64,000 bases of DNA. It comes from Flavobacterium ranwuense. Lineage in GTDB: Bacteria; Bacteroidota; Bacteroidia; Flavobacteriales; Flavobacteriaceae. Of the stretch, positions 1 through 64,000 are shown in pieces (position 1 is the stretch's first letter; every line of letters starts with the position of its first letter). The notes under the pieces are model-generated. The model had not been told where the DNA came from. It made no database searches and was given only the letters and a program-made list of their open reading frames with translations. Both the position numbers and the translations under genes were made by a program. The stretch covers positions 124,001-188,000 of the forward strand of contig NZ_SMLH01000005.1 in assembly GCF_004349315.1 (NCBI RefSeq), written 5' to 3'.

Positions 1-227
1 TGCAGTTAGACAAACCCGAAATTGAACTTGCCAGATTACTTTATCCGCTATTTTCCCCTACCAAGCAATGGGAAATAGAAGGCGAAGTAAGAAACATAGT
101 GTTTCCAACTGGTCATGCTTTATTTGGGAATGATCTTTACATCTATTATGGTGTAGCTGATAAGCATGTTGCCGTAGCAAAATTAGACATCAACGAATTG
201 CTTCTTGAATTGAGAAAACAATGTTAG
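1..227 (+). CDS. GH130 family glycosidase/phosphorylase, C-terminal fragment
   Basis: Only the last 74 codons are present, read in the frame starting at base 3 and ending in TAG at 225-227. The tail contains FPTGHALFGNDLYIYYGVAD, which resembles the closing blade of five-bladed GH130 beta-mannoside phosphorylases, where an IYYGAAD-type strand is typical. GH130 enzymes phosphorolyse beta-mannosides to mannose 1-phosphate in the cytoplasm. The glycosyltransferase gene begins 10 bp downstream on the same strand, so the two are probably one operon for mannoside turnover or synthesis. The substrate linkage cannot be judged from this fragment, and the catalytic Asp lies outside the window. Confidence 0.75.
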   Translation, partial: QLDKPEIELARLLYPLFSPTKQWEIEGEVRNIVFPTGHALFGNDLYIYYGVADKHVAVAKLDINELLLELRKQC

Positions 228-237
228 CAAAAGCGCC

Positions 238-2460
238 ATGAAACTCCAAAAAGGAATAAAAATGTTAATTGTAAGTTCGTATCCGCCAAGAGAATGCGGT
301 ATAGCAACTTTTTCAAATGATATTGTAAATGCAGTGAAAATTGTTTTTGGAGATACATTACCGGTTGAGGTATGCGCTTTGCAGAATAGTGAACAACACT
401 TTGAATATAATAATGAAGTAAGCTATATTTTACCTGTTAATTCATTGAAACATTACCGGATGGTTGCCGAAAAAATAAATGAACGAAACGACATCGCATT
501 GGTTTGCATTCAACATGAATTTGGTCTTTTTAGAGGCGAATACGGCGATTATGTTCTCTCTTTCATACTAGCTCTAAACAAACCAATTGTTACTATTTTT
601 CATACCGTGCTACCGAATCCGGATGAAAAAAGAAAGAAAATAGTTCATGCTATAGCTGATTTATCCGATCGAATCATTGTACTCACCAAAAACTCACAGA
701 CTATTTTGACTACTAATTACGGTGTTGAGGAAACCAAAACAATTGTAATTCCACATGGCAATCACAATGTATTATGGGAACAAAAAAATACTCTAAAGAA
801 CACTTATGATTTCTCGGATAAAATAGTGATGTCCACATTTGGTTTAATCAGTCAAAATAAAGGTATCGAAACCGTATTACAAGCTTTACCTGAAATTGTT
901 AAAAAAAATCCCGAAGTAATTTTTCTGGTAATTGGGAAAACACATCCTGAAATAATTCGTCAAGAGGGAGAAATATATCGCGACAGTCTTATCAATTTAG
1001 TACAAGAACTTCATCTGGAAAATAATGTTATCTTCATTAATGAATACCTACAGTTGTCTCAATTACTGGAATATCTAACTCTATCAGACATCTATTTATT
1101 CTCTTCCAAAGATCCTAATCAAGCAGTAAGCGGTACTTTTGCTTATGCCATGAGTTGCGGTTGTACTGTTATTTCTACTCCAATACCGCATGCTGTTGAA
1201 GCATTAGTAAATGGCAACGGAATACTCTTGAATAGTTTCGAAAACTCCGAAGAATTTAAAAACGCAATAGTATACTTGATTGAAAATAAAGAGGAACGAA
1301 TAGCGATGGGTAAGAATGCATTTTCTTTGTCACACGCCACTAACTGGGAAAATATAGCCATTCAATACCGATTACTTTTTGACCAATTAACCAATCGAGA
1401 AGAAGATTTAAGATTCAATTTCCCTCCCATAAAACTAGACCATATCAAAAAACTCACTACTGATTTTGGAATACTTCAGTTTTCAAAATTCAGCCAGCCC
1501 GATCCTGAGTCGGGTTACACATTAGATGATAATGCCAGAGCACTGATTAATATGGTCCTGTATAACAAAGTTTTTCCAGACAACAATACCTTAAAATTAG
1601 CAAATATATATCTGAATTTTATAGAAGGCATTCAACGAAACAACGGCTGGTTTGATAACTACAAAGATTTTGACCATCAATTAACCAAACAAAATGAAGA
1701 AGTAAATCTTGAAGATGCCAACGGTAGAGCGCTATGGAGTTTAGGAACGGTAATTTCCCACAGGGACTCCTTACCTTTAGAAATGATTTGCCAGGCGGTA
1801 AAATGTTGGGACAAAGCCATAAAAAGAATTGACGATATTAAATCCCCAAGAGCAATAGCCTATGCTTTGAAAGGGCTGTATTTCTATCATTCTATTTATA
1901 AAGACGAAGAGATAAAGTCCCATATTGAGAAGCTTGCCGATGAACTTTTGCGCCACTATAATATCAATTCAGCAGAAAATTGGTGCTGGTACGAGGATTA
2001 CATGACTTATGCAAATAACGTTTTGCCCGAAGCCATGATGTACAGTTATTTAGTTACAAAAAATCCTAAGTACAAAAAAATTGCGGCAATCACATTTGAT
2101 TTTCTTCTTTCTCATTATTTTATGAAAGGACAACTAAAAGTAATCTCAAACAGAGGTTGGTTTAAGAAAGAAAATGAAAGGGTTTTCTATGGGGAACAAC
2201 CTATAGAAGTGGCTACTACAATCCTTGCATTGGATTTATTTTATGAAGTCACCCGAAACAAAAAATACAAAGATCAGCTTAAACTGGCTTTCATTTGGTT
2301 TTTAGGAAATAATCATTTGAAACAAATTATGTACAATCCAGAAAACGGATCATCTTATGATGGATTAGAGGACAAACATATCAATATCAATCAAGGAGCT
2401 GAATCTACCTTATGCTATTTTAAAGCAAGATTAATAATGGAAAAATATTCTGATAACTGA
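238..2460 (+). CDS. Two-domain GT4 glycosyltransferase with C-terminal alpha/alpha-barrel-like domain
   Basis: Residues 1 to about 385 form a GT-B glycosyltransferase of family 4. There is a PPRECGIATF loop near residues 16-25, an HEFGLF segment, a second Rossmann half beginning at STFGLISQNKG, and a GTFAYAMSCG nucleotide-sugar binding region. Residues of about 395 to 735 are a second, mostly helical region with GYTLDDNARAL, NGWFDNY and EDANGRALW motifs, reminiscent of six-hairpin (alpha/alpha)6 glycosidases. The fusion gives 740 aa, about twice a plain GT4. It follows the GH130 fragment by 10 bp, so it probably transfers mannose or a related sugar in the cytoplasm. Acceptor and donor are not determined. 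An internal ATG at codon 9 is an alternative start. Confidence 0.8.
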   Translation: MKLQKGIKMLIVSSYPPRECGIATFSNDIVNAVKIVFGDTLPVEVCALQNSEQHFEYNNEVSYILPVNSLKHYRMVAEKINERNDIALVCIQHEFGLFRGEYGDYVLSFILALNKPIVTIFHTVLPNPDEKRKKIVHAIADLSDRIIVLTKNSQTILTTNYGVEETKTIVIPHGNHNVLWEQKNTLKNTYDFSDKIVMSTFGLISQNKGIETVLQALPEIVKKNPEVIFLVIGKTHPEIIRQEGEIYRDSLINLVQELHLENNVIFINEYLQLSQLLEYLTLSDIYLFSSKDPNQAVSGTFAYAMSCGCTVISTPIPHAVEALVNGNGILLNSFENSEEFKNAIVYLIENKEERIAMGKNAFSLSHATNWENIAIQYRLLFDQLTNREEDLRFNFPPIKLDHIKKLTTDFGILQFSKFSQPDPESGYTLDDNARALINMVLYNKVFPDNNTLKLANIYLNFIEGIQRNNGWFDNYKDFDHQLTKQNEEVNLEDANGRALWSLGTVISHRDSLPLEMICQAVKCWDKAIKRIDDIKSPRAIAYALKGLYFYHSIYKDEEIKSHIEKLADELLRHYNINSAENWCWYEDYMTYANNVLPEAMMYSYLVTKNPKYKKIAAITFDFLLSHYFMKGQLKVISNRGWFKKENERVFYGEQPIEVATTILALDLFYEVTRNKKYKDQLKLAFIWFLGNNHLKQIMYNPENGSSYDGLEDKHININQGAESTLCYFKARLIMEKYSDN

Positions 2461-2512
2461 TATTTGAATTTTAGTGAGAAATCGATTTAATCATCAAAAA
2501 AAATCCATTATT

Positions 2513-3592
2513 TTACTTTCGTGAAATACGAGTTTTTGATTTTCGAATTTGATTTTCGGCTTTATGACGCAATTCTTCGTCATGCAAAAACCATCCTGCA
2601 ATAGCGCCAATACAACTTCCCAGAAAAATATCCATAAAGCGGACAGAAATTAAAGTAGTAGCATCAACGACCATCGCGCTGCCAGCTTCAGCCAAAAACA
2701 AAGTCAATGGCGTAATAAAAACAACTGCCAAGCCATAATGTCTCACTATCAACATTTCAATTATAAATTGCAGTACTATTATACAAATACAAATAGTCAA
2801 AGGTGTCATTTTGAACAATAACAACAACCACGCAAGTCCCAGACCAACAAAAGTTCCCAAAACACGTTGAAAACTCCGTTGCCATACATGTTTAAAACTG
2901 GCGCCCTGCATTACAGCTGCACACGATATAGGGAGCCAATACGGGTTTTCTAATTCAAGTAAATGACCTGTGATCAGTGATGAAAATATAAAAAATCCCA
3001 CAATAACGGATTCAAAAAGAGTCGTATCATTATTTTTTTTAATAACAATTAACTCCTTTTTTGGCGGATATTTTTTAGTGCTATATAAACTATAAAATAA
3101 GGCAAGTGTACAAGCTAGCATAGCTCCCATTCCAATTAATCCAACACGAATGGGAATAGTCGCCAAATTAAATGGCATACAACTGGCTAGGGAAGCAATC
3201 ATGATAAAAAAGAAACTTCCAGGAGGTTTCATTCTAAAGTAATTAACGACCCAATGCACACTGATGGCAAAGAAACCCAAAACCACAGAGGAGACTATGG
3301 GGTTAAAACTAAAACAAACCCCTATAAAGAAGGAAATCATAAAACCAAACGAACAAGCCAATAGTGTAATCATTCGGCGAGCTACAGTAGTTAAAGGCAT
3401 ATACAAAATAACAAGTCCTGCAATACAAGATAATATTCCATAATCAAGCCGGTCAAAATAATAACCAATGAGCAACGGTATTCCAACGCATAATGATGCT
3501 AAAACAGGAATATGCCAAAGTCGCTCTGTTTTTTTTAATTCAAACAGTGCCTTAATTTCACTAATAAACAGTATTTTTAAATTATCATTCAC
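2513..3592 (-). CDS. FUSC family inner-membrane protein
   Basis: The 359-aa product has two blocks of hydrophobic helices (about residues 28-170 and 190-335) separated by a Lys-rich cytoplasmic stretch (KKYPPKKELIVIKKNN). The second block carries NPYWLPISCAAVMQGASFKHVWQRSFQRVLGTFVG, written here only to place the Trp, Arg and GT residues typical of FUSC/YccS-like proteins. Family members are linked to efflux of aromatic acids, but many have no known substrate. This protein is about half the length of the usual FUSC pump. It follows the cysteine desulfurase gene by 16 bp on the same strand, so the two are probably co-transcribed. Confidence 0.75.
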   Translation of the reverse strand: MNDNLKILFISEIKALFELKKTERLWHIPVLASLCVGIPLLIGYYFDRLDYGILSCIAGLVILYMPLTTVARRMITLLACSFGFMISFFIGVCFSFNPIVSSVVLGFFAISVHWVVNYFRMKPPGSFFFIMIASLASCMPFNLATIPIRVGLIGMGAMLACTLALFYSLYSTKKYPPKKELIVIKKNNDTTLFESVIVGFFIFSSLITGHLLELENPYWLPISCAAVMQGASFKHVWQRSFQRVLGTFVGLGLAWLLLLFKMTPLTICICIIVLQFIIEMLIVRHYGLAVVFITPLTLFLAEAGSAMVVDATTLISVRFMDIFLGSCIGAIAGWFLHDEELRHKAENQIRKSKTRISRK

Positions 3593-3608
3593 CTGTTTAA
3601 GTTCTTTT

Positions 3609-4733
3609 TTAAATACTTTTCAAAGCTTCAATGAGTACATCAATATCCTCTTTTGTATTGTAATGGCTAAACGATATCCGCAAACTTGGTTTCTTCAAAT
3701 CTTCTATAGAAAGCATTTCGGCTAAAACATGTGAAGGTTTTATACTTCCGGATTGGCAGGCGCTTCCGCGAGAAACCGCAATTCCTTTCATGTCTAAATG
3801 AAATAATATCATCGCCGTTTTTGCTTCTGCAAAAGGCAATAGAACATTCAAAACAGTATAAAAGCCATCAGGATTTCCGTTAATTTTAAATTCCGGAAAT
3901 TCAATTTTGAGTTGGGCAATCAAATAGTTTTTCAGCTCAGCAATATGATTCTGCTCTGTTTCTAAATTGGTATAGGAAACTTCCAATGCTTTTGCCATAC
4001 CGGCGATTTGGTGCAATGCTTCGGTTCCGGCACGCAATCCTTTTTCTTGTTCTCCTCCAAAAAATAATGGTTGCAACCCAGAATTTTTTCGAATAAAAGC
4101 AAAACCAACACCTTTAGGTCCATGAAATTTATGCGCACTTGCCACAATAAAATCAACAGGAATAGTTTGCAAATCGATTGTAGTTTTTCCAATGGATTGT
4201 ACCGTATCAGAATGAAACAAGGTATTGTGTTCTTGACAAATGCGGCCTATTCGTTCCAAATCTAAAACGGTTCCGGTTTCATTATTCACGTGCATCAGGC
4301 TCACCAATGTTTTCTTTTCCTGAGAAAGTAACTCTACAAGATGTGTAATATCAACTTCTCCGTTTGGTTTAACATCCACATAATCAATTTGAATATCGTA
4401 TTCTTTTTCTAATACTAAAGCCGTGTATAAAACCGCATGATGCTCTATTTTACTGGTAATAATTCGTTTTACATGTAAATCTTTAACCGCAGAACGAAGA
4501 ATCCAATTGTTGGCTTCGGTACCACAGGATGTGAAAATAATTTCCTGCGCAGTCGCATTTAGATTCTTAGCTATAGATTTTCTGGAAAGTTCCAATATAC
4601 TTTTGGCGGCACGACCCAAACTATGCGTTGAAGATGGATTCCCATAATCTTCCGTCATTACTTTGGTCATTTCTTGGATCACTTCGGCACGAATAGCAGT
4701 TGTAGAAGCATTATCGAGATATACTTTTTTCAT
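3609..4733 (-). CDS. Cysteine desulfurase (NifS/IscS-like, class V aminotransferase)
   Basis: The 374-aa protein has the full class V aminotransferase fold. It shows the N-terminal YLDNASTT motif, EHHAVL with the PLP-stacking His, HSDTVQS, the PLP-binding Lys202 in SAHKFHGPKG, and the catalytic Cys326 in SRGSACQSGS. It takes sulfur from cysteine as an enzyme-bound persulfide for Fe-S clusters or tRNA thiolation. The long loop before the Cys resembles NifS/IscS (group I) rather than SufS. No IscU or transcriptional partner is adjacent; the neighbours are a FUSC protein downstream and a RarD-type permease upstream, so the specific acceptor is not shown by context. Confidence 0.88.
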   Translation of the reverse strand: MKKVYLDNASTTAIRAEVIQEMTKVMTEDYGNPSSTHSLGRAAKSILELSRKSIAKNLNATAQEIIFTSCGTEANNWILRSAVKDLHVKRIITSKIEHHAVLYTALVLEKEYDIQIDYVDVKPNGEVDITHLVELLSQEKKTLVSLMHVNNETGTVLDLERIGRICQEHNTLFHSDTVQSIGKTTIDLQTIPVDFIVASAHKFHGPKGVGFAFIRKNSGLQPLFFGGEQEKGLRAGTEALHQIAGMAKALEVSYTNLETEQNHIAELKNYLIAQLKIEFPEFKINGNPDGFYTVLNVLLPFAEAKTAMILFHLDMKGIAVSRGSACQSGSIKPSHVLAEMLSIEDLKKPSLRISFSHYNTKEDIDVLIEALKSI

Positions 4734-4751
4734 TTTTTGAAAATTATAAAA

Positions 4752-5693
4752 TTATTTTAAACCTTCTATTTCTGTTGAAATGCTCTTCGATTTTCTAGAA
4801 AAAATAAGCTTCTCATTAAAAACAATTATCGAAATCATAATCAGGAAATAGGAAAATAACTGGAGTGTGCTCACGTGTTCATGATAATAAAATATTGCCA
4901 ATAGAAACCCTAAAATTGGATTAATATATATCATAATCCCAACCGCAGATGAATTAATTCCTTTTAATGCATACAAGTTTAAAAACAACGGAATAATCGT
5001 AAAAAAGACTACGATTACTAGCAAACAGCTATAGAATAAGGATTCTGTGGGTAAATCTCCACTATAATTAGGATAAAAAGGAAGAAGAATTATTGCCGTA
5101 AAAACTAATTGAATAGTCAAAACAAGGAATTTATCCAATTCACTATTTTTTCGTTGACTCACTAAATACATCGCATAAGTAGCTGCCGTAATAAGGCTGT
5201 AAAAGATATCTTCAAAATGATTTAATGATAATAAAACACAGCTAAAGGTGCTTATCATTACTGCAAACCACTGCCATTTACTCAGTTTCTCTTTTAATAT
5301 AAAAAAAGCTAATATGGTGGTTAAAATTGGGCAGATCATATAAGCTAATGAAGCTGCTTTTACACTAACATGATTCATCACATAAATAAAGACAAACCAG
5401 TTTGAGGATAGAAATACGCCACCGCCAAGTGTCAACATAATAACACTTTGCTTTTGTTTTGCAGTCATCGTTTTGAAATGATCCCAATTTTGCAGCATTA
5501 TATTGCGTCGAAAAACAACATTAATAAGTACCATCAGCGCTACACTAAAAAACACACGGTAAAATAAAATATCTAACGAAGGATAATTGTGTAATGGTTT
5601 TAATGCTAAACTAAAAAAACCCCAGATAAAAAAGGCAGAAAAAGCAGCTAAATAATAGTTATTCGGTCTCATTATAATGTAAAATTTGCGCAA
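4752..5693 (-). CDS. rarD: EamA family transporter, RarD type
   Basis: This is a polytopic membrane protein of about ten hydrophobic helices with two EamA repeats, opening with AFFIWGFFSLALKPLHNYPS, close to the RarD start WGFFPLYWK-type signature. RarD was first noted with chloramphenicol sensitivity; its physiological substrate is uncertain. The listed start gives 313 aa, but the second Met (codon 8, MRPNNYYL) fits RarD homologues better, which would move the start to 5672. The gene lies 18 bp upstream of the cysteine desulfurase on the same strand, so the three leftward genes may form one transcript. Confidence 0.75.
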   Translation of the reverse strand: MRKFYIIMRPNNYYLAAFSAFFIWGFFSLALKPLHNYPSLDILFYRVFFSVALMVLINVVFRRNIMLQNWDHFKTMTAKQKQSVIMLTLGGGVFLSSNWFVFIYVMNHVSVKAASLAYMICPILTTILAFFILKEKLSKWQWFAVMISTFSCVLLSLNHFEDIFYSLITAATYAMYLVSQRKNSELDKFLVLTIQLVFTAIILLPFYPNYSGDLPTESLFYSCLLVIVVFFTIIPLFLNLYALKGINSSAVGIMIYINPILGFLLAIFYYHEHVSTLQLFSYFLIMISIIVFNEKLIFSRKSKSISTEIEGLK

Positions 5694-5876
5694 AGATAAT
5701 GATTTCTATCCGCTTTGAATTCATGTAATAGCAGCAAAACAATAAAGCACACGCTATTATATTCACCTCACTATTTAAAATTTAAAAACCCAATATCCTG
5801 TTAAATAATCTATTTTTAAAGGGGAATGCAATTGGAACAAATTAAAAATTCTATTTTTGTTACAAATACTATAAAA

Positions 5877-6821
5877 ATGAAAAGAGTTGTAAGCCTACTG
5901 GTTTTTGCGTTACTATTAAACGGTTGTGATGATGGTGATTTAATTCAAGAAGACATTAGTTTTGAAGATGTTGCCGCACAAAATTGCACGACAAATAACA
6001 TCATCTACAAACTGAAAGATAGTGAAGCCCTTATTCTTGAAGTTGCCGGATTTACTTTTCCAACCGAAACTAAATCCCAAGAATTAGACATTAACGCCTC
6101 AAATCGTGTACTGTATCGCTTTTACAACGGAGCAGTAACTTCTTCTACCATTTGTGAAACCATTCCGCCGGCTACGCCAATTGTTGTGGATCAATGGACC
6201 ACTTCCGGTGGAAAAATAGTTATTAACACTACTGCCATTAAAACCGCAAATACAACGGATAACAGCACTAAAATCACAGGTTACAATCATAATATCACCT
6301 TCAAAAATATCACATTTGTAAAAAGTAACGGGACACAAGTTTACGAAACATTCCCTTTTGGCGACTATATAATTAGCGCTTCTCCTTTGCCTTTTGCATT
6401 CAATAAGACTCTTGAACAATGCCCGACTACTAAACAATTATATGATTATAACAGTAATGAAGCACTTATTCTAGACATTGATGCAGCTTTAATTGTTAAT
6501 CAAGCGACACCGCTAAATACCCCAAGAACTGGATTGATAAGCGACACAAAAAACAAACTTACGTATCGATTATTCTCCGGTTTACTAACTGGCGCATATT
6601 TTTGCAACACTACTTTTCCGGCAACTCCTGAAGTTAGCGAAGAATGGATTGCAGTGGCTGGAGTGGCAAACGAAAGCGGAATTGTGGAAGTAACAACTAC
6701 CACTTTGGGAGCTGGTTTTAAACACACCGTTGTTCTTAAAAAAGCAAAAATGAAGAAAGGAAGCAGTGATTTTATTTTGGGTGATAATTACATTTATGGT
6801 GAATTATTGACCACTAATTAA
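5877..6821 (+). CDS. Lipoprotein with internal tandem duplication
   Basis: I start it at the ATG at 5877 and not at the upstream ATG at 5826. The later start gives a clean lipoprotein signal, MKRVVSLLVFALLLNGC, with the lipidated Cys at residue 17. The mature protein (about 298 aa) consists of two related halves. The first begins near AAQNCTTNNIIYKLKDSEALILEV and the second near LEQCPTTKQLYDYNSNEALILDI. Each continues with a LTYRLF/VLYRFY strand, a C-x4-PATP motif and an EEWxxxxG/VDQWxxxGG strand, which suggests two beta-sandwich repeats. It is probably an outer-membrane lipoprotein of unknown function, transcribed alone. Confidence 0.7.
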   Translation: MKRVVSLLVFALLLNGCDDGDLIQEDISFEDVAAQNCTTNNIIYKLKDSEALILEVAGFTFPTETKSQELDINASNRVLYRFYNGAVTSSTICETIPPATPIVVDQWTTSGGKIVINTTAIKTANTTDNSTKITGYNHNITFKNITFVKSNGTQVYETFPFGDYIISASPLPFAFNKTLEQCPTTKQLYDYNSNEALILDIDAALIVNQATPLNTPRTGLISDTKNKLTYRLFSGLLTGAYFCNTTFPATPEVSEEWIAVAGVANESGIVEVTTTTLGAGFKHTVVLKKAKMKKGSSDFILGDNYIYGELLTTN

Positions 6822-6848
6822 TCTCAAATAAGACATAAAATTAGAGGC

Positions 6849-6937
6849 GAAAAACAATTGTTTTTCAGTCCAAAAAAAGGTCCAGTTTTTAAGCAGTTTT
6901 CATTAGAAAATTAACTTAAAAATCGGACCTTTTTTTT
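6849..6937. terminator. Palindrome plus nested hairpin terminator
   Basis: An 18-bp perfect palindrome (6849-6866) is followed by a long nested hairpin. The outer arms AAAAAAAGGTCC (from 6872) and GGACCTTTTTTT (to about 6936) enclose an inner TTTTTAAG/CTTAAAAA pair. The A-run and T-run allow termination in both directions between the convergent lipoprotein and Smr genes. Confidence 0.75.
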
Positions 6938-6962
6938 GAGCTTTAAAAAATCAAAATAAAGC

Positions 6963-7514
6963 TTACATGGCACTTTGCTTGATAAAAACTTCTGTTGCTC
7001 CTTGACCATATTTTTGATAATTCCCTTCTTGAAAAGCAATGTTATCATAACGCCCTAATAAAAAATCCAGCTCTGCTTTTAGGATTCCTTCACCCACGCC
7101 GTGAATAAAAACAATCTTTGGAATGCGATTGCGAATAGCAAATTCTATGTGACGTTTTGCCGTTTCGGTCTGCAAAGTCAGAATGTCATAATTCGACATT
7201 CCGCGTTTGTTTGGCACCAGCTTTTCGATGTGTAAATCAAACTCCGGAGCCGGAATTTCGTGCTTTGATTTCTTTTCTTTAACAAAACTTCGAGGTTTTG
7301 GAATCTCTTTTTCTTTCGAAACTTCACTTACATTAATTCTTCTGATAGAATCTAGTAAGTTACTGGAATCGTTTATTTTAATCAATTCGTTGACAAAAAA
7401 TGTCATCGTAAATCCATCCTCTGTTTCTATCGTAACCTGCTTCTCTTTGACTGATAACACTACTCCATTCATCGCTTCGTCAAGCACTGAAACCTTATCT
7501 CCTTTGTTAAACAT
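6963..7514 (-). CDS. Smr (small MutS-related) domain protein
   Basis: The product starts MFNKGDKVSVLDE at 7514. The longer frame back to 7556 would overlap the upstream gene further, and homologues begin with a short KOW-like beta domain. About residues 1-60 form this small beta domain (VLDEAMNGVVLSVKEKQV). A Ser/Lys-rich linker follows, then a C-terminal Smr domain of about 80 residues with the EFDLHIEKL (the DxH position), HGVGEGILKAEL (HGxG) and GATEVFI motifs. Smr domains bind or nick branched nucleic acid. Its start codon overlaps the end of the small membrane-protein gene upstream, so the two are translationally coupled. Confidence 0.85.
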   Translation of the reverse strand: MFNKGDKVSVLDEAMNGVVLSVKEKQVTIETEDGFTMTFFVNELIKINDSSNLLDSIRRINVSEVSKEKEIPKPRSFVKEKKSKHEIPAPEFDLHIEKLVPNKRGMSNYDILTLQTETAKRHIEFAIRNRIPKIVFIHGVGEGILKAELDFLLGRYDNIAFQEGNYQKYGQGATEVFIKQSAM

Positions 7515-7689
7515 TTTCGTCTTCTTTATCTTGATTTTTACTTGGCGTTTTAGCACTCAATTGCATCATTCCCATCATAAAAACTACAATTGCAATTACC
7601 ATTATATATACATTTTTTTCGGCACTCACCTGCTCGTATAAAGCAACAGTTATTGCTACAACCATTATTGGAATTATAAACTTTCTCAT
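7507..7689 (-). CDS. Small two-helix membrane protein
   Basis: A 60-aa protein with two predicted membrane helices (about residues 4-18 and 27-46), ending in a charged tail (KTPSKNQDKEDENV). Its last codons overlap the start of the Smr gene by 8 bp, which argues that both are real and co-translated. I do not recognise a named family. It may be a membrane component that accompanies the Smr protein, but only the gene order suggests this. Confidence 0.6.
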   Translation of the reverse strand: MRKFIIPIMVVAITVALYEQVSAEKNVYIMVIAIVVFMMGMMQLSAKTPSKNQDKEDENV

Positions 7690-7790
7690 CTTTTTTAATA
7701 TCAGTTTTCAAAAGTAATGAATTTAAAATTGCATCAATTATTATCGCAACCGTTTCTTATTTTTTCGTAAAATTGTAAAAAGAAAAACCA

Positions 7791-8069
7791 TTGGATTTAG
7801 AAAAATACATGCTCCCCTGTTTAAGCAAAACACTCTTTGGAATGGAGTGTTTGGGTTGTGGTTTTCAGAGAGGATTTTTACTGTTTTTACGGGGTGATTT
7901 TGGAGGTGCTTTTAAGATGTATCCAGCCATTTTTACCACGCTGTTATTTCTGGGAATTCTGGGTTTTAATTTTATCGATAAAAACAGAAACTACAAAAAA
8001 CTCATCATTGGTTCCGCAATTTTAAATGGTGTTTTTATGATTGTGGGTTATTATTTTAAGCACTACTAA
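7791..8069 (+). CDS. DUF2752 domain protein
   Basis: The 92-aa protein has the DUF2752 signature, a Cys-x-GCG-type motif (GMECLGCGFQRG) followed by a GDFGGAFKMYPA loop and two membrane helices (about residues 45-61 and 68-86). Function is unknown. The start used is TTG at 7791, because DUF2752 proteins usually include residues upstream of YMLPC; an ATG at 7809 is the alternative. It is divergent from the small membrane-protein gene and convergent with the DUF1003 gene. Confidence 0.75.
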   Translation: MDLEKYMLPCLSKTLFGMECLGCGFQRGFLLFLRGDFGGAFKMYPAIFTTLLFLGILGFNFIDKNRNYKKLIIGSAILNGVFMIVGYYFKHY

Positions 8070-8103
8070 TGAGTTGTTTTTTTGACTTTTTGAAACATAA
8101 ATA

Positions 8104-8802
8104 TTATTTGATTCGAGTCAAAATATCATTCATCATTTCGATTTGTACTTTTTGAATTTCTATTAATTCTTCTTGTTGATGCATAATCAAATGATCCAGT
8201 TTTTCATGAAGCATTCTGATTTCAAGTTCTGATTTCAGATTAATCATATAATCTTTTTTGGCTCTATCCCTGTCCTTTTCTTCCTGACGATTTTGACTCA
8301 TCATAATCACCGGAGCTTGAAGTGCGGCAAGACAAGACAAAATTAGATTCAGCAAAATAAATGGATACGGATCAAATCCTTTATTCATCAGAATATAAAT
8401 ATTGGCCAAAATCCACAACAAAATAAATACACCGAAGAGAATGATAAATTTCCAGCTTCCGCCAAAAGCAGCAACTTTATCCGCAACTTTTTGACCCACT
8501 GTACGAACTCCAATTTCATCTTCAACAACACTCACTAAAGACTTATCTTGGTTTAAAGATCCAATTACCTTTGTTTCCAGATTCGACAACTCCCCTATTT
8601 CGACTACTAAATAATTAGATATGTATTTCTCCCGATACATATTCAACTCCCCAATTGCTAAGCACTTACCCCCATCAAAATCAGGATAATCCTTTTGTAT
8701 TAGTGCCAGAATTGGGTTTCTGATTGATTTAGCAATAATTTTATCCGCTATTGAAAATTCTTTTTGGGAAATATCACTTATAAAAGTAGTCTTGGATTTC
8801 AT
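8104..8802 (-). CDS. DUF1003 membrane protein
   Basis: The 232-aa protein has an N-terminal soluble region, then the DUF1003 core: GVRTVGQKVADKVAAFGGSW followed by two membrane helices (about residues 115-133 and 142-163) and QNRQEEKDRDRAKKDYMIN. The C-terminal part is predicted coiled coil (EIRMLHEKLDHLIMHQQEE). DUF1003 has no assigned biochemical role, though some members sit near magnesium/cobalt transporters. It is a single-gene unit convergent with the DUF2752 gene. Confidence 0.8.
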   Translation of the reverse strand: MKSKTTFISDISQKEFSIADKIIAKSIRNPILALIQKDYPDFDGGKCLAIGELNMYREKYISNYLVVEIGELSNLETKVIGSLNQDKSLVSVVEDEIGVRTVGQKVADKVAAFGGSWKFIILFGVFILLWILANIYILMNKGFDPYPFILLNLILSCLAALQAPVIMMSQNRQEEKDRDRAKKDYMINLKSELEIRMLHEKLDHLIMHQQEELIEIQKVQIEMMNDILTRIK

Positions 8803-9020
8803 AGTTAATTATTTATTGGCTAATTTAAAAAAACACTTTCACCAAAACTAATAATTGGTTCCTATACATTGAAAATAAAATAGATACACAACAGCTTTTT
8901 CATCTTAAAAAATTTAAAACAGCAATAATCATTGCTTTTAATATCAATTTATTTAACAAAAGTGTCTAAATAAACACCATAGCTTTATGTTTAAGAAATA
9001 AATAATTCAAAATAGTTCAA
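8803..9020. other. AT-rich intergenic region upstream of the cysM leader
   Basis: This is the spacer between the divergent DUF1003 and cysM units. I saw no ORF, hairpin or repeat in it beyond AT-rich sequence; the recognisable elements begin with the promoter at 9021. Confidence 0.6.
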
Positions 9021-9029
9021 TATCTTTGC
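9021..9029 (+). promoter_or_regulatory. Bacteroidota -7 promoter element for the leader and cysM
   Basis: TATCTTTGC matches the TAnnTTTGC element exactly. It would place the transcript start near 9033-9036, about a dozen bases before the leader ATG at 9047. No clear -33 TTTG is visible at the usual spacing. Confidence 0.7.
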
Positions 9030-9046
9030 AGTTCTTTTTAAAACCT

Positions 9047-9106
9047 ATGAAAATGTTACTGAACTACAAAAATATTCCTATCTGCTATTGTTGTTGCTGT
9101 TTTTAA
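9047..9106 (+). CDS. Polycysteine leader peptide for cysM
   Basis: A 19-codon ORF (MKMLLNYKNIPICYCCCCF, then TAA) begins about 18 bases after the -7 promoter word and ends 86 bases before cysM. Five of the last seven codons are Cys (TGC TAT TGT TGT TGC TGT). Such runs are typical of attenuator peptides, where ribosomes stall when charged tRNA-Cys is scarce. The codons at 9095-9103 (TGCTGTTTT) are perfectly complementary to 9185-9193 (AAAACAGCA), which includes the A of the cysM start codon. This suggests translational control: stalled ribosomes would keep the cysM start open. Polycysteine leader ORFs are known in mycobacteria; the pairing model here is inference. Confidence 0.75.
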   Translation: MKMLLNYKNIPICYCCCCF

Positions 9107-9193
9107 AATACTCTCTTTAAAAAAATTGTTCAAAAACGAATACCCTTTGTAATCAATTAGAATCTGATTATTACAATTTAAGACAAAACAGCA
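9095..9193 (+). promoter_or_regulatory. Putative cysM translational attenuator fold
   Basis: Three elements can be seen. A 9-bp perfect complement joins the Cys codons 9095-9103 to the cysM start region 9185-9193. Inside it lies a hairpin TTGTAAT (9147-9153) with ATTACAA (9170-9176). No T-run follows the hairpin, so transcription termination is less likely than start-site sequestration. Folding was judged by eye. Confidence 0.5.
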
Positions 9194-10080
9194 TGAAATC
9201 ACAAAAAATATTAGACCTTATTGGAAACACGCCTTTAGTAGAAACTACTAATTTGATAAAAAATAAAAACGTAAAACTTTTACTGAAACTCGAAGGAAAC
9301 AACCCTGGAGGCAGTGTAAAAGATCGGGCAGCCTACAACATGATTGCTTCCGCATTAGAAAGAGGAGAAATTAAAAAAGGAGATAAACTCATTGAGGCAA
9401 CGAGTGGCAACACCGGAATTGCTCTGGCAATGATTGCCCAATTATTCAATATAGAAATCGAACTGGTTCTTCCAGAAGATTCTACCAAAGAACGCACCCA
9501 AACCATGCTTGCTTATGGCGCCACCGTTATCTTGACTCCCGCAGATACCGGAATAATCGGTTCCAGAGATTATGCTGATAAAAAAGTAGCCGAAGGCGGC
9601 TATATTATGCTAAATCAGTTTGCAAACGATGATAACTGGAAAGCGCATTACAAAACTACTGGCCCGGAAATATGGAATGACACCGAAGGAACCGTAACTC
9701 ATTTTGTTTCTGCTATGGGAACTACGGGAACAATTATAGGCACTTCCACGTATTTGAAAGAGAAAAACCCAGCGATTCAAATTGTAGGCGCACAACCCAG
9801 CGATGGGTCTCAAATTCCAGGAATCAGAAAATGGCCCCAAGAATATTTACCTAAAATTTTTGACGCCAAAAAAGTAGATACAATCATTGAAGTATCAGAA
9901 GAAGAAGCACGAGCCATGACGAAACGTTTGGCGCTGGAAGAAGGCGTTTTTGCAGGAATGAGCAGCGGCGGCTCAGTAGCAGTCGCTATAAAAGTGGCGA
10001 ATCAATTAGAATCAGGAGTGATTGTTGCTATCATCTGTGACCGCGGCGATCGCTATTTGTCTTCGGATTTGTTTGATTAA
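9193..10080 (+). CDS. cysM: Cysteine synthase B (O-acetylserine sulfhydrylase)
   Basis: The 295-aa protein is a fold-type II PLP enzyme. It has the N-terminal IGNTPLVE motif, PLP-binding Lys43 in GGSVKDRAA, the phosphate-binding and substrate loop EATSGNTGIALA, and the glycine-rich GTTGT loop near residue 178. It joins O-acetylserine with sulfide (or thiosulfate for CysM-type enzymes) to make cysteine. Length and the NPGGSVKDRAA sequence favour CysM over CysK, but the two can be hard to separate. It is preceded by a polycysteine leader peptide, so cysteine itself probably controls expression. Confidence 0.9.
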   Translation: MKSQKILDLIGNTPLVETTNLIKNKNVKLLLKLEGNNPGGSVKDRAAYNMIASALERGEIKKGDKLIEATSGNTGIALAMIAQLFNIEIELVLPEDSTKERTQTMLAYGATVILTPADTGIIGSRDYADKKVAEGGYIMLNQFANDDNWKAHYKTTGPEIWNDTEGTVTHFVSAMGTTGTIIGTSTYLKEKNPAIQIVGAQPSDGSQIPGIRKWPQEYLPKIFDAKKVDTIIEVSEEEARAMTKRLALEEGVFAGMSSGGSVAVAIKVANQLESGVIVAIICDRGDRYLSSDLFD

Positions 10081-10212
10081 AAAATTACAAATCAACCTTC
10101 CTTTGTATATCTTTTTGATATAAAAAGTAATGCCGATTCTTTTTTTTGTTCTACTGGATTTTGTGTAAAAATCATAAACAGAGTCCTTTTAAAAAAGTAG
10201 TTTTCTTCTTTT

Positions 10213-10292
10213 AACCATATAAGAAATATAAGGTCATTTAAGTTTTAGTTTATATTATTAGGCTTATGTGTACTTATATTTCTTATGTGGTT
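10213..10292. repeat. Long inverted repeat downstream of cysM
   Basis: Two 20-base arms, 10213-10232 and 10273-10292, are complementary with one mismatch and are separated by 40 bases. The word ATAAG recurs inside the arms. It lies between cysM and the SGNH hydrolase and has no T-run, so it looks more like a dispersed intergenic repeat than a standard terminator. Confidence 0.65.
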
Positions 10293-10378
10293 TAAATTTA
10301 TCTTACTGTTTCACAACATTTCCAGTAGCACTTTTTTTTATATTTTTATGAGCTAATGAATTTCAAATCTGGTTACAA

Positions 10379-11071
10379 ATGAAAAATACAATATTAATTT
10401 ACAGCATTCTATTTTTATCAATCGTTATGGGAGGAAAAGCACAAGCTCAGGACTGGCCAAATTTAAATAAATACCAAAGTGAAAATGCAAATCTCAAACC
10501 GGTAATTCCCGGGCAAAAAAGGATTGTATTTATGGGAGATTCCATAACCGAATTTTGGAGTATAACAGATTCTCAGTATTTTACCGGAAAACCCTACGTT
10601 AATCGCGGTATTAGCGGTCAAACCACACCTCAGATGCTAATCCGCTTTAGAGCCGATGTTATTGCTTTAAAACCCGTCGTTGTGATTATTTTGGCCGGAA
10701 TAAACGACATTGCCGGCAATACTGGTCCTTCAACATTGGAGATGATAGCAAATAATATTTTCTCGATGGCCGAATTGGCAAAAGCAAACCAGATTAAAGT
10801 GATTCTTTGTTCTGTATTGCCAGCTTTTGATTTCTCTTGGAAACCCAATCAAAATCCCGCAGAAAAAGTGGTGGCTCTAAATGAAATGATAAAAAATTAC
10901 GCTGACACCAATGGCATTTTATATCTTGATTACTTTTCGGCTATGACAGATGAACGAAAAGGTTTGCCTGCTTTGTATTCTAATGATGAAGTACATCCCA
11001 ATAAAACAGGGTATCAAGTAATGGCGCCACTTGCCGAAAAAGCAATAACTAAAGTCTTGTTGCAAAAATAA
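10379..11071 (+). CDS. Secreted SGNH/GDSL-type acylhydrolase
   Basis: The 230-aa protein has a signal peptide (about residues 1-24, ending AQAQ). The SGNH blocks are all present: block I GDSITEFW with nucleophile Ser55, the block II Gly in NRGISGQT, block III GIND with Asn109, and block V DEVHPNKTGY with Asp203 and His206. It should act in the periplasm or at the surface on an ester, such as acetylated polysaccharide or a lipid. It resembles platelet-activating-factor acetylhydrolase-like members. It is monocistronic, with a terminator directly downstream. Confidence 0.85.
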   Translation: MKNTILIYSILFLSIVMGGKAQAQDWPNLNKYQSENANLKPVIPGQKRIVFMGDSITEFWSITDSQYFTGKPYVNRGISGQTTPQMLIRFRADVIALKPVVVIILAGINDIAGNTGPSTLEMIANNIFSMAELAKANQIKVILCSVLPAFDFSWKPNQNPAEKVVALNEMIKNYADTNGILYLDYFSAMTDERKGLPALYSNDEVHPNKTGYQVMAPLAEKAITKVLLQK

Positions 11072-11118
11072 ACCAATACAAAGAAGGAACTTGGATTATA
11101 CCTTTTACAAAGTAAAAA

Positions 11119-11152
11119 GGCTCGATTTAACTTTAAATCGAGCCTTTTTTTT
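11119..11152. terminator. Rho-independent terminator after the SGNH hydrolase gene
   Basis: The 10-bp perfect stem GGCTCGATTT/AAATCGAGCC encloses a six-base loop and is followed by eight T residues. A short A-run precedes it, so it may also serve the convergent OsmC gene. Confidence 0.9.
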
Positions 11153-11167
11153 ATAAATTCTTAATTT

Positions 11168-11578
11168 TTAAGCCAAAGTAGCCGTTGAAGAAATTGCTGC
11201 ATTCAACACTTTAGAGATAGGACAGTTTTTCTCCGCTTTTGTAACTAATTGTTGAAAAGCATCTTCTGTTATCCCACTGATTTTTGCTTGAAGTGTTAGA
11301 TGTGATGTTACAATTGTCCCTTCAACCAAATCAATGTCGCATTTGGTTTCGATACTTTCGATTTCAAAACCAGCTTCGGTGATATAAGCCGAAAGTTGCA
11401 TCGTAAAACAGCCTGCGTGCGCCGCTGCAATAAGTTCTTCTGGATTGGTCCCTACTCCTTCCTCGAAACGAGATTTGAACGAATATTGCGTGTCTTTTAA
11501 TGTTGTGCTTTGTGTGGTTAGTTTTCCGGTTCCTTCTTTCAGTGAACCATTCCAGACTGCGGTTGCATTTCTTTTCAT
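11168..11578 (-). CDS. osmC: OsmC family peroxiredoxin
   Basis: The 136-aa protein has the OsmC fold. Peroxidatic Cys57 lies in AAAHAGCFTMQLS and resolving Cys119 in EKNCPISKVL. The GVGTNPEELIAAAHAGC block groups it with OsmC rather than Ohr. These enzymes reduce organic hydroperoxides in the cytoplasm, usually with dihydrolipoyl reductants. An extra Cys80 is present. The gene stands alone, convergent with the SGNH hydrolase gene. Confidence 0.88.
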   Translation of the reverse strand: MKRNATAVWNGSLKEGTGKLTTQSTTLKDTQYSFKSRFEEGVGTNPEELIAAAHAGCFTMQLSAYITEAGFEIESIETKCDIDLVEGTIVTSHLTLQAKISGITEDAFQQLVTKAEKNCPISKVLNAAISSTATLA

Positions 11579-11938
11579 AATTATACAATTTATGTTTTCT
11601 CAAATTTAGTTCATTTGTGAAAAACCACTTTCAGAAATGGGATTTTTTAACTAAAATTTAAAGTTACTTATCCTCTTAAAATTGTAATTCCCCATTTCAC
11701 ATTATATTTTGATACTATTTTAAAGGAAATGTTATAACAAGAAATACAACCTTAGTTTTAAATCAAATCCATATGTGCTATTTTTCGTATTTATTTAATT
11801 ATGTTTGTTGCAAAAGAAAAAATTTCTGCATAGATAAAGCAAAACCAATTTTAAATAATACAAACAAATTGTGTCATTATTAAAATAGATTTTTTTTACA
11901 AAAACTTAAAAAATAAAAATTAAATAATAGCAACAATA
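11579..11938. other. AT-rich intergenic region, nothing recognised
   Basis: About 360 bases lie between the divergent OsmC and CPBP genes. They are strongly AT-rich, with no ORF, hairpin or -7 element that I could place with confidence. They presumably hold both promoters. Confidence 0.6.
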
Positions 11939-13231
11939 ATGCAGGACACCATAAAAGAAACCTATACTGATTTAATGGCTTTTTTAAGAAACCCAAAAGA
12001 CGAATCGGGTCCAAAACTTACAGTAGCTGAGAAATTTAAAAAACTAATTTCTTTATTGATAATTGAGATTCCAATCATGGTCATTTTGATTCTTCTGATA
12101 AGTGGTTTGGAAACATTGGGACTTGTGGATTCAGATAACCACAAAATTCTGGATTTGATCAAGTCGGTTCCGGTTGCATTACTCCTAATCTTAACGGTTG
12201 TAATTATTCCTTTTTTCGAAGAATTAATATTTAGGCTGTATCTGCGTTATAAAAATAACTATGCACTGCATTTTGCAATTTCATTAGTTTCGTTTACAGG
12301 CGTTCGTAATGAACAAAAAGCGGAAACTTTCCTGATTTCTCTTTGGAAAAAAAGATACAAGTTCATCTTTTATTTTTCTGGTGTGCTTTTCGGGTTGATT
12401 CACATCACTAATTTTGAGTTCTCTTATACTATTTTACTTTTATCTCCAATATTAGTGGCACCGCAAATAATATTAGGTTTTTTTATTGGTTTTCTTAGAG
12501 TTCGTTATGGATTTGTTTTAGGGTTTCTAATGCACGCGCTTCACAATGCCGTTTTTATAGGATTCGGATTATTGTCCATGTTAAACCATTCCGAAAAATT
12601 AAACGTTGAAACCAGTTTATATTCCATCAAGATAGAGGAAACTAACGATATATACAGCCCAAGTACGCAACAAAATTATCCTGATAGCATTGCCTATAAA
12701 AACGTGAGCCTGAAAACAACCCTATCTTATTTACTGAATACAAATGAAATATTAGTACAAACGAATGATGAAAAAATGTTTGACAAAACGTTAAATTTAA
12801 ACTTTAAAAACAAATCGAAAGACAGTTCCCAAACAAAAAGCATTGCCTTGAATCAATTAGCAAAAAGCTATGATTTTACAATTAAAAAAAACACAATACA
12901 AACTGAGGTCTGGCATTTAAAAATTATGAATCCGGAAATTTTGGGGAAATACAAAACGGAGAATAACTCTTATGGAAACATGGTTACTGTAAACCCAGAA
13001 GAAATTATTATAAAAAAATCTAAGATTAAAACGCTTGTTGATGCTTTGACTAAAGAAAGTAACACAATAATTTTTGATAAAACGGATATCAAAAACAATT
13101 ACAATTTCACGCTTAAAACCAAGGATTTTGAAAGCTTAAATAGTCAATTAAAATACAAATACGGACTTTCCTTAGTCAAACAAAAAATGAATATGAAACA
13201 TATAACGATAGTGTTTCCAAAGCAAAAATAA
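11939..13231 (+). CDS. CPBP-family intramembrane metalloprotease with extra C-terminal domain
   Basis: The N-terminal 215 residues are a polytopic CPBP (Abi/CAAX) domain with the expected catalytic set: Glu94-Glu95 and Arg99 in FFEELIFRLYL, His155 in LFGLIHITNF, and His199 and His202 in FLMHALHNAV. Residues of about 225 to 430 form a soluble part with two similar units, each having a strand, a NQLAKSYDF-like helix and a VWHLKI-like strand. This part faintly recalls the TIGR03435 domain. Family members cleave prenylated proteins or act in bacteriocin immunity or signalling. The soluble tail is unusual for CPBP proteins and may hold a ligand- or substrate-binding unit. The target is unknown. 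Confidence 0.75.
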   Translation: MQDTIKETYTDLMAFLRNPKDESGPKLTVAEKFKKLISLLIIEIPIMVILILLISGLETLGLVDSDNHKILDLIKSVPVALLLILTVVIIPFFEELIFRLYLRYKNNYALHFAISLVSFTGVRNEQKAETFLISLWKKRYKFIFYFSGVLFGLIHITNFEFSYTILLLSPILVAPQIILGFFIGFLRVRYGFVLGFLMHALHNAVFIGFGLLSMLNHSEKLNVETSLYSIKIEETNDIYSPSTQQNYPDSIAYKNVSLKTTLSYLLNTNEILVQTNDEKMFDKTLNLNFKNKSKDSSQTKSIALNQLAKSYDFTIKKNTIQTEVWHLKIMNPEILGKYKTENNSYGNMVTVNPEEIIIKKSKIKTLVDALTKESNTIIFDKTDIKNNYNFTLKTKDFESLNSQLKYKYGLSLVKQKMNMKHITIVFPKQK

Positions 13232-13270
13232 ATCAAAGTAACGTTTATTCATTTTCTAATAAAACATAAA

Positions 13271-13304
13271 AGCATGATACTGAAATTCAGCATCATGCTT
13301 TTTA
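13271..13304. terminator. Terminator between convergent CPBP and histidine kinase genes
   Basis: The stem AGCATGATACTGAA pairs with TTCAGCATCATGCT with a single A-C mismatch, closes on a one-base loop, and is followed by a T-rich run. Confidence 0.85.
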
Positions 13305-13335
13305 TTTTATACTTATTTTATTGGATTTCAGTTTC

Positions 13336-14388
13336 TTATTTTTGGATAAAAACAACAGAAAAAGTAGCTCCTTTATTAATTCCATCACTTTCTGCTAAAA
13401 TTTGTCCTTCGTGTCTTTCTATTATTTTTTTACATAAATACAACCCAATTCCTGTTGAAGGCTCATTTGACGTTCCTAATTTACTCATTTTAGTGAATTT
13501 TCTAAACAATTCATGGCTTTGTTTTTGATCAAAACCTAAACCGTTATCCGTTATTTTAAAAAACAGTTTACCGCCTTGAACATAAACACGAACTTTGATT
13601 TCACTATTCTGAAACGAAAATTTTATAGCATTATCAATCAAGTTCACTAAAACTCGAATCAACAAAATTTTGTCAATTTTTAAGAGTGCTTCTTCAACTT
13701 CAATTGACAAATTTAATTTAATGTTTTTATGACTTAACAACTGATTCAGTTGCTTTGATACAACAGAAAAAACAGAAGAAAATTGAACAATATCATTTTC
13801 GGATTTTTTTTCTATAATTTGATCTTGCTCTTTTAGTAATTTGATGAAATTTTCAATATAATTGTATTGTTGCTCCGCTGATTGAAGTATTAATTCCGCT
13901 AATTCCGTTATGGTTTCTGAAGGTTCCTCCTCTAGGATAAGCAATGCCACCGATTTAGAATTCCCGACAAAGTTTCTTAAATCATGGGAAAGCAAATAGA
14001 CTAAATCTTGTTTTTCAGTAATGAATTTTTCATTTTCTGCGATGGAATCCTGAATATTGCTCATTAACAAACCTGCTTCGTCAGAGAAATTAGTTGGCAA
14101 TGAAGGAATAGTTCTTTTGTTTCTATATTCATTCAAGGCTTTAGATGCCACTTCAATGGGCTTAATCAGTAGCTTTAAAAACAGTAACGTAGTACCTGTA
14201 GCGGCTAAGGTCATTATAAGTGCAAAAATCAAAATAGTGTCTGCAGAAATGGTTTTACTGCCATAGAGCACAAAAAACAACAACCCAATCAGCGGGATAT
14301 GAATTCCTATAAATGCGACAAACAAAAATTTGAACGCATAACTATTTTTAAGAAAACCTATATGTGACAATTTTTTATATAACTGCAT
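13336..14388 (-). CDS. Membrane sensor histidine kinase
   Basis: The 350-aa protein has two membrane helices (about residues 18-43 and 50-75) with almost no periplasmic loop, a HAMP-like linker, then a HisKA domain with phospho-acceptor His135 in YLLSHDLRN. The HATPase_c domain has an N box (LVNLIDNAIKFSF), G1 (DNGLGFD) and G2 (GTSNEPSTGIGLYLCKKI). The lack of a sensor loop suggests that it senses within the membrane or through a partner. No response regulator lies beside it; the nearest lone receiver in the window is at 50461, and there is no evidence that they pair. Confidence 0.88.
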   Translation of the reverse strand: MQLYKKLSHIGFLKNSYAFKFLFVAFIGIHIPLIGLLFFVLYGSKTISADTILIFALIMTLAATGTTLLFLKLLIKPIEVASKALNEYRNKRTIPSLPTNFSDEAGLLMSNIQDSIAENEKFITEKQDLVYLLSHDLRNFVGNSKSVALLILEEEPSETITELAELILQSAEQQYNYIENFIKLLKEQDQIIEKKSENDIVQFSSVFSVVSKQLNQLLSHKNIKLNLSIEVEEALLKIDKILLIRVLVNLIDNAIKFSFQNSEIKVRVYVQGGKLFFKITDNGLGFDQKQSHELFRKFTKMSKLGTSNEPSTGIGLYLCKKIIERHEGQILAESDGINKGATFSVVFIQK

Positions 14389-14640
14389 AGACTATTTTAT
14401 TTTCATTTTTTTAACAACCGAAAACTATAAACAACAAAATAAGTGATTAATTTCTTACTAATGCTTATTCCTTTCTAAATTAAGTGTTTTTATTTCAAAC
14501 TATTTACGTGTGAAAAGGGTATTTAGTTCTTAAAAGTCACCACTATTATTCTAACTTATAATTTTCTACAAAAATAAAACATAATTGTGCTTATCTGAAA
14601 TCTTCATTGAACAACAAAACTCAATTCTCACCATCAACTC
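14389..14640. other. AT-rich intergenic region upstream of a dispersed repeat
   Basis: Between the divergent histidine kinase and rlmD genes this first part shows no gene or clear hairpin. The second part is the GC-rich repeat listed separately. Confidence 0.55.
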
Positions 14641-14786
14641 CGCTGCCCCCGATTGCAGCTACAACCCCGCAGTTGCGAAAGCTTTGGAACACTTGCCGGT
14701 AAAGAGCGACCTGCGGAAGCTCCTTTACGGGCCTAGTGTTGCTGCTTGTGTAATGAGGATTTATAGCGGAAAGCGGGATTAGGCTC
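14641..14786. repeat. GC-rich dispersed intergenic repeat, copy A
   Basis: This block is clearly richer in G and C than its surroundings. It carries the words GATTGCAGC, AGAGCGACCTGCGGAAGCTC and TATAGCGGAAAGCGGGA. The GAGCGACCnnnGGAAGCTC core and the later GGAAAGCnGGA(A)TTAG words recur in the copy at 31097-31184. A short ORF across it (14585-14782) has no convincing protein features and is treated as spurious. Confidence 0.65.
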
Positions 14787-14850
14787 AAATAAAAAACACT
14801 TGAAATTAAAAATATTTCCTAATTTGAATTTATAAAACCATTCAAACGCT

Positions 14851-14859
14851 TATTTTTGC
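14851..14859 (+). promoter_or_regulatory. -7 promoter element for rlmD
   Basis: TATTTTTGC matches TAnnTTTGC exactly and ends only 3 bases before the rlmD ATG at 14863. The transcript would start at or next to the start codon, giving a leaderless or nearly leaderless mRNA. Confidence 0.65.
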
Positions 14860-14862
14860 GCT

Positions 14863-16275
14863 ATGGCAAAGAAAAATACAGACAAAGTTGTCTTTCATCA
14901 AATAAAAGTCCTTGATGCTGGTGCAAAAGGCGTTTCGGTAGCAAAGGCTCCCGATGGAAAAGTAGTTTTTATCCCGAATGTGGTTCCCGGGGATGTGGTT
15001 GATGTGCAGACTTTCAAGAAGCGCAAGGCCTATTACGAAGGAAAAGCAGTTCATTTTCATGAATATTCAGAACATCGTGTAGAACCTATTTGCGAGCATT
15101 TTGGTGTTTGTGGCGGTTGTAAATGGCAGAATATGAAATACAGCCAACAGTTGTATTACAAGCAAAATGAGGTAAAAAATCATTTGCAACGCATTGGAAA
15201 AATAGAACTTCCGGAATTTGAAGCGATTCTAGGTTCAGAAAAACAGTTTTTTTACAGGAACAAAATGGAATTTTCATTTTCGAACAGTCGTTGGTTGACC
15301 GAAAAAGAAATTGACAGCACCGAAGATTTAGGAAACAGGAATGCACTTGGTTTCCACATTCCGAAAATGTGGGACAAAATCCTGGATATTAATAAATGTC
15401 ATTTGCAGGAAGATCCATCGAATGCGATTCGTAACGAAGTGAGAGATTTTGCCAATGCACATGGTTTGACTTTCTTTAATCCAAGAGCGCACGAAGGTTT
15501 GCTTAGAACTTTGATGTTGCGTACGGCTTCGACAGGTGAAATTATGGTTTTGATTCAGTTTTTTGAGAATGACAAAGCCAATAGAGAATTGATTTTGGAT
15601 CATCTCTACGAGAAATTTCCGCAAATTACTTCGCTGCAATACGTGATAAACAATAAAGCGAACGACACTTTATACGACACCGATATTAAATTACACAAAG
15701 GAAGAGATTACATTTTGGAAGAAATGGAAGGGTTGAAGTTTAGCATTAATGCCAAATCTTTCTACCAAACCAACTCCGACCAAGCGTACGAATTGTACAA
15801 AATTACTAGAGATTTCGCCAGTCTTACCGGAAATGAAATCGTTTATGATTTATACACTGGAACGGGAACAATTGCACAGTTTGTTTCGAAAAAAGCAAAA
15901 AAAGTAATTGGTGTGGAAAGTGTTCCTGAAGCAATTAAAGATGCCAAACTGAATGCTGAACGCAATGAAATTACCAATTGTGAGTTCTTTGTAGGAGACA
16001 TGAAAGTCGTTTTTAACGATAGTTTCATCGCGCAACACGGGCATCCTGATGTAATTATCACTGATCCTCCAAGAGACGGAATGCACAAAGATGTAATTGA
16101 ACAAATTATGAAAATTGCTCCTGAAAAAGTGGTTTATGTAAGTTGTAATTCGGCTACTCAGGCTCGTGACTTGGCTTTGATGGACGAGAAATACAAAGTG
16201 ACTCGTGTACGTCCTGTGGATATGTTTCCGCAAACGCATCACGTGGAGAATGTTGTACTTTTGGAAAGAAGATAG
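14863..16275 (+). CDS. rlmD: 23S rRNA (uracil-C5)-methyltransferase, RlmD type
   Basis: The 470-aa protein begins with a TRAM domain (about residues 9-66). A [4Fe-4S] cluster motif follows with Cys77, Cys83 and Cys86 in CEHFGVCGGC, plus a later Cys in NKCHL. Next comes the SAM-dependent methyltransferase domain with VYDLYTGTGTIAQF, DPPRDGMH and the catalytic Cys in YVSCNSATQARD. This is the RumA/RlmCD layout, which methylates C5 of a uridine in 23S rRNA (U1939 for E. coli RlmD). The exact uridine in this organism is inferred. It is transcribed alone. Confidence 0.9.
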   Translation: MAKKNTDKVVFHQIKVLDAGAKGVSVAKAPDGKVVFIPNVVPGDVVDVQTFKKRKAYYEGKAVHFHEYSEHRVEPICEHFGVCGGCKWQNMKYSQQLYYKQNEVKNHLQRIGKIELPEFEAILGSEKQFFYRNKMEFSFSNSRWLTEKEIDSTEDLGNRNALGFHIPKMWDKILDINKCHLQEDPSNAIRNEVRDFANAHGLTFFNPRAHEGLLRTLMLRTASTGEIMVLIQFFENDKANRELILDHLYEKFPQITSLQYVINNKANDTLYDTDIKLHKGRDYILEEMEGLKFSINAKSFYQTNSDQAYELYKITRDFASLTGNEIVYDLYTGTGTIAQFVSKKAKKVIGVESVPEAIKDAKLNAERNEITNCEFFVGDMKVVFNDSFIAQHGHPDVIITDPPRDGMHKDVIEQIMKIAPEKVVYVSCNSATQARDLALMDEKYKVTRVRPVDMFPQTHHVENVVLLERR

Positions 16276-16394
16276 CCATTTTAGATTGCAGATTCTTGAA
16301 TGTTGATTGCAGATTTTAAAAATTGATATTGTCATTGAAATTTTTTAATTCAGCTATCCTATTGTACACCGAATTACATAAAAACAAATTGTAA

Positions 16395-16931
16395 ATGAAA
16401 AAAATAATTTTATTGGTATTCGCATTAGCGCTATCCTTCTCCAGTTGTGAGAAAGATGACATTTGCGATGCAAATACACCCACCACTCCTCGTTTGGTGA
16501 TTGGCTTTTATGATTTCTTGAATCCTTCGGTTTTAAAAAACGTGACAAATCTAAAAGTAGTTGGCGAAGGAATGACGGATGGAATTGTATTTAATACTGC
16601 TACTGGAGATGCTAAATACCTGACAAACGGAAGCACGATTTCGATTCCGTTAAGAACGATAGGAACTACAACCAGTTATAGTTTTACTTTAAATTCCGGT
16701 AATCCAAATCCAGCTTTGGTGAACCAAGACAATGTAAAATTTGATTATACGGCACAAGAGTTATTTGTCTCGAGAGCTTGTGGCTACAAAACCATTTTTA
16801 CATTAGATCCAACAAATCCATACACACATACCGATGCTGCAGTTGCAGATACAAAATGGATAAAACACATCTCGGTTGAAAAAAGTAACATAGAAAACGA
16901 AAATGAAACACACATTAAGATCTTTTTTTAG
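16395..16931 (+). CDS. DUF6452 lipoprotein
   Basis: The 178-aa protein has a lipoprotein signal (ALALSFSSC, Cys18) followed by EKDDICDANTPTTPRLVIGFYD, the start typical of DUF6452 proteins of Bacteroidota. The mature part is rich in beta strands. It is probably an outer-membrane lipoprotein. It overlaps the next gene, a DUF6048 barrel, by 29 bp in a different frame, so the two are translationally coupled and probably work together. Function is unknown. Confidence 0.82.
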   Translation: MKKIILLVFALALSFSSCEKDDICDANTPTTPRLVIGFYDFLNPSVLKNVTNLKVVGEGMTDGIVFNTATGDAKYLTNGSTISIPLRTIGTTTSYSFTLNSGNPNPALVNQDNVKFDYTAQELFVSRACGYKTIFTLDPTNPYTHTDAAVADTKWIKHISVEKSNIENENETHIKIFF

Positions 16932-17739
16932 TTTTTGTCTCCTATTATCGTTGACTTTGGCACAAGCACAAGAGACTACTCCTGTCAAAAGTGATCCAAA
17001 AAGCACCAAAACGGATCAAATAGTTCCTGAAGCGCCTTTACCACTGGTCGAAATTAGTCCTGAAATTATAAAGAGCGATTCGATTCCTGTAAAAACTGAC
17101 CGATACGGGATTCGTGTGGGACTAGATTTATTCAAATTGACACGTGCTTTATATGACAAAGATTATAAAGGAATTGAGTTTGTGGGAGATTATAGATTGA
17201 CAAAAAAATATTTTTTGGCTGCCGAAATTGGTAACGAAAATAAAACCACAGCTGATGACCGTGTGAATTTCACCACCAAAGGTTCGTACCTAAAAGCAGG
17301 TTTTGATTACAATGCCTATGAGAACTGGCTGGATATGGAGAATATCATTTCTATAGGAATGCGTTACGGCTTTAGTACTTTTAATCAGCAATTAAACAGT
17401 TATAGAATTTACAATGCCAATCCTTACTTTGGTGAAGTTCCTGTAATTCCTTCCGGTCAAAAATTTGATGGCTTAACTGCCAGTTGGATTGAAGTGGTTG
17501 CTGGGGTGAAAGCGAAAGTATTCAATAATATTTTTGTAGGTTTCAGCCTTCGATTGAATCGATTAGTAACCAACAAAGAACCGGAGAATTTCTCCAACTT
17601 GTACATTCCAGGATTCAACAGGACTTACGATGGCGATTTTGGAGTAGGATTCAACTATACCGTTACTTATTTTGTTCCTATTTATAAGAAAAAAGTAAAA
17701 CCTGTAGCAGTTCCTAAGAAAACTGACAAGAAAAAATAA
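16903..17739 (+). CDS. DUF6048 outer-membrane beta-barrel protein
   Basis: The 278-aa protein has a signal peptide (about residues 1-22, ending AQAQ), a low-complexity Pro/Lys stretch, then alternating amphipathic strands with aromatic girdles (GDYRLTKKYFLAAEIG, AGFDYNAYENW) typical of an outer-membrane barrel. This matches DUF6048. The Lys-rich end (KKKVKPVAVPKKTDKKK) is periplasmic. The start overlaps DUF6452 by 29 bp. A barrel plus a lipoprotein could form a plug-and-barrel-like pair in the outer membrane, but this is inference from order alone. Confidence 0.8.
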   Translation: MKHTLRSFFSFCLLLSLTLAQAQETTPVKSDPKSTKTDQIVPEAPLPLVEISPEIIKSDSIPVKTDRYGIRVGLDLFKLTRALYDKDYKGIEFVGDYRLTKKYFLAAEIGNENKTTADDRVNFTTKGSYLKAGFDYNAYENWLDMENIISIGMRYGFSTFNQQLNSYRIYNANPYFGEVPVIPSGQKFDGLTASWIEVVAGVKAKVFNNIFVGFSLRLNRLVTNKEPENFSNLYIPGFNRTYDGDFGVGFNYTVTYFVPIYKKKVKPVAVPKKTDKKK

Positions 17740-18204
17740 TTACGAATTAGGAATTACGAGAATTACGAATGAAAATCAGTAATTAAATTTTATTGATTTT
17801 TAGAACGTAAAGTTTTTTGAATAGAGCCAATAATTTTCAATAACTCGTTTATATCAAATAGTAAACTTTCATTTTCTTTTTTAGAAATATAATCCGTATC
17901 GGTTAATAATCTAATCCAATAATGAGTTTCTCTGGCTTCTTTATAAGCAATGGTTAGTTTTGCAAAAAAGTCTTTATCGGTTTGTCCACCAATAGCTTCC
18001 TCAATATTTGCTGCTATAGATGTGCCCGAGCGAAGTAATTGTTTACTCAAAACATACTCTTTTTTCTCTTCGCACAAATAATTATAAACTTTCACAATCC
18101 GAACTGCAAAAGCATAGCTTTTAATCTGAATAATATTTTCTTTCATAAAAGCTATTAATTAGTTTTTTGCGATTATCGTAATTTTCAATTCGTAATTCGT
18201 AATT
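17738..18204. repeat. Inverted repeat words flanking the four-helix-bundle gene
   Basis: The word AATTACGAATTA at 17738-17749 occurs as its exact reverse complement at 18193-18204. On both sides further copies of ATTACGAAT-like words extend the arms to about 30 bases. The left arm begins inside the stop codon of the DUF6048 gene. Confidence 0.6.
17790..18146 (-). CDS. Four-helix-bundle protein (23S rRNA intervening-sequence protein family)
   Basis: The 118-aa helical protein matches the TIGR02436/IVP family. It has an AVRIVKVYNYLCEEK helix, LSKQLLRSGTSIAANIEEA (the family signature), the KDFFAKLTIAYKEARETHYWIRLL helix and a closing helix. Related proteins are encoded in 23S rRNA intervening sequences and by free-standing genes, and Avd-type members act in diversity-generating retroelements. 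No retroelement or rRNA gene is nearby. The gene lies between arms of an inverted word repeat, which fits a small mobile or acquired gene. Its biochemical role is unknown. Confidence 0.85.
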   Translation of the reverse strand: MKENIIQIKSYAFAVRIVKVYNYLCEEKKEYVLSKQLLRSGTSIAANIEEAIGGQTDKDFFAKLTIAYKEARETHYWIRLLTDTDYISKKENESLLFDINELLKIIGSIQKTLRSKNQ

Positions 18205-18209
18205 TCTAA

Positions 18210-18446
18210 CTATCCTATTTCCTTAATTCCTTTCATGAAAATCCATTTCATGAATAATTTCTCTCCGTCTTTGGTTTTTACCGATTGAAATTTTGGTGCT
18301 AAAAGCGTTCCTATAACAAATGCGGTTAACGGAATCCAAAAACTAGTTAAATTAGTAAAACGTTCCACTACATATCGAGCGGAAATAAATAATATTGCAA
18401 AACATCCCAATTGGTATAGAAATGCTCGGATTTGTAATTTGGTCAT
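18210..18446 (-). CDS. Small two-helix membrane protein
   Basis: A 78-aa protein with two hydrophobic helices (about residues 10-26 and 34-50) and a basic C-terminal region (KWIFMKGIKEIG). I do not recognise a family. It lies downstream of the THUMP methyltransferase gene on the same strand, separated by about 60 bp of repeat-like sequence. Codon use and the ordinary start support a real gene. Confidence 0.6.
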   Translation of the reverse strand: MTKLQIRAFLYQLGCFAILFISARYVVERFTNLTSFWIPLTAFVIGTLLAPKFQSVKTKDGEKLFMKWIFMKGIKEIG

Positions 18447-18506
18447 TTTATTTTAAGTCTTAAAGTTTTAAAGTCAAAGGTCGAAAGTAAAAAAAATCAA
18501 TACTGC

Positions 18507-19682
18507 TTATTCAACACTATCAGATGTTACCTGAAACTTCGTTCTCTTACTTCCTTCATACATTTCGTATTTTACCAAACGTGCTTCTAAACCAGCATTA
18601 AAAAGCTTGATTTTTCTCGAAGGTTTTAATCCTACATATTTCAGTGCTTCCAGATTTGCTGTAATCATCCAAGCATTAGTTCCCGGATAATTTTTCTTCA
18701 AGGTATCACCAATACTTTTGTAGAATTCTTCCATGTGAATATCCAAACGCTCATCATACGGAGGGTTGAAAACAATCTGTAATTTTCCTTCTGAAGTTTT
18801 CTCAGTATCAAAAAAGTTCTTTTCTTCAATAGAGATATACTCATCAAGATTGGCATTTTTGATATTGTCTTTGGCTTTTTGAACAGCACTTGGTGCTTTA
18901 TCATAGCCTTTTATGGTGTAATGAAACTCCCTAATTCGTTTCAACAAACTGTCTGAAATACTATCAAACAAATCATTGTCCCAATCGTTCCATTTTTCGA
19001 AAGCAAACTCTTTACGGTTGATATTTGCCGGAATGTTACAGGCAATCATTGCTGCTTCGGCTAAGAATGTTCCCGAACCACACATTGGATCCAAGAAATC
19101 AGTTTGCCCATCCCAACCGGAAAGCAATAGAATTCCTGCTGCCAATACCTCGTTTATAGGAGCAATGTTGGTTGCGGTTCTGTACCCACGTTGGTTCAAA
19201 GCATTACCTGATGTATCAAGTGCAACAGAAACCTGGTCTTTATCGATATGGATGTTGATTCTTAAATCAGGGTGTACTTTATCAATACTTGGACGTTGAC
19301 CCGTTCTTTCTCTGAACTGATCTACAATAGCATCTTTACACTTTTGGGAAACAAATTCCGAGTGATTAAAATATTCTGAATGTACTGTTGTATCAATTAC
19401 AAATGTCTGATTGGCATTCAATAATTTAGACCAATTCATACTTGAAATGCCTTTGTATAAAGCCTGTTCATTATTTGCCTTGAAAAAATAAATAGGTTTC
19501 AGGATTTTCAAAGCCGTACGCAACGCTATATTCGCTTTGTACATAAACCCTTTGTCTCCTTTAAAACTCACCATTCTTACGCCTTGCTCCACGTTTTGTG
19601 CGCCAAGCATTTGCAATTCTTTTGCTAATATTTCTTCAAAACCAAAAAAGGTTTTGGCAATCATTTTATAATTATTTTCCAT
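18507..19682 (-). CDS. THUMP-domain class I RNA methyltransferase (RlmL N-terminal-like)
   Basis: I place the start at 19682 (MENNYKMIAKTFFGFEE) because the promoter word at 19703-19711 would leave the earlier ATG at 19706 untranscribed. About residues 1-155 hold a ferredoxin-like region plus a THUMP domain. The rest is an UPF0020/RlmL-type methyltransferase with ANINPINEV-like and DPMCGSGTFLAEAA SAM motifs and the catalytic NPPY in VFNPPYDERLD, which indicates N-methylation of a base. The E. coli RlmL homologue makes m2G2445 in 23S rRNA. This protein lacks the RlmK half, so the site is inferred. Confidence 0.85.
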   Translation of the reverse strand: MENNYKMIAKTFFGFEEILAKELQMLGAQNVEQGVRMVSFKGDKGFMYKANIALRTALKILKPIYFFKANNEQALYKGISSMNWSKLLNANQTFVIDTTVHSEYFNHSEFVSQKCKDAIVDQFRERTGQRPSIDKVHPDLRINIHIDKDQVSVALDTSGNALNQRGYRTATNIAPINEVLAAGILLLSGWDGQTDFLDPMCGSGTFLAEAAMIACNIPANINRKEFAFEKWNDWDNDLFDSISDSLLKRIREFHYTIKGYDKAPSAVQKAKDNIKNANLDEYISIEEKNFFDTEKTSEGKLQIVFNPPYDERLDIHMEEFYKSIGDTLKKNYPGTNAWMITANLEALKYVGLKPSRKIKLFNAGLEARLVKYEMYEGSKRTKFQVTSDSVE

Positions 19683-19702
19683 TGTAAAATCAAGTATTCG
19701 GT

Positions 19703-19711
19703 GCAAAAATA
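19703..19711 (-). promoter_or_regulatory. -7 promoter element for the THUMP methyltransferase gene
   Basis: Read on the minus strand this is TATTTTTGC, an exact TAnnTTTGC match. It sets the start codon at 19682. It lies only 3 bases from the -7 element of the divergent promoter. Confidence 0.7.
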
Positions 19712-19714
19712 CAC

Positions 19715-19723
19715 TAAATTTGC
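19715..19723 (+). promoter_or_regulatory. -7 promoter element for the methyltransferase/ZIP operon
   Basis: TAAATTTGC is an exact TAnnTTTGC match, 28 bases before the ATG at 19752. It is back-to-back with the minus-strand element at 19703-19711. Confidence 0.7.
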
Positions 19724-19751
19724 ATCAATCGAATTAATTGAAAAAGAATAA

Positions 19752-20516
19752 ATGTCTGCAGCACAAAATCCGCCAACTGAAAATCAACTGAAATCAACTG
19801 AAAACTGGTATACCTCTTGGTTTGACTCTCCCTATTATCACATTCTTTACAAAGAACGAAACTATAGAGAAGCCCAGGTTTTTATGGATAATCTTACGCA
19901 TTATCTTAATCTTCCTGAAAAGGCAAAAGTATTGGATTTAGCGTGTGGAAAAGGCCGTCATTCTATTTATTTGAACCAATTAGGCTTTACTGTCCTTGGT
20001 GCTGATTTATCTGAAAACAGCATTGCTGAGGCTTCTAAAAACACGAATGAAACGCTACATTTCAAAGTTCACGACATGCGCGAACCTTTTGAAGAAAAAT
20101 TCGATGCCATTTTCAATTTATTTACCAGTTTTGGTTATTTCGAAAATGACGAAGATAATCTTACCACGCTAAAAGCAATCAAAGAAAGCCTTTCGGAATA
20201 TGGTTTTGCCGTGATAGACTTCATGAATGTTGCTCAAGTACTCGAAACTCTGGTTCCCGAAGAAACAAAAACGGTCGAAAGCATCGATTTTCATATCAAA
20301 CGCTATTTAAAAGACGGTCATATTTACAAAGAAATTGACTTTGAAGACAAAGGTCAAAAATTTCATTTTACCGAAAAAGTAAAAGCCCTTACCCTAAAAG
20401 ATTTTGAGGAATTAATGGAAGAAGCCGGAATTTATCTATTGGATATTTTTGGTGATTACAAATTGAAAAAATTCCATAAAACAGATAGTGAACGCCTAAT
20501 CATGATTTTCAAATAA
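19752..20516 (+). CDS. Class I SAM-dependent methyltransferase
   Basis: The 254-aa protein has a methyltransferase core with motif I VLDLACGKGRHS, motif II ADLSENSIAEA, and FDAIFNLFTSFGYFENDEDN. It resembles the Tellurite/UbiE-like small-molecule methyltransferases often annotated only by fold. Substrate is unknown. The next gene, a ZIP-type metal transporter, starts at the base after its stop codon, so the two form an operon. Confidence 0.82.
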   Translation: MSAAQNPPTENQLKSTENWYTSWFDSPYYHILYKERNYREAQVFMDNLTHYLNLPEKAKVLDLACGKGRHSIYLNQLGFTVLGADLSENSIAEASKNTNETLHFKVHDMREPFEEKFDAIFNLFTSFGYFENDEDNLTTLKAIKESLSEYGFAVIDFMNVAQVLETLVPEETKTVESIDFHIKRYLKDGHIYKEIDFEDKGQKFHFTEKVKALTLKDFEELMEEAGIYLLDIFGDYKLKKFHKTDSERLIMIFK

Positions 20517-21185
20517 ATGAATTACCTTTTACCATTACTTTCCGTAATTATAGGCTATATCGTTGCGTTGATTATACGACCAAAGAACAAAACCAATCTA
20601 AAATTGTTATTGGCCTTCAGTGGTTCTTTTTTACTTTCATTAACGGTAATGCATTTATTGCCTGAAATTTACGAAAGTGCAAACCCAAACATTGGACTTT
20701 TTATCATGCTGGGAATATTGTTCCAGATTATATTGGAGTTTTTCTCAAAAGGAGCCGAACACGGTCACGTTCACGGACATGAAATAATGACACAAATCCC
20801 GTGGTTGTTATTCGTAAGTCTTTGCATACATGCGTTTCTAGAAGGGTTTCCCGTAAGCCATCATCATGATTTAGCCATAGGAATCGCAATCCATCATTTA
20901 CCTATTGCCATTATTCTGACTACTTTTTTTATCAATGCGAGTCTGAATAAAAAAGCAATTTTTTTCTTTATGATCACCTTTGCAGTCATGACACCGCTAG
21001 GAACCATATTATCTGATTATTTGCCAATATTAAACGTGTATTATACTGAAATCACAGCTATTGTAATAGGAATATTATTTCATATTTCGTCTACCATTAT
21101 TTTCGAAAGCAGCGAAGGACACAAGTTCAATATCGCCAAAGTTTCGATGATTGTGATAGGAATTGCCTTGGCGTATTTTATATAA
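20517..21185 (+). CDS. ZIP family divalent metal transporter
   Basis: The 222-aa protein has about seven membrane helices. The ZIP metal-site helices are present: HLLPEIYESA in helix 2, HAFLEGFPVSHH in helix 4 and AIHHLPIAI in helix 5, with a His-rich loop (EHGHVHGHE) between helices 3 and 4. ZIP proteins move zinc, iron or manganese into the cytoplasm. The gene directly abuts the methyltransferase gene, and a GC-rich repeat follows it. Confidence 0.88.
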   Translation: MNYLLPLLSVIIGYIVALIIRPKNKTNLKLLLAFSGSFLLSLTVMHLLPEIYESANPNIGLFIMLGILFQIILEFFSKGAEHGHVHGHEIMTQIPWLLFVSLCIHAFLEGFPVSHHHDLAIGIAIHHLPIAIILTTFFINASLNKKAIFFFMITFAVMTPLGTILSDYLPILNVYYTEITAIVIGILFHISSTIIFESSEGHKFNIAKVSMIVIGIALAYFI

Positions 21186-21193
21186 GTTATAAT

Positions 21194-21292
21194 TGGGCGT
21201 GACCGCAAGGGTCGGGCTATTCGCTGCAATCTTTTTTCTCCCTTCGCTCTCGCTGCAGGAGTAAAAAAGGATTTCCGCTATTATCCCTCACG
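21194..21292. repeat. GC-rich dispersed intergenic repeat, copy B (minus orientation)
   Basis: Read on the minus strand this block carries ATAGCGGAAATCC, GCGAGAGCGAAGGGAG and GATTGCAGCGAATAGCCCG. These words are shared in part with copy A at 14641, though in a different order. Its base composition stands out from the AT-rich surroundings. It runs up to the apparent upstream extension of the murQ ORF. Confidence 0.6.
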
Positions 21293-21345
21293 CAAAAAAA
21301 TAAATGTACGGACAACTCGCAAGTCGTCCTTCAAAAAAAATAACT

Positions 21346-22161
21346 ATGACCTTTACTAAAACCACCGAACAATCCTCAAAATACGAACATTTGGAAAAAA
21401 TGTCGGTTCAAGAATTGTTATCTAATATCAATCAGGAAGACAAAACTGTTCCGCTTGCCGTAGAAAAAGCCTTGCCACAAATAGAAAATTTAGTTGCTGA
21501 AATCGTTACTAAAATGAAACTCGGTGGACGATTGTTTTACATTGGCGCAGGAACATCCGGTCGTTTAGGAATTCTGGATGCTTCGGAATGTCCGCCAACC
21601 TTTGGCGTTCCTTTCGATTTAGTAATTGGGATTATTGCCGGCGGTGATACCGCCATTCGCAAAGCCGTAGAAAACGCCGAAGACAATGTAACACAAGCTT
21701 GGATTGATTTACAACAATACAATATCAACGAGAATGATGTAGTTGTAGGAATTGCAGCTTCGGGAACAACACCTTATGTAATTGGAGGATTACAAACTTG
21801 CAACGAAAATAATATTAGCACCGGAAGCATTTCTTGCAATGCAGGAAGTCCGCTTTCGCAAACGGCAAAATTCCCTATTGAAGTAGTTGTAGGACCAGAA
21901 TTTGTAACCGGAAGTTCCCGTATGAAAGCAGGAACTGCCCAAAAATTAGTACTCAACATGATTACAACTGCAACCATGATTCAACTTGGGAAAGTGAAAG
22001 GCAACAAAATGGTCGATATGCAATTGAGTAATAGCAAATTAGTTGACCGAGGTGTAAAAATGATTATGGGAGAAATTCCTGTTTCCTACGAAGAAGCCAG
22101 CGAATTATTGAAAAAACATGGCAGCGTTAGAAAAGCAGTTGATAATTATAGTGGTCAGTGA
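21346..22161 (+). CDS. murQ: N-acetylmuramic acid 6-phosphate etherase
   Basis: I start it at the ATG at 21346 (MTFTKTTEQSS), giving 271 aa. The longer frame from 21304 encodes repeat-derived residues. It is an SIS-domain protein with the MurQ signature GAGTSGRLGILDASECPPTFG, IAASGTTPYVIGG and GSSRMKAGTAQKLVLNM. It cleaves the D-lactyl ether of MurNAc 6-phosphate to give GlcNAc 6-phosphate in cell-wall recycling. The last codons (Ser-Gly-Gln-stop) lie in a TCAGTG-type repeat. No other MurNAc recycling gene is adjacent. Confidence 0.93.
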   Translation: MTFTKTTEQSSKYEHLEKMSVQELLSNINQEDKTVPLAVEKALPQIENLVAEIVTKMKLGGRLFYIGAGTSGRLGILDASECPPTFGVPFDLVIGIIAGGDTAIRKAVENAEDNVTQAWIDLQQYNINENDVVVGIAASGTTPYVIGGLQTCNENNISTGSISCNAGSPLSQTAKFPIEVVVGPEFVTGSSRMKAGTAQKLVLNMITTATMIQLGKVKGNKMVDMQLSNSKLVDRGVKMIMGEIPVSYEEASELLKKHGSVRKAVDNYSGQ

Positions 22162-22209
22162 TCAGTGGTCAATTACAGTCACCCATAATTCATAACTTAT
22201 AATTCATAA
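22156..22209. repeat. TCAGT/CATAA-word repeat at the murQ stop
   Basis: The sequence from the end of murQ reads GGTCAGTGATCAGTGGTCA and continues into CATAATTCATAACTTATAATTCATAACTC. Closely related GGTCAGTnATCAGTGnTCA words cover the stop of the gene ending at 43359. Confidence 0.6.
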
Positions 22210-22215
22210 CTCAAA

Positions 22216-22437
22216 ATGGCAACCAACAAAGAACTTTTATCCAAAGGAATCAAATATTTAGCAGGAGCTTTACCATTGTTATTTTTGGGGCCGGCAGTGA
22301 TTTATAATGCCTTTATGAATCAGCAAAATGTATGGCATTATTTGGTTCTAGCAATAGGCATAATTGCTTGTTTAGCAGCTATGTTTTTGATGTATTTGGG
22401 ATTAAAAATAATTATGAAAAGTTTATTTAACGACTAA
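22216..22437 (+). CDS. DUF6095 small membrane protein
   Basis: The 73-aa protein has two membrane helices (about residues 15-30 and 40-64) after a short basic head (MATNKELLSKGIKYL), as in DUF6095 proteins of Flavobacteriia. Function is unknown. Its stop codon shares one base with the start of the pentapeptide-repeat gene, so the two are coupled. Confidence 0.75.
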   Translation: MATNKELLSKGIKYLAGALPLLFLGPAVIYNAFMNQQNVWHYLVLAIGIIACLAAMFLMYLGLKIIMKSLFND

Positions 22438-23009
22438 TGGAAAACCTAATTCACGTTCAAAAAACATTTGAAAAAATCGTTTACATTGACAAAAAAATCA
22501 ATAATCGAGAATTTGAAGATTGCGTTTTTAAAAACTGTGATTTATCAAATAGTGATTTCTCCTATAACACTTTTATGGATTGCGAGTTCATTGATTGCAA
22601 TTTATCCATGACCAAATTATCAGGAACAAGCTTAAAAGGGGTACAATTCAAAAACTGCAAATTGCTGGGTATCCTATTTGAGGAATGCGATGATTTCTTG
22701 TTTAATGTAAATTTTCAAGAATGTGTTTTGGATTATTCGTCGTTTGCCAATAAAAAAATGTCTAAGACGAAATTCAATTCCTGCTCGTTGAAAGACACTA
22801 CCTTTATTGGAGCCAATCTTACAAGTTCTGTTTTTGACAACAGTAATTTGGATGGCGCTATTTTTAACAATACGCAATTAGCCGGAGCCGATTTCTCAAA
22901 AGCATCTAATTTTAAAATTGACCCCGAATTCAATCCTATGAAAAAAGCAAAATTTTCAACACAGGGAATCGTTGGACTTCTGGACAAATACGATATTAAA
23001 ATACAATAG
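22437..23009 (+). CDS. Pentapeptide-repeat protein
   Basis: The 190-aa protein contains repeated pentapeptides of the form A(D/N)LxF, for example CDLSNSDFSYNTF, CNLSMTKLSGTSL, CSLKDTTFIGANL and SNLDGAIFNNTQLAGADF. These predict a right-handed quadrilateral beta helix. Some members of the family protect gyrase by mimicking DNA (Qnr, MfpA). This one has the QnrB-like split into two helix runs with a loop, but function cannot be assigned from that. It overlaps DUF6095 by one base. Confidence 0.85.
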   Translation: MENLIHVQKTFEKIVYIDKKINNREFEDCVFKNCDLSNSDFSYNTFMDCEFIDCNLSMTKLSGTSLKGVQFKNCKLLGILFEECDDFLFNVNFQECVLDYSSFANKKMSKTKFNSCSLKDTTFIGANLTSSVFDNSNLDGAIFNNTQLAGADFSKASNFKIDPEFNPMKKAKFSTQGIVGLLDKYDIKIQ

Positions 23010-23032
23010 TTAAAAAATAAACATATTAAGAA

Positions 23033-23407
23033 ATGAAAAAAATAATATTCCTCCTCCCACTACTGCTACTAATGTCGTGTTATGATGCGGAGCGCAATTG
23101 TAAGGATTTTAAAACCGGGAAATTCAAGTTTGAATATGAAGTTAACGGCATAAAAAAAATCACCCTTTTTGAACGCAATGACAGTATTGAAATTGAAACT
23201 TTTGAAGGAAAAACAGATACCGCTTCGATACGCTGGGTAAACGATTGTGAATATATATTACAAAAAATTCATCCAAAAAATATGGCTGAGGAAAAGGCAA
23301 TTGGCATGAAAATTTTGACAACAACAAAAAATTCTTATACCTTTGAATTTGGAATGGTTGGTGTTGATGAAAAACAAAGAGGAACTGTCACTAAGATTTC
23401 CGATTAA
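23033..23407 (+). CDS. Small lipoprotein conserved in Flavobacteriia
   Basis: The 124-aa protein has a lipoprotein signal (LLPLLLLMSC, Cys16) followed by a beta-rich domain with FKTGKFKFEYEVNG, IRWVNDCEYIL and TYTFEFGMVG-like strands. Similar proteins are found in other flavobacteria. I recall that such small proteins are sometimes misnamed as DNA topoisomerase IV, probably from their gene neighbourhood; nothing in this sequence supports that. It is probably an outer-membrane lipoprotein of unknown role. Confidence 0.7.
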   Translation: MKKIIFLLPLLLLMSCYDAERNCKDFKTGKFKFEYEVNGIKKITLFERNDSIEIETFEGKTDTASIRWVNDCEYILQKIHPKNMAEEKAIGMKILTTTKNSYTFEFGMVGVDEKQRGTVTKISD

Positions 23408-23444
23408 GCAAATCAAATTAATCACAAATAATAACTAAATAAAC

Positions 23445-24215
23445 ATGGAAGTATTTTTAAATCCAGATGCTTGGATTGCCCTTTTAACATTGACTTTTTT
23501 GGAAATTGTATTAGGAATCGACAACATTATTTTTATATCAATTGCCACAGGAAAATTACCTGCTGAACAACGTAAGAGAGCCACAAAAATAGGGATGTTC
23601 CTTGCCATGTTTATGAGAATCGCGCTTTTGTTTGGTATCAATTTATTGATTCAAATGAAAGAACCTTGGTTTCATATAGATTTCAGTTGGTTTTCAGCGG
23701 GAATTACAGGTCAGAGCCTTATTTTACTAGGTGGTGGATTATTCTTAATTTACAAGAGTACAAATGAAATCCGTGAAAAAGTAGACGAAAAAGGTCATGA
23801 AGAAAAAGAATTAGGTAAGGCGGCAACAAAATCATTTCAAAATGTACTGTTACAAATTATCATGATTGATTTAGTTTTCTCGTTCGATAGTATTCTTACG
23901 GCAGTAGGTATGACAAACGGGGTTGAAGGTGCAATATATATTATGATTACTGCTGTTGTGATATCAGTATTAGTAATGATGCAGTTTGCAGTTCCTGTTG
24001 GAAATTTCGTCAACAAGCATCCTTCTATTCAAATTTTGGGTTTATCCTTTTTGATTCTAATTGGAATGATGTTACTTACTGAAAGTGCACATTTATCGAA
24101 TGCATTAATCTTTGGAAATCACGTTACACCAGTACCAAAAGGCTATTTATATTTTGCGATATCATTCTCATTATTAGTTGAAGTACTGAATATGAAAATG
24201 AAGAAAAATAAATAA
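23445..24215 (+). CDS. TerC family integral membrane protein
   Basis: The 256-aa protein has about seven membrane helices and the two TerC acidic signatures, LEIVLGIDNIIFISIA near residues 17-32 and MIDLVFSFDSILTAVG near residues 143-158. Other members (Alx, MeeF) export manganese. TerC members also help insert metal-requiring secreted proteins. Metal export at the inner membrane is the likely role. A strong terminator follows. Confidence 0.9.
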   Translation: MEVFLNPDAWIALLTLTFLEIVLGIDNIIFISIATGKLPAEQRKRATKIGMFLAMFMRIALLFGINLLIQMKEPWFHIDFSWFSAGITGQSLILLGGGLFLIYKSTNEIREKVDEKGHEEKELGKAATKSFQNVLLQIIMIDLVFSFDSILTAVGMTNGVEGAIYIMITAVVISVLVMMQFAVPVGNFVNKHPSIQILGLSFLILIGMMLLTESAHLSNALIFGNHVTPVPKGYLYFAISFSLLVEVLNMKMKKNK

Positions 24216-24233
24216 TTCAAACTATTTTTTGAT

Positions 24234-24261
24234 AAAAAAGCTCCTTTTCGGGAGCTTTTTT
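24234..24261. terminator. Bidirectional terminator between terC and parC
   Basis: AAAAAAGCTCC and GGAGCTTTTTT are perfectly complementary arms around a six-base loop, followed by more T. It serves both convergent genes. Confidence 0.92.
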
Positions 24262-26997
24262 TTATTCTAAAGACAAAGTAATCTGACCATCATCTTCCAA
24301 TTGAATGTCTGAATCATCGGCATTAGTATCACCCATAACTTCTAATTCCTCAGGAATAACCTCAACAGGAATTTCATACGGCAAAGGTTCCAGCAAGTTT
24401 ACTTGTTTCAACTTATCAGTTGTCAATTGATTCCCTAAAGCTTTAAATCCTTTCACCGAAATGAATGATTCTATATCTATCGTCATTGTTTCTTTTTGAA
24501 CTCCTTTTACTTTTGTAAAAACCAATTCAGCCACAGGACGATAATCCGTTGATACAATCTCTAATTGTGAATTAGGATGTTCCGTGATAAAACTTTCTTC
24601 TTTGTTCTCCGTTTCCACTAAGAAACGTTTGATGTAATAACGCTCTTTTTCGCCATCATAATAAATAGCCGAAATTGGTTTTTTTGGAACCCATTTCTCC
24701 AGGACTACCATATCTTCATCAAAATGTGTAGATAATTCTGGTGTAATTACTTTTACTTTTCCGGATTGCGATAGGACCAAAATCTTATCATTTGGTCTGA
24801 ACTCCCCTAATAATTCACCTCTTGCATCAACGTTTAATCGTTGAACAGTATCGTCAAACCAAACTTTTCTTGGTAATAAAGTAGAAATTCCTTTCTCCTT
24901 CAATTCTATTTTTTTGATTGGATATTTAGTTACCAAATTTCCTTTGGAAGCCCTTCCTTTTATTGCTAAACTGGCAAAATCAATATCGAATTTCAGTTTT
25001 TTGACACTTCCTACCTGACGTAATAGTATTGTAATTACTTCTGCTTCTCCATTTGGATTGCAAGAGAAGTATACTACTTGAGAACCCGCAGTTTCATTGG
25101 TTAAATCGTATGCTTTATCTCTGGTAACTCCTGAAACATTGAATCGTTTAATGTAAGAAGGCCCAGATTTTCCATCACGGTAAATCATATTGTAAATGGT
25201 ACGCTTATCACTTTTGTCAAAAATAGCAATGTGAATAATATCTTTACCTACGAAGGTTTTCGCATCTACTTTGGTAATCATCATTTTCCCATCACGCAGA
25301 AAAACAATTACATCATCAATATCAGAACAATCCGTAACGTATTCGTCTTTTTTCAAACTTGTTCCAACAAATCCTTCTTCTTTATTGACGTATAATTTAG
25401 TATTTCTTAAAACTACTTTGGTAGCTTCGATATCATCAAAAATACGAAGCTCCGTTTGACGTTCACGCCCTTTTCCGTACTTCTCTTTTAATTTGGTAAA
25501 ATAGGCAATAGCAAAATCAATCAGATGCTCTAAATTGTGTTTTACTTGTTCAATATCGCCTTCAAGCGCTTCGATTTTGTCCTGTGCTTTATTGCTGTCA
25601 AATTTGGAAATACGGATGATTCGAATATCCAATAAACGCAAAATATCTTCTTCGGTAACAGCGCGTTTTAAGTGTTGCGTGTGTGGTTTTAAACCATCAT
25701 CAACTGATTTGATTACGCCTTCTCTTGTCGTTTGCTCTTCAATATCGCGATAGATTTTATTTTCGATAAAAATACGTTCCAAAGAAAGAAAATGCCATTG
25801 TTCCTCCAATTCGCTCAATTGAATTTCGAGTTCACTTTTCAGCAATTGGACTGTTCTGTTGGTTGAAATTTTCAACATCGCAGAAACCCCGATAAACAAC
25901 GGTTTGTTGTCTTCAATCACACAACCCAATGGTGCTACAGAAGTTTCACAAGCCGTAAATGCGAACAACGCATCAATGGTTTTATCTGGAGAAACACCCG
26001 GAAAAAGGTGAATTAATATTTCTACCTCAGCAGCGGTATTGTCCTCTATTTTCTTGATTTTGATTTTCCCTTTATCATTCGCTTTCAAAATACTGTCAAT
26101 CAAAGTAGTCGTATTAGTAGAAAACGGAATTTGGGTAATCACCAAGGTATTTTTGTCAAGCTGACCAATTTTGGCACGAACCCGAACACGTCCGCCACGC
26201 AATCCATCATTATAATTGGACACATCGGCAATACCTTGCGTCATGAAATCAGGATACAGTGTAAAAGGCTTCCCTTTTAATATTTTTATCGAAGAATCGA
26301 TTAATTCATTGAAATTATGAGGCAATACTTTCGTGGAAAGACCTACCGCAATACCTTCGGCTCCTTGTGCCAGAAGCAACGGAAATTTCACCGGAAGATT
26401 GTTCGGTTCTGCTCTTCGTCCATCGTAAGAAACGCCCCAATCGGTAATTTTTGGACTATAGATAACCTCCAAAGCAAATTTAGACAAACGCGCTTCGATG
26501 TAACGGGAAGCCGCTGCGCCATCTCCCGTTAGGATATTCCCCCAGTTTCCTTGACAGTCTATCAATAATTCTTTTTGGCCAATTTGTACCATTGCATCAC
26601 CAATACTCTGATCTCCGTGAGGGTGATACTGCATGGTGTGCCCAACAACATTGGCCACTTTATTGTAACGACCGTCATCTAATTCTTTCAAAGAGTGCAT
26701 GATACGGCGTTGCACTGGTTTAAAACCATCTTCAATCGCCGGAACGGCACGCTCCAGAATTACATAGGAAGCATAATCCAGAAACCAGTCCTTGTACATT
26801 CCCGTAACTTTGGTAATGGTATCGTTTCCGTCTTCTTGATTATCGTAAAAATGTTGTCCTTCAAAGGATTTGGCGTCTACTTCAATAATTCCATCAGCAT
26901 CATTCTCTTCTTGATTTTCATCAATGTAATGATCCTCTGAATTATTCTCTTCGTCCTGACCTTCTGGGGTTGTGTTATCGTCTTCTTCGTCTTTCAT
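24262..26997 (-). CDS. parC: DNA topoisomerase IV subunit A
   Basis: The 911-aa protein opens with a very acidic head (residues 1-60, rich in Asp/Glu). The GyrA/ParC breakage-reunion domain follows, with active-site Tyr166 in AAASRYIEAR, YHPHGDQSIGDAM and the EVEILIHLFPG region. The C-terminal beta-pinwheel strands lack the GyrA box, which supports ParC. It cuts and reseals DNA to decatenate daughter chromosomes with ParE. The start codon lies immediately next to the stop of the YhcG-type nuclease gene, and that gene begins with nearly the same five residues (MKDEE). Confidence 0.92.
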   Translation of the reverse strand: MKDEEDDNTTPEGQDEENNSEDHYIDENQEENDADGIIEVDAKSFEGQHFYDNQEDGNDTITKVTGMYKDWFLDYASYVILERAVPAIEDGFKPVQRRIMHSLKELDDGRYNKVANVVGHTMQYHPHGDQSIGDAMVQIGQKELLIDCQGNWGNILTGDGAAASRYIEARLSKFALEVIYSPKITDWGVSYDGRRAEPNNLPVKFPLLLAQGAEGIAVGLSTKVLPHNFNELIDSSIKILKGKPFTLYPDFMTQGIADVSNYNDGLRGGRVRVRAKIGQLDKNTLVITQIPFSTNTTTLIDSILKANDKGKIKIKKIEDNTAAEVEILIHLFPGVSPDKTIDALFAFTACETSVAPLGCVIEDNKPLFIGVSAMLKISTNRTVQLLKSELEIQLSELEEQWHFLSLERIFIENKIYRDIEEQTTREGVIKSVDDGLKPHTQHLKRAVTEEDILRLLDIRIIRISKFDSNKAQDKIEALEGDIEQVKHNLEHLIDFAIAYFTKLKEKYGKGRERQTELRIFDDIEATKVVLRNTKLYVNKEEGFVGTSLKKDEYVTDCSDIDDVIVFLRDGKMMITKVDAKTFVGKDIIHIAIFDKSDKRTIYNMIYRDGKSGPSYIKRFNVSGVTRDKAYDLTNETAGSQVVYFSCNPNGEAEVITILLRQVGSVKKLKFDIDFASLAIKGRASKGNLVTKYPIKKIELKEKGISTLLPRKVWFDDTVQRLNVDARGELLGEFRPNDKILVLSQSGKVKVITPELSTHFDEDMVVLEKWVPKKPISAIYYDGEKERYYIKRFLVETENKEESFITEHPNSQLEIVSTDYRPVAELVFTKVKGVQKETMTIDIESFISVKGFKALGNQLTTDKLKQVNLLEPLPYEIPVEVIPEELEVMGDTNADDSDIQLEDDGQITLSLE

Positions 26998-28126
26998 TTA
27001 TTTTGATTCCGAAATTAATTGTATTAAATCTTCTCTGCTTGGCAGAATTGTTTTGTATTTACTGGCAAAAATTTGCTCATTATTTTCAGGTAAAGTATAT
27101 TCTACAACCAAATCACTTTTGTTTTGGCAAAGTACAATTCCTATGGTTTTATTTTCATCTTCCAAACGCATTTCTCTGTCGTAATAATTGACATACATTT
27201 GCATTTGTCCTAAATCTTGATGTTTCAATTCTCCTATTTTTAGATCAATCAGAACGAAACATTTTAAAATTCGGTTGTAAAAAACCAAATCGATTCGAAA
27301 ATGTTTATCATCAAAAGTAATTCTGTTTTGTCTTGCGACAAAAGTAAAACCATGACCCAATTCTAGTAAAAAATGTTCTAGCTTATTGATAATTTCTTCT
27401 TCCAACTCCGATTCTGAATACTGATGCAATTCAGGCAAACCTAAAAACTCCAAAATATAAGGATCTTTGATAAGGTCTTTGGGTTTCTCTATAATCTGAC
27501 CTTGCTCCGAAAGTTTCAAAATACCTGCTACATCTCGGCTTAAAGCCAATCGCGTATAAAGTGCCGAATCGTATTGCCGTTTTAATTCTCGAACGCTCCA
27601 ATTGTATTTTTCGGATTCTATTTCGTAGAAACGTCTTTCGTTTATGTCGTCAATTCGCATTAAGAAAACATAATGTGTCCAAGTTAGTTTGAAAAACGAA
27701 ATCAGCGACTGTGCTTTTTGATTTTCAGAAACCCCAGTTAGTGGCTGAGGTATCTTAGTATTCAATTCCCCAGTCAGTGACTGGGATTTTTGAATTTGTA
27801 AAATACTAGTCAGTGACTCGTAATTTGAGTAAGTCATAAATAACTTTCTCATGTTCTGCAAATTATCCACAGAAAACCCTTTTCCAAACTCAGTAGTCAG
27901 CCGTTCGGAAAGCCCTTTTAATAATTGCTTCCCATATTCAGCTCTATTTTTTCCGTTTTGCTCCTCTTCCACAATCATTCTTCCTATTTCAAAATAGGTG
28001 TAAACCATTGTTGAATTTACGGTACGTAAAACCTGTTGCCGAGCATTTTGCAAAAGCGCGACTACTTGAGAAAATAAAATTTTATTTTGAAGATTTTCTG
28101 GAATTGTATTTTCTTCGTCTTTCATT
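26983..28126. repeat. 16-bp direct repeat bracketing the YhcG nuclease gene
   Basis: TTCTTCGTCTTTCATT occurs at 26983-26998 and at 28111-28126. Each copy spans the start codon of a gene (parC and the nuclease, minus strand: AATGAAAGACGAAGAA). The spacing is 1128 bp, exactly the length of the nuclease gene with its stop. This looks like an insertion that copied the parC start. Confidence 0.75.
26998..28125 (-). CDS. YhcG/DUF1016 family PDDEXK nuclease
   Basis: The 375-aa protein has an N-terminal DUF1016 helical domain (residues 18-100), a variable Gln/Ser/Thr linker (101-145), then LTWTHYVFLMRI and a C-terminal PDDEXK domain. The probable catalytic residues are Asp279 (FRIDLVFYNR) and Asp294-x-Lys296 (VLIDLKIGEL), followed by QMQMYVNYYDRE. 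Family members occur in defence islands and beside restriction genes; DNA cleavage is predicted. Here it sits inside the topoisomerase IV operon, 0 bp from parC and 50 bp after a small gene, flanked by a 16-bp direct repeat. That suggests recent insertion rather than a topoisomerase role. Confidence 0.88.
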   Translation of the reverse strand: MKDEENTIPENLQNKILFSQVVALLQNARQQVLRTVNSTMVYTYFEIGRMIVEEEQNGKNRAEYGKQLLKGLSERLTTEFGKGFSVDNLQNMRKLFMTYSNYESLTSILQIQKSQSLTGELNTKIPQPLTGVSENQKAQSLISFFKLTWTHYVFLMRIDDINERRFYEIESEKYNWSVRELKRQYDSALYTRLALSRDVAGILKLSEQGQIIEKPKDLIKDPYILEFLGLPELHQYSESELEEEIINKLEHFLLELGHGFTFVARQNRITFDDKHFRIDLVFYNRILKCFVLIDLKIGELKHQDLGQMQMYVNYYDREMRLEDENKTIGIVLCQNKSDLVVEYTLPENNEQIFASKYKTILPSREDLIQLISESK

Positions 28127-28175
28127 AAATATATTCTATTGAATACTAATTAATTCTAATTTTGTTCTAAAATTT

Positions 28176-28361
28176 CTAAAAAGAATATTTTTCTTTACAG
28201 ACATGTTCTTTTATAGTGATTTTATTTCCGTTTTTATCCAACTCTTTTTTTACAAGTGTATCACATTCTTTATGATCATTACTCCTTATAATAAAAAAGG
28301 TAGTTGAAAAACTAATCACAAATAATAAAGCGATAAAAATTAGTGTTCTTTTTGTAGGCAT
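28176..28361 (-). CDS. Small membrane-anchored protein in the topoisomerase IV operon
   Basis: The 61-aa protein has one N-terminal hydrophobic helix (about residues 7-25) and a charged exported part with two Cys (HKECDTLV and EHVCKEK), which could form a disulfide. I do not recognise a family. It lies 11 bp after the parE stop and 50 bp before the nuclease gene on the same strand. Confidence 0.6.
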   Translation of the reverse strand: MPTKRTLIFIALLFVISFSTTFFIIRSNDHKECDTLVKKELDKNGNKITIKEHVCKEKYSF

Positions 28362-28372
28362 TTTATAACTAT

Positions 28373-30235
28373 TTAAATTTTCTCAATTACATCTAATTCC
28401 ACTTTCAAATTCTTGATGATAAATTCTTGTCTGTCTGGCGTATTTTTACCCATATAGAAAGACAATAATTGCTCAATCGAAGTGTTTTTGTCCATCATAA
28501 TCGGATCTAAACGAATGGTTTCGCCAATAAAATTCTTGAACTCATCCGGAGAAATTTCTCCCAATCCCTTAAATCGAGTGATTTCCGGTTTTGGTTTTAG
28601 TTTTTCGATTGCTGCTTTTCTTTCGTCATCAGAATAACAGTAAATCGTTTCTTTCTTGTTTCGAACCCTGAAAAGTGGCGTTTGCAAAATGTACAAATGT
28701 CCTTCTTTGATTAACTCCGGAAAAAACTGCAAGAAAAAAGTAATCAATAACAAACGAATGTGCATTCCATCGACATCAGCATCCGTTGCAATTACGATGT
28801 TGTTATAACGCAATTTTTCCAAACCGTCTTCAATATCCAAAGCCGCTTGCAATAAATTGAATTCTTCATTTTCATAAACAATTTTTTTGCTCATTCCATA
28901 CGAATTCAAAGGCTTACCACGTAAACTAAAAACGGCCTGTGTATTTACATCCCGCGATTTGGTAATAGATCCGGAAGCCGAATCTCCCTCAGTAATAAAA
29001 AGGGTACTCTCTAAATTTTTCGGGTTTTTAGTATCCGGAAGATGGGCACGACAATCTCTTAATTTTTTGTTGTGCAGATTCGCTTTTTTGGCACGATCTG
29101 TCGCTAATTTTCTAATGCCAGAGAGTTCTTTGCGCTCTCTTTCCGCTTGAAGAATTTTGCGTAATAATGCGTCTGCAGTGGTAGGATTCTTGTGCAAATA
29201 ATTATCTAATTTCGTTTTCACAAAATCATTTACAAAAGTACGCACTGATGGCATTCCTGGTTCAGAACCCATATCAGTTGAACCTAATTTGGTTTTGGTT
29301 TGCGACTCAAAAACCGGTTCCATCACTTTGATGCTGACAGCCGTAACAATGGATTTTCGAACATCCGATGCTTCAAAGCTTTTATTGTAAAACTCCCTGA
29401 TGGTTTTCACAATCGCTTCCCGATAGGCTGCTAAATGTGTTCCCCCTTGAGTTGTATTTTGCCCATTTACGAAGGAATGGTATTCTTCGCTGTACTGTGT
29501 TTTACTGTGCGTTAAGGCAATTTCGATATCGTCACCTTTCAAGTGAATGATTGGATATTCTAAATCATCGGCGTGAATGGTTTCTTCCAATAAATCTTTC
29601 AGACCATTTTCAGAAAAATATTTTTCACCATTGAATAAAATGGTCAAACCATTGTTTAAGTAACAATAGTTTTTGAGCATTTTGATTACATATTCATACC
29701 TGAATTTATAATTTTTGAAAATCGCTTCGTCAGGAGTAAAAATTACTTTAGTTCCTTTTCTCTTGGTCGTTTCAATAATATCTTCTTCAAGAATAAGATT
29801 TCCTGCAGAAAATTCCGCAGCTTTTTGTTTTTCGTCTCGAACAGATTCTACACGGAAATAATTAGACAAAGCATTCACGGCTTTTGTCCCTACCCCATTC
29901 AAACCAACGGATTTCTTAAATGCCAAGGAATCGTATTTTCCTCCGGTATTCATTTTAGAAACTACATCAATCACTTTCCCTAATGGAATTCCACGGCCGT
30001 AATCTCGAACTGTAACCGTTTTGTCTTTGATCGTCACCTCGATTGTTTTACCCGCGCCCATGACAAATTCATCGATACAGTTATCGAGCACCTCTTTTAG
30101 AAGAATATAAATACCATCATCCGGAGAAGAACCATCACCCAGTTTCCCGATATACATTCCGGGACGCATGCGAATGTGCTCTTTCCAGTCGAGCGACCGA
30201 ATATTATCTTCGGTATATTGATTTTGTTCGGACAT
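28373..30235 (-). CDS. parE: DNA topoisomerase IV subunit B
   Basis: The 620-aa protein has a GHKL ATPase domain with [19 protein letters not shown] and [14 protein letters not shown], a transducer domain with QTKTKLG, and the TOPRIM domain with EGDSASGS and the metal-binding [10 protein letters not shown]. The C-terminal TOPRIM tail has GRGEISP-type residues (RFKGLGEIS). It binds and hydrolyses ATP to drive strand passage by ParC. It is the first gene of the leftward operon. The length and the absence of the gyrase-specific insert favour ParE over GyrB. Confidence 0.93.
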
Positions 30236-30331
30236 TGTAAAATTTGTGGATTTTGTGCTAATGTAGTGTAATTCGATAAAATTTAAAATAGGAAGCCGTC
30301 AAAGTTATCAAGAATGATATTGACAACCGAT

Positions 30332-30390
30332 TTCTGATTTAGGATTAACGATTTTAGATTGCAGATTTCAAATTGATATTGATTTTTGAT
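30332..30390. repeat. GATTGCAGATT-word repeat
   Basis: This stretch reads GATTTAGGATTAACGATTT then TAGATTGCAGATT. Similar words occur at 16283-16317 and 57205-57243, always in intergenic DNA. Confidence 0.5.
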
Positions 30391-30398
30391 GTTCAAAT

Positions 30399-30920
30399 TT
30401 AAAAATTCTTGATAATCTTTTTTAACTGATTATCTAATTCCGCATTGGAAATCTTACCATTTACAGCATCAAAATTAGCATCAAAACTAGGCAATGAGAA
30501 CGTTGCTTTTATATTTCCTCCATAAAAAGGAAAAGCATTTTTTGCAATACCCAAAACGCTTGCTCCGCCTTTGGCTCCAGGTGAAGTTGCCATCAGTAAC
30601 ATTGGTTTTTCTTGAAAAACCTTAGTGTTTATTCTGGTGCACCAATCAAAAACATTCTTGAAAGCTACGGAGTAATTGCCATTGTTTTCAGCAAGTGAAA
30701 CCACTAAAATATCGGCTCCGCCAATTTTAGCCAGAAATGCTTTTGCCAATTCATGCTCACCGATTTCTTTTTCTATATCAACACTAAAAATTGGCATTTG
30801 AAAATCGTTTAAGTCCAAAACCTCCACTTCGGCATTTTCAAAAAGATTTGCTGCGTACGTCGCTAATTTTTTATTGATGGAGTTTTTGCTGGGGCTTGCG
30901 CCAAAAGCGATAATTTTCAT
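30399..30920 (-). CDS. NAD(P)H-dependent FMN reductase
   Basis: The 173-aa flavodoxin-fold protein has the FMN phosphate loop AFGASPSKNSINKKLA and VVSLAENNGNYSVAFKNVFDW, the SLAE(Y/N)NGS-type motif of the FMN_red family. It reduces FMN or a quinone-like electron acceptor with NADPH in the cytoplasm. It stands alone between parE and ychF, with a degenerate dispersed repeat on its upstream side. Confidence 0.85.
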   Translation of the reverse strand: MKIIAFGASPSKNSINKKLATYAANLFENAEVEVLDLNDFQMPIFSVDIEKEIGEHELAKAFLAKIGGADILVVSLAENNGNYSVAFKNVFDWCTRINTKVFQEKPMLLMATSPGAKGGASVLGIAKNAFPFYGGNIKATFSLPSFDANFDAVNGKISNAELDNQLKKIIKNF

Positions 30921-31096
30921 GATGATTTATTTTTACTAAAAGTACTAAAAATAAAATAACAACAAAATAATTGTCCGCAGATTCACAGATTAAGAAAACA
31001 AATAAGCAAAAACGAAATTTCATTTTCTTCTAAATCTATTTTACCCCAGATAGAAACAGAAAGCATTTTTCAGATCAATCTTATTTTTTCTTGATA

Positions 31097-31184
31097 AAAA
31101 AGAGCGACCAAAGGAAGCTCCTTTTTTGTCTTAGAAAAAGAGATTGATGGCAAAATCTTGAAGTGGAAAGCTGGAATTAGGTAC
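31097..31184. repeat. GC-rich dispersed repeat, degenerate copy C
   Basis: The core AGAGCGACCAAAGGAAGCTC (31101-31120) and a later GTGGAAAGCTGGAATTAGG correspond to words in copy A at 14641-14786. The core can fold into a hairpin with flanking A and T runs. Confidence 0.6.
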
Positions 31185-31189
31185 AAAAA

Positions 31190-31240
31190 AAAGTCGAAAG
31201 CTATTACTAACTTTCGACTTTATGACTTTCGACTTTATGA
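31190..31240 (-). terminator. Terminator and 15-bp tandem repeat downstream of ychF
   Basis: AAAGTCGAAAG (31190-31200) and CTTTCGACTTT (31211-31221) form an 11-bp perfect stem. On the minus strand the stem is followed by a T-run, which fits termination of ychF. The unit CTTTCGACTTTATGA is present twice in tandem (31211-31240). Confidence 0.8.
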
Positions 31241-31245
31241 CTTTT

Positions 31246-32340
31246 TTAGACGTTGAATCTAAAATGCATCACATCACCATCTTTTACAATATATTCTTTT
31301 CCTTCTACCTTGAATTTTCCAGCTTCTTTACATTTAGCTTCTGAACCGTAATGAACGAAATCCTCATAAGCAATAACTTCGGCACGGATAAATCCTTTTT
31401 CGAAATCAGTGTGAATAACTCCAGCAGCTTGTGGCGCAGTTGAACCAACATCAATAGTCCAAGCACGAACTTCTTTAACTCCTGCCGTAAAATAAGTTTG
31501 TTGTTTTAGTAATTTGTAAGCTGCACGAATCAACACAGACGCACCTGGCTCACTTAACCCCATATCTTCTAAGAAAACCTGGCGTTCTTCGTAACTTTCT
31601 AATTCCGTAATATCAGCTTCCGCACCTACAGAAAGTACGATAACTTCCGCATCTTCATCTTTTACCAACTCCCGAACCTGATCTACATATTTATTTCCGT
31701 TAACTGCCGAATTTTCATCAACATTACAAACATACAATACTGGTTTTGCCGTAATCAATTGAAAACCTTCCATTAAAACTTCTTCATCATTGTTTTGTGG
31801 CGTTATAGTTCTCGCTGATTTCGCTTGAAGCAGCGTTTCTCTAATTCTGTTCAACAACGCTTCTTCAACGATTGCTTCTTTATTTCCAGTTTTGGCAGCA
31901 CGTTTTACTTTTTCTAAACGTTTTTCAACATTCTCTAAATCTTTCAACTGCAACTCGATATCAATTGTTTCTTTGTCACGAATTGGGTTTACATTCCCAT
32001 CAACGTGAACAATATTATCGTTATCAAAACAACGTAATACGTGAATAATGGCATTACACTCTCTAATGTTTCCTAGAAACTGATTTCCCAAACCTTCTCC
32101 TTTACTGGCTCCTTTTACCAATCCTGCAATATCAACGATATCAACAGTTGCCATTTGCACACGCTCTGGCTTTACTAATTCTTCCAGTTTTTCTATTCTG
32201 GAATCCGGAACATTTACAACACCAATATTAGGCTCGATTGTACAAAAAGGAAAGTTGGCACTTTGCGCTTTTGCATTTGACAAACAATTGAATAATGTTG
32301 ATTTTCCAACATTCGGTAATCCTACAATTCCTGCTTTCAT
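31246..32340 (-). CDS. ychF: Redox-regulated ATPase YchF (Obg-like)
   Basis: I start it at 32340 (MKAGIVGLPNVGKST), giving 364 aa, the usual YchF length; the longer frame adds 15 unlikely residues. It has the G1 loop GLPNVGKST, G3 in DIAGLVKGASKGEG, a helical coiled insert with LKDLENVEKRLEKVKRAAKTG, and a C-terminal TGS domain. YchF binds ATP in preference to GTP, associates with ribosomes and is involved in oxidative-stress response. It has its own promoter and terminator. Confidence 0.94.
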   Translation of the reverse strand: MKAGIVGLPNVGKSTLFNCLSNAKAQSANFPFCTIEPNIGVVNVPDSRIEKLEELVKPERVQMATVDIVDIAGLVKGASKGEGLGNQFLGNIRECNAIIHVLRCFDNDNIVHVDGNVNPIRDKETIDIELQLKDLENVEKRLEKVKRAAKTGNKEAIVEEALLNRIRETLLQAKSARTITPQNNDEEVLMEGFQLITAKPVLYVCNVDENSAVNGNKYVDQVRELVKDEDAEVIVLSVGAEADITELESYEERQVFLEDMGLSEPGASVLIRAAYKLLKQQTYFTAGVKEVRAWTIDVGSTAPQAAGVIHTDFEKGFIRAEVIAYEDFVHYGSEAKCKEAGKFKVEGKEYIVKDGDVMHFRFNV

Positions 32341-32486
32341 ATGTAGATAATATTTGTTTTTTTTTATGGAATATGCAATCGCCATTCTTCACATTCCTTT
32401 TTCACTTGAATCATGGCGATGTCATGATATTCTTGTTTACTGACAGCCTTTCCAGCCAAAAGTTTTAGTACTTACTTTAAAAGTTT

Positions 32487-32495
32487 GCAAATATA
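32487..32495 (-). promoter_or_regulatory. -7 promoter element for ychF
   Basis: On the minus strand this reads TATATTTGC, an exact TAnnTTTGC match, about 147 bases before the ychF start. The rest of the 306-base gap to the TonB receptor holds no gene that I can see. Confidence 0.6.
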
Positions 32496-32646
32496 AGATT
32501 TATTAGATGCTGAAAAACCAAAAAAAGCACATTATTCCACAGTTGATAATTTTTTAATATAATTTTTATTGATTTGTTAATGATACGTTAAAAAATTATA
32601 TATTGCCACCGATTAAATAACAAAAAATAACCAAACTCAACTAATT

Positions 32647-35295
32647 ATGAAAAAATTTGCATTCTTATTATTCCTATTAAACGTCTCGTTTCTTTTCGCG
32701 CAAAAAGAAGTGTCGGGTGTCGTTAAAGACAATACTGGCAACCCTTTGCCAGGTGTAAACATTGTTGAAAAAGGGACTCAGAATGGGGTTTCTACCGATA
32801 TGGATGGCGCATACAAGATAAAAGTTAAAGAAGGAGCTACACTAGTTTTCAGCTACGTAGGTTTTTCTAAATTAGAAAAAGCCGCAACAGATGCTGTAAT
32901 AAATGTTGTTTTATCAGAAGAAGGCGGGCAAAATCTAGACGAAGTTGTGGTTACTGGAACCAGAACGGCGCCAAGGAGTAACACGACATCAGCACTTCCA
33001 ATAGATGTATTGTCTTCAAAAGACTTAACATCAACTGGACAAGCTTCTTTTGACAAAGCGTTACAGTATAAAATTCCATCTTTCAACACGGTGCAAACGC
33101 CTGTGAATGATGCTACTTCATTATTGGATCCTTATGAAATCAGAAACATGGGACCTAGTAGAACTTTAATCCTTATTAACGGGAAACGTAAAAATTTAAG
33201 TTCTTTATTATACGTGCAAACGTCTCCGGGACGTGGAGAAACAGGTGCTGATATATCAGCAATTCCTACTGATGCTATCGAAAGAGTAGAAATACTTCGT
33301 GATGGAGCATCTGCTCAATACGGTTCTGATGCTATTGCCGGAGTTATGAATATTATCTTAAAAAAGAATACAAACGGTGGATCTGTAACGGTAAGAAGTG
33401 GAATGACTTCTGAAGGTGATGGTGAAATGTTAGGAGTAAGCATGAATAATGGCGCTACTGTAGGAGAAAAAGGATTTGTAAACTATACAGTTGATTTTTC
33501 AAAAGTAAATTTATCTAACAGACCCGGAACAGTAGATGCTGCTGGTGAAGCTGGAGATTTTGGAGCTTCTCTTTCTGATGTTCAAGCTTTTCTTGCTAAA
33601 AAACCAGATGCTGGAAATATCAATGGGTCTCCAGAAACTGCAGCGGCTAAGTTCTTGGTAAATGGTGGATTTAGTTTATCTGATGAAACATTATTATATT
33701 ACAATGCTGCTTATGTTTACAAAAAAGTAAACTCATTTGCTAATTACAGAACTCCATACTGGAGAACTTTAGCTGATTACCCATTCCTAAAAGACTTTTT
33801 TGGGAACGGAACACCAGCTTCTTATCAAGGTTATGTACCAACATTTACAGGAGATTTAAATGATTACAATGCTACATTGGGATATAAATCAACAAAAAAC
33901 GACTGGAATACTGATGCCAGTATTACTGTAGGCGGAAATACACAAACTTATTCAGTTGACAACTCTTTTAACAGATCTGACATTCAAGATGCTGATGGAA
34001 ATAATGTGTACTTAGAAAACAGTCCGATCAATTTTAAACCAGGAGGAACTTCTTTTAATCATGTTGTAGGGAATTTAGATATCTCTAAAGTATTATCAGA
34101 TAAAATCAGCATTGGTTTTGGATCTGAAATCAGAACAGAAACTTTTGAAGTAACAGAAGGAGACAAAGCTTCTTGGGATGGTATTGGAGCCGATTCATTC
34201 GCTGGTAACAGACCTGAAAATTCAGGAAAATGGAACCGTTATAATTTAGGTGCTTATTTTGACCTTGCTTATGATGTAACGGAAGATTTCTTAATAAATG
34301 GTACCGTTCGTTATGAAGACTATAGCGATTTTGGTGATGCAACAGTTTGGAAATTGAGTTCTAGATATAAATTTTTAGATGACAAAATCACATTAAGAGG
34401 ATCTGTTTCTACTGGATTTAGAGCCCCTACGTTACACCAAATTTATACTCAAAAATCACAATATTCATTCGTTCCAGGACAAGGAATTCAAGTGAGCGGA
34501 ATTATAAATAACGTTTCTCCACAAGCACGCCAGTTAGGCATTGATCGTTTAGATGCTGAGAAGTCTACAAACATCACTATAGGAATTGGAGCAAAACCAA
34601 TGAAAAACTTTAATTTCACTATCGATTACTATAACATTAAAGTGGAAGACAGAATCGTTTTAGGAGACAAAGTAAATACTCAATTTGGTACAGTAGCTTG
34701 GTTTGAAAATTCATTTGACTCTAGAACTTCTGGTTTAGATGTGGTTGCTAATTACAACAACATCGAATTAGGAACAGGAAAATTAGGATTCAATTTATCT
34801 GGAAACATTACTTTTCAAAATGAAAGAATCTCTCCTGTAAAAAGCAATAATTTTGGACAAACACTTGAATCATTAATGTTTACTTCCAGACCTGACACAA
34901 AATGGATTTTAGGAGCGAATTATGAAATTGGAAAATTTGGTTTCTCTCTTAACAATACTTATTTTGGAAAAACTACTTTCGATCAAGATGGTTTAAATGC
35001 TAATTTAAAAACTGAGTTTATTCCAAAAGTTGTTACAGATTTAGGAGTTACTTTCTCTGCTACTGACAAATTAACTTTGGCATTAAATGTAAACAACTTG
35101 TTGAATGTACTTCCTGAATGGAAATTCAAAGCAGAAAACGCAGCAGGAACCGCAATATTAGCAGATCCTGCACAAGTAAAAAATCAATCTAATCTGATTA
35201 CTTTCAACCAACGTTATTCTCAAATGACGTATGATGGATATCACTTTAGCCAATTAGGAACTATGTTTAATTTATCTTTAAACTATAAATTCTAA
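32647..35295 (+). CDS. TonB-dependent receptor with CarboxypepD_reg-like domain
   Basis: The 882-aa protein has a signal peptide (about residues 1-18, ending LFAQ). Next comes a CarboxypepD_reg-like domain (about 19-97) with the GNPLPGVNIVEKGTQNGVSTD signature, and then a plug domain with GTRTAPRSNTT, RNMGPSRTLILINGKRK and IERVEILRDGASAQYGSDAIAGV. The rest is a 22-strand barrel ending in the aromatic FNLSLNYKF signature. It imports a large or scarce ligand across the outer membrane using TonB-ExbBD energy. No SusD lipoprotein gene is adjacent, so it is not a standard polysaccharide-uptake pair. The ligand is unknown. Confidence 0.92.
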   Translation: MKKFAFLLFLLNVSFLFAQKEVSGVVKDNTGNPLPGVNIVEKGTQNGVSTDMDGAYKIKVKEGATLVFSYVGFSKLEKAATDAVINVVLSEEGGQNLDEVVVTGTRTAPRSNTTSALPIDVLSSKDLTSTGQASFDKALQYKIPSFNTVQTPVNDATSLLDPYEIRNMGPSRTLILINGKRKNLSSLLYVQTSPGRGETGADISAIPTDAIERVEILRDGASAQYGSDAIAGVMNIILKKNTNGGSVTVRSGMTSEGDGEMLGVSMNNGATVGEKGFVNYTVDFSKVNLSNRPGTVDAAGEAGDFGASLSDVQAFLAKKPDAGNINGSPETAAAKFLVNGGFSLSDETLLYYNAAYVYKKVNSFANYRTPYWRTLADYPFLKDFFGNGTPASYQGYVPTFTGDLNDYNATLGYKSTKNDWNTDASITVGGNTQTYSVDNSFNRSDIQDADGNNVYLENSPINFKPGGTSFNHVVGNLDISKVLSDKISIGFGSEIRTETFEVTEGDKASWDGIGADSFAGNRPENSGKWNRYNLGAYFDLAYDVTEDFLINGTVRYEDYSDFGDATVWKLSSRYKFLDDKITLRGSVSTGFRAPTLHQIYTQKSQYSFVPGQGIQVSGIINNVSPQARQLGIDRLDAEKSTNITIGIGAKPMKNFNFTIDYYNIKVEDRIVLGDKVNTQFGTVAWFENSFDSRTSGLDVVANYNNIELGTGKLGFNLSGNITFQNERISPVKSNNFGQTLESLMFTSRPDTKWILGANYEIGKFGFSLNNTYFGKTTFDQDGLNANLKTEFIPKVVTDLGVTFSATDKLTLALNVNNLLNVLPEWKFKAENAAGTAILADPAQVKNQSNLITFNQRYSQMTYDGYHFSQLGTMFNLSLNYKF

Positions 35296-35316
35296 TTCGG
35301 TTATCGAATAATTTCT

Positions 35317-35347
35317 AAAGGGCTGTCTTTCGACAGCCCTTTTTTTA
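35317..35347 (+). terminator. Rho-independent terminator after the TonB receptor
   Basis: AAAGGGCTGTC and GACAGCCCTTT are perfect complements around a TTTC loop, followed by T-rich sequence. Confidence 0.93.
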
Positions 35348-35391
35348 TTTCGTTTATTCTCCCTAAATTTAGTTCTTAATACACAAATATC

Positions 35392-36132
35392 ATGGCAAAT
35401 CTTTATGACGGAAAAATGGCGGCAATTTTTGATGCTATGTACCAAACCTTTATTGATTATGACGAAGAGTATCATTTCTATAATAGTTTAATCCAAGAAA
35501 ACAATTGTAAAACCATACTCGAAATTGGAAGCGGAACAGGAAATCTTGCCAAACGATTTCAGGAAAAGAATCAAGATTATATTGGCCTGGATTATAGTCA
35601 AAGCATGATTGCAATTGCCAAAGAGAGGAATAAAAACGTTACTTTCATACATGGCGACATGAGAGAATTTGAACTTGAAAAACCGGTTGATTGTATCCTC
35701 ATTACAGGACGTTCCACCAGTTATTTAATAACAAATGAAGATGTGAACAATACTTTTGACTCTATTTATAAAAACCTAAACAAAGACGGAACTCTCATTT
35801 TTGATTTTATTGATGCCAATCGATTTATTCCTTTCACTAAAGAAAATGAAATCATAATTCATAAAGCTGAATATGATGGAGTAAAATATTATAGAAACAG
35901 CAAATGGAAAACAACATCATCAGAAAATTTTATGCTGGAGTGGACCGCGCAATATTACACTTTGAAAAATGATGAAAAGGAAATAATTGCAGACGATTTT
36001 TCTACAGTTCGCGTTTTTACCTTAAATGAAATACAATTATTTCTATATTTAAATGACTTTGAAATCATAAGAACAATTGATAGAAAAACCTATGCTTATG
36101 ACACCTATGTAATTGTCGCAAGAAAAAAGTAA
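35392..36132 (+). CDS. Class I SAM-dependent methyltransferase
   Basis: The 246-aa protein has motif I TILEIGSGTGNLAKRF, motif II YIGLDYSQSMIAIA, the acidic FIHGDMREF loop and LIFDFIDANRF. The layout is that of small-molecule or protein methyltransferases of the Methyltransf_25/11 group. It is unrelated in detail to the one at 19752. No partner gene suggests the substrate. Confidence 0.82.
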   Translation: MANLYDGKMAAIFDAMYQTFIDYDEEYHFYNSLIQENNCKTILEIGSGTGNLAKRFQEKNQDYIGLDYSQSMIAIAKERNKNVTFIHGDMREFELEKPVDCILITGRSTSYLITNEDVNNTFDSIYKNLNKDGTLIFDFIDANRFIPFTKENEIIIHKAEYDGVKYYRNSKWKTTSSENFMLEWTAQYYTLKNDEKEIIADDFSTVRVFTLNEIQLFLYLNDFEIIRTIDRKTYAYDTYVIVARKK

Positions 36133-36247
36133 AACATACTCCTTGTAACACTTTCTGTAAATTATACAATCTTTTATTATAATTACGTAACAACTGATCA
36201 GCCAGACGGTTGTAAATTTGATTTATATTAATACTAAATTAAATATT

Positions 36248-36784
36248 ATGAAAACTATAATTCTTGGAATGGTTGCTTTTCTATTTTCAATAAATATTCA
36301 AGCTCAAAATAAAAATGTTAAATCTGAAGTTAAAACGACAGTTACTACAGTAAAAAATTCTGATGGTCAGAAAAAATCAATAAAAACTCAAGAAGTAAAA
36401 GAAATTCAAAAAATTGAATTAAAAGACGCCGAATCTAATGCTTTAAACAAAGAAAGAAAAGAAACACCGGTTGAAGTTACTGCAATTACTACAATTACAG
36501 CAAATGGAGTTACAAATATTGTTGACATTGACAGGTCAGCTTATTATGATTTAAACGGAGAAAAATATCAGGTTAAACTAGCTGAAAGTGGATATACTAT
36601 ATACCAACCTAATCAAGAAAAAGCAGCTGTTTTGAGAAAAACATCAAACAACAATTATATCTATAGTTCAAAAAACAAAACTTCTTATGGTTACTTTGAT
36701 GCCAATGGGAATTTAGTTTTAGAATCCTATGATGACAAAACAGACAAAATAACCGTAGAAACTTTTGTAATTATCAAAAAATAA
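36248..36784 (+). CDS. Secreted protein of unknown function
   Basis: I start it at 36248 (MKTIILGMVAFLFS), giving 178 aa with a signal peptide ending IQAQ at about residue 21. The earlier in-frame start would bury the signal. The mature protein has a Lys/Glu/Thr-rich head (KSEVKTTVTTVKNSDGQ) and a C-terminal beta region with DLNGEKYQVKLAESGYTIY and SYGYFDANGNLVLESYD. I do not recognise a family. A terminator follows directly. Confidence 0.65.
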   Translation: MKTIILGMVAFLFSINIQAQNKNVKSEVKTTVTTVKNSDGQKKSIKTQEVKEIQKIELKDAESNALNKERKETPVEVTAITTITANGVTNIVDIDRSAYYDLNGEKYQVKLAESGYTIYQPNQEKAAVLRKTSNNNYIYSSKNKTSYGYFDANGNLVLESYDDKTDKITVETFVIIKK

Positions 36785-36806
36785 TCTATTTCGGAATACA
36801 ACAAAA

Positions 36807-36832
36807 AAAATCCTGAGTTATCTCAGGATTTT
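36807..36832. terminator. Terminator between convergent secreted-protein and ferredoxin genes
   Basis: AAAATCCTGAG pairs perfectly with CTCAGGATTTT around a TTAT loop. A and T runs on both sides allow use in either direction. Confidence 0.92.
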
Positions 36833-36855
36833 TTTTTAAAATTAGAATTTAATCT

Positions 36856-37206
36856 TTATTCGTTATGTAAAAACGCTTGTCTGTTTAGTAACGTTTCTTC
36901 GCTTTCTACATGATTGTCATCCGGAATACAACAATCCACAGGACATACTGCAGCACATTGCGGCTCATCGTGAAAACCTTTACACTCAGTACATTTTCCT
37001 GGCACAATGTAATACACTTCGTCAGAAATTGGAGTTTGAGCTTCATCAGAATCTACTTCAGAACCATCAGGTAAAATTACTTTTCCTTTCAATTTTGTTC
37101 CGTCTTTATATCTCCAATCATCTGCTCCTTCGTATATTGCTGTATTTGGGCACTCTGGTTCACAAGCACCACAATTGATACATTCGTCTGTTATAATAAT
37201 TGCCAT
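36856..37206 (-). CDS. 4Fe-4S dicluster ferredoxin
   Basis: The 116-aa protein has one cluster motif with Cys9, Cys12, Cys15 and Cys19 (ECINCGACEPECP). The second has Cys72, Cys75, Cys84 and Cys88 (KCTECKGFHDEPQCAAVCPVDC). About 50 residues lie between them. The longer spacing Cys-x8-Cys in the second motif is like that of 2[4Fe-4S] ferredoxins of the Alvin type. It carries electrons in the cytoplasm. It is divergent from acyl-CoA reductase; no dedicated partner is adjacent. Confidence 0.9.
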   Translation of the reverse strand: MAIIITDECINCGACEPECPNTAIYEGADDWRYKDGTKLKGKVILPDGSEVDSDEAQTPISDEVYYIVPGKCTECKGFHDEPQCAAVCPVDCCIPDDNHVESEETLLNRQAFLHNE

Positions 37207-37293
37207 TGTTCTTTGTTTAAAAGTATAACGTTTTAGGTTTAAAGTTTGTTTTAAAACTTATGTTTTTTTAACAATGCCTAATTACTTTATCCT

Positions 37294-37301
37294 TATTTTT
37301 G
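37294..37301 (+). promoter_or_regulatory. -7 promoter element for the acyl-CoA reductase/ser operon
   Basis: TATTTTTG matches TAnnTTTG, 38 bases before the ATG at 37340. Confidence 0.55.
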
Positions 37302-37339
37302 TGCAAAATTACAATCAAAACTATTCATAAGCAAACATT

Positions 37340-38398
37340 ATGACATTAGAAACAAAAAAAAGTGTTTTTGTTGAATTAGGGAAATTCTTAAGTCAGTTTT
37401 CCGAAGATAATACTTCTAAGAATCCAAGTGTTTTGCACAACGATCTGTTTTTTGATGATTTTATCGAATTAATAAAATTATCTCAATCCCATAATGGATG
37501 GTATACACCGGAACAAGTGTATTTTGCTATTCAATCTTGGGCAGAAGCTTTAACGGCAGAAAACTTAAATCTATGGCTTTCTGCTTATGATTTCCCAATA
37601 AACGAACCTAAAAACATCGCCTTAATTCTTGCCGGAAATATTCCGCTAGTGGGTTTTCATGATTTTCTTTCGGTTTTAATTACAGGAAATAATGTATTGG
37701 TAAAAACATCCTCAAATGATCAACATTTGTTGCCTTTTTTGGCTAAATACATCATTGCAATTGATTCTGAATTAGCCAATAACATCACTTTCGTAGCAGG
37801 GAAATTAGAAAATTTTGATGCTGTAATAGCAACGGGAAGTAATAATACTGCCCGTTATTTTGAATATTATTTCAAAGACAAACCTTCTATCATTCGAAAA
37901 AGCAGAAACTCAATTGCAGTTTTGAATGGAAAAGAAACCAAAGAGCAACTAGCTTCTTTAGGGGAAGATATATTCCGATATTTTGGATTGGGTTGTCGCA
38001 ATGTTTCTAAAATTTTTGTTCCAAAAGGATACTCATTTGACGCTTTTTTTGAAGCCATATTTGAGTACCAAGACGTTATTCATTATGAAAAATATGCGAA
38101 TAATTACGATTACAACAAAGCCGTTTTCCTGATGAGTAATTTCAAATTATTAGACAATGGTTTTTTAACAATAAAAGAAGATAAAAGCCATGCCTCGCCT
38201 ATTTCTAGTGTATTTTATGAGTTTTATGATGACATCAATGATTTGAAAACAAGGTTACAATCCGAAAATGAGCAAATTCAGTGCATTGTAAGTGACAATC
38301 TTATAGAGAGCAGTATTGGTTTTGGACAAACCCAAAAACCTAAATTGTGGAATTACGCAGATAACATCGATACTATTTCGTTTTTGTTAACAACATAG
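37340..38398 (+). CDS. Acyl-CoA reductase (LuxC-like)
   Basis: The 352-aa protein is an aldehyde-dehydrogenase-fold acyl-CoA reductase. It shows NIALILAGNIPLVGFHD, NVLVKTSS, the dinucleotide-binding ATGSNNTARYFEYYF and the probable catalytic Cys in YFGLGCRNVSKIFVP. LuxC-type enzymes reduce acyl-CoA to aldehydes. A close association with serC and serA directly downstream recurs in Flavobacteriia as far as I recall. The natural acyl substrate is not known. Confidence 0.8.
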   Translation: MTLETKKSVFVELGKFLSQFSEDNTSKNPSVLHNDLFFDDFIELIKLSQSHNGWYTPEQVYFAIQSWAEALTAENLNLWLSAYDFPINEPKNIALILAGNIPLVGFHDFLSVLITGNNVLVKTSSNDQHLLPFLAKYIIAIDSELANNITFVAGKLENFDAVIATGSNNTARYFEYYFKDKPSIIRKSRNSIAVLNGKETKEQLASLGEDIFRYFGLGCRNVSKIFVPKGYSFDAFFEAIFEYQDVIHYEKYANNYDYNKAVFLMSNFKLLDNGFLTIKEDKSHASPISSVFYEFYDDINDLKTRLQSENEQIQCIVSDNLIESSIGFGQTQKPKLWNYADNIDTISFLLTT

Positions 38399-38491
38399 TT
38401 GAAATATGTTCAATTATTTCGAATTAATTAACGCCTTTTAAATTCCTATTCCCGAAATTTGCACTTTAATTTTTTGGACTTAAACTACACC

Positions 38492-39562
38492 ATGAAAAAA
38501 CACAACTACAGCGCAGGACCTTGTATTTTACCACAAGAAGTTTTTGAAAAATCAGCACAAGCTATACTAAATTTTAACGATTCTGGGTTATCCCTTTTAG
38601 AAATTTCGCATAGAAGTAAAGACTTCGTTGCCGTTATGGATGAGGCTAGAGCAATTGTTATTGAACTTTTAGGCCTTGAAGGCAAAGGATATCAAGCATT
38701 ATTTCTTGCTGGCGGAGCAAGTTTAGAATTCTTGATGGTTCCTTATAACTTAATGAAAGAAGGTGGAAAAGCGGCTTATCTTGATACCGGAACATGGGCT
38801 TCAGGCGCTATAAAAGAAGCAAAACTTTTTGGAGATACCGTTGTTGTAGCTTCTTCTAAAGAACAAAATTACAACCATATCCCAAAAGGATATACTGTAC
38901 CTTCAGATGCTGATTATTTCCATTGCACCAGTAACAATACTATTTTTGGTACACAAATGAAGGAATTTCCATCAGTTGACATGCCGCTTGTATGTGACAT
39001 GAGTTCTGATATCTTTTCAAGAGAATTGGATTTTTCTAAATTTGATTTGATTTATGCAGGAGCACAAAAAAATATGGGTCCAGCTGGAACTACTTTGGTT
39101 GTTGTAAAAGAAGAAATTCTTGCTAAAAACAACCGAATTATCCCAAGTATGTTGGATTATACTAAACATATCAAAGCAGAAAGTATGTATAATACTCCTC
39201 CTGTTTTCCCCGTTTATGCTTCATTATTGACATTACAATGGTTGAAAAACCTTGGTGGAATTGCTGCTATTGAAAAAATAAACAATGCTAAAGCAGTATT
39301 ACTTTATGGAGAAATAGACAGAAACCCTTTATTTAAAGGAGCTGCAGCTGTTGAAGACCGTTCAAACATGAATGCTACTTTCTTATTAAATGACGAAGCG
39401 CATGCCGCAACATTTGATGCAATGTGGAAAGCAGCAGGAATATCTGGATTACCTGGACATCGCTCCGTAGGTGGTTACAGAGCTTCTATGTACAATGCAC
39501 TTCCATTAGAAAGTGTTCAAGTATTGGTTGATGTAATGAAAGAACTTGAAAAAAAGATTTAA
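38492..39562 (+). CDS. serC: Phosphoserine aminotransferase
   Basis: I start it at 38492 (MKKHNYSAGPCILP), giving 356 aa; an upstream in-frame start is unlikely. It is a class V aminotransferase with the SerC opening NYSAGP, SHRSKDF, GASLEFLMVPYNL, the PLP-binding Lys in YAGAQKNMGPAG and the C-terminal GHRSVGGYRASMYNA. It converts 3-phosphohydroxypyruvate and glutamate to phosphoserine. It is paired with serA 140 bp downstream, with a long AT-rich inverted repeat in the spacer. Confidence 0.95.
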   Translation: MKKHNYSAGPCILPQEVFEKSAQAILNFNDSGLSLLEISHRSKDFVAVMDEARAIVIELLGLEGKGYQALFLAGGASLEFLMVPYNLMKEGGKAAYLDTGTWASGAIKEAKLFGDTVVVASSKEQNYNHIPKGYTVPSDADYFHCTSNNTIFGTQMKEFPSVDMPLVCDMSSDIFSRELDFSKFDLIYAGAQKNMGPAGTTLVVVKEEILAKNNRIIPSMLDYTKHIKAESMYNTPPVFPVYASLLTLQWLKNLGGIAAIEKINNAKAVLLYGEIDRNPLFKGAAAVEDRSNMNATFLLNDEAHAATFDAMWKAAGISGLPGHRSVGGYRASMYNALPLESVQVLVDVMKELEKKI

Positions 39563-39564
39563 TG

Positions 39565-39690
39565 ATTTAAAAATTGAAAAAATTAATAATTATGAAAACC
39601 AATTAGTACATCTTTCAATTAAAATTATACTTTAAAATTTAAAAAATCCTGATTGAATCTTTAAATTATTTAATTTTTCAATCTTTAAAT
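39565..39690. repeat. Inverted repeat in the serC-serA spacer
   Basis: Two 27-base AT-rich arms, 39565-39591 and 39664-39690, are complementary at about 24 positions. They would place a 126-nt hairpin in the mRNA between serC and serA. Confidence 0.55.
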
Positions 39691-39701
39691 ATAAAACACA
39701 A

Positions 39702-40652
39702 ATGAAAATATTAGCCAATGACGGAATTTCAAAAAGTGGAATTCTAGCTTTAGAAAAAGGTGGATTTGAAGTTATAACTACAAAAGTAGCGCAAGAACAA
39801 GTGGCTAACTTTGTAAACGAAAATAATGTATGTGTAGTTTTGGTACGAAGTGCGACTAAAGTTCGTCAGGATATCATTGATGCTTGCCCAGGATTAAAAA
39901 TCATAGGCCGTGGCGGTGTAGGAATGGATAATATTGATGTGGAATATGCGAAAAGCAAAGGAATTCACGTAATAAATACACCGGCCTCTTCATCAGAATC
40001 AGTGGCAGAATTAGTTTTTGCACATTTATTTTCTGGGGTTCGTTTCTTGCATGACTCTAATAAAAACATGCCCCTTGAAGGAGATACAAACTTTGAAGGT
40101 TTGAAAAAAGCGTATGCAAATGGAGTTGAACTAAGAGGAAAAACGCTTGGAGTAGTAGGAATTGGGCGTATTGGTCAAGCTACTGCTAAAATGGCATTAG
40201 GTCTAGGTATGAAAGTGATTGCTGCAGATATGTTTATCCCACAAGTTGACGTTAAAGTAGAATTTTTTGATGGCCAATCGATTACAACAACAATCGTTTC
40301 TCAATCATTGGAATCTTTATTCAAAGAAGCTGATTTCATTACCTTACACGTTCCTGCTCAAGACGGTTACATCATTGGAGAGAAAGAATTGGCTATTATG
40401 AAGGACGGTGTCGGTATCGTAAACTGTGCTCGTGGTGGTGTTATTGATGAAGTAGCATTAGTAAAAGCTTTGGACAGTGGAAAAGTATTGTTTGCCGGAC
40501 TAGACGTTTTTGAAAACGAACCAACTCCTGAAATGACAATTCTAATGAATCCAAAAATATCAATGACTCCACATATTGGAGCTGCAACTGGAGAAGCACA
40601 AGATAGAATTGGAACTGAATTAGCACAACAAATCATTAGTTTGTTAAGCTAG
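39702..40652 (+). CDS. serA: D-3-phosphoglycerate dehydrogenase (short form)
   Basis: The 316-aa D-2-hydroxyacid dehydrogenase has the NAD motif VGIGRIGQATAKMA, catalytic Arg in VNCARGGVIDE, Glu in GLDVFENEP and His in TPHIGAATGEA. It lacks the C-terminal ACT domain that gives serine feedback in long SerA proteins, so this form should not be inhibited by serine in that way. Its position after serC supports the phosphoglycerate dehydrogenase role. Confidence 0.9.
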   Translation: MKILANDGISKSGILALEKGGFEVITTKVAQEQVANFVNENNVCVVLVRSATKVRQDIIDACPGLKIIGRGGVGMDNIDVEYAKSKGIHVINTPASSSESVAELVFAHLFSGVRFLHDSNKNMPLEGDTNFEGLKKAYANGVELRGKTLGVVGIGRIGQATAKMALGLGMKVIAADMFIPQVDVKVEFFDGQSITTTIVSQSLESLFKEADFITLHVPAQDGYIIGEKELAIMKDGVGIVNCARGGVIDEVALVKALDSGKVLFAGLDVFENEPTPEMTILMNPKISMTPHIGAATGEAQDRIGTELAQQIISLLS

Positions 40653-40671
40653 TCTGCCTTTTTAACTCTTT

Positions 40672-40708
40672 AAAAGAGACTGTCCGAGAAAAAAGGACAG
40701 TCTCTTTT
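40672..40708 (+). terminator. Rho-independent terminator after serA
   Basis: AAAAGAGACTGTCC pairs perfectly with GGACAGTCTCTTTT around a GAGAAAAAA loop, followed by T residues. Confidence 0.93.
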
Positions 40709-40771
40709 TTTTTGTTAAAATACTACAGATTAATCCTTTGTTTTTGTAACTTTATAATTCATTTATTTATC

Positions 40772-41206
40772 ATGAAAAATAATTATTACATTATATTCAT
40801 TCTTTTTTGCGCTTTTTTGGGATGTACTACTTCAAAGTCAAATTTCCCAAGCAATGAAAAGTCCGTTGCTGCTCAGGGCGATACGATTCGAATTGCCAAT
40901 GACGCGTTAGAATATGAAGTAATTATTATTGATGCAGGTTTTAGTACGTGGTTGAACTCAAGAGCTTATCAAAGAGGATATCATTCTCAAAGCTATTTAG
41001 AGAATAAAAATCAATTGTATGTCAGTGAATGGAATAGTCGCGTTTTACAACCAATGCGATACGATTCAAATCTATATGAAATGACAATCAATTATGATCC
41101 AAATATTGATTATGGCTACGAAGTAAATTATTTAATCTACAATTACATGATTTATTTTCAAAACACCTATAAACAAAAACTTTTTGGTTTTGTCCCCATC
41201 AGATAA
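40772..41206 (+). CDS. DUF6146 lipoprotein
   Basis: I start it at 40772 (MKNNYYIIFILFCAFLGC), giving 144 aa with a lipobox Cys at 18; the upstream frame overlaps the terminator. The mature part contains VIIIDAGFSTWLNS, YHSQSYLENKNQLYVSEWNSR and NPNIDYGYEVNY-type residues that match DUF6146 of flavobacteria. Probable outer-membrane lipoprotein; role unknown. Confidence 0.78.
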   Translation: MKNNYYIIFILFCAFLGCTTSKSNFPSNEKSVAAQGDTIRIANDALEYEVIIIDAGFSTWLNSRAYQRGYHSQSYLENKNQLYVSEWNSRVLQPMRYDSNLYEMTINYDPNIDYGYEVNYLIYNYMIYFQNTYKQKLFGFVPIR

Positions 41207-41212
41207 TGTTAC

Positions 41213-41220
41213 TATATTTG
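41213..41220 (+). promoter_or_regulatory. -7 promoter element for the DUF6787 gene
   Basis: TATATTTG is an exact TAnnTTTG match, 19 bases before the ATG at 41239, suggesting that this gene has its own start apart from DUF6146. Confidence 0.55.
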
Positions 41221-41238
41221 TAATCATTATAAATAGAA

Positions 41239-41541
41239 ATGAATAAACTAAAACAGCGTTGGGGAATAGATACTAATTTCCAACTCACCATCATATTTAT
41301 CGTTTTTGCGATTACCGGTTCTGCTTCGGCTTGGCTATCAAAACCATTTTGTCTTTGGTTAGGAATTACAAAATCAGATTTAGGTTATTGGTTTACCCCT
41401 GTTCGATTACTTTTAATTTTTCCAATATATCAAGTGCTTTTAGTCCTAATTGGATTTCTTTTTGGACAGTTCAAATTCTTTTGGGCATTCGAAAAAAAGA
41501 TGTTAAAACGCATGGGATTGGGATTTCTTTTTAAAGAATAA
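41239..41541 (+). CDS. DUF6787 small membrane protein
   Basis: The 100-aa protein has two membrane helices (about residues 15-34 and 54-74) and aromatic, basic loops (QFKFFWAFEKKMLKRMG). It matches the DUF6787 pattern (RWGIDTNFQLTIIFIVFAI). Function is unknown. A bidirectional terminator follows directly. Confidence 0.75.
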   Translation: MNKLKQRWGIDTNFQLTIIFIVFAITGSASAWLSKPFCLWLGITKSDLGYWFTPVRLLLIFPIYQVLLVLIGFLFGQFKFFWAFEKKMLKRMGLGFLFKE

Positions 41542-41572
41542 CAAAAACGCCTCAATTACGAGGCGTTTTTGT
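41541..41572. terminator. Bidirectional terminator
   Basis: ACAAAAACGCCTC and GAGGCGTTTTTGT are perfect complements around AATTAC. The left-running gene ends within the hairpin (stop at 41556-41558). Confidence 0.93.
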
Positions 41573-41855
41573 TTTTAATCCAATAATTATAAATCCAAGT
41601 CAATGTGAATGTTGGTATAAAATCCGAAAAGGGTAAAATTTCTTCCAAAAAAGTAACTACTCCTCCTACTCGCCCTATGGTTCCTTTATACATCCAAGTC
41701 ATTAGAAACCCAGCCAAAGGTGCCCAAATCACATCGGAGAACTCTCCAACCAACGGAACCGTAAACGATACTAATCCTATTGCATCAAACAGAATCCCTA
41801 ATATAAGATTTCTAGTTTTATTATTTTCTGTAATAATCTGCGCTTTTTCTGTCAT
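41556..41855 (-). CDS. Small membrane protein of unknown function
   Basis: The 99-aa protein has three hydrophobic segments (about residues 18-36, 42-58 and 76-92) and the conserved-looking ILFDAIGLVSFTVPLVGEFSD motif. I recognise similar proteins in flavobacteria but no named family. The last codons (KNKNAS) are encoded by the terminator hairpin, so the stop codon lies inside the terminator stem. Confidence 0.65.
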   Translation of the reverse strand: MTEKAQIITENNKTRNLILGILFDAIGLVSFTVPLVGEFSDVIWAPLAGFLMTWMYKGTIGRVGGVVTFLEEILPFSDFIPTFTLTWIYNYWIKNKNAS

Positions 41856-41899
41856 ACTATTTCAATTATTTTTAGAAAATTGTGCAAATCTAATGCCAA

Positions 41900-42550
41900 T
41901 TATTTTTTGAGCTTGTCTTGATACTCTTTTTTCAGTTTCTCAATTTTTGGAGTAATTACATAACTGCAATATCCTTGAGTCTTGTTTTGATTGTAATAAT
42001 TTTGATGATAGTCTTCGGCTTCATAAAATTTAGAAGCTGCAGAAATCTTGGTTACAATTGGTTTCCCAAATGTATTCTCGCTGGTCATCAAAGCAATATA
42101 ATCTTCGGAGAGTTGCTTTTGAATAGGATTATGGTAAAAAATTTCACTACGATATTGTGTCCCAACATCATTCCCCTGACGATTTAACGTAGTGGGATCA
42201 TGTGTGGCAAAAAATATTTCCAACAGTTCTCCAAAACTTATTTCCTTAGGATCAAAAGTAATTTCAGTGGCTTCCGCATGACCGGTGTCTCCATTGCAAA
42301 TATCCTTGTATGTTGGGTTTATAGTATTGCCGCCAATATATCCCGAAATAACTTTTTTTACTCCCGCCAATTCTAAAAAAACTGCCTCAGTACACCAAAA
42401 ACAACCTCCAGCAAAGGTTGCAACTTCTAATCCGTTTTGCATTTCCATATTTTTTGTTTCTTTACTTTTTGGCACACTACTATTCTTTTCTTTCGCACAA
42501 AATGAAAAAGGCAATAGTACCAGAAAAATTCCAATTATTTTTTTCATCAT
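41900..42550 (-). CDS. msrA: Peptide-methionine (S)-S-oxide reductase, lipoprotein form
   Basis: The MsrA domain follows a lipoprotein-like signal (MMKKIIGIFLVLLPFSFC, Cys27 in the longer frame). I place the start at 42550; the frame extends to 42577. The catalytic GGCFWC motif has Cys59 and Cys62, with YIGGNTINPTYKDIC and HDPTTLNRQGNDVGTQYRS. It reduces methionine-S-sulfoxide in proteins. The signal suggests a periplasmic-facing, membrane-anchored form, unlike the usual cytoplasmic MsrA. Confidence 0.9.
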   Translation of the reverse strand: MMKKIIGIFLVLLPFSFCAKEKNSSVPKSKETKNMEMQNGLEVATFAGGCFWCTEAVFLELAGVKKVISGYIGGNTINPTYKDICNGDTGHAEATEITFDPKEISFGELLEIFFATHDPTTLNRQGNDVGTQYRSEIFYHNPIQKQLSEDYIALMTSENTFGKPIVTKISAASKFYEAEDYHQNYYNQNKTQGYCSYVITPKIEKLKKEYQDKLKK

Positions 42551-42693
42551 TCCCGATTTAGAATCAAATTTATTCATTAAAACGAACTGATTATCCGATA
42601 TTAACTAAAGTTTATATTTTGTCAAAGTAAAATATATTGCGATGCATTTAATAATCATTAAAATCTTTGTTTCTTTGCCAAAACAGTTTCAAA

Positions 42694-43359
42694 ATGATAC
42701 AAGCCAAAAATCTACATAAATATTACGATCAACTACATGTGTTGAAAGGAGTTGATTTACATATTCAAAAAGGAGAAATTGTCTCTATCGTGGGCGCTTC
42801 GGGAGCCGGAAAAACGACACTTTTGCAAATCCTTGGAACTTTAGACAAGCCAACCGTTGAAAATGGAATTGAATTACGCATCAACAATGAAGACATTCTG
42901 ACTATGAATGACAAAATTTTATCTAAATTCAGAAATCTAAATTTAGGTTTTATTTTTCAATTTCATCAATTATTACCAGAATTTACCGCATTAGAAAATG
43001 TTTGCATTCCTGCTTTCATTGCCAATAAATCAAAACAGGAAACAGAGATCGAAGCAAAAAAACTGCTGACTTATCTTGGGCTTTCCCATCGAATGAATCA
43101 TAAACCCAATGAACTTTCCGGTGGAGAACAACAACGTGTAGCTGTCGCAAGAGCTTTAATCAACAAACCGGCAATCATTTTTGCAGATGAACCTTCGGGA
43201 AATCTCGATACTGCTTCGGCTGAAAACCTGCATCAATTATTCTTTAAACTGCGTGATGAGTTGGGACAAACCTTCGTTATTGTTACCCATAATGAGGATT
43301 TAGCGAATATGGCCGATAGAAAGTTAGTAATGATAGATGGACAAATTAGTGGTCAGTAA
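42694..43359 (+). CDS. lolD: ABC transporter ATP-binding protein (LolD/MacB-like)
   Basis: I start it at 42694 ([13 protein letters not shown]), giving 221 aa. It has Walker [10 protein letters not shown], a Q-loop in [16 protein letters not shown], the signature [15 protein letters not shown], Walker [13 protein letters not shown] and the H-switch [23 protein letters not shown] is the LolD type, so it probably drives lipoprotein release with a LolCE-like permease encoded elsewhere. The Ser-Gly-Gln-stop end lies in a TCAGT-type repeat. Confidence 0.82.
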
Positions 43360-43439
43360 TCAGTGTTCAGTTTGCAGTATTCAGAAATAAAAAAATCCGT
43401 GGAAATCAGTTTAATCTGTGTTATCCGTGTTCCAATAAA
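43346..43439. repeat. TCAGT-word and ATCCGTG-word repeats
   Basis: The first part (AGTGGTCAGTAATCAGTG, then TTCAGTTTGCAGTATTCAG) covers the lolD stop codon. The second part has AAATCCGTGGAAATCAGTTT and AATCTGTGTTATCCGTG, related by words to 30971-30990. It fills the whole gap up to the next start codon. Confidence 0.6.
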
Positions 43440-44216
43440 ATGACAAACCTAGAACTAAAATCCTTCCTCGACGAAAAAGTGGTACAGTACAACACGCTCG
43501 ACTTCATAGAAAGTGATCCTGTCCAAATTCCACATTTATTTTCACAGAAAGAAGATATCGAAATTGCTGGTTTTCTAAGTGCTGCAATCGCTTGGGGAAA
43601 TCGTAAAATGATAATCAAAAACTCCCATAAAATGATGGCTTTAATGGGGAATGCCCCTTATGATTTTGTTATGTCACATACCGAAAATGATTTGGAGCGA
43701 CTAGAAATTTTTGTTCATCGAACTTTTAACGGACAGGATTTTGCCAGCTTTATCAGAAGTTTGCAACACATTTATAAAAACCACAACGGATTGGAAGCTG
43801 TTTTTAGTACCAATCAATCCCGAAGCGTCGGGACCGATTCAATGCAAAAAAGCATTCATGAATTCAAGAAAATTTTTTTTGAAATCCCGCATCAATATAG
43901 AACACAAAAACACATTTCAGACCCTCTGAACAATTCTGCAGCAAAAAGGATTAACATGTTTTTACGCTGGATGGTGCGCCAGGACACTAAAGGTGTCGAT
44001 TTAGGAATATGGAAAAGTATTTCTCCAGCTTCTTTATCCTGTCCTTTGGATGTGCATTCCGGTAATGTAGCGCGAAAATTAGGATTGCTGACCCGAAAAC
44101 AAAATGATGCAAAAGCATTAGCCGAATTAGATTTAAGACTACGTGAATTCGACCCAATTGATCCCGTTAAATATGACTTTGCATTATTTGGATTGGGTGT
44201 TTTTGAAAAGTTTTAA
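43440..44216 (+). CDS. TIGR02757 family protein
   Basis: The 258-aa protein matches TIGR02757 by its DPVQIPHLFSQKEDIEIAGFLSAAIAWGNRK block, MNKFLRWMVR-like NMFLRWMVRQDTKGVDLGIW, and LSCPLDVHSGNVARKLGLL. The last block resembles a base-excision glycosylase helix-hairpin, and the family has been compared with DNA glycosylases, but no activity is established. It is widespread in Bacteroidota. It may be co-transcribed with the upstream ATPase. Confidence 0.85.
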   Translation: MTNLELKSFLDEKVVQYNTLDFIESDPVQIPHLFSQKEDIEIAGFLSAAIAWGNRKMIIKNSHKMMALMGNAPYDFVMSHTENDLERLEIFVHRTFNGQDFASFIRSLQHIYKNHNGLEAVFSTNQSRSVGTDSMQKSIHEFKKIFFEIPHQYRTQKHISDPLNNSAAKRINMFLRWMVRQDTKGVDLGIWKSISPASLSCPLDVHSGNVARKLGLLTRKQNDAKALAELDLRLREFDPIDPVKYDFALFGLGVFEKF

Positions 44217-44300
44217 ACTTAACACCCATTTAATGTGCATTTTATTTCTATATTTATCGACTTATGAATCGCTTAATTTGGGGCCTAATGAAATAAAAGT

Positions 44301-45515
44301 ATGACCAATTACTTGTATAATTTGTTCAAAGACATTACCAATATTACCGCGTTTTTATTTAAAAAATTAGATACTGACATAAGTTATATTGCTATTAAAA
44401 ATGAATTATTAAATCTTAATTATTCATTTTTTAAAGCTGAATTTTCTTTTAATCTTTTTAAATACATCATCATTCCTTTTCTTTTAATTGTTATTGTTTC
44501 TTTAGTACTATTATTGATTGTAAATCGTTATGGTTTTGAAAAAAAAATAATTATAAAAAATGAGGTAGATATTAAAACAAACGATTTTCTTACTGAGATT
44601 ATATTTTCTAATTATGATTCTAAGTATATAAAAGAACAAATAAAACTATTTATAGAAGAAGTACCTTTTAAAAAAAAATGGTGTAAAGGTATTATTCTAA
44701 ATAAAATCATTACCATTAAAAGAAATATTAACGGAGTTAATCCGCATCAAATGCTCTTAATTTACAAATATTTTGGATTTCACGATTATAGTGATAAACT
44801 GATAAAAAGCAGGAGCTGGGAAAATAAATTGTTAGGGATATACCATTATCAAATATTAGAATATAAAATCAAAACAGGATATATAAGACCTAATATATAT
44901 GTTAAAAATAAATTCTTAAAATCGAATGCATTGATTGCCGTAATTTCTCTTTCTGATCAAAAATTTGATTTTTTAAGCAATTATGAAAAACAAATATCAT
45001 ATGCCGACGAGCTCAAAATCCTTGACATAATTCATCAAAAAAAGTCTGCTTTACCTAAAAAAATTAATGAATGGCTCTACAATAAAAATAGTTCTGTAGT
45101 AATACTGGCTATTAAATTAATGATTAGATATAGAGAAACTTTAACAACTACTCAAATAAGCCATCTTTTAAGCAATGCTAGTAATAAGGTCCGAAAAGAA
45201 ACTTTCTTAGTCATTCGAAACTTATACATTATAGAAGCAAATGAGCTTTTAATAAACCATTATCCAAAAGAAACAGATAAACGAAATAAAATTTCTGCTT
45301 TGAAAACAATGGGAGCCATTGGTGATAATGACACCAAAGATTTTGCTTTAAGCATTCTTTTAAAAGAAGTCGATTTAGAAATAAAATTCGAAATTGTTAA
45401 TTGTATTAATAAAATTGATACCACTTTCTTTAATACCTATAAAACAGAAGATGCATCAGAAAATGAAATCATAAAAAGAATTGTTTTACATGTAAATAAC
45501 CCATATTTAAATTGA
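44301..45515 (+). CDS. Membrane-anchored HEAT-repeat protein of the polysaccharide operon
   Basis: The 404-aa protein has one strong membrane helix (about residues 51-75, IIIPFLLIVIVSLVLLLIV), and the rest is helical and cytoplasmic. HEAT-like pairs are visible near the end, such as SHLLSNASNKVRKETFLVIRNLY, HYPKETDKRNKISALKTMGAIG and AISILLKEVDLEIKFEIVNCI. It probably holds or regulates the glycosyltransferase encoded next; the GT2 frame overlaps its stop codon. The whole operon appears more AT-rich than its flanks, by eye. I do not recognise a named family. Confidence 0.7.
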   Translation: MTNYLYNLFKDITNITAFLFKKLDTDISYIAIKNELLNLNYSFFKAEFSFNLFKYIIIPFLLIVIVSLVLLLIVNRYGFEKKIIIKNEVDIKTNDFLTEIIFSNYDSKYIKEQIKLFIEEVPFKKKWCKGIILNKIITIKRNINGVNPHQMLLIYKYFGFHDYSDKLIKSRSWENKLLGIYHYQILEYKIKTGYIRPNIYVKNKFLKSNALIAVISLSDQKFDFLSNYEKQISYADELKILDIIHQKKSALPKKINEWLYNKNSSVVILAIKLMIRYRETLTTTQISHLLSNASNKVRKETFLVIRNLYIIEANELLINHYPKETDKRNKISALKTMGAIGDNDTKDFALSILLKEVDLEIKFEIVNCINKIDTTFFNTYKTEDASENEIIKRIVLHVNNPYLN

Positions 45516-46948
45516 GCACCCTAGAAAACATTATTAAAACCTACGAAACCTATATTGCTTATTATTCCATTAGTTATATTGTATTTTATTTATTACTGGC
45601 TATATTATCTTGGACAGCTATAAAAAAGTATTATAAATCTAAATATTTCCTACTTAAAGAAATATTGGTTAAATCTAATCATACTGTTGGCGTTTCTATA
45701 GTAGCTCCAGCATTCAATGAAGCAACTACTATTGTATACAACGTTAAATCACTACTTTTTCAAGAGTACCCAAAATTTGAAGTGGTTATTGTTAATGACG
45801 GAAGTACCGATGCTACTCTAGAAATATTAATTAGAGAGTTTAATTTAGTTAAAGTAGATTTTTTCTATCAAGAAAAAATACCGACACAACCTGTAAGAGG
45901 GCATTATAAGTCAACGAATCCTATATACTCCAAACTTTTAGTTGTCGATAAAGAAAACGGAAAGAGTAAAGCTGACGGATCAAATGCCGGTATCAACTCT
46001 GCTAAATACTCCTTATTTATCTGTACAGATGTAGATTGTATTTTAAGAAAAGATACGATTTCAATGCTCGCCAAACCTTTTATTGAAAATACTGAAAAAG
46101 TAATCGCGACCGGGGCTGCAATACGAATTTCAAATTCATGTGAGTTTAAAGATGGAATGCTTTTTAAATCACATTTTCCAGATAATTTTTTTGCCCGTTT
46201 TCAGGAACTGGAATATATTCGTTCGTTTTTATTTGGAAGAATGGCTTGGAGCAAAATTAATGGTTTACTATTAGTTTCTGGCGGTTTAGGAATGTTCGAT
46301 AAAGAAACGGTCATTGAAGCTGGCGGATATTGGCATAAATCACTTGGGGAAGATATGGAACTCATCACTCGAATGAGAAAACTGATGCACAAGAAAAAAG
46401 AAAAGTTCTTAATAATATATATACCGGAATCTCTTTGTTGGACTGAGGTCCCTGCCAGTATGACTATATTCTTAAGACAAAGAGTGCGTTGGGCCAGAGG
46501 ATTAGTTCAAACATTATATTTACATAAAGATGTCTTTTTAAATCCAAAATACGGTAAAACTGGCCTCCTCATTTTTCCTTATTATTTGCTTTATGAATTT
46601 GCAGTTCCTATTTTAGAAATCTTAGGCTTAATTGTTTTAACAATTGATTTGTTCTTTTTTAGTATTAACTATGATTTTTTATTGATTGGCAGTGCTTTTG
46701 TATATTTATTTTATATAAGCATAACTCTAATTTCTGTATTTTTAGATCAATTAATTTATAAACATTACACTGGTATTAAAGAGGTGTTAATATTAATAGC
46801 AATGATTTTTATTGAACCTTTTGTCTTTCATCCCCTCAATGTTTACGCTTCCTTAAAGGGTTATTGGCACTTTATAAGACAAAAAGAGCAAAAATGGGGA
46901 GTGATGGTACGTCAAGGATTTACAACTGAACAAAAACAAACATCATGA
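45512..46948 (+). CDS. Processive family 2 glycosyltransferase (PgaC/BcsA-like)
   Basis: The 478-aa protein has an N-terminal membrane helix (about residues 14-36), then the GT2 core. This shows VNDGSTD (94-100), the metal-binding TDVD motif (Asp173, Asp175), GED (Glu280-Asp281) and the QRVRW motif (323-327). That motif marks processive synthases such as PgaC, hyaluronan and cellulose synthase. Three or four membrane helices follow (about 345-440). It should polymerise a sugar and pass the chain through its own pore. Its TTG start overlaps the stop of the HEAT gene. No PilZ domain is present. Confidence 0.85.
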   Translation: MSTLENIIKTYETYIAYYSISYIVFYLLLAILSWTAIKKYYKSKYFLLKEILVKSNHTVGVSIVAPAFNEATTIVYNVKSLLFQEYPKFEVVIVNDGSTDATLEILIREFNLVKVDFFYQEKIPTQPVRGHYKSTNPIYSKLLVVDKENGKSKADGSNAGINSAKYSLFICTDVDCILRKDTISMLAKPFIENTEKVIATGAAIRISNSCEFKDGMLFKSHFPDNFFARFQELEYIRSFLFGRMAWSKINGLLLVSGGLGMFDKETVIEAGGYWHKSLGEDMELITRMRKLMHKKKEKFLIIYIPESLCWTEVPASMTIFLRQRVRWARGLVQTLYLHKDVFLNPKYGKTGLLIFPYYLLYEFAVPILEILGLIVLTIDLFFFSINYDFLLIGSAFVYLFYISITLISVFLDQLIYKHYTGIKEVLILIAMIFIEPFVFHPLNVYASLKGYWHFIRQKEQKWGVMVRQGFTTEQKQTS

Positions 46949-48213
46949 GGAATAGCAAAATTTTAAATATAGTCGGTTTTTTCATTTTTATATTCATTTT
47001 TTCAAATCAAAAAATAAACGCCCAAAAAATTGATACCGATAGTCTTTTAACAGTAATCATAAAAGACATGCAGCATGAAAAAAATTATACTAAAAATATT
47101 CAAAGAGCATTAATGGCTAAAAAAATAGCACCAAATTATCTTGATTATTATTTGATATTAGGACGTAACCATGATTTGTTGAAAAATAAAGATAGCGCGA
47201 GCTACTATTACAACTATTACATCAAAAAAACCAATTCTAACGAAGATGCTTTTAACTATCTAATCAACATCGAATTAGAAAAAGAAAACTATCTGGAAGC
47301 CGAAAAAACAATAGATCAAGCCATTCAAATGCATCCTGAAAACAGAGATTTTCAGAAAAAGAAAATAGTGGTTTATCAATTACAAAAAGAAACTAAAAAA
47401 GAATATAACTATGTACAATCGTTACAAGAAAGATACCCTAACGATCCTGAAATTAAACAAAGCCTTTTTCTTATAGAGTCAAAAATAAAGTCTGACAGGT
47501 TGGGCTTTAATTACAGTTATACAACTTTCAATAGAAATGGTTATGGCCCTTGGCATTTTGGAAGCATACAATACATCCGAGAACGTGGCTGGGGTTCTTT
47601 AATAGGCCGAATTAATTATGCGAATAGATTGTCTTCTGGAAAAAGTATTGCTGAAGGCAAACAATTTGAAGCAGAATCCTATTTTTTTACAGGAAAAAAT
47701 AATTATTCTTACGCAAGTGTAGCATACAGTCAAGATGTAGTTTTCCCAAAGTTAAGAGTAGGATATTCTTTTTATCAAAATTTCAAAAAGGGATGGGAAG
47801 CTGATTTAGGATTTCGATACATTAAATCAGAAAATACAGAAACTAAAACAATTGTTTTGGGAGTTGGTAAATATATCGGTTCCTATTGGATAAATTTTAG
47901 ATCCTACCTACAAAATAATGACAAGGACTACCATCCTTCATTCTCGCTGACAACCAGATATTATTTTGATACAAAATATGATTATATTTCATTAGTTGCA
48001 GGATATGGAACGTCACCAGATGAGAGAACTACTATAGGTCAATTTGAACAAAGAGTTAGTCTTAACTCCTATAGAATTGGCGCTGGATATTACAAATTAT
48101 TCAATAATCACTATTTAACTGGAATCCAAGCAACATTTAATAATCAGGAATACGCTCCAAACTTAAAACAAAACGAATTAGAAATATCTTTAATGCTCCA
48201 ATATAAATTCTAA
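46945..48213 (+). CDS. YaiO-type outer-membrane barrel with TPR head
   Basis: The 422-aa protein has a signal peptide (about residues 1-26, ending INAQ). TPR-like helices follow (about 50-170, YLILGRNHDLLKNKDSASYY and EKTIDQAIQMHPENRDF). The C-terminal beta barrel (about 180-422, FNYSYTTFNRNGYGPWHFGS) ends in LEISLMLQYKF, an outer-membrane barrel signal. A TPR head plus barrel is the layout of PgaA/BcsC polysaccharide exporters. The start overlaps the GT2 stop by 4 bp (ATGA). Confidence 0.85.
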   Translation: MRNSKILNIVGFFIFIFIFSNQKINAQKIDTDSLLTVIIKDMQHEKNYTKNIQRALMAKKIAPNYLDYYLILGRNHDLLKNKDSASYYYNYYIKKTNSNEDAFNYLINIELEKENYLEAEKTIDQAIQMHPENRDFQKKKIVVYQLQKETKKEYNYVQSLQERYPNDPEIKQSLFLIESKIKSDRLGFNYSYTTFNRNGYGPWHFGSIQYIRERGWGSLIGRINYANRLSSGKSIAEGKQFEAESYFFTGKNNYSYASVAYSQDVVFPKLRVGYSFYQNFKKGWEADLGFRYIKSENTETKTIVLGVGKYIGSYWINFRSYLQNNDKDYHPSFSLTTRYYFDTKYDYISLVAGYGTSPDERTTIGQFEQRVSLNSYRIGAGYYKLFNNHYLTGIQATFNNQEYAPNLKQNELEISLMLQYKF

Positions 48214-48214
48214 A

Positions 48215-50449
48215 ATGTTTTATAAAAAATTCAATTTAAATAGAATACTATTTATCCTGTTTCTTTTAAGCTTCAAAATGATGGCTCAATCTGATATTGT
48301 TATTAAGAATCTAACAGCTAGCGAGAACTCGATCAGTATTGCATCCGAGAGAGCAAGACCTGCAGCAGTATTGTTAAAATCATATTTAGATAAATCTTTT
48401 TCTAATTTATTTTTGATTCAAAACGAAAATAATTCGATTGAAAAAAACTTAAAAATTCATCTCAGCATATCAAATTTAAAAAAATTAAATGCTGATAATA
48501 GTTTTATAATTAAAAGCAATGCAACTGATATTTTTTTGATTGCTCCAAATGAAAAATTGCTACGCTATGCGGTTTATACCTTATTAGAAACTTGGGGATT
48601 TAGAAAATTCACTGCTAAAGAAACCTACATTCCAAAGTTAGATGTAGTTGTATTTCCAAAAAACACGGAGCAGTACCATAAACCTTCTTTTGAGTATCGA
48701 GCATTATTATATCCAGATGCTTACGATGAAAATTTCAGAGATTGGCATAAATTAGATTGGCATTTAGAAGACTTTAGCGTTTGGGGACATTCCTTTAGTA
48801 AACTTTTACCACCTCAAGAATATTTCAAAAAGAATCCAACTTTTTTTGCATTGTATGAAGGAAACCGAAACGGCGAATCCATTTGTATGACTAATGACAC
48901 TGTGGTGGATTTAGTAATACAAAAAATACAGAAAGTGATTGCGCAAAACCCCAATGCTCCATTCTATTCTGTAAGTCAAAATGACGATGTAATCTATTGT
49001 GAATGTCAAGAATGCAAATCTATAAACAATAAATACGGAGGCCCTCAAGGGTCTCTCTATTATTTTTTAAACAAAATTGCAGTATATTTCCCTAAAACAA
49101 AAATAGTAACTTTAGCTTATCTTCATACATTTAAGCCTCCGACAAATTTAAAATTACAACCAAATATATATACCCTGTTTTGCCCAATTGAATTGAATCG
49201 AGGAAAAGCTATTGTGGACGATACTTACAGTAAGTCTTTTAGAAAAACATTGCAAGATTGGAACGAAACTACATCTCATTTATATTTATGGGATTATACG
49301 GTACAATTTTCAAACTATTTATCTCCTTTTCCTAACATTCATACTTTTTCAGACAACTATAAATTCTTTGAAAAAAATAATGTAAAAGGATTATTTGTAC
49401 AAGGATATGCAGATGTTCCTGGTGATTTTACAGAATTAAGACAATATCTTTTGGCCAAATTATTATGGAATACTGATATTGATATTGAAGCCACTACAGA
49501 TGATTTCCTAAGAGGTTTTTATGGTAAAGCGGCACCTCAAATTAGAAAGTATTTAAATCTTTTAGCCGAAAATCAACAAAAATCTCATTCATACCTAGAC
49601 ATCTATTCAGGTCCGGTTCAAAGCAGAAATACATTTTTATCACCGGAAGCAATGGATCAATATGACTATTTAATTAATGAGGCAACACTTGCAGTTAATC
49701 AAGATCCTATATTAGAGTCGAGAGTCAAAAAATTACGTTTAGCTTTGGAATATGTATTTTTTGAACAATCAAAATTTTATGGCAAGGATCAACATGGTAT
49801 GTTTATGGCTAATGAAAAAGGCCAAAAAGAAATAAAAAAAGGGATAACAGAAAGAGTTCGAAATTTCACAAAAAACTGTTCAGAACTAGGAATCTATGAA
49901 TTAAGTGAAGGTGGTTTATCTCCAGAAAAATATTATGAAGAATGGCTCCTAATAGCCAAAGACTCGACAAATCATCTGGGAGAAAAACTAAAGGTTAATT
50001 TTCTGACATTCCCAGCCGAAGAATTTACAGGAAAAGGAAGCTACGGGCTTGTTGATGGGATTAGAGGTTATAAAGACTATAACATCAACTGGATTGGATG
50101 GTATGGAACCAATCCAGAGATAGAACTAATTACCAACAAACTAGATTTCAATCAAATAAAAATAAATTTTCTCGATGATCAAAGACATTGGATTTTTAAA
50201 CCAAAGAAAATTTCTATTTATGGTTTTAATAATGAAGAATGGTTGCTGATTACAGAGAAATTTATAGGGAATTTAACAGAAGATTCTGTTATTAAAACAG
50301 AACTGATAGAGATGAACAGTAAAAACTTTAGTAAATTTGATAAAATAAAGCTACTAATTGATAATCAAGATGATTTACCAATTTGGCGAAAGCGAAAGCA
50401 AAAAAAACCAATGATAATGATTGATGAGATTGAACTCTATAATAAATAA
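48215..50449 (+). CDS. DUF4838 protein with glycosidase-like layout and C-terminal beta domain
   Basis: The 744-aa exported protein has a signal peptide (about residues 1-25), an alpha/beta domain like the N-terminal domain of GH20/GH67 enzymes (about 30-150), and a TIM-barrel-like DUF4838 domain (about 160-470) with SQNDDVIYCECQECKS, HLYLWDYTVQFSNYL and VQGYADVPGDFTELRQYLLAKLLW. A helical part and a C-terminal jelly-roll-like domain (about 595-744) follow. It is probably a periplasmic or surface glycan-processing enzyme for the polymer made by the GT2, but no active site is proven. It starts 1 bp after the YaiO stop. Confidence 0.78.
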   Translation: MFYKKFNLNRILFILFLLSFKMMAQSDIVIKNLTASENSISIASERARPAAVLLKSYLDKSFSNLFLIQNENNSIEKNLKIHLSISNLKKLNADNSFIIKSNATDIFLIAPNEKLLRYAVYTLLETWGFRKFTAKETYIPKLDVVVFPKNTEQYHKPSFEYRALLYPDAYDENFRDWHKLDWHLEDFSVWGHSFSKLLPPQEYFKKNPTFFALYEGNRNGESICMTNDTVVDLVIQKIQKVIAQNPNAPFYSVSQNDDVIYCECQECKSINNKYGGPQGSLYYFLNKIAVYFPKTKIVTLAYLHTFKPPTNLKLQPNIYTLFCPIELNRGKAIVDDTYSKSFRKTLQDWNETTSHLYLWDYTVQFSNYLSPFPNIHTFSDNYKFFEKNNVKGLFVQGYADVPGDFTELRQYLLAKLLWNTDIDIEATTDDFLRGFYGKAAPQIRKYLNLLAENQQKSHSYLDIYSGPVQSRNTFLSPEAMDQYDYLINEATLAVNQDPILESRVKKLRLALEYVFFEQSKFYGKDQHGMFMANEKGQKEIKKGITERVRNFTKNCSELGIYELSEGGLSPEKYYEEWLLIAKDSTNHLGEKLKVNFLTFPAEEFTGKGSYGLVDGIRGYKDYNINWIGWYGTNPEIELITNKLDFNQIKINFLDDQRHWIFKPKKISIYGFNNEEWLLITEKFIGNLTEDSVIKTELIEMNSKNFSKFDKIKLLIDNQDDLPIWRKRKQKKPMIMIDEIELYNK

Positions 50450-50460
50450 AAAAACTTAAA

Positions 50461-50823
50461 ATGAGCCCAAAAAAAATATTAATAATAGAAGATGACAATC
50501 TAATAATTAAAATTCTAGATTTTATTTTAAAGAAAGAAGGTTATGAAACTTATATATCTAAAGATGGTAACGACGGAATAGAACAAATAGGGATTCTTCA
50601 ACCTGATTTAATTATCACCGATATTATGATGCCTTATAAATCAGGACTGGAAATTACGGCCTATTCTAAAAAAAACTATCCCAGTATTCCAGTGATTATA
50701 GTTTCAGCTTTAGGTAAGGAAGATTTAACAGTTATTGAAGGTTTTAAATTAGGTGTGGATGATTTCATAGCCAAACCATTTAATCCTATCGAATTAGTTT
50801 TAAGAGTAAAACGTTTTGTTTAA
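50461..50823 (+). CDS. Single-domain response regulator (CheY-like)
   Basis: The 120-aa receiver has the acidic pocket Glu10-Asp11-Asp12, phospho-acceptor Asp54 in LIITDIMMPYKSG, Ser82 and Lys105 in DFIAKPFNPIELVLRVKRF. It has no output domain. As the last gene of the polysaccharide operon (12 bp after the DUF4838 gene) it could bind and control the HEAT protein or synthase when phosphorylated. No kinase lies beside it. Confidence 0.88.
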   Translation: MSPKKILIIEDDNLIIKILDFILKKEGYETYISKDGNDGIEQIGILQPDLIITDIMMPYKSGLEITAYSKKNYPSIPVIIVSALGKEDLTVIEGFKLGVDDFIAKPFNPIELVLRVKRFV

Positions 50824-50892
50824 AAGGTTGTGTTTAAACTAATCTAAAAATAACAATACTATTACCTAATGTTAGTATCCTCATAAAAAACG

Positions 50893-50901
50893 TATCTTTG
50901 C
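50893..50901 (+). promoter_or_regulatory. -7 promoter element for the DEAD-box helicase gene
   Basis: TATCTTTGC is an exact TAnnTTTGC match, 15 bases before the ATG at 50917. Confidence 0.75.
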
Positions 50902-50916
50902 ACAAAATTTAAGCAA

Positions 50917-52269
50917 ATGAGTACTTTCGAACAATTCAATCTCCCTAAATCTGTGCAAAAAGCAATAGATGATTTAGGATTTACATCTCCAACTCCCATC
51001 CAAGAAAAAACTTTTTCTGTGATAATGTCTGGAAGAGATATGATGGGAATTGCACAAACTGGTACCGGTAAAACATTTGCCTATCTGTTGCCTTTATTAA
51101 AATTATATAAATTTACTCCGGGACATACCCCTAAAATAGTAATTCTGGTTCCTACACGTGAGCTTGTAGTGCAAGTAGTGGAAGAAGTAGAAAAATTGAC
51201 AAAATACATGTCGGTTCGTACCGTTGGTATTTTTGGAGGAGTCAACATTAATACTCAAAAAACAACCGTTTATAAAGGCTGCGACATACTAGTGGGAACT
51301 CCAGGAAGAATCATGGATTTAACGCTGGATAATGTGATTCGTTTTGAAGAAATGCAAAAATTGGTAATCGATGAGTTTGACGAAATGCTTAATTTAGGTT
51401 TCCGTACCCAATTGACCGCTATTTTGGCCATGATGCCTAAAAAACGTCAGAACATACTATTTTCGGCAACTATGACGGATGAAGTGGATGCTATTTTGAA
51501 TGACTATTTTGATTATCCGGAAGAAGTTACTCTTTCAGCATCAGGAACTCCTTTGGAAAACATCAAACAAATTGCCTATAATGTTCCCAATTTTAATACC
51601 AAAATAAACCTTCTAAAATACTTATTGCAAAACAACGAAGACATGAGTCGTGTTTTAGTATTTGTCAATAATAAGAAGATTTCAGATATGGTTCACGAAC
51701 GTATCGAAGAAGATTTTGAAGGTCAGTTTGGGGTAATTCACTCGAATAAATCACAAAATTATCGTTTGAGTACGATGGCTTCCTTTCAAGAAGGAAATCT
51801 CCGTGGTTTGATTACTACTGATATTATGGCTAGAGGTTTGGATATTTCCAATATTACTCATGTTATCAATTTCGAAATGCCTGAAATGCCTGAATTGTAT
51901 ATGCACAGAATTGGTAGAACCGGTCGTGCAGATGCTACAGGAACCGCAATAAGTCTTATCGCGCCTCGTGAAGAAGAATCCAAAGTGGAAATAGAAGTGC
52001 TGATGAATATGGAATTAGCTATCGAACCTTTCCCGGAAACCGTTGAAGTTTCTTCAAAATTAATCGAACCTGAAAAAGACAGACAACCGATTAAGTTTAT
52101 GATGAAAAAACAAAAACTTGACGGAGATGGAGCTTTTCAAGAAAAAAGCAAAAAGAATAAGAAAGTCAATTTGGGTGGACCTGGGGTAACCAAGAAAAAA
52201 ACGCACGGTTCTGTAAATAGAAACATGCTAAAAACCAGAGACAAAAAGAGAAAAGACAAGAATAAATAG
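50917..52269 (+). CDS. DEAD-box RNA helicase (DEFD variant of motif II)
   Basis: The 450-aa protein has the Q motif (GFTSPTPIQEKTF), motif I (AQTGTGKT), Ia (PTRELVVQ), Ib (TPGR), motif II as DEFD (LVIDEFDEM) instead of DEAD, motif III (SAT), and the C-terminal RecA motifs (TDIMARGLD and HRIGRTGRA). The tail is rich in Lys (KKNKKVNLGG, KTRDKKRKDKNK), a likely RNA-binding extension. It unwinds RNA in the cytoplasm, with roles such as ribosome assembly or cold adaptation. A strong terminator follows. Confidence 0.92.
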   Translation: MSTFEQFNLPKSVQKAIDDLGFTSPTPIQEKTFSVIMSGRDMMGIAQTGTGKTFAYLLPLLKLYKFTPGHTPKIVILVPTRELVVQVVEEVEKLTKYMSVRTVGIFGGVNINTQKTTVYKGCDILVGTPGRIMDLTLDNVIRFEEMQKLVIDEFDEMLNLGFRTQLTAILAMMPKKRQNILFSATMTDEVDAILNDYFDYPEEVTLSASGTPLENIKQIAYNVPNFNTKINLLKYLLQNNEDMSRVLVFVNNKKISDMVHERIEEDFEGQFGVIHSNKSQNYRLSTMASFQEGNLRGLITTDIMARGLDISNITHVINFEMPEMPELYMHRIGRTGRADATGTAISLIAPREEESKVEIEVLMNMELAIEPFPETVEVSSKLIEPEKDRQPIKFMMKKQKLDGDGAFQEKSKKNKKVNLGGPGVTKKKTHGSVNRNMLKTRDKKRKDKNK

Positions 52270-52276
52270 TAAACTA

Positions 52277-52313
52277 AAAAAGGCTAAAAATGATACTCAT
52301 TTTTAGCCTTTTT
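52277..52313. terminator. Terminator between helicase and lactonase genes
   Basis: A 17-bp perfect stem (AAAAAGGCTAAAAATGA with its complement) closes on the loop TAC and is flanked by A and T runs, so it can act on both convergent genes. Confidence 0.93.
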
Positions 52314-52327
52314 CTTGAATTGTAATA

Positions 52328-53440
52328 TTAATTCTTTGTAAAAACCAAGCAAACCGGAGAACACAAAGCAATCTTCTTTCCAGTATCTGTAAGTGCTCCC
52401 GTATTTTTATTTCTTTTAAAAATTACAATATCATTTGTATATTGATGTGCAACCAAAAGAAAATTCCCAGTTGGATCAATCGCAAAATTTCTAGGTCCTT
52501 TCCCTAAAGTAATGGTTTGTCCTTTCAATAGTAATTTTCCGTTTTTTAGAATTTTAAAAATTGTAATGTTATTAGCTTCCCCGCGATTGGAAGCATATAA
52601 AAACTTTCCGTCAGGTGAAATATGGATATCCGCAGAACTAAAAGTCCCTTTGAAGTCTTTTGCTAAAATAGTGGTTTCATCAATCTTTTTCAATATCCCG
52701 TTTGAATAACTAAATACCGTTAACGCTCCGTCAAGTTCCTGTAATAGATAAACAAATTTACCGTCCTTGCTAAAGGTCAAATGTCTTGGTCCACTTCCTG
52801 ATTTAACTGAAATGCTATCCTTTAATTCTAAAACAGTACTGGCAGCATTAGGATTATAGACATACGAATATACTTTGTCATTCCCTAAATCGTTAGACAA
52901 AACAAACTTTTTATCTGGGGAAAAATGAACCATATGCACATGAGGACCTTCTTGTCTTTGTACATTAATTCCTTTTCCATAATGTTGTACTACTTGCTTT
53001 GCTTCAGCTAGACTTCCGTCGTTATTTTTACTAAAAACGGAGATATTTCCGCCGGAATAATTGGCAACTATCACATTTTTATCATCGTTTATAATGTAAC
53101 AAGGATTTGCTCCTTTTGAACTTTGTTTGTTGATTAAGTTTAATTCACCGCTTGATGGAGTGTAACTGAAAGAACTTACCGTACTTTCAGCACCATACTC
53201 ATTCACGGAATAAATAAAGTTATTGTCTTTTGAAACCGTCAAATAACTCGGATTTATAACTTTTTCAGTTGCATTTTTAAAACTAAAATCACCTGTCTTT
53301 GAATCAAAATCATATACATAAATTCCTTTGCTATCACAACTTTGGGTGTAGGTTCCAATCAGTAAATTAAATTTATTTTTTTGTGCCTGAACACTTGCAA
53401 AAATGAAAATTAATAGAACAACAGCAAACGGTTTTTTCAT
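52328..53440 (-). CDS. Secreted lactonase-family beta-propeller protein
   Basis: I start it at 53440 (MKKPFAVVLLIFIFASVQAQ), giving 370 aa with a clear signal peptide. The rest is a seven-bladed propeller of the 6-phosphogluconolactonase type: LLIGTYTQSCDSKGIYVYDFD, NPSYLTVSKDNNFIYSVNE, GPHVHMVHFSPDKKFV, GSGPRHLTFSKDGKFVY, GPRNFAIDPTGNFLLVAHQ. Some family members hydrolyse 6-phosphogluconolactone or cycloisomerise muconate. Because it is exported, a periplasmic sugar lactone is more likely than the pentose phosphate step. Confidence 0.85.
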   Translation of the reverse strand: MKKPFAVVLLIFIFASVQAQKNKFNLLIGTYTQSCDSKGIYVYDFDSKTGDFSFKNATEKVINPSYLTVSKDNNFIYSVNEYGAESTVSSFSYTPSSGELNLINKQSSKGANPCYIINDDKNVIVANYSGGNISVFSKNNDGSLAEAKQVVQHYGKGINVQRQEGPHVHMVHFSPDKKFVLSNDLGNDKVYSYVYNPNAASTVLELKDSISVKSGSGPRHLTFSKDGKFVYLLQELDGALTVFSYSNGILKKIDETTILAKDFKGTFSSADIHISPDGKFLYASNRGEANNITIFKILKNGKLLLKGQTITLGKGPRNFAIDPTGNFLLVAHQYTNDIVIFKRNKNTGALTDTGKKIALCSPVCLVFTKN

Positions 53441-53552
53441 GTTTTTAAATTTTATTGAAAAGCTAAAATACACATTATATCCATAATGAATGTCAATTGT
53501 TTATTCCTTTGAAAAATTATAACAACTTCATCTAAAACTGTCAACAAATTTG

Positions 53553-53560
53553 TATTTTTG
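53553..53560 (+). promoter_or_regulatory. -7 promoter element for the BatA-like gene
   Basis: TATTTTTG matches TAnnTTTG, 70 bases before the ATG at 53623. Confidence 0.5.
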
Positions 53561-53622
53561 ACTCATGAAATTCAATGAGCTCCATTGAAAATAAAATCCA
53601 GTGAAGTAAACTCAACCTCAGA

Positions 53623-55551
53623 ATGCATTTTAAACATCCCGAAATTTTATACTTTCTGTTCTTATTGATTGTTCCAATTTTGGTCCATTTATTTCAATTA
53701 CGCCGTTTCAAAAAAGAATATTTTACCAATGTTCGTTTCTTAAAAGCACTTTCCATACAAACCCGAAAAAGCTCTAAAATAAAGAAATGGTTGCTTCTCA
53801 CCTGCCGATTATTATTGTTAACTTGTATTATTATAGCATTTGCACAGCCTTATTTTGAGTCAAAAGACAGTAAAAATGCCAGCAATGAACTGTATATTAT
53901 TTTGGACAATTCTTTTAGTATGCAAGCCAAAGGCAAAAAAGGTGAATTGCTAAAACGAGCTGTTCAGGAACTGCTTGAAGAAACTCCTGAAAATTTAAAT
54001 TTCTCTTTGCTTAGCAATTCCGAAAATTATTGGAATACAGATATAAAATCGGTTCGTGGTGCTTTGCAAAATCTAAAATACAGCGCTACTCCGTTCCAAT
54101 TGGACAATATAATGGCAAAAATAAAAGCGCATAAATCGGCTTTTAAAAAAGATATCGTTATCATTACCGATGCCGTAGGACTTGATGAAAAACAATTAAA
54201 AAATATAAATGCAGCTGACTCTCCTTTATTTATAATCACAAAAGCAGAGCAAAAAAATAATGTTTCTATTGACAGCGTTTTTATTAATAAAACTTTAGAA
54301 AATTTTTATGAAATTAGTGTTCAAATATCCGGTTATGGCGAGGATTTTAACCCGATTCCTATTTCTTTATACAATGAAAACAAGCTCATTGCAAAGACAA
54401 TAGTAACATTAGACACGAAGAAAAAAAATCTCAATTTTACGATTCCAAAACAAGCCTTTCATGGCTATTTTTCTATAGTTGACAATGGGTTGAATTATGA
54501 TAACACGTTGTATTTCAGCATTTCTAAAACCAAGAAAACCAACATTATCAGCATTGGAGAACCAGCGAAAAGCAACTTTCTTTCCCGAATTTACACCAGT
54601 GAAGAATTCAATCTTAATAATTACACTTTAAGTACATTAGATTACAATAAACTGGAAGAACAAGACGCGATTGTTTTAAATGAATTGGATGAAATCCCAC
54701 AAGCTTTGACTACCACTTTAAAATCTTTTGTAGAAAAAGGCGGCAATTTAATTGTGATTCCTTCGGTGATAAATTTAACTACAAATATGAATTCTTTTCT
54801 ATCGAATTTTGGAAAACTTACATTCAATTCTTTAGAAAACAGAGAAAAACTGATTACTAAAATCAACTTCAATCATCCTATATTCAATAGCGTATTCGAA
54901 AAGAAAGTGACTAATTTTCAATATCCAAAGACAAAAAGTTCCTTTATAATATCTAGCTCAAGTCCTGCTGCTTTGTCTTATGAGGACCAAAGTGTTTTCT
55001 TGACTTCGATAGTAAATTCGGTTTCGGCGGTTGCTGTTTTTGCAGCTCCTATCAACATCGAAAATTCAAATTTTCAGCAATCTCCATTAATTGTACCTAC
55101 ATTTTACAAGATGGCGATGAACAATCAAAACAACGGTGTAAATGCTTTGATAATAGGAAATAACAACCCACACTTGACCGAAGCTTCGCTAAACAAAGAC
55201 GCTATTTTAACGGTAAAAGGCCTAGACGAACAATTTATTCCTATCCAACAAATTCTTAATAATAAAGTCAAAATGACTTTCAATGATTATCCGGAACAAG
55301 CCGGAAATTTTAGAATTTACAATAAAAAAGAGTGGATCGAAAACATCAGTTTCAATTACAATAGAACAGAAAGTGATTTGGCTTCAGCCAATGATAATAT
55401 TCTTTCTGACTATAAAACCATTGAATCTATACCATCGCTATTTGACACTTTACAAACTGACAGAACTGATAATCAAATTTGGAAATGGTTTGTTATCTTT
55501 GCACTGTTATTTCTAATAACCGAAATGGCAATTATACGATTCGTAAAGTAA
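53623..55551 (+). CDS. BatA-like membrane protein with VWA-type domain
   Basis: The 642-aa protein begins with the TIGR02226 (BatA N-terminal) double helix, FKHPEILYFLFLLIVPILVHL then WLLLTCRLLLLTCIIIAFAQP. A VWA-like domain follows (about residues 88-200) with LYIILDNSFSMQAKGK, a partial MIDAS (DxSxS as DNSFS), then a long periplasmic beta region with a type 1 glutamine amidotransferase-like part (about 300-400). One last helix (about 619-638) closes it. Such proteins occur in aerotolerance (Bat) loci, though the rest of the operon is not here. It is followed by the dihydroorotase-like gene with 32 bp between. Confidence 0.82.
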   Translation: MHFKHPEILYFLFLLIVPILVHLFQLRRFKKEYFTNVRFLKALSIQTRKSSKIKKWLLLTCRLLLLTCIIIAFAQPYFESKDSKNASNELYIILDNSFSMQAKGKKGELLKRAVQELLEETPENLNFSLLSNSENYWNTDIKSVRGALQNLKYSATPFQLDNIMAKIKAHKSAFKKDIVIITDAVGLDEKQLKNINAADSPLFIITKAEQKNNVSIDSVFINKTLENFYEISVQISGYGEDFNPIPISLYNENKLIAKTIVTLDTKKKNLNFTIPKQAFHGYFSIVDNGLNYDNTLYFSISKTKKTNIISIGEPAKSNFLSRIYTSEEFNLNNYTLSTLDYNKLEEQDAIVLNELDEIPQALTTTLKSFVEKGGNLIVIPSVINLTTNMNSFLSNFGKLTFNSLENREKLITKINFNHPIFNSVFEKKVTNFQYPKTKSSFIISSSSPAALSYEDQSVFLTSIVNSVSAVAVFAAPINIENSNFQQSPLIVPTFYKMAMNNQNNGVNALIIGNNNPHLTEASLNKDAILTVKGLDEQFIPIQQILNNKVKMTFNDYPEQAGNFRIYNKKEWIENISFNYNRTESDLASANDNILSDYKTIESIPSLFDTLQTDRTDNQIWKWFVIFALLFLITEMAIIRFVK

Positions 55552-55583
55552 ATAACGAAGATCCAAATAATTAAACAATCAAT

Positions 55584-56837
55584 ATGAACATAATCATCAG
55601 AGAAGCAAAAATTATCGATTCTAAAAGTCCCTTTCATAATAAGACTGTAGATATTTTAATTGTTGATGGTTTTATAAAAAAAATTGGAACATCGCTTCCA
55701 AATCCAGATAAAGCAGACGAGGTAAAACTTGATAATTTACACGTATCACAAGGTTGGTTTGACAGTAGCGTTTCTCTTGGAGAACCTGGTTTTGAAGACC
55801 GAGAAACCCTATCAAACGGACTTAATGTAGCTGCCAAAAGCGGTTTTACTGCAATCGCATTACAACCCAACTCCTTCCCTATTATTGACAATCAATCCCA
55901 AGTGAATTTTGTTTTAAATAAAGCACAAGAATTTGCAACTCAACTGTATCCTATTGGCGCTTTAAGTAAAGAAAGTGCAGGAAAAGACATGGCCGAATTG
56001 TATGATATGAAAAAAGCTGGAGCCGTAGCTTTTGGAGATTATAATAAAAGTTTGGATAATGCTAATTTGCTGAAAATTGCCTTACAATACGTTCAGGATT
56101 TTAATGGATTGATTCTTGCTTTTTCCCAAGACGAAAATATAAAAGGAAATGGAGTGGCGAATGAAGGCATTGTTTCTACCCGATTAGGCTTGAAAGGAAT
56201 TCCAAATCTTGCTGAAGAATTACAAATCGCAAGAAATTTATTTCTGTTAGAATATACTGGAGGAAAACTACACATTCCGACCATTTCGACTAAAAAATCA
56301 GTTCAATTAATCAAAGAGGCTAAAGCCAATGGATTAAATGTAACCTGCAGTGCAGCTGTGCATAATTTAGTTTTAACAGATGAAAAATTAGAAGGATTCG
56401 ACACCAGATATAAAGTTTCACCGCCACTTAGAACTGAAGCTGATAGAAAAGCATTACTGAAAGGAATAAAAGAAGGAACGATCGATATGATTACATCCGA
56501 CCATAATCCGATGGACATTGAACACAAGAAAATGGAATTTGATGGTGCCAAAAATGGAACGATTGGAATGGAAAGTGCTTTTGGTGCTTTGATGACCGTA
56601 TTGCCATTAGAAACCGTAATAGATAAATTGACTGCTGGAAAATCTAGATTTGGTATTGATATCCAAATCATAAATGAAGGTTCAAAAGCAAATATTACCT
56701 TATTTAATCCGGAACCAAAAAGTATTTTTACAAAATCATCCATTTTATCAAAATCGAAAAACTCTGCTTTTCTGGAAACAGAAATGAAAGGGAAAGTACA
56801 CGGAATTGTGAATCAAGGAAAATTAATTTTAGCATAA
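55584..56837 (+). CDS. Dihydroorotase homologue lacking metal ligands
   Basis: The 417-aa protein has the class I dihydroorotase/amidohydrolase fold: LHVSQGWFDSSVSLGEPGFEDRETL, ITSDHNPMD and the C-terminal KSIFTKSSILSKSKNSAF region. The HxH motif at the start of the barrel is changed to Ser62-x-Ser64, and the substrate-binding Arg is Gly66. The later HVST-type His is Thr (LHIPTIST), and the bridging-Lys region is changed. It probably cannot bind the metal pair, so it is more likely a structural partner of aspartate carbamoyltransferase or another role than a working PyrC. A catalytic pyrC must be elsewhere if the pathway is present. Confidence 0.85.
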   Translation: MNIIIREAKIIDSKSPFHNKTVDILIVDGFIKKIGTSLPNPDKADEVKLDNLHVSQGWFDSSVSLGEPGFEDRETLSNGLNVAAKSGFTAIALQPNSFPIIDNQSQVNFVLNKAQEFATQLYPIGALSKESAGKDMAELYDMKKAGAVAFGDYNKSLDNANLLKIALQYVQDFNGLILAFSQDENIKGNGVANEGIVSTRLGLKGIPNLAEELQIARNLFLLEYTGGKLHIPTISTKKSVQLIKEAKANGLNVTCSAAVHNLVLTDEKLEGFDTRYKVSPPLRTEADRKALLKGIKEGTIDMITSDHNPMDIEHKKMEFDGAKNGTIGMESAFGALMTVLPLETVIDKLTAGKSRFGIDIQIINEGSKANITLFNPEPKSIFTKSSILSKSKNSAFLETEMKGKVHGIVNQGKLILA

Positions 56838-56877
56838 ATAAAAAACCTCACAAACCTCAAGGTGAGCACAAATAAAA

Positions 56878-57204
56878 ATGAATAATACTACCGAAACAGG
56901 AAAAACTGCCGCCATCACAAGCTATATTTTAGGAATTGGCGTGTTTATAGCGATGTCTATGAACTCCGAAGATAAAAATGCGTTTGCTTCTTTTCACATT
57001 CGCCAAGGACTGGGACTCACATTAACTTTTATATCACTTGGATTAATTATCAGCAATTTTGACAGCTTAATGATTTCAGCTCCAATGTGGATTTTCGTAT
57101 TTATTTTATGGTCTTATGGTATTACCAGTGCTATAAAAGGAGAAACGAAACCGGTTCCTTTATTGGGAACTTATTTTCAAAAATGGCTTAAAAACATCTC
57201 TTAA
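56878..57204 (+). CDS. Small membrane protein, DUF4870/Tic20-like
   Basis: The 108-aa protein has three hydrophobic segments (about residues 12-25, 44-60 and 67-85) with HIRQGLGLTLTF between the first two, which resembles the FHxRQ motif of DUF4870 proteins. Function is unknown. It follows the dihydroorotase-like gene by 40 bp on the same strand. Confidence 0.7.
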   Translation: MNNTTETGKTAAITSYILGIGVFIAMSMNSEDKNAFASFHIRQGLGLTLTFISLGLIISNFDSLMISAPMWIFVFILWSYGITSAIKGETKPVPLLGTYFQKWLKNIS

Positions 57205-57256
57205 TTGATTGAAGATTGTTGATTAACGATTTTTGATTGCAGAACTGAACACTACT

Positions 57257-57904
57257 ATGAATTTATCTTTAGAATATAAAATACGAGAACCTAAAATAAA
57301 ATTAGACAAAAATCCTCTTATCCTTTTATTACACGGATACGGCAGCAATGAAGAAGATTTATTTTCATTTGCTACTGAGCTTCCAGATGAATATTATATT
57401 ATCTCAGCACGTGCGCCTTATGACTTGCAATACGGCAGTTATGCATGGTATGCGATAAACTTTGATGCGGATCAAAATAAATTTTCAGACCACGAACAAG
57501 CCAAAGTATCAAGGGATTTAATCGCTGGATTTATTGATGAGTTAATTGCTAATTATCCAATCGATGAAACACAAATTGCTTTAGTTGGCTTCAGCCAAGG
57601 ATCAATCTTGAGTTATGCTGTGGCACTTTCCTACCCAGAAAAAGTTCAAAAAGTGGTGGCTATGAGCGGCTATTTGAATTTAGAGATTGTGGCTGATGAT
57701 TATCTTAAAAACAACTTTACTAACTTAAAAATATTTGCTTCACACGGAACGGTAGATCAAGTAATCCCAGTAGAATGGGCTAGAAAAACACCTGCAATAG
57801 TAGAAAATTTAGGAATAAATACAACCTATAAAGAATATCCTGTAGGTCATGGAGTAGCACCACAAAATTTCTATGACTTTAAAAATTGGCTTCTTGAAAA
57901 ATAG
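57257..57904 (+). CDS. Phospholipase/carboxylesterase family alpha/beta hydrolase
   Basis: I start it at 57257 (MNLSLEYKIREPK), giving 215 aa. It has the oxyanion HGYGSNEED motif, the nucleophile GFSQGS, a DQVIPVEWARK region with the acid, and the catalytic His in PVGHGVAPQNF. This is the small carboxylesterase/acyl-protein thioesterase group. The substrate in this organism is unknown. A TCAGT-type inverted repeat begins at its stop codon. Confidence 0.85.
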   Translation: MNLSLEYKIREPKIKLDKNPLILLLHGYGSNEEDLFSFATELPDEYYIISARAPYDLQYGSYAWYAINFDADQNKFSDHEQAKVSRDLIAGFIDELIANYPIDETQIALVGFSQGSILSYAVALSYPEKVQKVVAMSGYLNLEIVADDYLKNNFTNLKIFASHGTVDQVIPVEWARKTPAIVENLGINTTYKEYPVGHGVAPQNFYDFKNWLLEK

Positions 57905-57962
57905 TGTACAGTATTCAGTCGCAGTTTTCAGTTATAGTGAACACTGAGAACTGCGAATGACC
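57903..57962. repeat. CAGT-word inverted repeat between convergent genes
   Basis: CGCAGTTTTCAG (57920-57931) pairs with CTGAGAACTGCG (57944-57955) over 12 bp with one G-T wobble. The surrounding words (GTACAGTATTCAGTCGCAG) match the CAGT family seen at 22156 and 43346. It may act as a terminator but has no T-run. Confidence 0.6.
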
Positions 57963-57964
57963 AC

Positions 57965-58465
57965 TTATTTTTGATATAATAATGATTGATTTACTTCGAA
58001 AGAAATACTGTCATCGGCATTGACAAAGTATTTCAATAAAACTTCTCCCCAAATTTCACCGTCACTAAAATCCGCAATAATCCATCTGTGATTTAGGATT
58101 CTTACTTTATTGATAATAAATTTATTCGTCCCAATTTGATCTTGACCTGTGTAAGGATTTCCTTTTGGATTGGAATTATAGTCTAATAATTTTTCGGTAA
58201 CAACAGGAATTAATTTTTCGTATTGAATCATTTTTTCAGAACTTCCTGAATCAAAATAATTTTGGGCATTTTCATTTTTCACTAAAGAAAAATAGTTAGC
58301 ATCCGCTAACTGATTCGAAACTAAACTTAGACTGTCTCTTAACTTTTTTGTGGTTTTTTCATACCTTGTTTGTTCAAATGCGACCTGTTTACTCAAAAAC
58401 ATATAAGTGAAAATTGAAGAAAGTACCGCTAAAATAGTGAGATAAAGGAATAATGACTGTTTCAT
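57965..58465 (-). CDS. Membrane-anchored protein of unknown function
   Basis: The 166-aa protein has one N-terminal helix (about residues 5-24), then a coiled-coil stretch (RYEKTTKKLRDSLSLVSNQLADAN) and a C-terminal beta domain (NKVRILNHRWIIADFSDGEIWGEVLLKYFV). I do not recognise a family. It lies 11 bp downstream of the MBL hydrolase gene on the same strand and is probably co-transcribed with it. Confidence 0.68.
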   Translation of the reverse strand: MKQSLFLYLTILAVLSSIFTYMFLSKQVAFEQTRYEKTTKKLRDSLSLVSNQLADANYFSLVKNENAQNYFDSGSSEKMIQYEKLIPVVTEKLLDYNSNPKGNPYTGQDQIGTNKFIINKVRILNHRWIIADFSDGEIWGEVLLKYFVNADDSISFEVNQSLLYQK

Positions 58466-58476
58466 TGTAAATTGAA

Positions 58477-59241
58477 TTATAGTATAATTTCTAAATTGTC
58501 GTACGCTAGGAAAACAGTTGGAGGTAGATTTTTTTGAACCTCTTCATGGTATCCCATAATATGACTAATGTGTGTAAGATATGCTGTTTTTGGTTGCACC
58601 AAAGTTATAAAATCTAATGCTTCTTTCAAATTGAAATGCGTATCATGAGGCTCTTCCCGTAAAGCATTTATTACCAATACCTTTAAGTTTTTTAATTTTT
58701 CAATTTCGCTTTTCTCAATAGTTTTCACATCCGTCAAATAGGCAAAATCATCAATTCTATAGCCAAAAACCTGAAGATCACCATGCATTACATCAATAGG
58801 AATTACCGTTTTATTTCCGAGAGAAAATGGTTGATTATTGACAACTTCAATCGTTGCAACAGAAGGAGCGCCCGGGTATTTATTTACCGTTTCAAAAACA
58901 TATTCAAACCGTCTTCTCAAATTATCGATGACCCTTTGATGTGCATAAATTGGGATTTCACCCTGCTTAAAATTAAACGGACGAATATCATCTATTCCCG
59001 CTGTATGGTCAGCATGTTCGTGAGTGAATAGGATTCCATCTACTTTTTGACAATTTGAAGAAAGCATTTGCTGCCTGAAATCAGGTCCGCAATCAATTAC
59101 AAAAGAATGATTTCCCCAAGATATCCAAACGGAAACTCTCAGTCTTTTGTCTTTAAAATCAGTGCTTTTACATACTGGATGATTGCTCCCAATAACAGGA
59201 ATCCCTTGTGATGTACCAGTTCCTAAAAAATATACCTTCAA
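58477..59241 (-). CDS. MBL-fold metallo-hydrolase (PhnP/RNase Z-like)
   Basis: The 254-aa protein has the metallo-beta-lactamase motif THEHADH with His74, His76, Asp78 and His79, the N-terminal FLGTGTSQGIPVIG of the PhnP group and later ligands in DVMHGDL, AYLTDV and LTHISHIMGYH. PhnP is a phosphodiesterase of phosphonate metabolism, but no phn genes are near, so a general cyclic phosphodiesterase role is as likely. It is divergent from the gene at 59336. Confidence 0.87.
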   Translation of the reverse strand: MKVYFLGTGTSQGIPVIGSNHPVCKSTDFKDKRLRVSVWISWGNHSFVIDCGPDFRQQMLSSNCQKVDGILFTHEHADHTAGIDDIRPFNFKQGEIPIYAHQRVIDNLRRRFEYVFETVNKYPGAPSVATIEVVNNQPFSLGNKTVIPIDVMHGDLQVFGYRIDDFAYLTDVKTIEKSEIEKLKNLKVLVINALREEPHDTHFNLKEALDFITLVQPKTAYLTHISHIMGYHEEVQKNLPPTVFLAYDNLEIIL

Positions 59242-59259
59242 TTTTATTGCTTTTATTTA

Positions 59260-59267
59260 CAAAAATA
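59260..59267 (-). promoter_or_regulatory. -7 promoter element for the MBL hydrolase gene
   Basis: The minus strand reads TATTTTTG, an exact TAnnTTTG match, 19 bases before the ATG ending at 59241. Confidence 0.65.
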
Positions 59268-59301
59268 GGGTTAATTATCTTTCATTAGAAACCTATTTCA
59301 T

Positions 59302-59310
59302 TAACTTTGC
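59302..59310 (+). promoter_or_regulatory. -7 promoter element for the conserved gene at 59336
   Basis: TAACTTTGC is an exact TAnnTTTGC match, 25 bases before the ATG at 59336. Confidence 0.7.
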
Positions 59311-59335
59311 AACATATTAGCCATATTAAAAGAAA

Positions 59336-60796
59336 ATGGATACAGAAATAAAATTAAAAGGTGACAAAATCATCGAACAAATCCCTTCAATTAAAGACAA
59401 AGCACTTCGTATTAATTTAAATGAAAATATTTACGGAACTTTTGCAGAGATTGGAGCTGGACAGGAAACTGTAAGACATTTTTTTAGATCTGGTGGTTCT
59501 TCTGGTACAATTGCAAAAGCAATGTCTGCCTATGACAAAGACTTTAGTGATGCTGTATACGGCATTGAAGAAGACGGCCGTTACGTAACCGAAAGCCGAC
59601 TTAAAAAAATGCTTTCTCACGAAGTAAATCTAATAGAAAAACGTTTGAGCAGAGAGAAACATCCTAATAAAATGTTTTTTAGTTATGCCAATACTGTAGC
59701 TACTATTGATTTTGCAAAACAATTCAAAGGACATGGATGGGTTGGAATTAGTTATCAAATTGAACCGGATGAGGATTATAACGAAATTATCATTCACATT
59801 CGATTTAAAGAAACTGATGTACGGTTACAGCAAGAAACACTTGGTATTCTTGGTGTAAACTTAATTTATGGAGCGTATTATAAATACAATGATCCTAAAC
59901 GATTATTGCGCTATTTATACGATCACTTAGATAAAGATCAGTTAGAAATAGACACTATAAATTTCTCAGGGCCTCGTTTTGCTGATGTCGACAATCGTTT
60001 GATGAGTTTACAATTAGTAAAAAACGGGATGACAGATGCGGTAATGTTTAATCCTGAAGGTAAAAACATTCTTCCCGCTGCAATTCTATACAAAAAAAAT
60101 ATTCTTGCTTTTAGAGGTAGTTTTCGTCCCGTTACAAAAGTGAACATGGACATGTATGAGAAATCATTGAAAATGTTCCTGAATGAGAATAAGGTAAATG
60201 CCGAAAATACACTGGTAGTTTTTGAAATTACATTATCAAACTTACGTTCTGATGGTGAAATCGACGAAAGAGATTTTATGGATAGAGCTGAATTACTGTG
60301 TTCTCTTGGGCAAACAGTAATGATTTCAAATTTCCAGGAATACTATAAAGTGGTGGAGTATTTTGCTAATTATACCAAAGCCAGAATGGGATTAGCCATG
60401 GGTGTGAATAATTTAGTAGATATTTTTGATGAGAAATATTACCGTCATTTAAGCGGAGGAATTCTAGAAGCATTTGGAAAATTATTCTATCGCGATATGA
60501 AAGTTTTCTTGTATCCAATGATTGGAGAAGATGGAGAAATCATCACATCGGAGAACTTAAAAGTACATCCTAGAATGAAAGAGTTGTACAAATTCTTTAA
60601 ATTCAATGGAAAAGTAGTAGACATCAATGATTACGATCCTGCAATTCTAGAGGTTTTCTCTCGTGAAGTGCTCAATATGATTAATCAAGGAAAACTGGGT
60701 TGGGAAACAATGCTTCCGACTGGTATTGCTGAAATAATCAAAGAGCACCGCCTTTTTGGGTATGACCCAAATAAAGTTTTGAAGGAAAGTAATTAG
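59336..60796 (+). CDS. Conserved Bacteroidota protein of unknown function
   Basis: The 486-aa soluble protein has no signal peptide or membrane helix. Strongly conserved-looking stretches are FAEIGAGQETVRHFFRSGGSSGT near the start, SAYDKDFSDAVYG, GYLYDHLDKDQLEIDTINFSG-like RYLYDHLDKDQLEID, and FRPVTKVNMDMYEKSL. I recall homologues being widespread in flavobacteria and variously misnamed (for example as TonB-dependent receptor or nicotinate-nucleotide adenylyltransferase); neither name fits this sequence. The FAEIGAGQE motif recalls a nucleotide- or SAM-binding loop, but I cannot assign a fold. Confidence 0.75.
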   Translation: MDTEIKLKGDKIIEQIPSIKDKALRINLNENIYGTFAEIGAGQETVRHFFRSGGSSGTIAKAMSAYDKDFSDAVYGIEEDGRYVTESRLKKMLSHEVNLIEKRLSREKHPNKMFFSYANTVATIDFAKQFKGHGWVGISYQIEPDEDYNEIIIHIRFKETDVRLQQETLGILGVNLIYGAYYKYNDPKRLLRYLYDHLDKDQLEIDTINFSGPRFADVDNRLMSLQLVKNGMTDAVMFNPEGKNILPAAILYKKNILAFRGSFRPVTKVNMDMYEKSLKMFLNENKVNAENTLVVFEITLSNLRSDGEIDERDFMDRAELLCSLGQTVMISNFQEYYKVVEYFANYTKARMGLAMGVNNLVDIFDEKYYRHLSGGILEAFGKLFYRDMKVFLYPMIGEDGEIITSENLKVHPRMKELYKFFKFNGKVVDINDYDPAILEVFSREVLNMINQGKLGWETMLPTGIAEIIKEHRLFGYDPNKVLKESN

Positions 60797-60860
60797 TGAA
60801 TGTGGTCAGTTGCTAGTCCTGATAACTATTAAAATCAGTAGTAAAATTTCGATTTAAATT

Positions 60861-60918
60861 ACAACACAAAGTCCAAAATTGAGGTCATTTAACACCTCAA
60901 CTCTGGACTTTGTGTTGT
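60861..60918. repeat. Long bipartite hairpin between convergent genes
   Basis: The outer arms 60861-60875 and 60904-60918 pair perfectly over 15 bp, and the inner arms TTGAGGT (60879-60885) and ACCTCAA (60894-60900) add 7 bp. They are separated by a 3x3 internal loop and close on an 8-base loop. There is no T-run. Confidence 0.75.
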
Positions 60919-60993
60919 TGTCATAATTTGATTTCAGTTTTTGTATTCTTATCTGCAATTGCAGTAAATGATCACTAAAAACTGAACACTGAC

Positions 60994-61446
60994 TTACTTT
61001 AGTATCTGAGCGGCATGAACCTTAGTTTTTACATCTAAAATCACGTCCTCGATGATTCCTTTTTCATCAATTACAAAAGTGGTTCTGTGAATGCCATCGT
61101 ATTCTTTTCCCATGAATTTTTTTGGTCCCCAAACTCCAAATGCTTCAATTACTGATTTATCTTCATCAGCCAATAACGGAAAAGGAAAATCGTATTTTTC
61201 TTTGAATTTGGCTTGTGCTTTTTGCACATCAGCACTAACACCCAGCAGTTCATAATTATTAGCCTGGAATCGCTCGAAATTATCTCTTAAATCACAAGCT
61301 TCTGCAGTACATCCCGGTGTATTTGCTTTTGGATAAAAGAAAACTACTAATTTTTTACCTGCATAATCTGCCAATTGATGTGATTTTCCGTCTTGGTCAA
61401 GACCTGCAAAATTAGGTGCTTTATCTCCTTTTTTTAATGTTGTCAT
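60994..61446 (-). CDS. bcp: Thioredoxin-dependent thiol peroxidase
   Basis: The 150-aa protein is an atypical 2-Cys/1-Cys peroxiredoxin of the Bcp/PrxQ group: KGDKAPNF at the start, then peroxidatic Cys46 and resolving Cys51 in PGCTAEACDLRDN, five residues apart as in the alpha-helix type. It reduces hydrogen peroxide and organic peroxides using thioredoxin in the cytoplasm. Confidence 0.93.
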   Translation of the reverse strand: MTTLKKGDKAPNFAGLDQDGKSHQLADYAGKKLVVFFYPKANTPGCTAEACDLRDNFERFQANNYELLGVSADVQKAQAKFKEKYDFPFPLLADEDKSVIEAFGVWGPKKFMGKEYDGIHRTTFVIDEKGIIEDVILDVKTKVHAAQILK

Positions 61447-61535
61447 TATTTATATTTTTTATTTATTTGAATTGAAATTGAATTTTGCTATTGCCATTGA
61501 AATTGTTTTCCTTTACAAATCAAATTTAATGAATA

Positions 61536-62186
61536 ATGAATAAACAAGAACGTGTAACCTTTGTTATAAATACGTTAAAAGAGTTATATCCGACGATTCC
61601 TATTCCTTTAGACCATAAGGATCCTTATACGTTATTGATTGCAGTTTTACTTTCGGCACAATGTACGGATGTTCGCGTGAACCAAATTACACCGTTACTT
61701 TTTGCTAAGGCTGATAATCCTTATGATATGATAAAAATGTCTGTTGAGGAAATTAAGGAAATCATTCGTCCTTGCGGCTTATCGCCAATGAAGTCGAAAG
61801 GGATTCATGGTTTATCCCATATTTTAATCGATAAACACGAAGGAAAAGTACCTCAAAGTTTTGAATTTCTAGAGGAATTACCCGCCGTAGGACATAAGAC
61901 TGCAAGTGTTGTAATGTCGCAAGCCTTTGGAGTTCCCGCTTTTCCAGTTGACACACACATTCATAGGTTGATGTACCGATGGAATTTGACAAACGGAAAA
62001 AATGTTGTTCAGACAGAGAAAGATGCTAAAAGAATTTTTCCTGAGGAGTTTTGGAATGATTTACATCTTCAGATTATATGGTACGGAAGGCAATATTCGC
62101 CGGCTCGTGGCTGGGATTTAGAGAAGGATATTATCACTAAAACAATTGGAAGAAAAACGGTTATTGATTCCTATCATAAAAAGTAA
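61536..62186 (+). CDS. nth: Endonuclease III without the iron-sulfur cluster
   Basis: The 216-aa DNA glycosylase/AP lyase has the HhH motif LPAVGHKTASVV with catalytic Lys121 and the VDTHIHRL motif with catalytic Asp139. The expected Cys-x6-Cys-x2-Cys-x5-Cys cluster near the end is absent: the only cysteines are Cys43 and Cys80, and the tail reads GRQYSPARGWDLEKDII. It should still remove oxidised pyrimidines. I recall the same tail in other flavobacteria, so the loss may be a lineage trait. It is divergent from bcp. Confidence 0.88.
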   Translation: MNKQERVTFVINTLKELYPTIPIPLDHKDPYTLLIAVLLSAQCTDVRVNQITPLLFAKADNPYDMIKMSVEEIKEIIRPCGLSPMKSKGIHGLSHILIDKHEGKVPQSFEFLEELPAVGHKTASVVMSQAFGVPAFPVDTHIHRLMYRWNLTNGKNVVQTEKDAKRIFPEEFWNDLHLQIIWYGRQYSPARGWDLEKDIITKTIGRKTVIDSYHKK

Positions 62187-62199
62187 AGCCTCATTAAAC

Positions 62200-62242
62200 A
62201 AAAAATCCCATTATTTTTTTTAAAAAAATAATGGGATTTTTT
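62200..62242. terminator. Terminator downstream of nth
   Basis: A nearly 20-bp stem (AAAAATCCCATTATTTTTTT and its complement) on a minimal loop is followed by T residues. Confidence 0.9.
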
Positions 62243-62301
62243 AATAATTTAAAACCAAATTAAATTTACATAAGACCAACCATAATTGGAGTTAAGCTAT
62301 T

Positions 62302-62445
62302 TTAATTAGATATGATTTCAAAACTTTTATTGTCTATTTTTATTATGCTCAACGCTTTGGAATAGCTTAATAAGAAAGAAATTGTTTCTTTACTTGGTTT
62401 CCTGTTTTTTGAAACTGATGCTTTTTTTGAGTAAGTTTTTGCCAT
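62302..62445 (-). CDS. Small basic protein downstream of the ECF sigma gene
   Basis: I start it at 62445 (MAKTYSKKASVSKNRKPSKE), giving 47 aa. The N-terminal half is rich in Lys and Ser, and the C-terminal half is amphipathic (FLLSYSKALSIIKIDNKSF). I recall a similar small basic protein in other flavobacterial genomes. It may be a nucleic-acid-binding or ribosome-associated protein. It begins 53 bp after the sigma factor stop on the same strand. Confidence 0.6.
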   Translation of the reverse strand: MAKTYSKKASVSKNRKPSKETISFLLSYSKALSIIKIDNKSFEIISN

Positions 62446-62498
62446 AGAGTAATATATATTTTTCTTTATATTACAACGTAGCAAGTTTAAACATATTG

Positions 62499-63083
62499 TT
62501 AATTGGTTAAAACAATTTGGTGTTTGTCAATCACTTTTCTCAAATTCATTAAAGCATAACGCATTCTGCCTAAAGCGGTATTGATACTAACTCCAGTCGA
62601 TTCCGAAATTTCCTTAAAGCTCATATCTTGATACATTCGCATCACCAATACCTCTTTTTGATCAGCCGGAAGTCCTTCGATTAGCTTTTTTAAATCCATT
62701 TCGACTTGTTCCGAAATTATTTTATTTTCTATAGTCTGAGCCCCATCAGACATTATAGAGAAAATAGAGAACTCTTCTGTTTCCCTGAACATGGGCATTT
62801 TTTTTGTTTTCCTGTAATGATCTACAACCAGATTATGAGATATACGCATAACCCAAGGTAAGAATTTACCTTCTTCATTATATGAATTTGATTTCAAAGT
62901 TTTAATTACTTTGATAAAAGTATCTTGAAAAATATCGTTGGTAATGTCTTTATCCGGAATTTTCGAATAAATAAAACCATAAATTTTTGATTCGTGCCTT
63001 TTTATTAGTTTAGCTAAGGCATCCTCGTTACCTGCGACATAATCCTTTACCAATGACGCATCAGGGAGTTGTATATTAACCAT
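62499..63083 (-). CDS. ECF-type RNA polymerase sigma factor
   Basis: The 194-aa protein has region 2 (IYGFIYSKIPDKDITNDIFQDTFIKVIKTL) with RISHNLVVDHYRKTKK, and region 4 with the helix-turn-helix FKEISESTGVSINTALGRMRYALMNL. There is no anti-sigma factor gene beside it, so regulation is likely by expression. Such sigma factors often control envelope or stress genes in Bacteroidota. It is divergent from uvrA across a 487-base gap. Confidence 0.88.
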   Translation of the reverse strand: MVNIQLPDASLVKDYVAGNEDALAKLIKRHESKIYGFIYSKIPDKDITNDIFQDTFIKVIKTLKSNSYNEEGKFLPWVMRISHNLVVDHYRKTKKMPMFRETEEFSIFSIMSDGAQTIENKIISEQVEMDLKKLIEGLPADQKEVLVMRMYQDMSFKEISESTGVSINTALGRMRYALMNLRKVIDKHQIVLTN

Positions 63084-63570
63084 AATAATACTTTTTAGTT
63101 TTAAAATAAATAAGAGATATCTCTAAAAAGTAGTTTTCTATTATAGGCTAGTGTTTATTTAGGTTTGTTAAGTTTTCAAATTTAACTAATTATTGTTTTA
63201 ACATGCAAGTAAAATTAATAAAAATTAACATAAGTAGCTCCAAATTTGTTAAAATTTTTCTTCTTTTTTTACATTCCTATAAAAAACAGTAAACTGATGA
63301 ATAACATTAGGAACCTTTTTTCTCAAAATGAATTCTGAAACTAAGAAAACAAAATACCACTTGCACTATAATGAACTTTAAAAAACCTTATTTTTAGCCC
63401 TCAATATCCACATAAACAACTGACATTCTTTAACATATAAAACTACGTAATCGATGAATAATAACCGTTGAAGGAATAACAACTGCAATCTTTTTTAATC
63501 ATTATTTGTGAATTGTTCAACCCTTTTAGTCAGTTGAAAATTGATTACTTTTGTAAAAATTATCATTTTT
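63084..63570. other. Intergenic region upstream of the ECF sigma factor and uvrA
   Basis: About 490 bases are AT-rich and hold both divergent promoters. A short GAGATATCTC palindrome sits at 63113-63122. I saw no ORF with convincing features and no exact TAnnTTTG word at a suitable distance. Confidence 0.55.
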
Positions 63571-64000
63571 ATGCAAGTTGACCTTTCGAAATTAGATCCC
63601 AAGAAAAATATCATTATAAAAGGCGCACAAGTACATAACTTAAAAAATGTAGATGTTGCGATTCCTCGAAATAAACTAGTGGTTATCACAGGACTTTCGG
63701 GTTCTGGAAAATCAAGTTTGGCTTTCGACACTTTATATGCCGAAGGTCAACGTCGTTATGTAGAAAGTTTGTCGTCGTATGCACGACAATTTCTTGGAAG
63801 ATTGGATAAACCAAAAGTGGAATATATAAAGGGTATAGCTCCCGCAATTGCGATTGAACAAAAGGTAAACACAACCAATGCGCGCTCTACTGTAGGAACA
63901 TCCACAGAAATTTACGATTATATAAAATTACTTTTTGCCAGAATTGGAAGAACTTATTCTCCTGTTTCCGATCGTGAAGTCAAAAAAAATACGGTTACTG
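63571..64000 (+). CDS. uvrA: Excinuclease ABC subunit A, N-terminal fragment
   Basis: The first 143 codons are present (about 15 percent of the usual 940). The start [20 protein letters not shown] is followed by the first Walker [37 protein letters not shown], given here only to place the GSGKSS loop. [16 protein letters not shown] and GTSTEIYDY follow. UvrA binds damaged DNA with UvrB in nucleotide excision repair. The rest of the gene lies beyond the window. Confidence 0.95.

Follow-up and report, generated by a model that had tools for sequence, protein, structure and literature searches.

A conserved, probable cysteine-ended leader peptide before stand-alone cysM in Flavobacterium and its possible pairing with the cysM start codon

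How might a Flavobacterium adjust its cysteine synthase to its supply of cysteine? The question is raised by a short open reading frame (ORF) rich in Cys codons that precedes cysM in Flavobacterium ranwuense, within the window analysed here, a stretch of 64,000 nucleotides from contig NZ_SMLH01000005.1 (Table 1). The cysM product scores 484.5 bits against NCBIfam NF008735 (cut-off 413) and 405.8 bits against TIGR01138 (cut-off 394.2), and matches Pfam PALP. Its divergent neighbour (8104-8802, minus strand) encodes a DUF1003 protein. No Rfam family was matched at the gathering score in 8950-9260, and three sub-threshold eukaryotic matches in the leader region were taken as chance. Elsewhere in the window, a Flavo-1 RNA (RF01705) was found at 21206-21298 on the minus strand with 56 bits.

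Table 1. Features of the cysM leader region, in window positions.
Feature	Positions	Strand	Basis
-7 promoter box TATCTTTG, predicted	9021-9028	+	Read in sequence; kept in stand-alone relatives
Leader ORF including the first ATG, MKMLLNYKNIPICYCCCCF and stop	9047-9106	+	Read directly
Alternative upstream leader start, not conserved	9047-9052	+	Relatives' alignment
Leader ORF, conserved form of 17 codons, MLLNYKNIPICYCCCCF and stop	9053-9106	+	15/15 intact relatives
Cys-rich end C-Y-C-C-C-C, proposed cysteine sensor	9083-9100	+	Sequence and relatives
Proposed sequestering arm inside the Cys run, TGCTGTTTT	9095-9103	+	Perfect 9-bp complement
Hairpin between the arms	9147-9176	+	Minimum-energy fold; by-eye alignment
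Complement arm AAAACAGCA, cysM bases -8 to +1	9185-9193	+	Sequence and relatives' register
cysM, encoding cysteine synthase B (295 aa); stands alone, without an operon cysE	9193-10080	+	NCBIfam, Pfam

The original prediction placed here a 19-codon leader behind a -7 promoter word, with five Cys codons near its end. The ORF and the five codons are present (9083-9085 and 9089-9100, the peptide ending in Cys-Tyr-Cys-Cys-Cys-Cys-Phe), but the conserved start is the ATG at 9053, which gives 17 codons, and not the one at 9047. All 15 relatives with an intact leader have an ATG at the 9053 position, the exact 17-codon length and a TAA stop, with zero indels, and in L116 a TAA directly follows the first ATG. 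The leader tails differ among these relatives (e.g. CYCCCCF, YCCCCCF and CYTCCYF), none having fewer than three Cys codons, and the leader codons show a pN/pS of 0.41. The alignment of relatives that had been suggested as a check thus finds the ORF intact in 15 of the 16 distinct relatives with a stand-alone cysM, the only loss being L123, where the start is gone and stops have been gained. Conservation of this coding ORF and of its Cys-rich end goes beyond chance, and the leader is real as far as sequence can tell. The -7 word was also found where it had been predicted; the Flavobacterium -7 consensus is given as TAnnTTTG in PMC9723704. Since this box and the conserved ATG would leave a 5' untranslated stretch of about 20 nt, a transcript starting from it would probably not be leaderless.

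Orthologous cysM genes (at least 86% identity) were found in 64 of 150 Flavobacterium genomes; 80 cysM loci were fetched from genome contigs, and extra relatives were obtained by a DNA search of 398 genomes. From the 16 distinct relatives with a stand-alone cysM, the 15 with an intact leader were used for the register counts given below, which overstate independence because these sequences share ancestry. Loci L031, L032, L049 and L317 were merged with L114, L115, L121 and L048 as the same species (leader and spacing agree, genome identity being assumed). L001, L002, L007, L012, L020 and L028 were left out because their genomes were already counted (L052 duplicates L007), as were L122, L159, L266, L304 and L305, which repeat L043, L130, L087, L265 and L087. 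L045, whose Cys codons have no ATG in frame, and L240, where an ORF with Cys codons lies 166 nt upstream, were excluded from the leaders.

Could the same Cys codons reach the cysM start? The proposed 9-nt complement is exact: 9095-9103 is the reverse complement of 9185-9193, and position 9193 is the A of the cysM ATG. Such a match is uncommon but not unique. Among 50 ORF starts in the window, one besides cysM attains the duplex energy of the cysM match, and a contiguous match of equal or greater length occurs at two others. Of the operon-type cysM starts, 2 of 71 attain the energy seen in the window. The constancy of the register across relatives appears to be stronger evidence than the rarity of a single 9-bp match. 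In the fixed 9-bp register, 120 of the 135 cells are paired in the 15 relatives (113 Watson-Crick and 7 G-U), compared with 40-84 in nine slid registers (start side -6 to +3), and 13 relatives have at least 7 contiguous pairs in register. The cysM start region has the best mean complementarity to the Cys run (-9.8 vs -4.25, sd 1.8), and in a scan of 158-165 windows per species it was the best complement in 10 of 15. As to the covariation that had been put forward as a check, pair 5, the one pair that changes type, is standard in all 15 relatives (G-C in 8, G-U in 5, A-U in 2); between L118 and L119, tree sisters with moderate support (87/92), both of its sides differ, G-C vs A-U. Leader and complement are conserved in the stand-alone clade, barring two relatives for the register and L123 for the leader: L127 keeps the leader and scarcely the pairing (longest run 4), and L046 has a run of 3 in register and 8 pairs, two of them G-U, in another register. 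The reading of L123 as a co-loss of leader and complement was dropped, since 8 of its 9 register pairs, two of them G-U, are still possible.

The minimum-energy fold of 9036-9230 holds both the 9-bp helix and the hairpin between the arms, but its energy is just 1.1 sd better than that of shuffles. By eye, the hairpin is present in most close relatives; it is missing from L120, L121, L124 and L127, and is thus not essential. Against dinucleotide-shuffled start regions, nine representatives gave a joint P of 0.0125 (singly 0.04-0.97), and the exchange of leaders and start regions among the 16 relatives brought no significant loss (P 0.26). Compared with single-base shuffles, the duplex energies of the leaders with their own start regions are individually weak (0.002-0.89 of shuffles as good). 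The predicted cost of opening the cysM start of the window falls from 6.1 to 0.9 kcal/mol when the leader is masked. Mean predicted occlusion of the cysM start is 2.6 kcal/mol with real leaders vs 2.1 with shuffled ones (L149 and L004 yielded no leader and gave no value in this comparison), and 27% of shuffled leaders do as well as that of the window. Much of the predicted occlusion is explained by base composition. A further match to the cysM leader Cys run lies at window position 11939 (plus strand), where a 430-codon ORF has a start region able to pair with it over 16 bases (13 Watson-Crick, 3 G-U); this is probably due to chance, less probably a match in trans.

In the proposed mechanism, the ribosome would start at 9053 and read 17 codons. 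With ample Cys-tRNA it would finish and leave, and the freed 9095-9103 would pair with 9185-9193 and hide the cysM start codon. With scarce Cys-tRNA it would stop in the Cys run and cover 9095-9103, so that the cysM start would stay open and more cysteine synthase would be made. The conservation of the leader suggests this direction, in which a ribosome stall at Cys shortage would switch the enzyme on. A simple consensus scan of 8400-10400 gave no terminator-like site on the plus strand, a trp-type attenuator being defined by such a site, and translational control is thus likelier than classical transcription attenuation.

In most other fetched loci cysM follows cysE by a few bases, and 14 distinct ATG-started, Cys-ended leaders of 21-27 codons were found before such cysE-cysM operons in Flavobacterium and neighbours, two of the 14 (L265 and L306) being from a neighbouring genus. 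Loci with a leader upstream of cysE are a minority: one set gave 10 among 103 distinct stretches parsed, another gave 2 among 38 parsed Flavobacterium loci. At the family level 8 of 30 cysE loci were parsed, so that leaders in other genera may have been missed. In some other lineages the promoter is present and the leader absent (e.g. L055, L091 and L169). The operon-type leaders end 46-58 nt before cysE, except L306 (80 nt) and L105 (82 nt with a script-chosen start, probably too far). Eleven of the 14 stand behind a TATATTTG or TATCTTTG box (that of L306 found by eye), L087 and L265 behind another TAnnTTTG and L043 behind none, and their bodies cannot be aligned by eye outside the close groups L098/L231 and L087/L306. 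No common match of the Cys run to the cysE start was found in an opening-energy test of 9 loci or in a window scan of 12, L087 being a partial exception (-9.7 kcal/mol); for RNA structure, the stretch separating leader and cysE was viewed in single folds. Another mode of action must therefore exist in these operons, and the start-hiding design does not appear to be general beyond the stand-alone clade.

Two other elements were seen near cysE. Its start codon is flanked by TAATC and GATTA, a short hairpin conserved nearly letter for letter in 12 aligned loci (L040, L043, L060, L087, L098, L133, L158, L174, L231, L235 and L265, with L130 diverging near the start codon). A CTAAAAAACGCCTTACTTTTA-like segment is found some 40 nt ahead of cysE in many Flavobacterium (e.g. 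L003, L035, L224, L263), even without a leader, and could serve as another promoter or as a binding site.

The Cys runs of the 14 operon-type leaders match the start of their own leader, with a mean of -9.6 kcal/mol vs -7.8 for dinucleotide shuffles (P 0.003) and a mean of -7.4 for codon-permuted 5' parts (0 of 300 as good), and cognate partners match better than swapped ones (P 0.013). Singly, 3 of the 14 (L040, L130 and L235) reach 0.02 or less against dinucleotide shuffles, and several (L043, L060, L098, L105 and L087) are no better than shuffles. In 11 of 14 the matching arm falls between -7 and +23 relative to the leader ATG, the weak L043 included; that of L231 extends further, and those of L060 and L105 are upstream of the leader ATG. 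One guess is that this match limits reinitiation at the leader once the Cys run is free. The stand-alone leaders match their own start no better than dinucleotide shuffles (P 0.47) or swapped partners do (P 0.61), though better than codon-permuted controls (P 0.02).

The leader of the window is probably derived from that of a cysE-cysM operon, in which the loss of cysE would have put cysM beside it. Loss of cysE from a leader-cysE-cysM operon would be the simplest history: the clade of the window is without the operon cysE, and the TAGC before several stand-alone cysM ATGs is identical to the former cysE stop codon with one base added. In 14 stand-alone genomes, the best cysE match has 51-55% identity and lies elsewhere in 13, with none in one. 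In the genome of the window, this second cysE (G000:C18:99121-99681, L190; about 51% identical) is located about 25 kb before the window and is directly followed by a second cysteine synthase-like gene, named by eye. The 400 nt upstream of it hold no Cys-rich frame. A leader before the second cysE was rejected for this genome and 12 relatives, 4 of the 13 having Cys frames with no ATG in the stretch read and at least 190 nt away.

Wider searches with Cys-run words in 397 genomes of the family and 395 of the phylum gave as convincing leaders just the cysE/cysM cases (14 of 20 and 30 of 30 loci read). The word CCCC followed by F or Y and a stop matched 32 times in 395 Bacteroidota genomes, and the 30 loci read contain, besides the window itself, three ATG-started short ORFs before a cysteine gene, all of them cysM leaders. 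Six other matches of one Cys-run pattern in the genome of the window were rejected, none being an ATG-started short ORF before a cysteine gene. L177, one of these matches, has an ATG, but an ORF above 80 aa is lacking within 250 nt. A locus from a different family of the class, L326 (G875), has MLILFSWCLFCCCCF and a stop 65 nt before a 478-codon ORF, which could be a Cys-ended leader or chance.

Is there a leader at all, and if so, does it act as proposed? It is highly improbable that the ORF arose by chance in a 5' region: it is short, but its 17 codons have no indel in 15 relatives, at 14 further loci a Cys-ended ORF sits at the equivalent position upstream of cysE, and the ATG-started short ORFs before a cysteine gene in the loci read from the phylum-wide word search were cysM leaders alone. 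A true cysteine sensor could also act through Rho-type termination, RNA stability or initiation of the leader itself rather than by hiding the cysM start, and this mode of action may apply in the cysE-cysM operons, where the cysE start is not a common target and the Cys runs match their own start. For the window we give it rather low odds. Occlusion close to the composition level favours it in this clade, but the own-start match of stand-alone leaders does not exceed the dinucleotide null and the cysM start takes its place; moreover, there is no terminator-like site in the scanned region, and the stretch is C-poor, which would be unlike usual Rho loading sites.

A translated leader might pair with the cysM start as a by-product of U/G-rich Cys codons facing an A-rich start inherited from the end of cysE. 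TAGCATG is indeed found at 6 of 71 operon-type cysM starts, where TAGC is the cysE stop codon plus C, and the exchange test and the near-composition occlusion favour this explanation too. We nevertheless consider it doubtful in view of the register-specific conservation, the standard pair 5 in every relative and the positional peak of complementarity at the cysM start. This account and that of another mode of action overlap, so that their odds do not sum to one with the rest. Cysteine-responsive control through the leader peptide is very probable on these comparisons, and we lean towards a leader that controls cysM translation, with the cysM start codon hidden by the Cys run in this clade. The conserved Cys-ended ORF, the register kept in 13 of 15 relatives and pair 5 bear out this part of the original prediction, but the exchange test and an occlusion close to that of shuffled leaders do not; with these and the 8 of 9 pairs remaining in L123, sequestering is likely but unproven.

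Stalled ribosomes in mycobacterial leaders reportedly block structures that hide the next start site. Passages of PMC9031893 describe polycysteine short ORFs in mycobacteria in which cysteine-dependent ribosome speed controls the next gene, and the leader of the window shares with those leaderless ORFs its short length, its contiguous Cys codons near the stop and its place before a cysteine gene. In contrast to them, it is found in a different phylum, is probably not leaderless, precedes cysM alone (cysE-cysM in the operon type), and its Cys codons themselves would supply the pairing arm. It would work in the manner of the mycobacterial leaders; the comparison concerns action and makes no claim on descent. 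The cys leader peptides proposed for Actinobacteria (BMC Microbiol 2005, PMC1262725) likewise have Cys runs near the stop, precede cys operons and lack a terminator hairpin; Rho was proposed there, and the passages covered do not mention that the next gene's start takes part in pairing. In the same genus, amino-acid biosynthesis operons of Flavobacterium psychrophilum are reported to show strong signs of leader peptides, which are taken as transcription control, and no cysteine case is named in the parts of the paper covered (PMC9723704). In translation attenuation of the Erm type, leader stalling likewise opens a hidden downstream start (cf. PMC11264731), although the stalling there is induced by a drug and switches intergenic hairpins. 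In full-text literature searches, with most subscription papers outside their scope, none of the titles and abstract beginnings listed describes a leader of this kind from Bacteroidota.

As a tentative idea, the Cys codons might combine the roles of sensor and effector, their RNA being antisense to a start region and its target open to change. It is equally speculative that this target was the leader's own start before cysE-cysM and became the cysM start after the loss of cysE. If true, repeated-codon leaders would be ready-made regulators that a few changes beside any start codon can re-aim. A leader that controls cysM as proposed would extend cysteine sensing by ribosome stalling to Bacteroidota, whose start sites are rich in A and seldom rely on Shine-Dalgarno pairing, and would be a case of a leader outliving the loss of its first gene. 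Intact, broken and absent leaders among related species offer ready natural comparisons.
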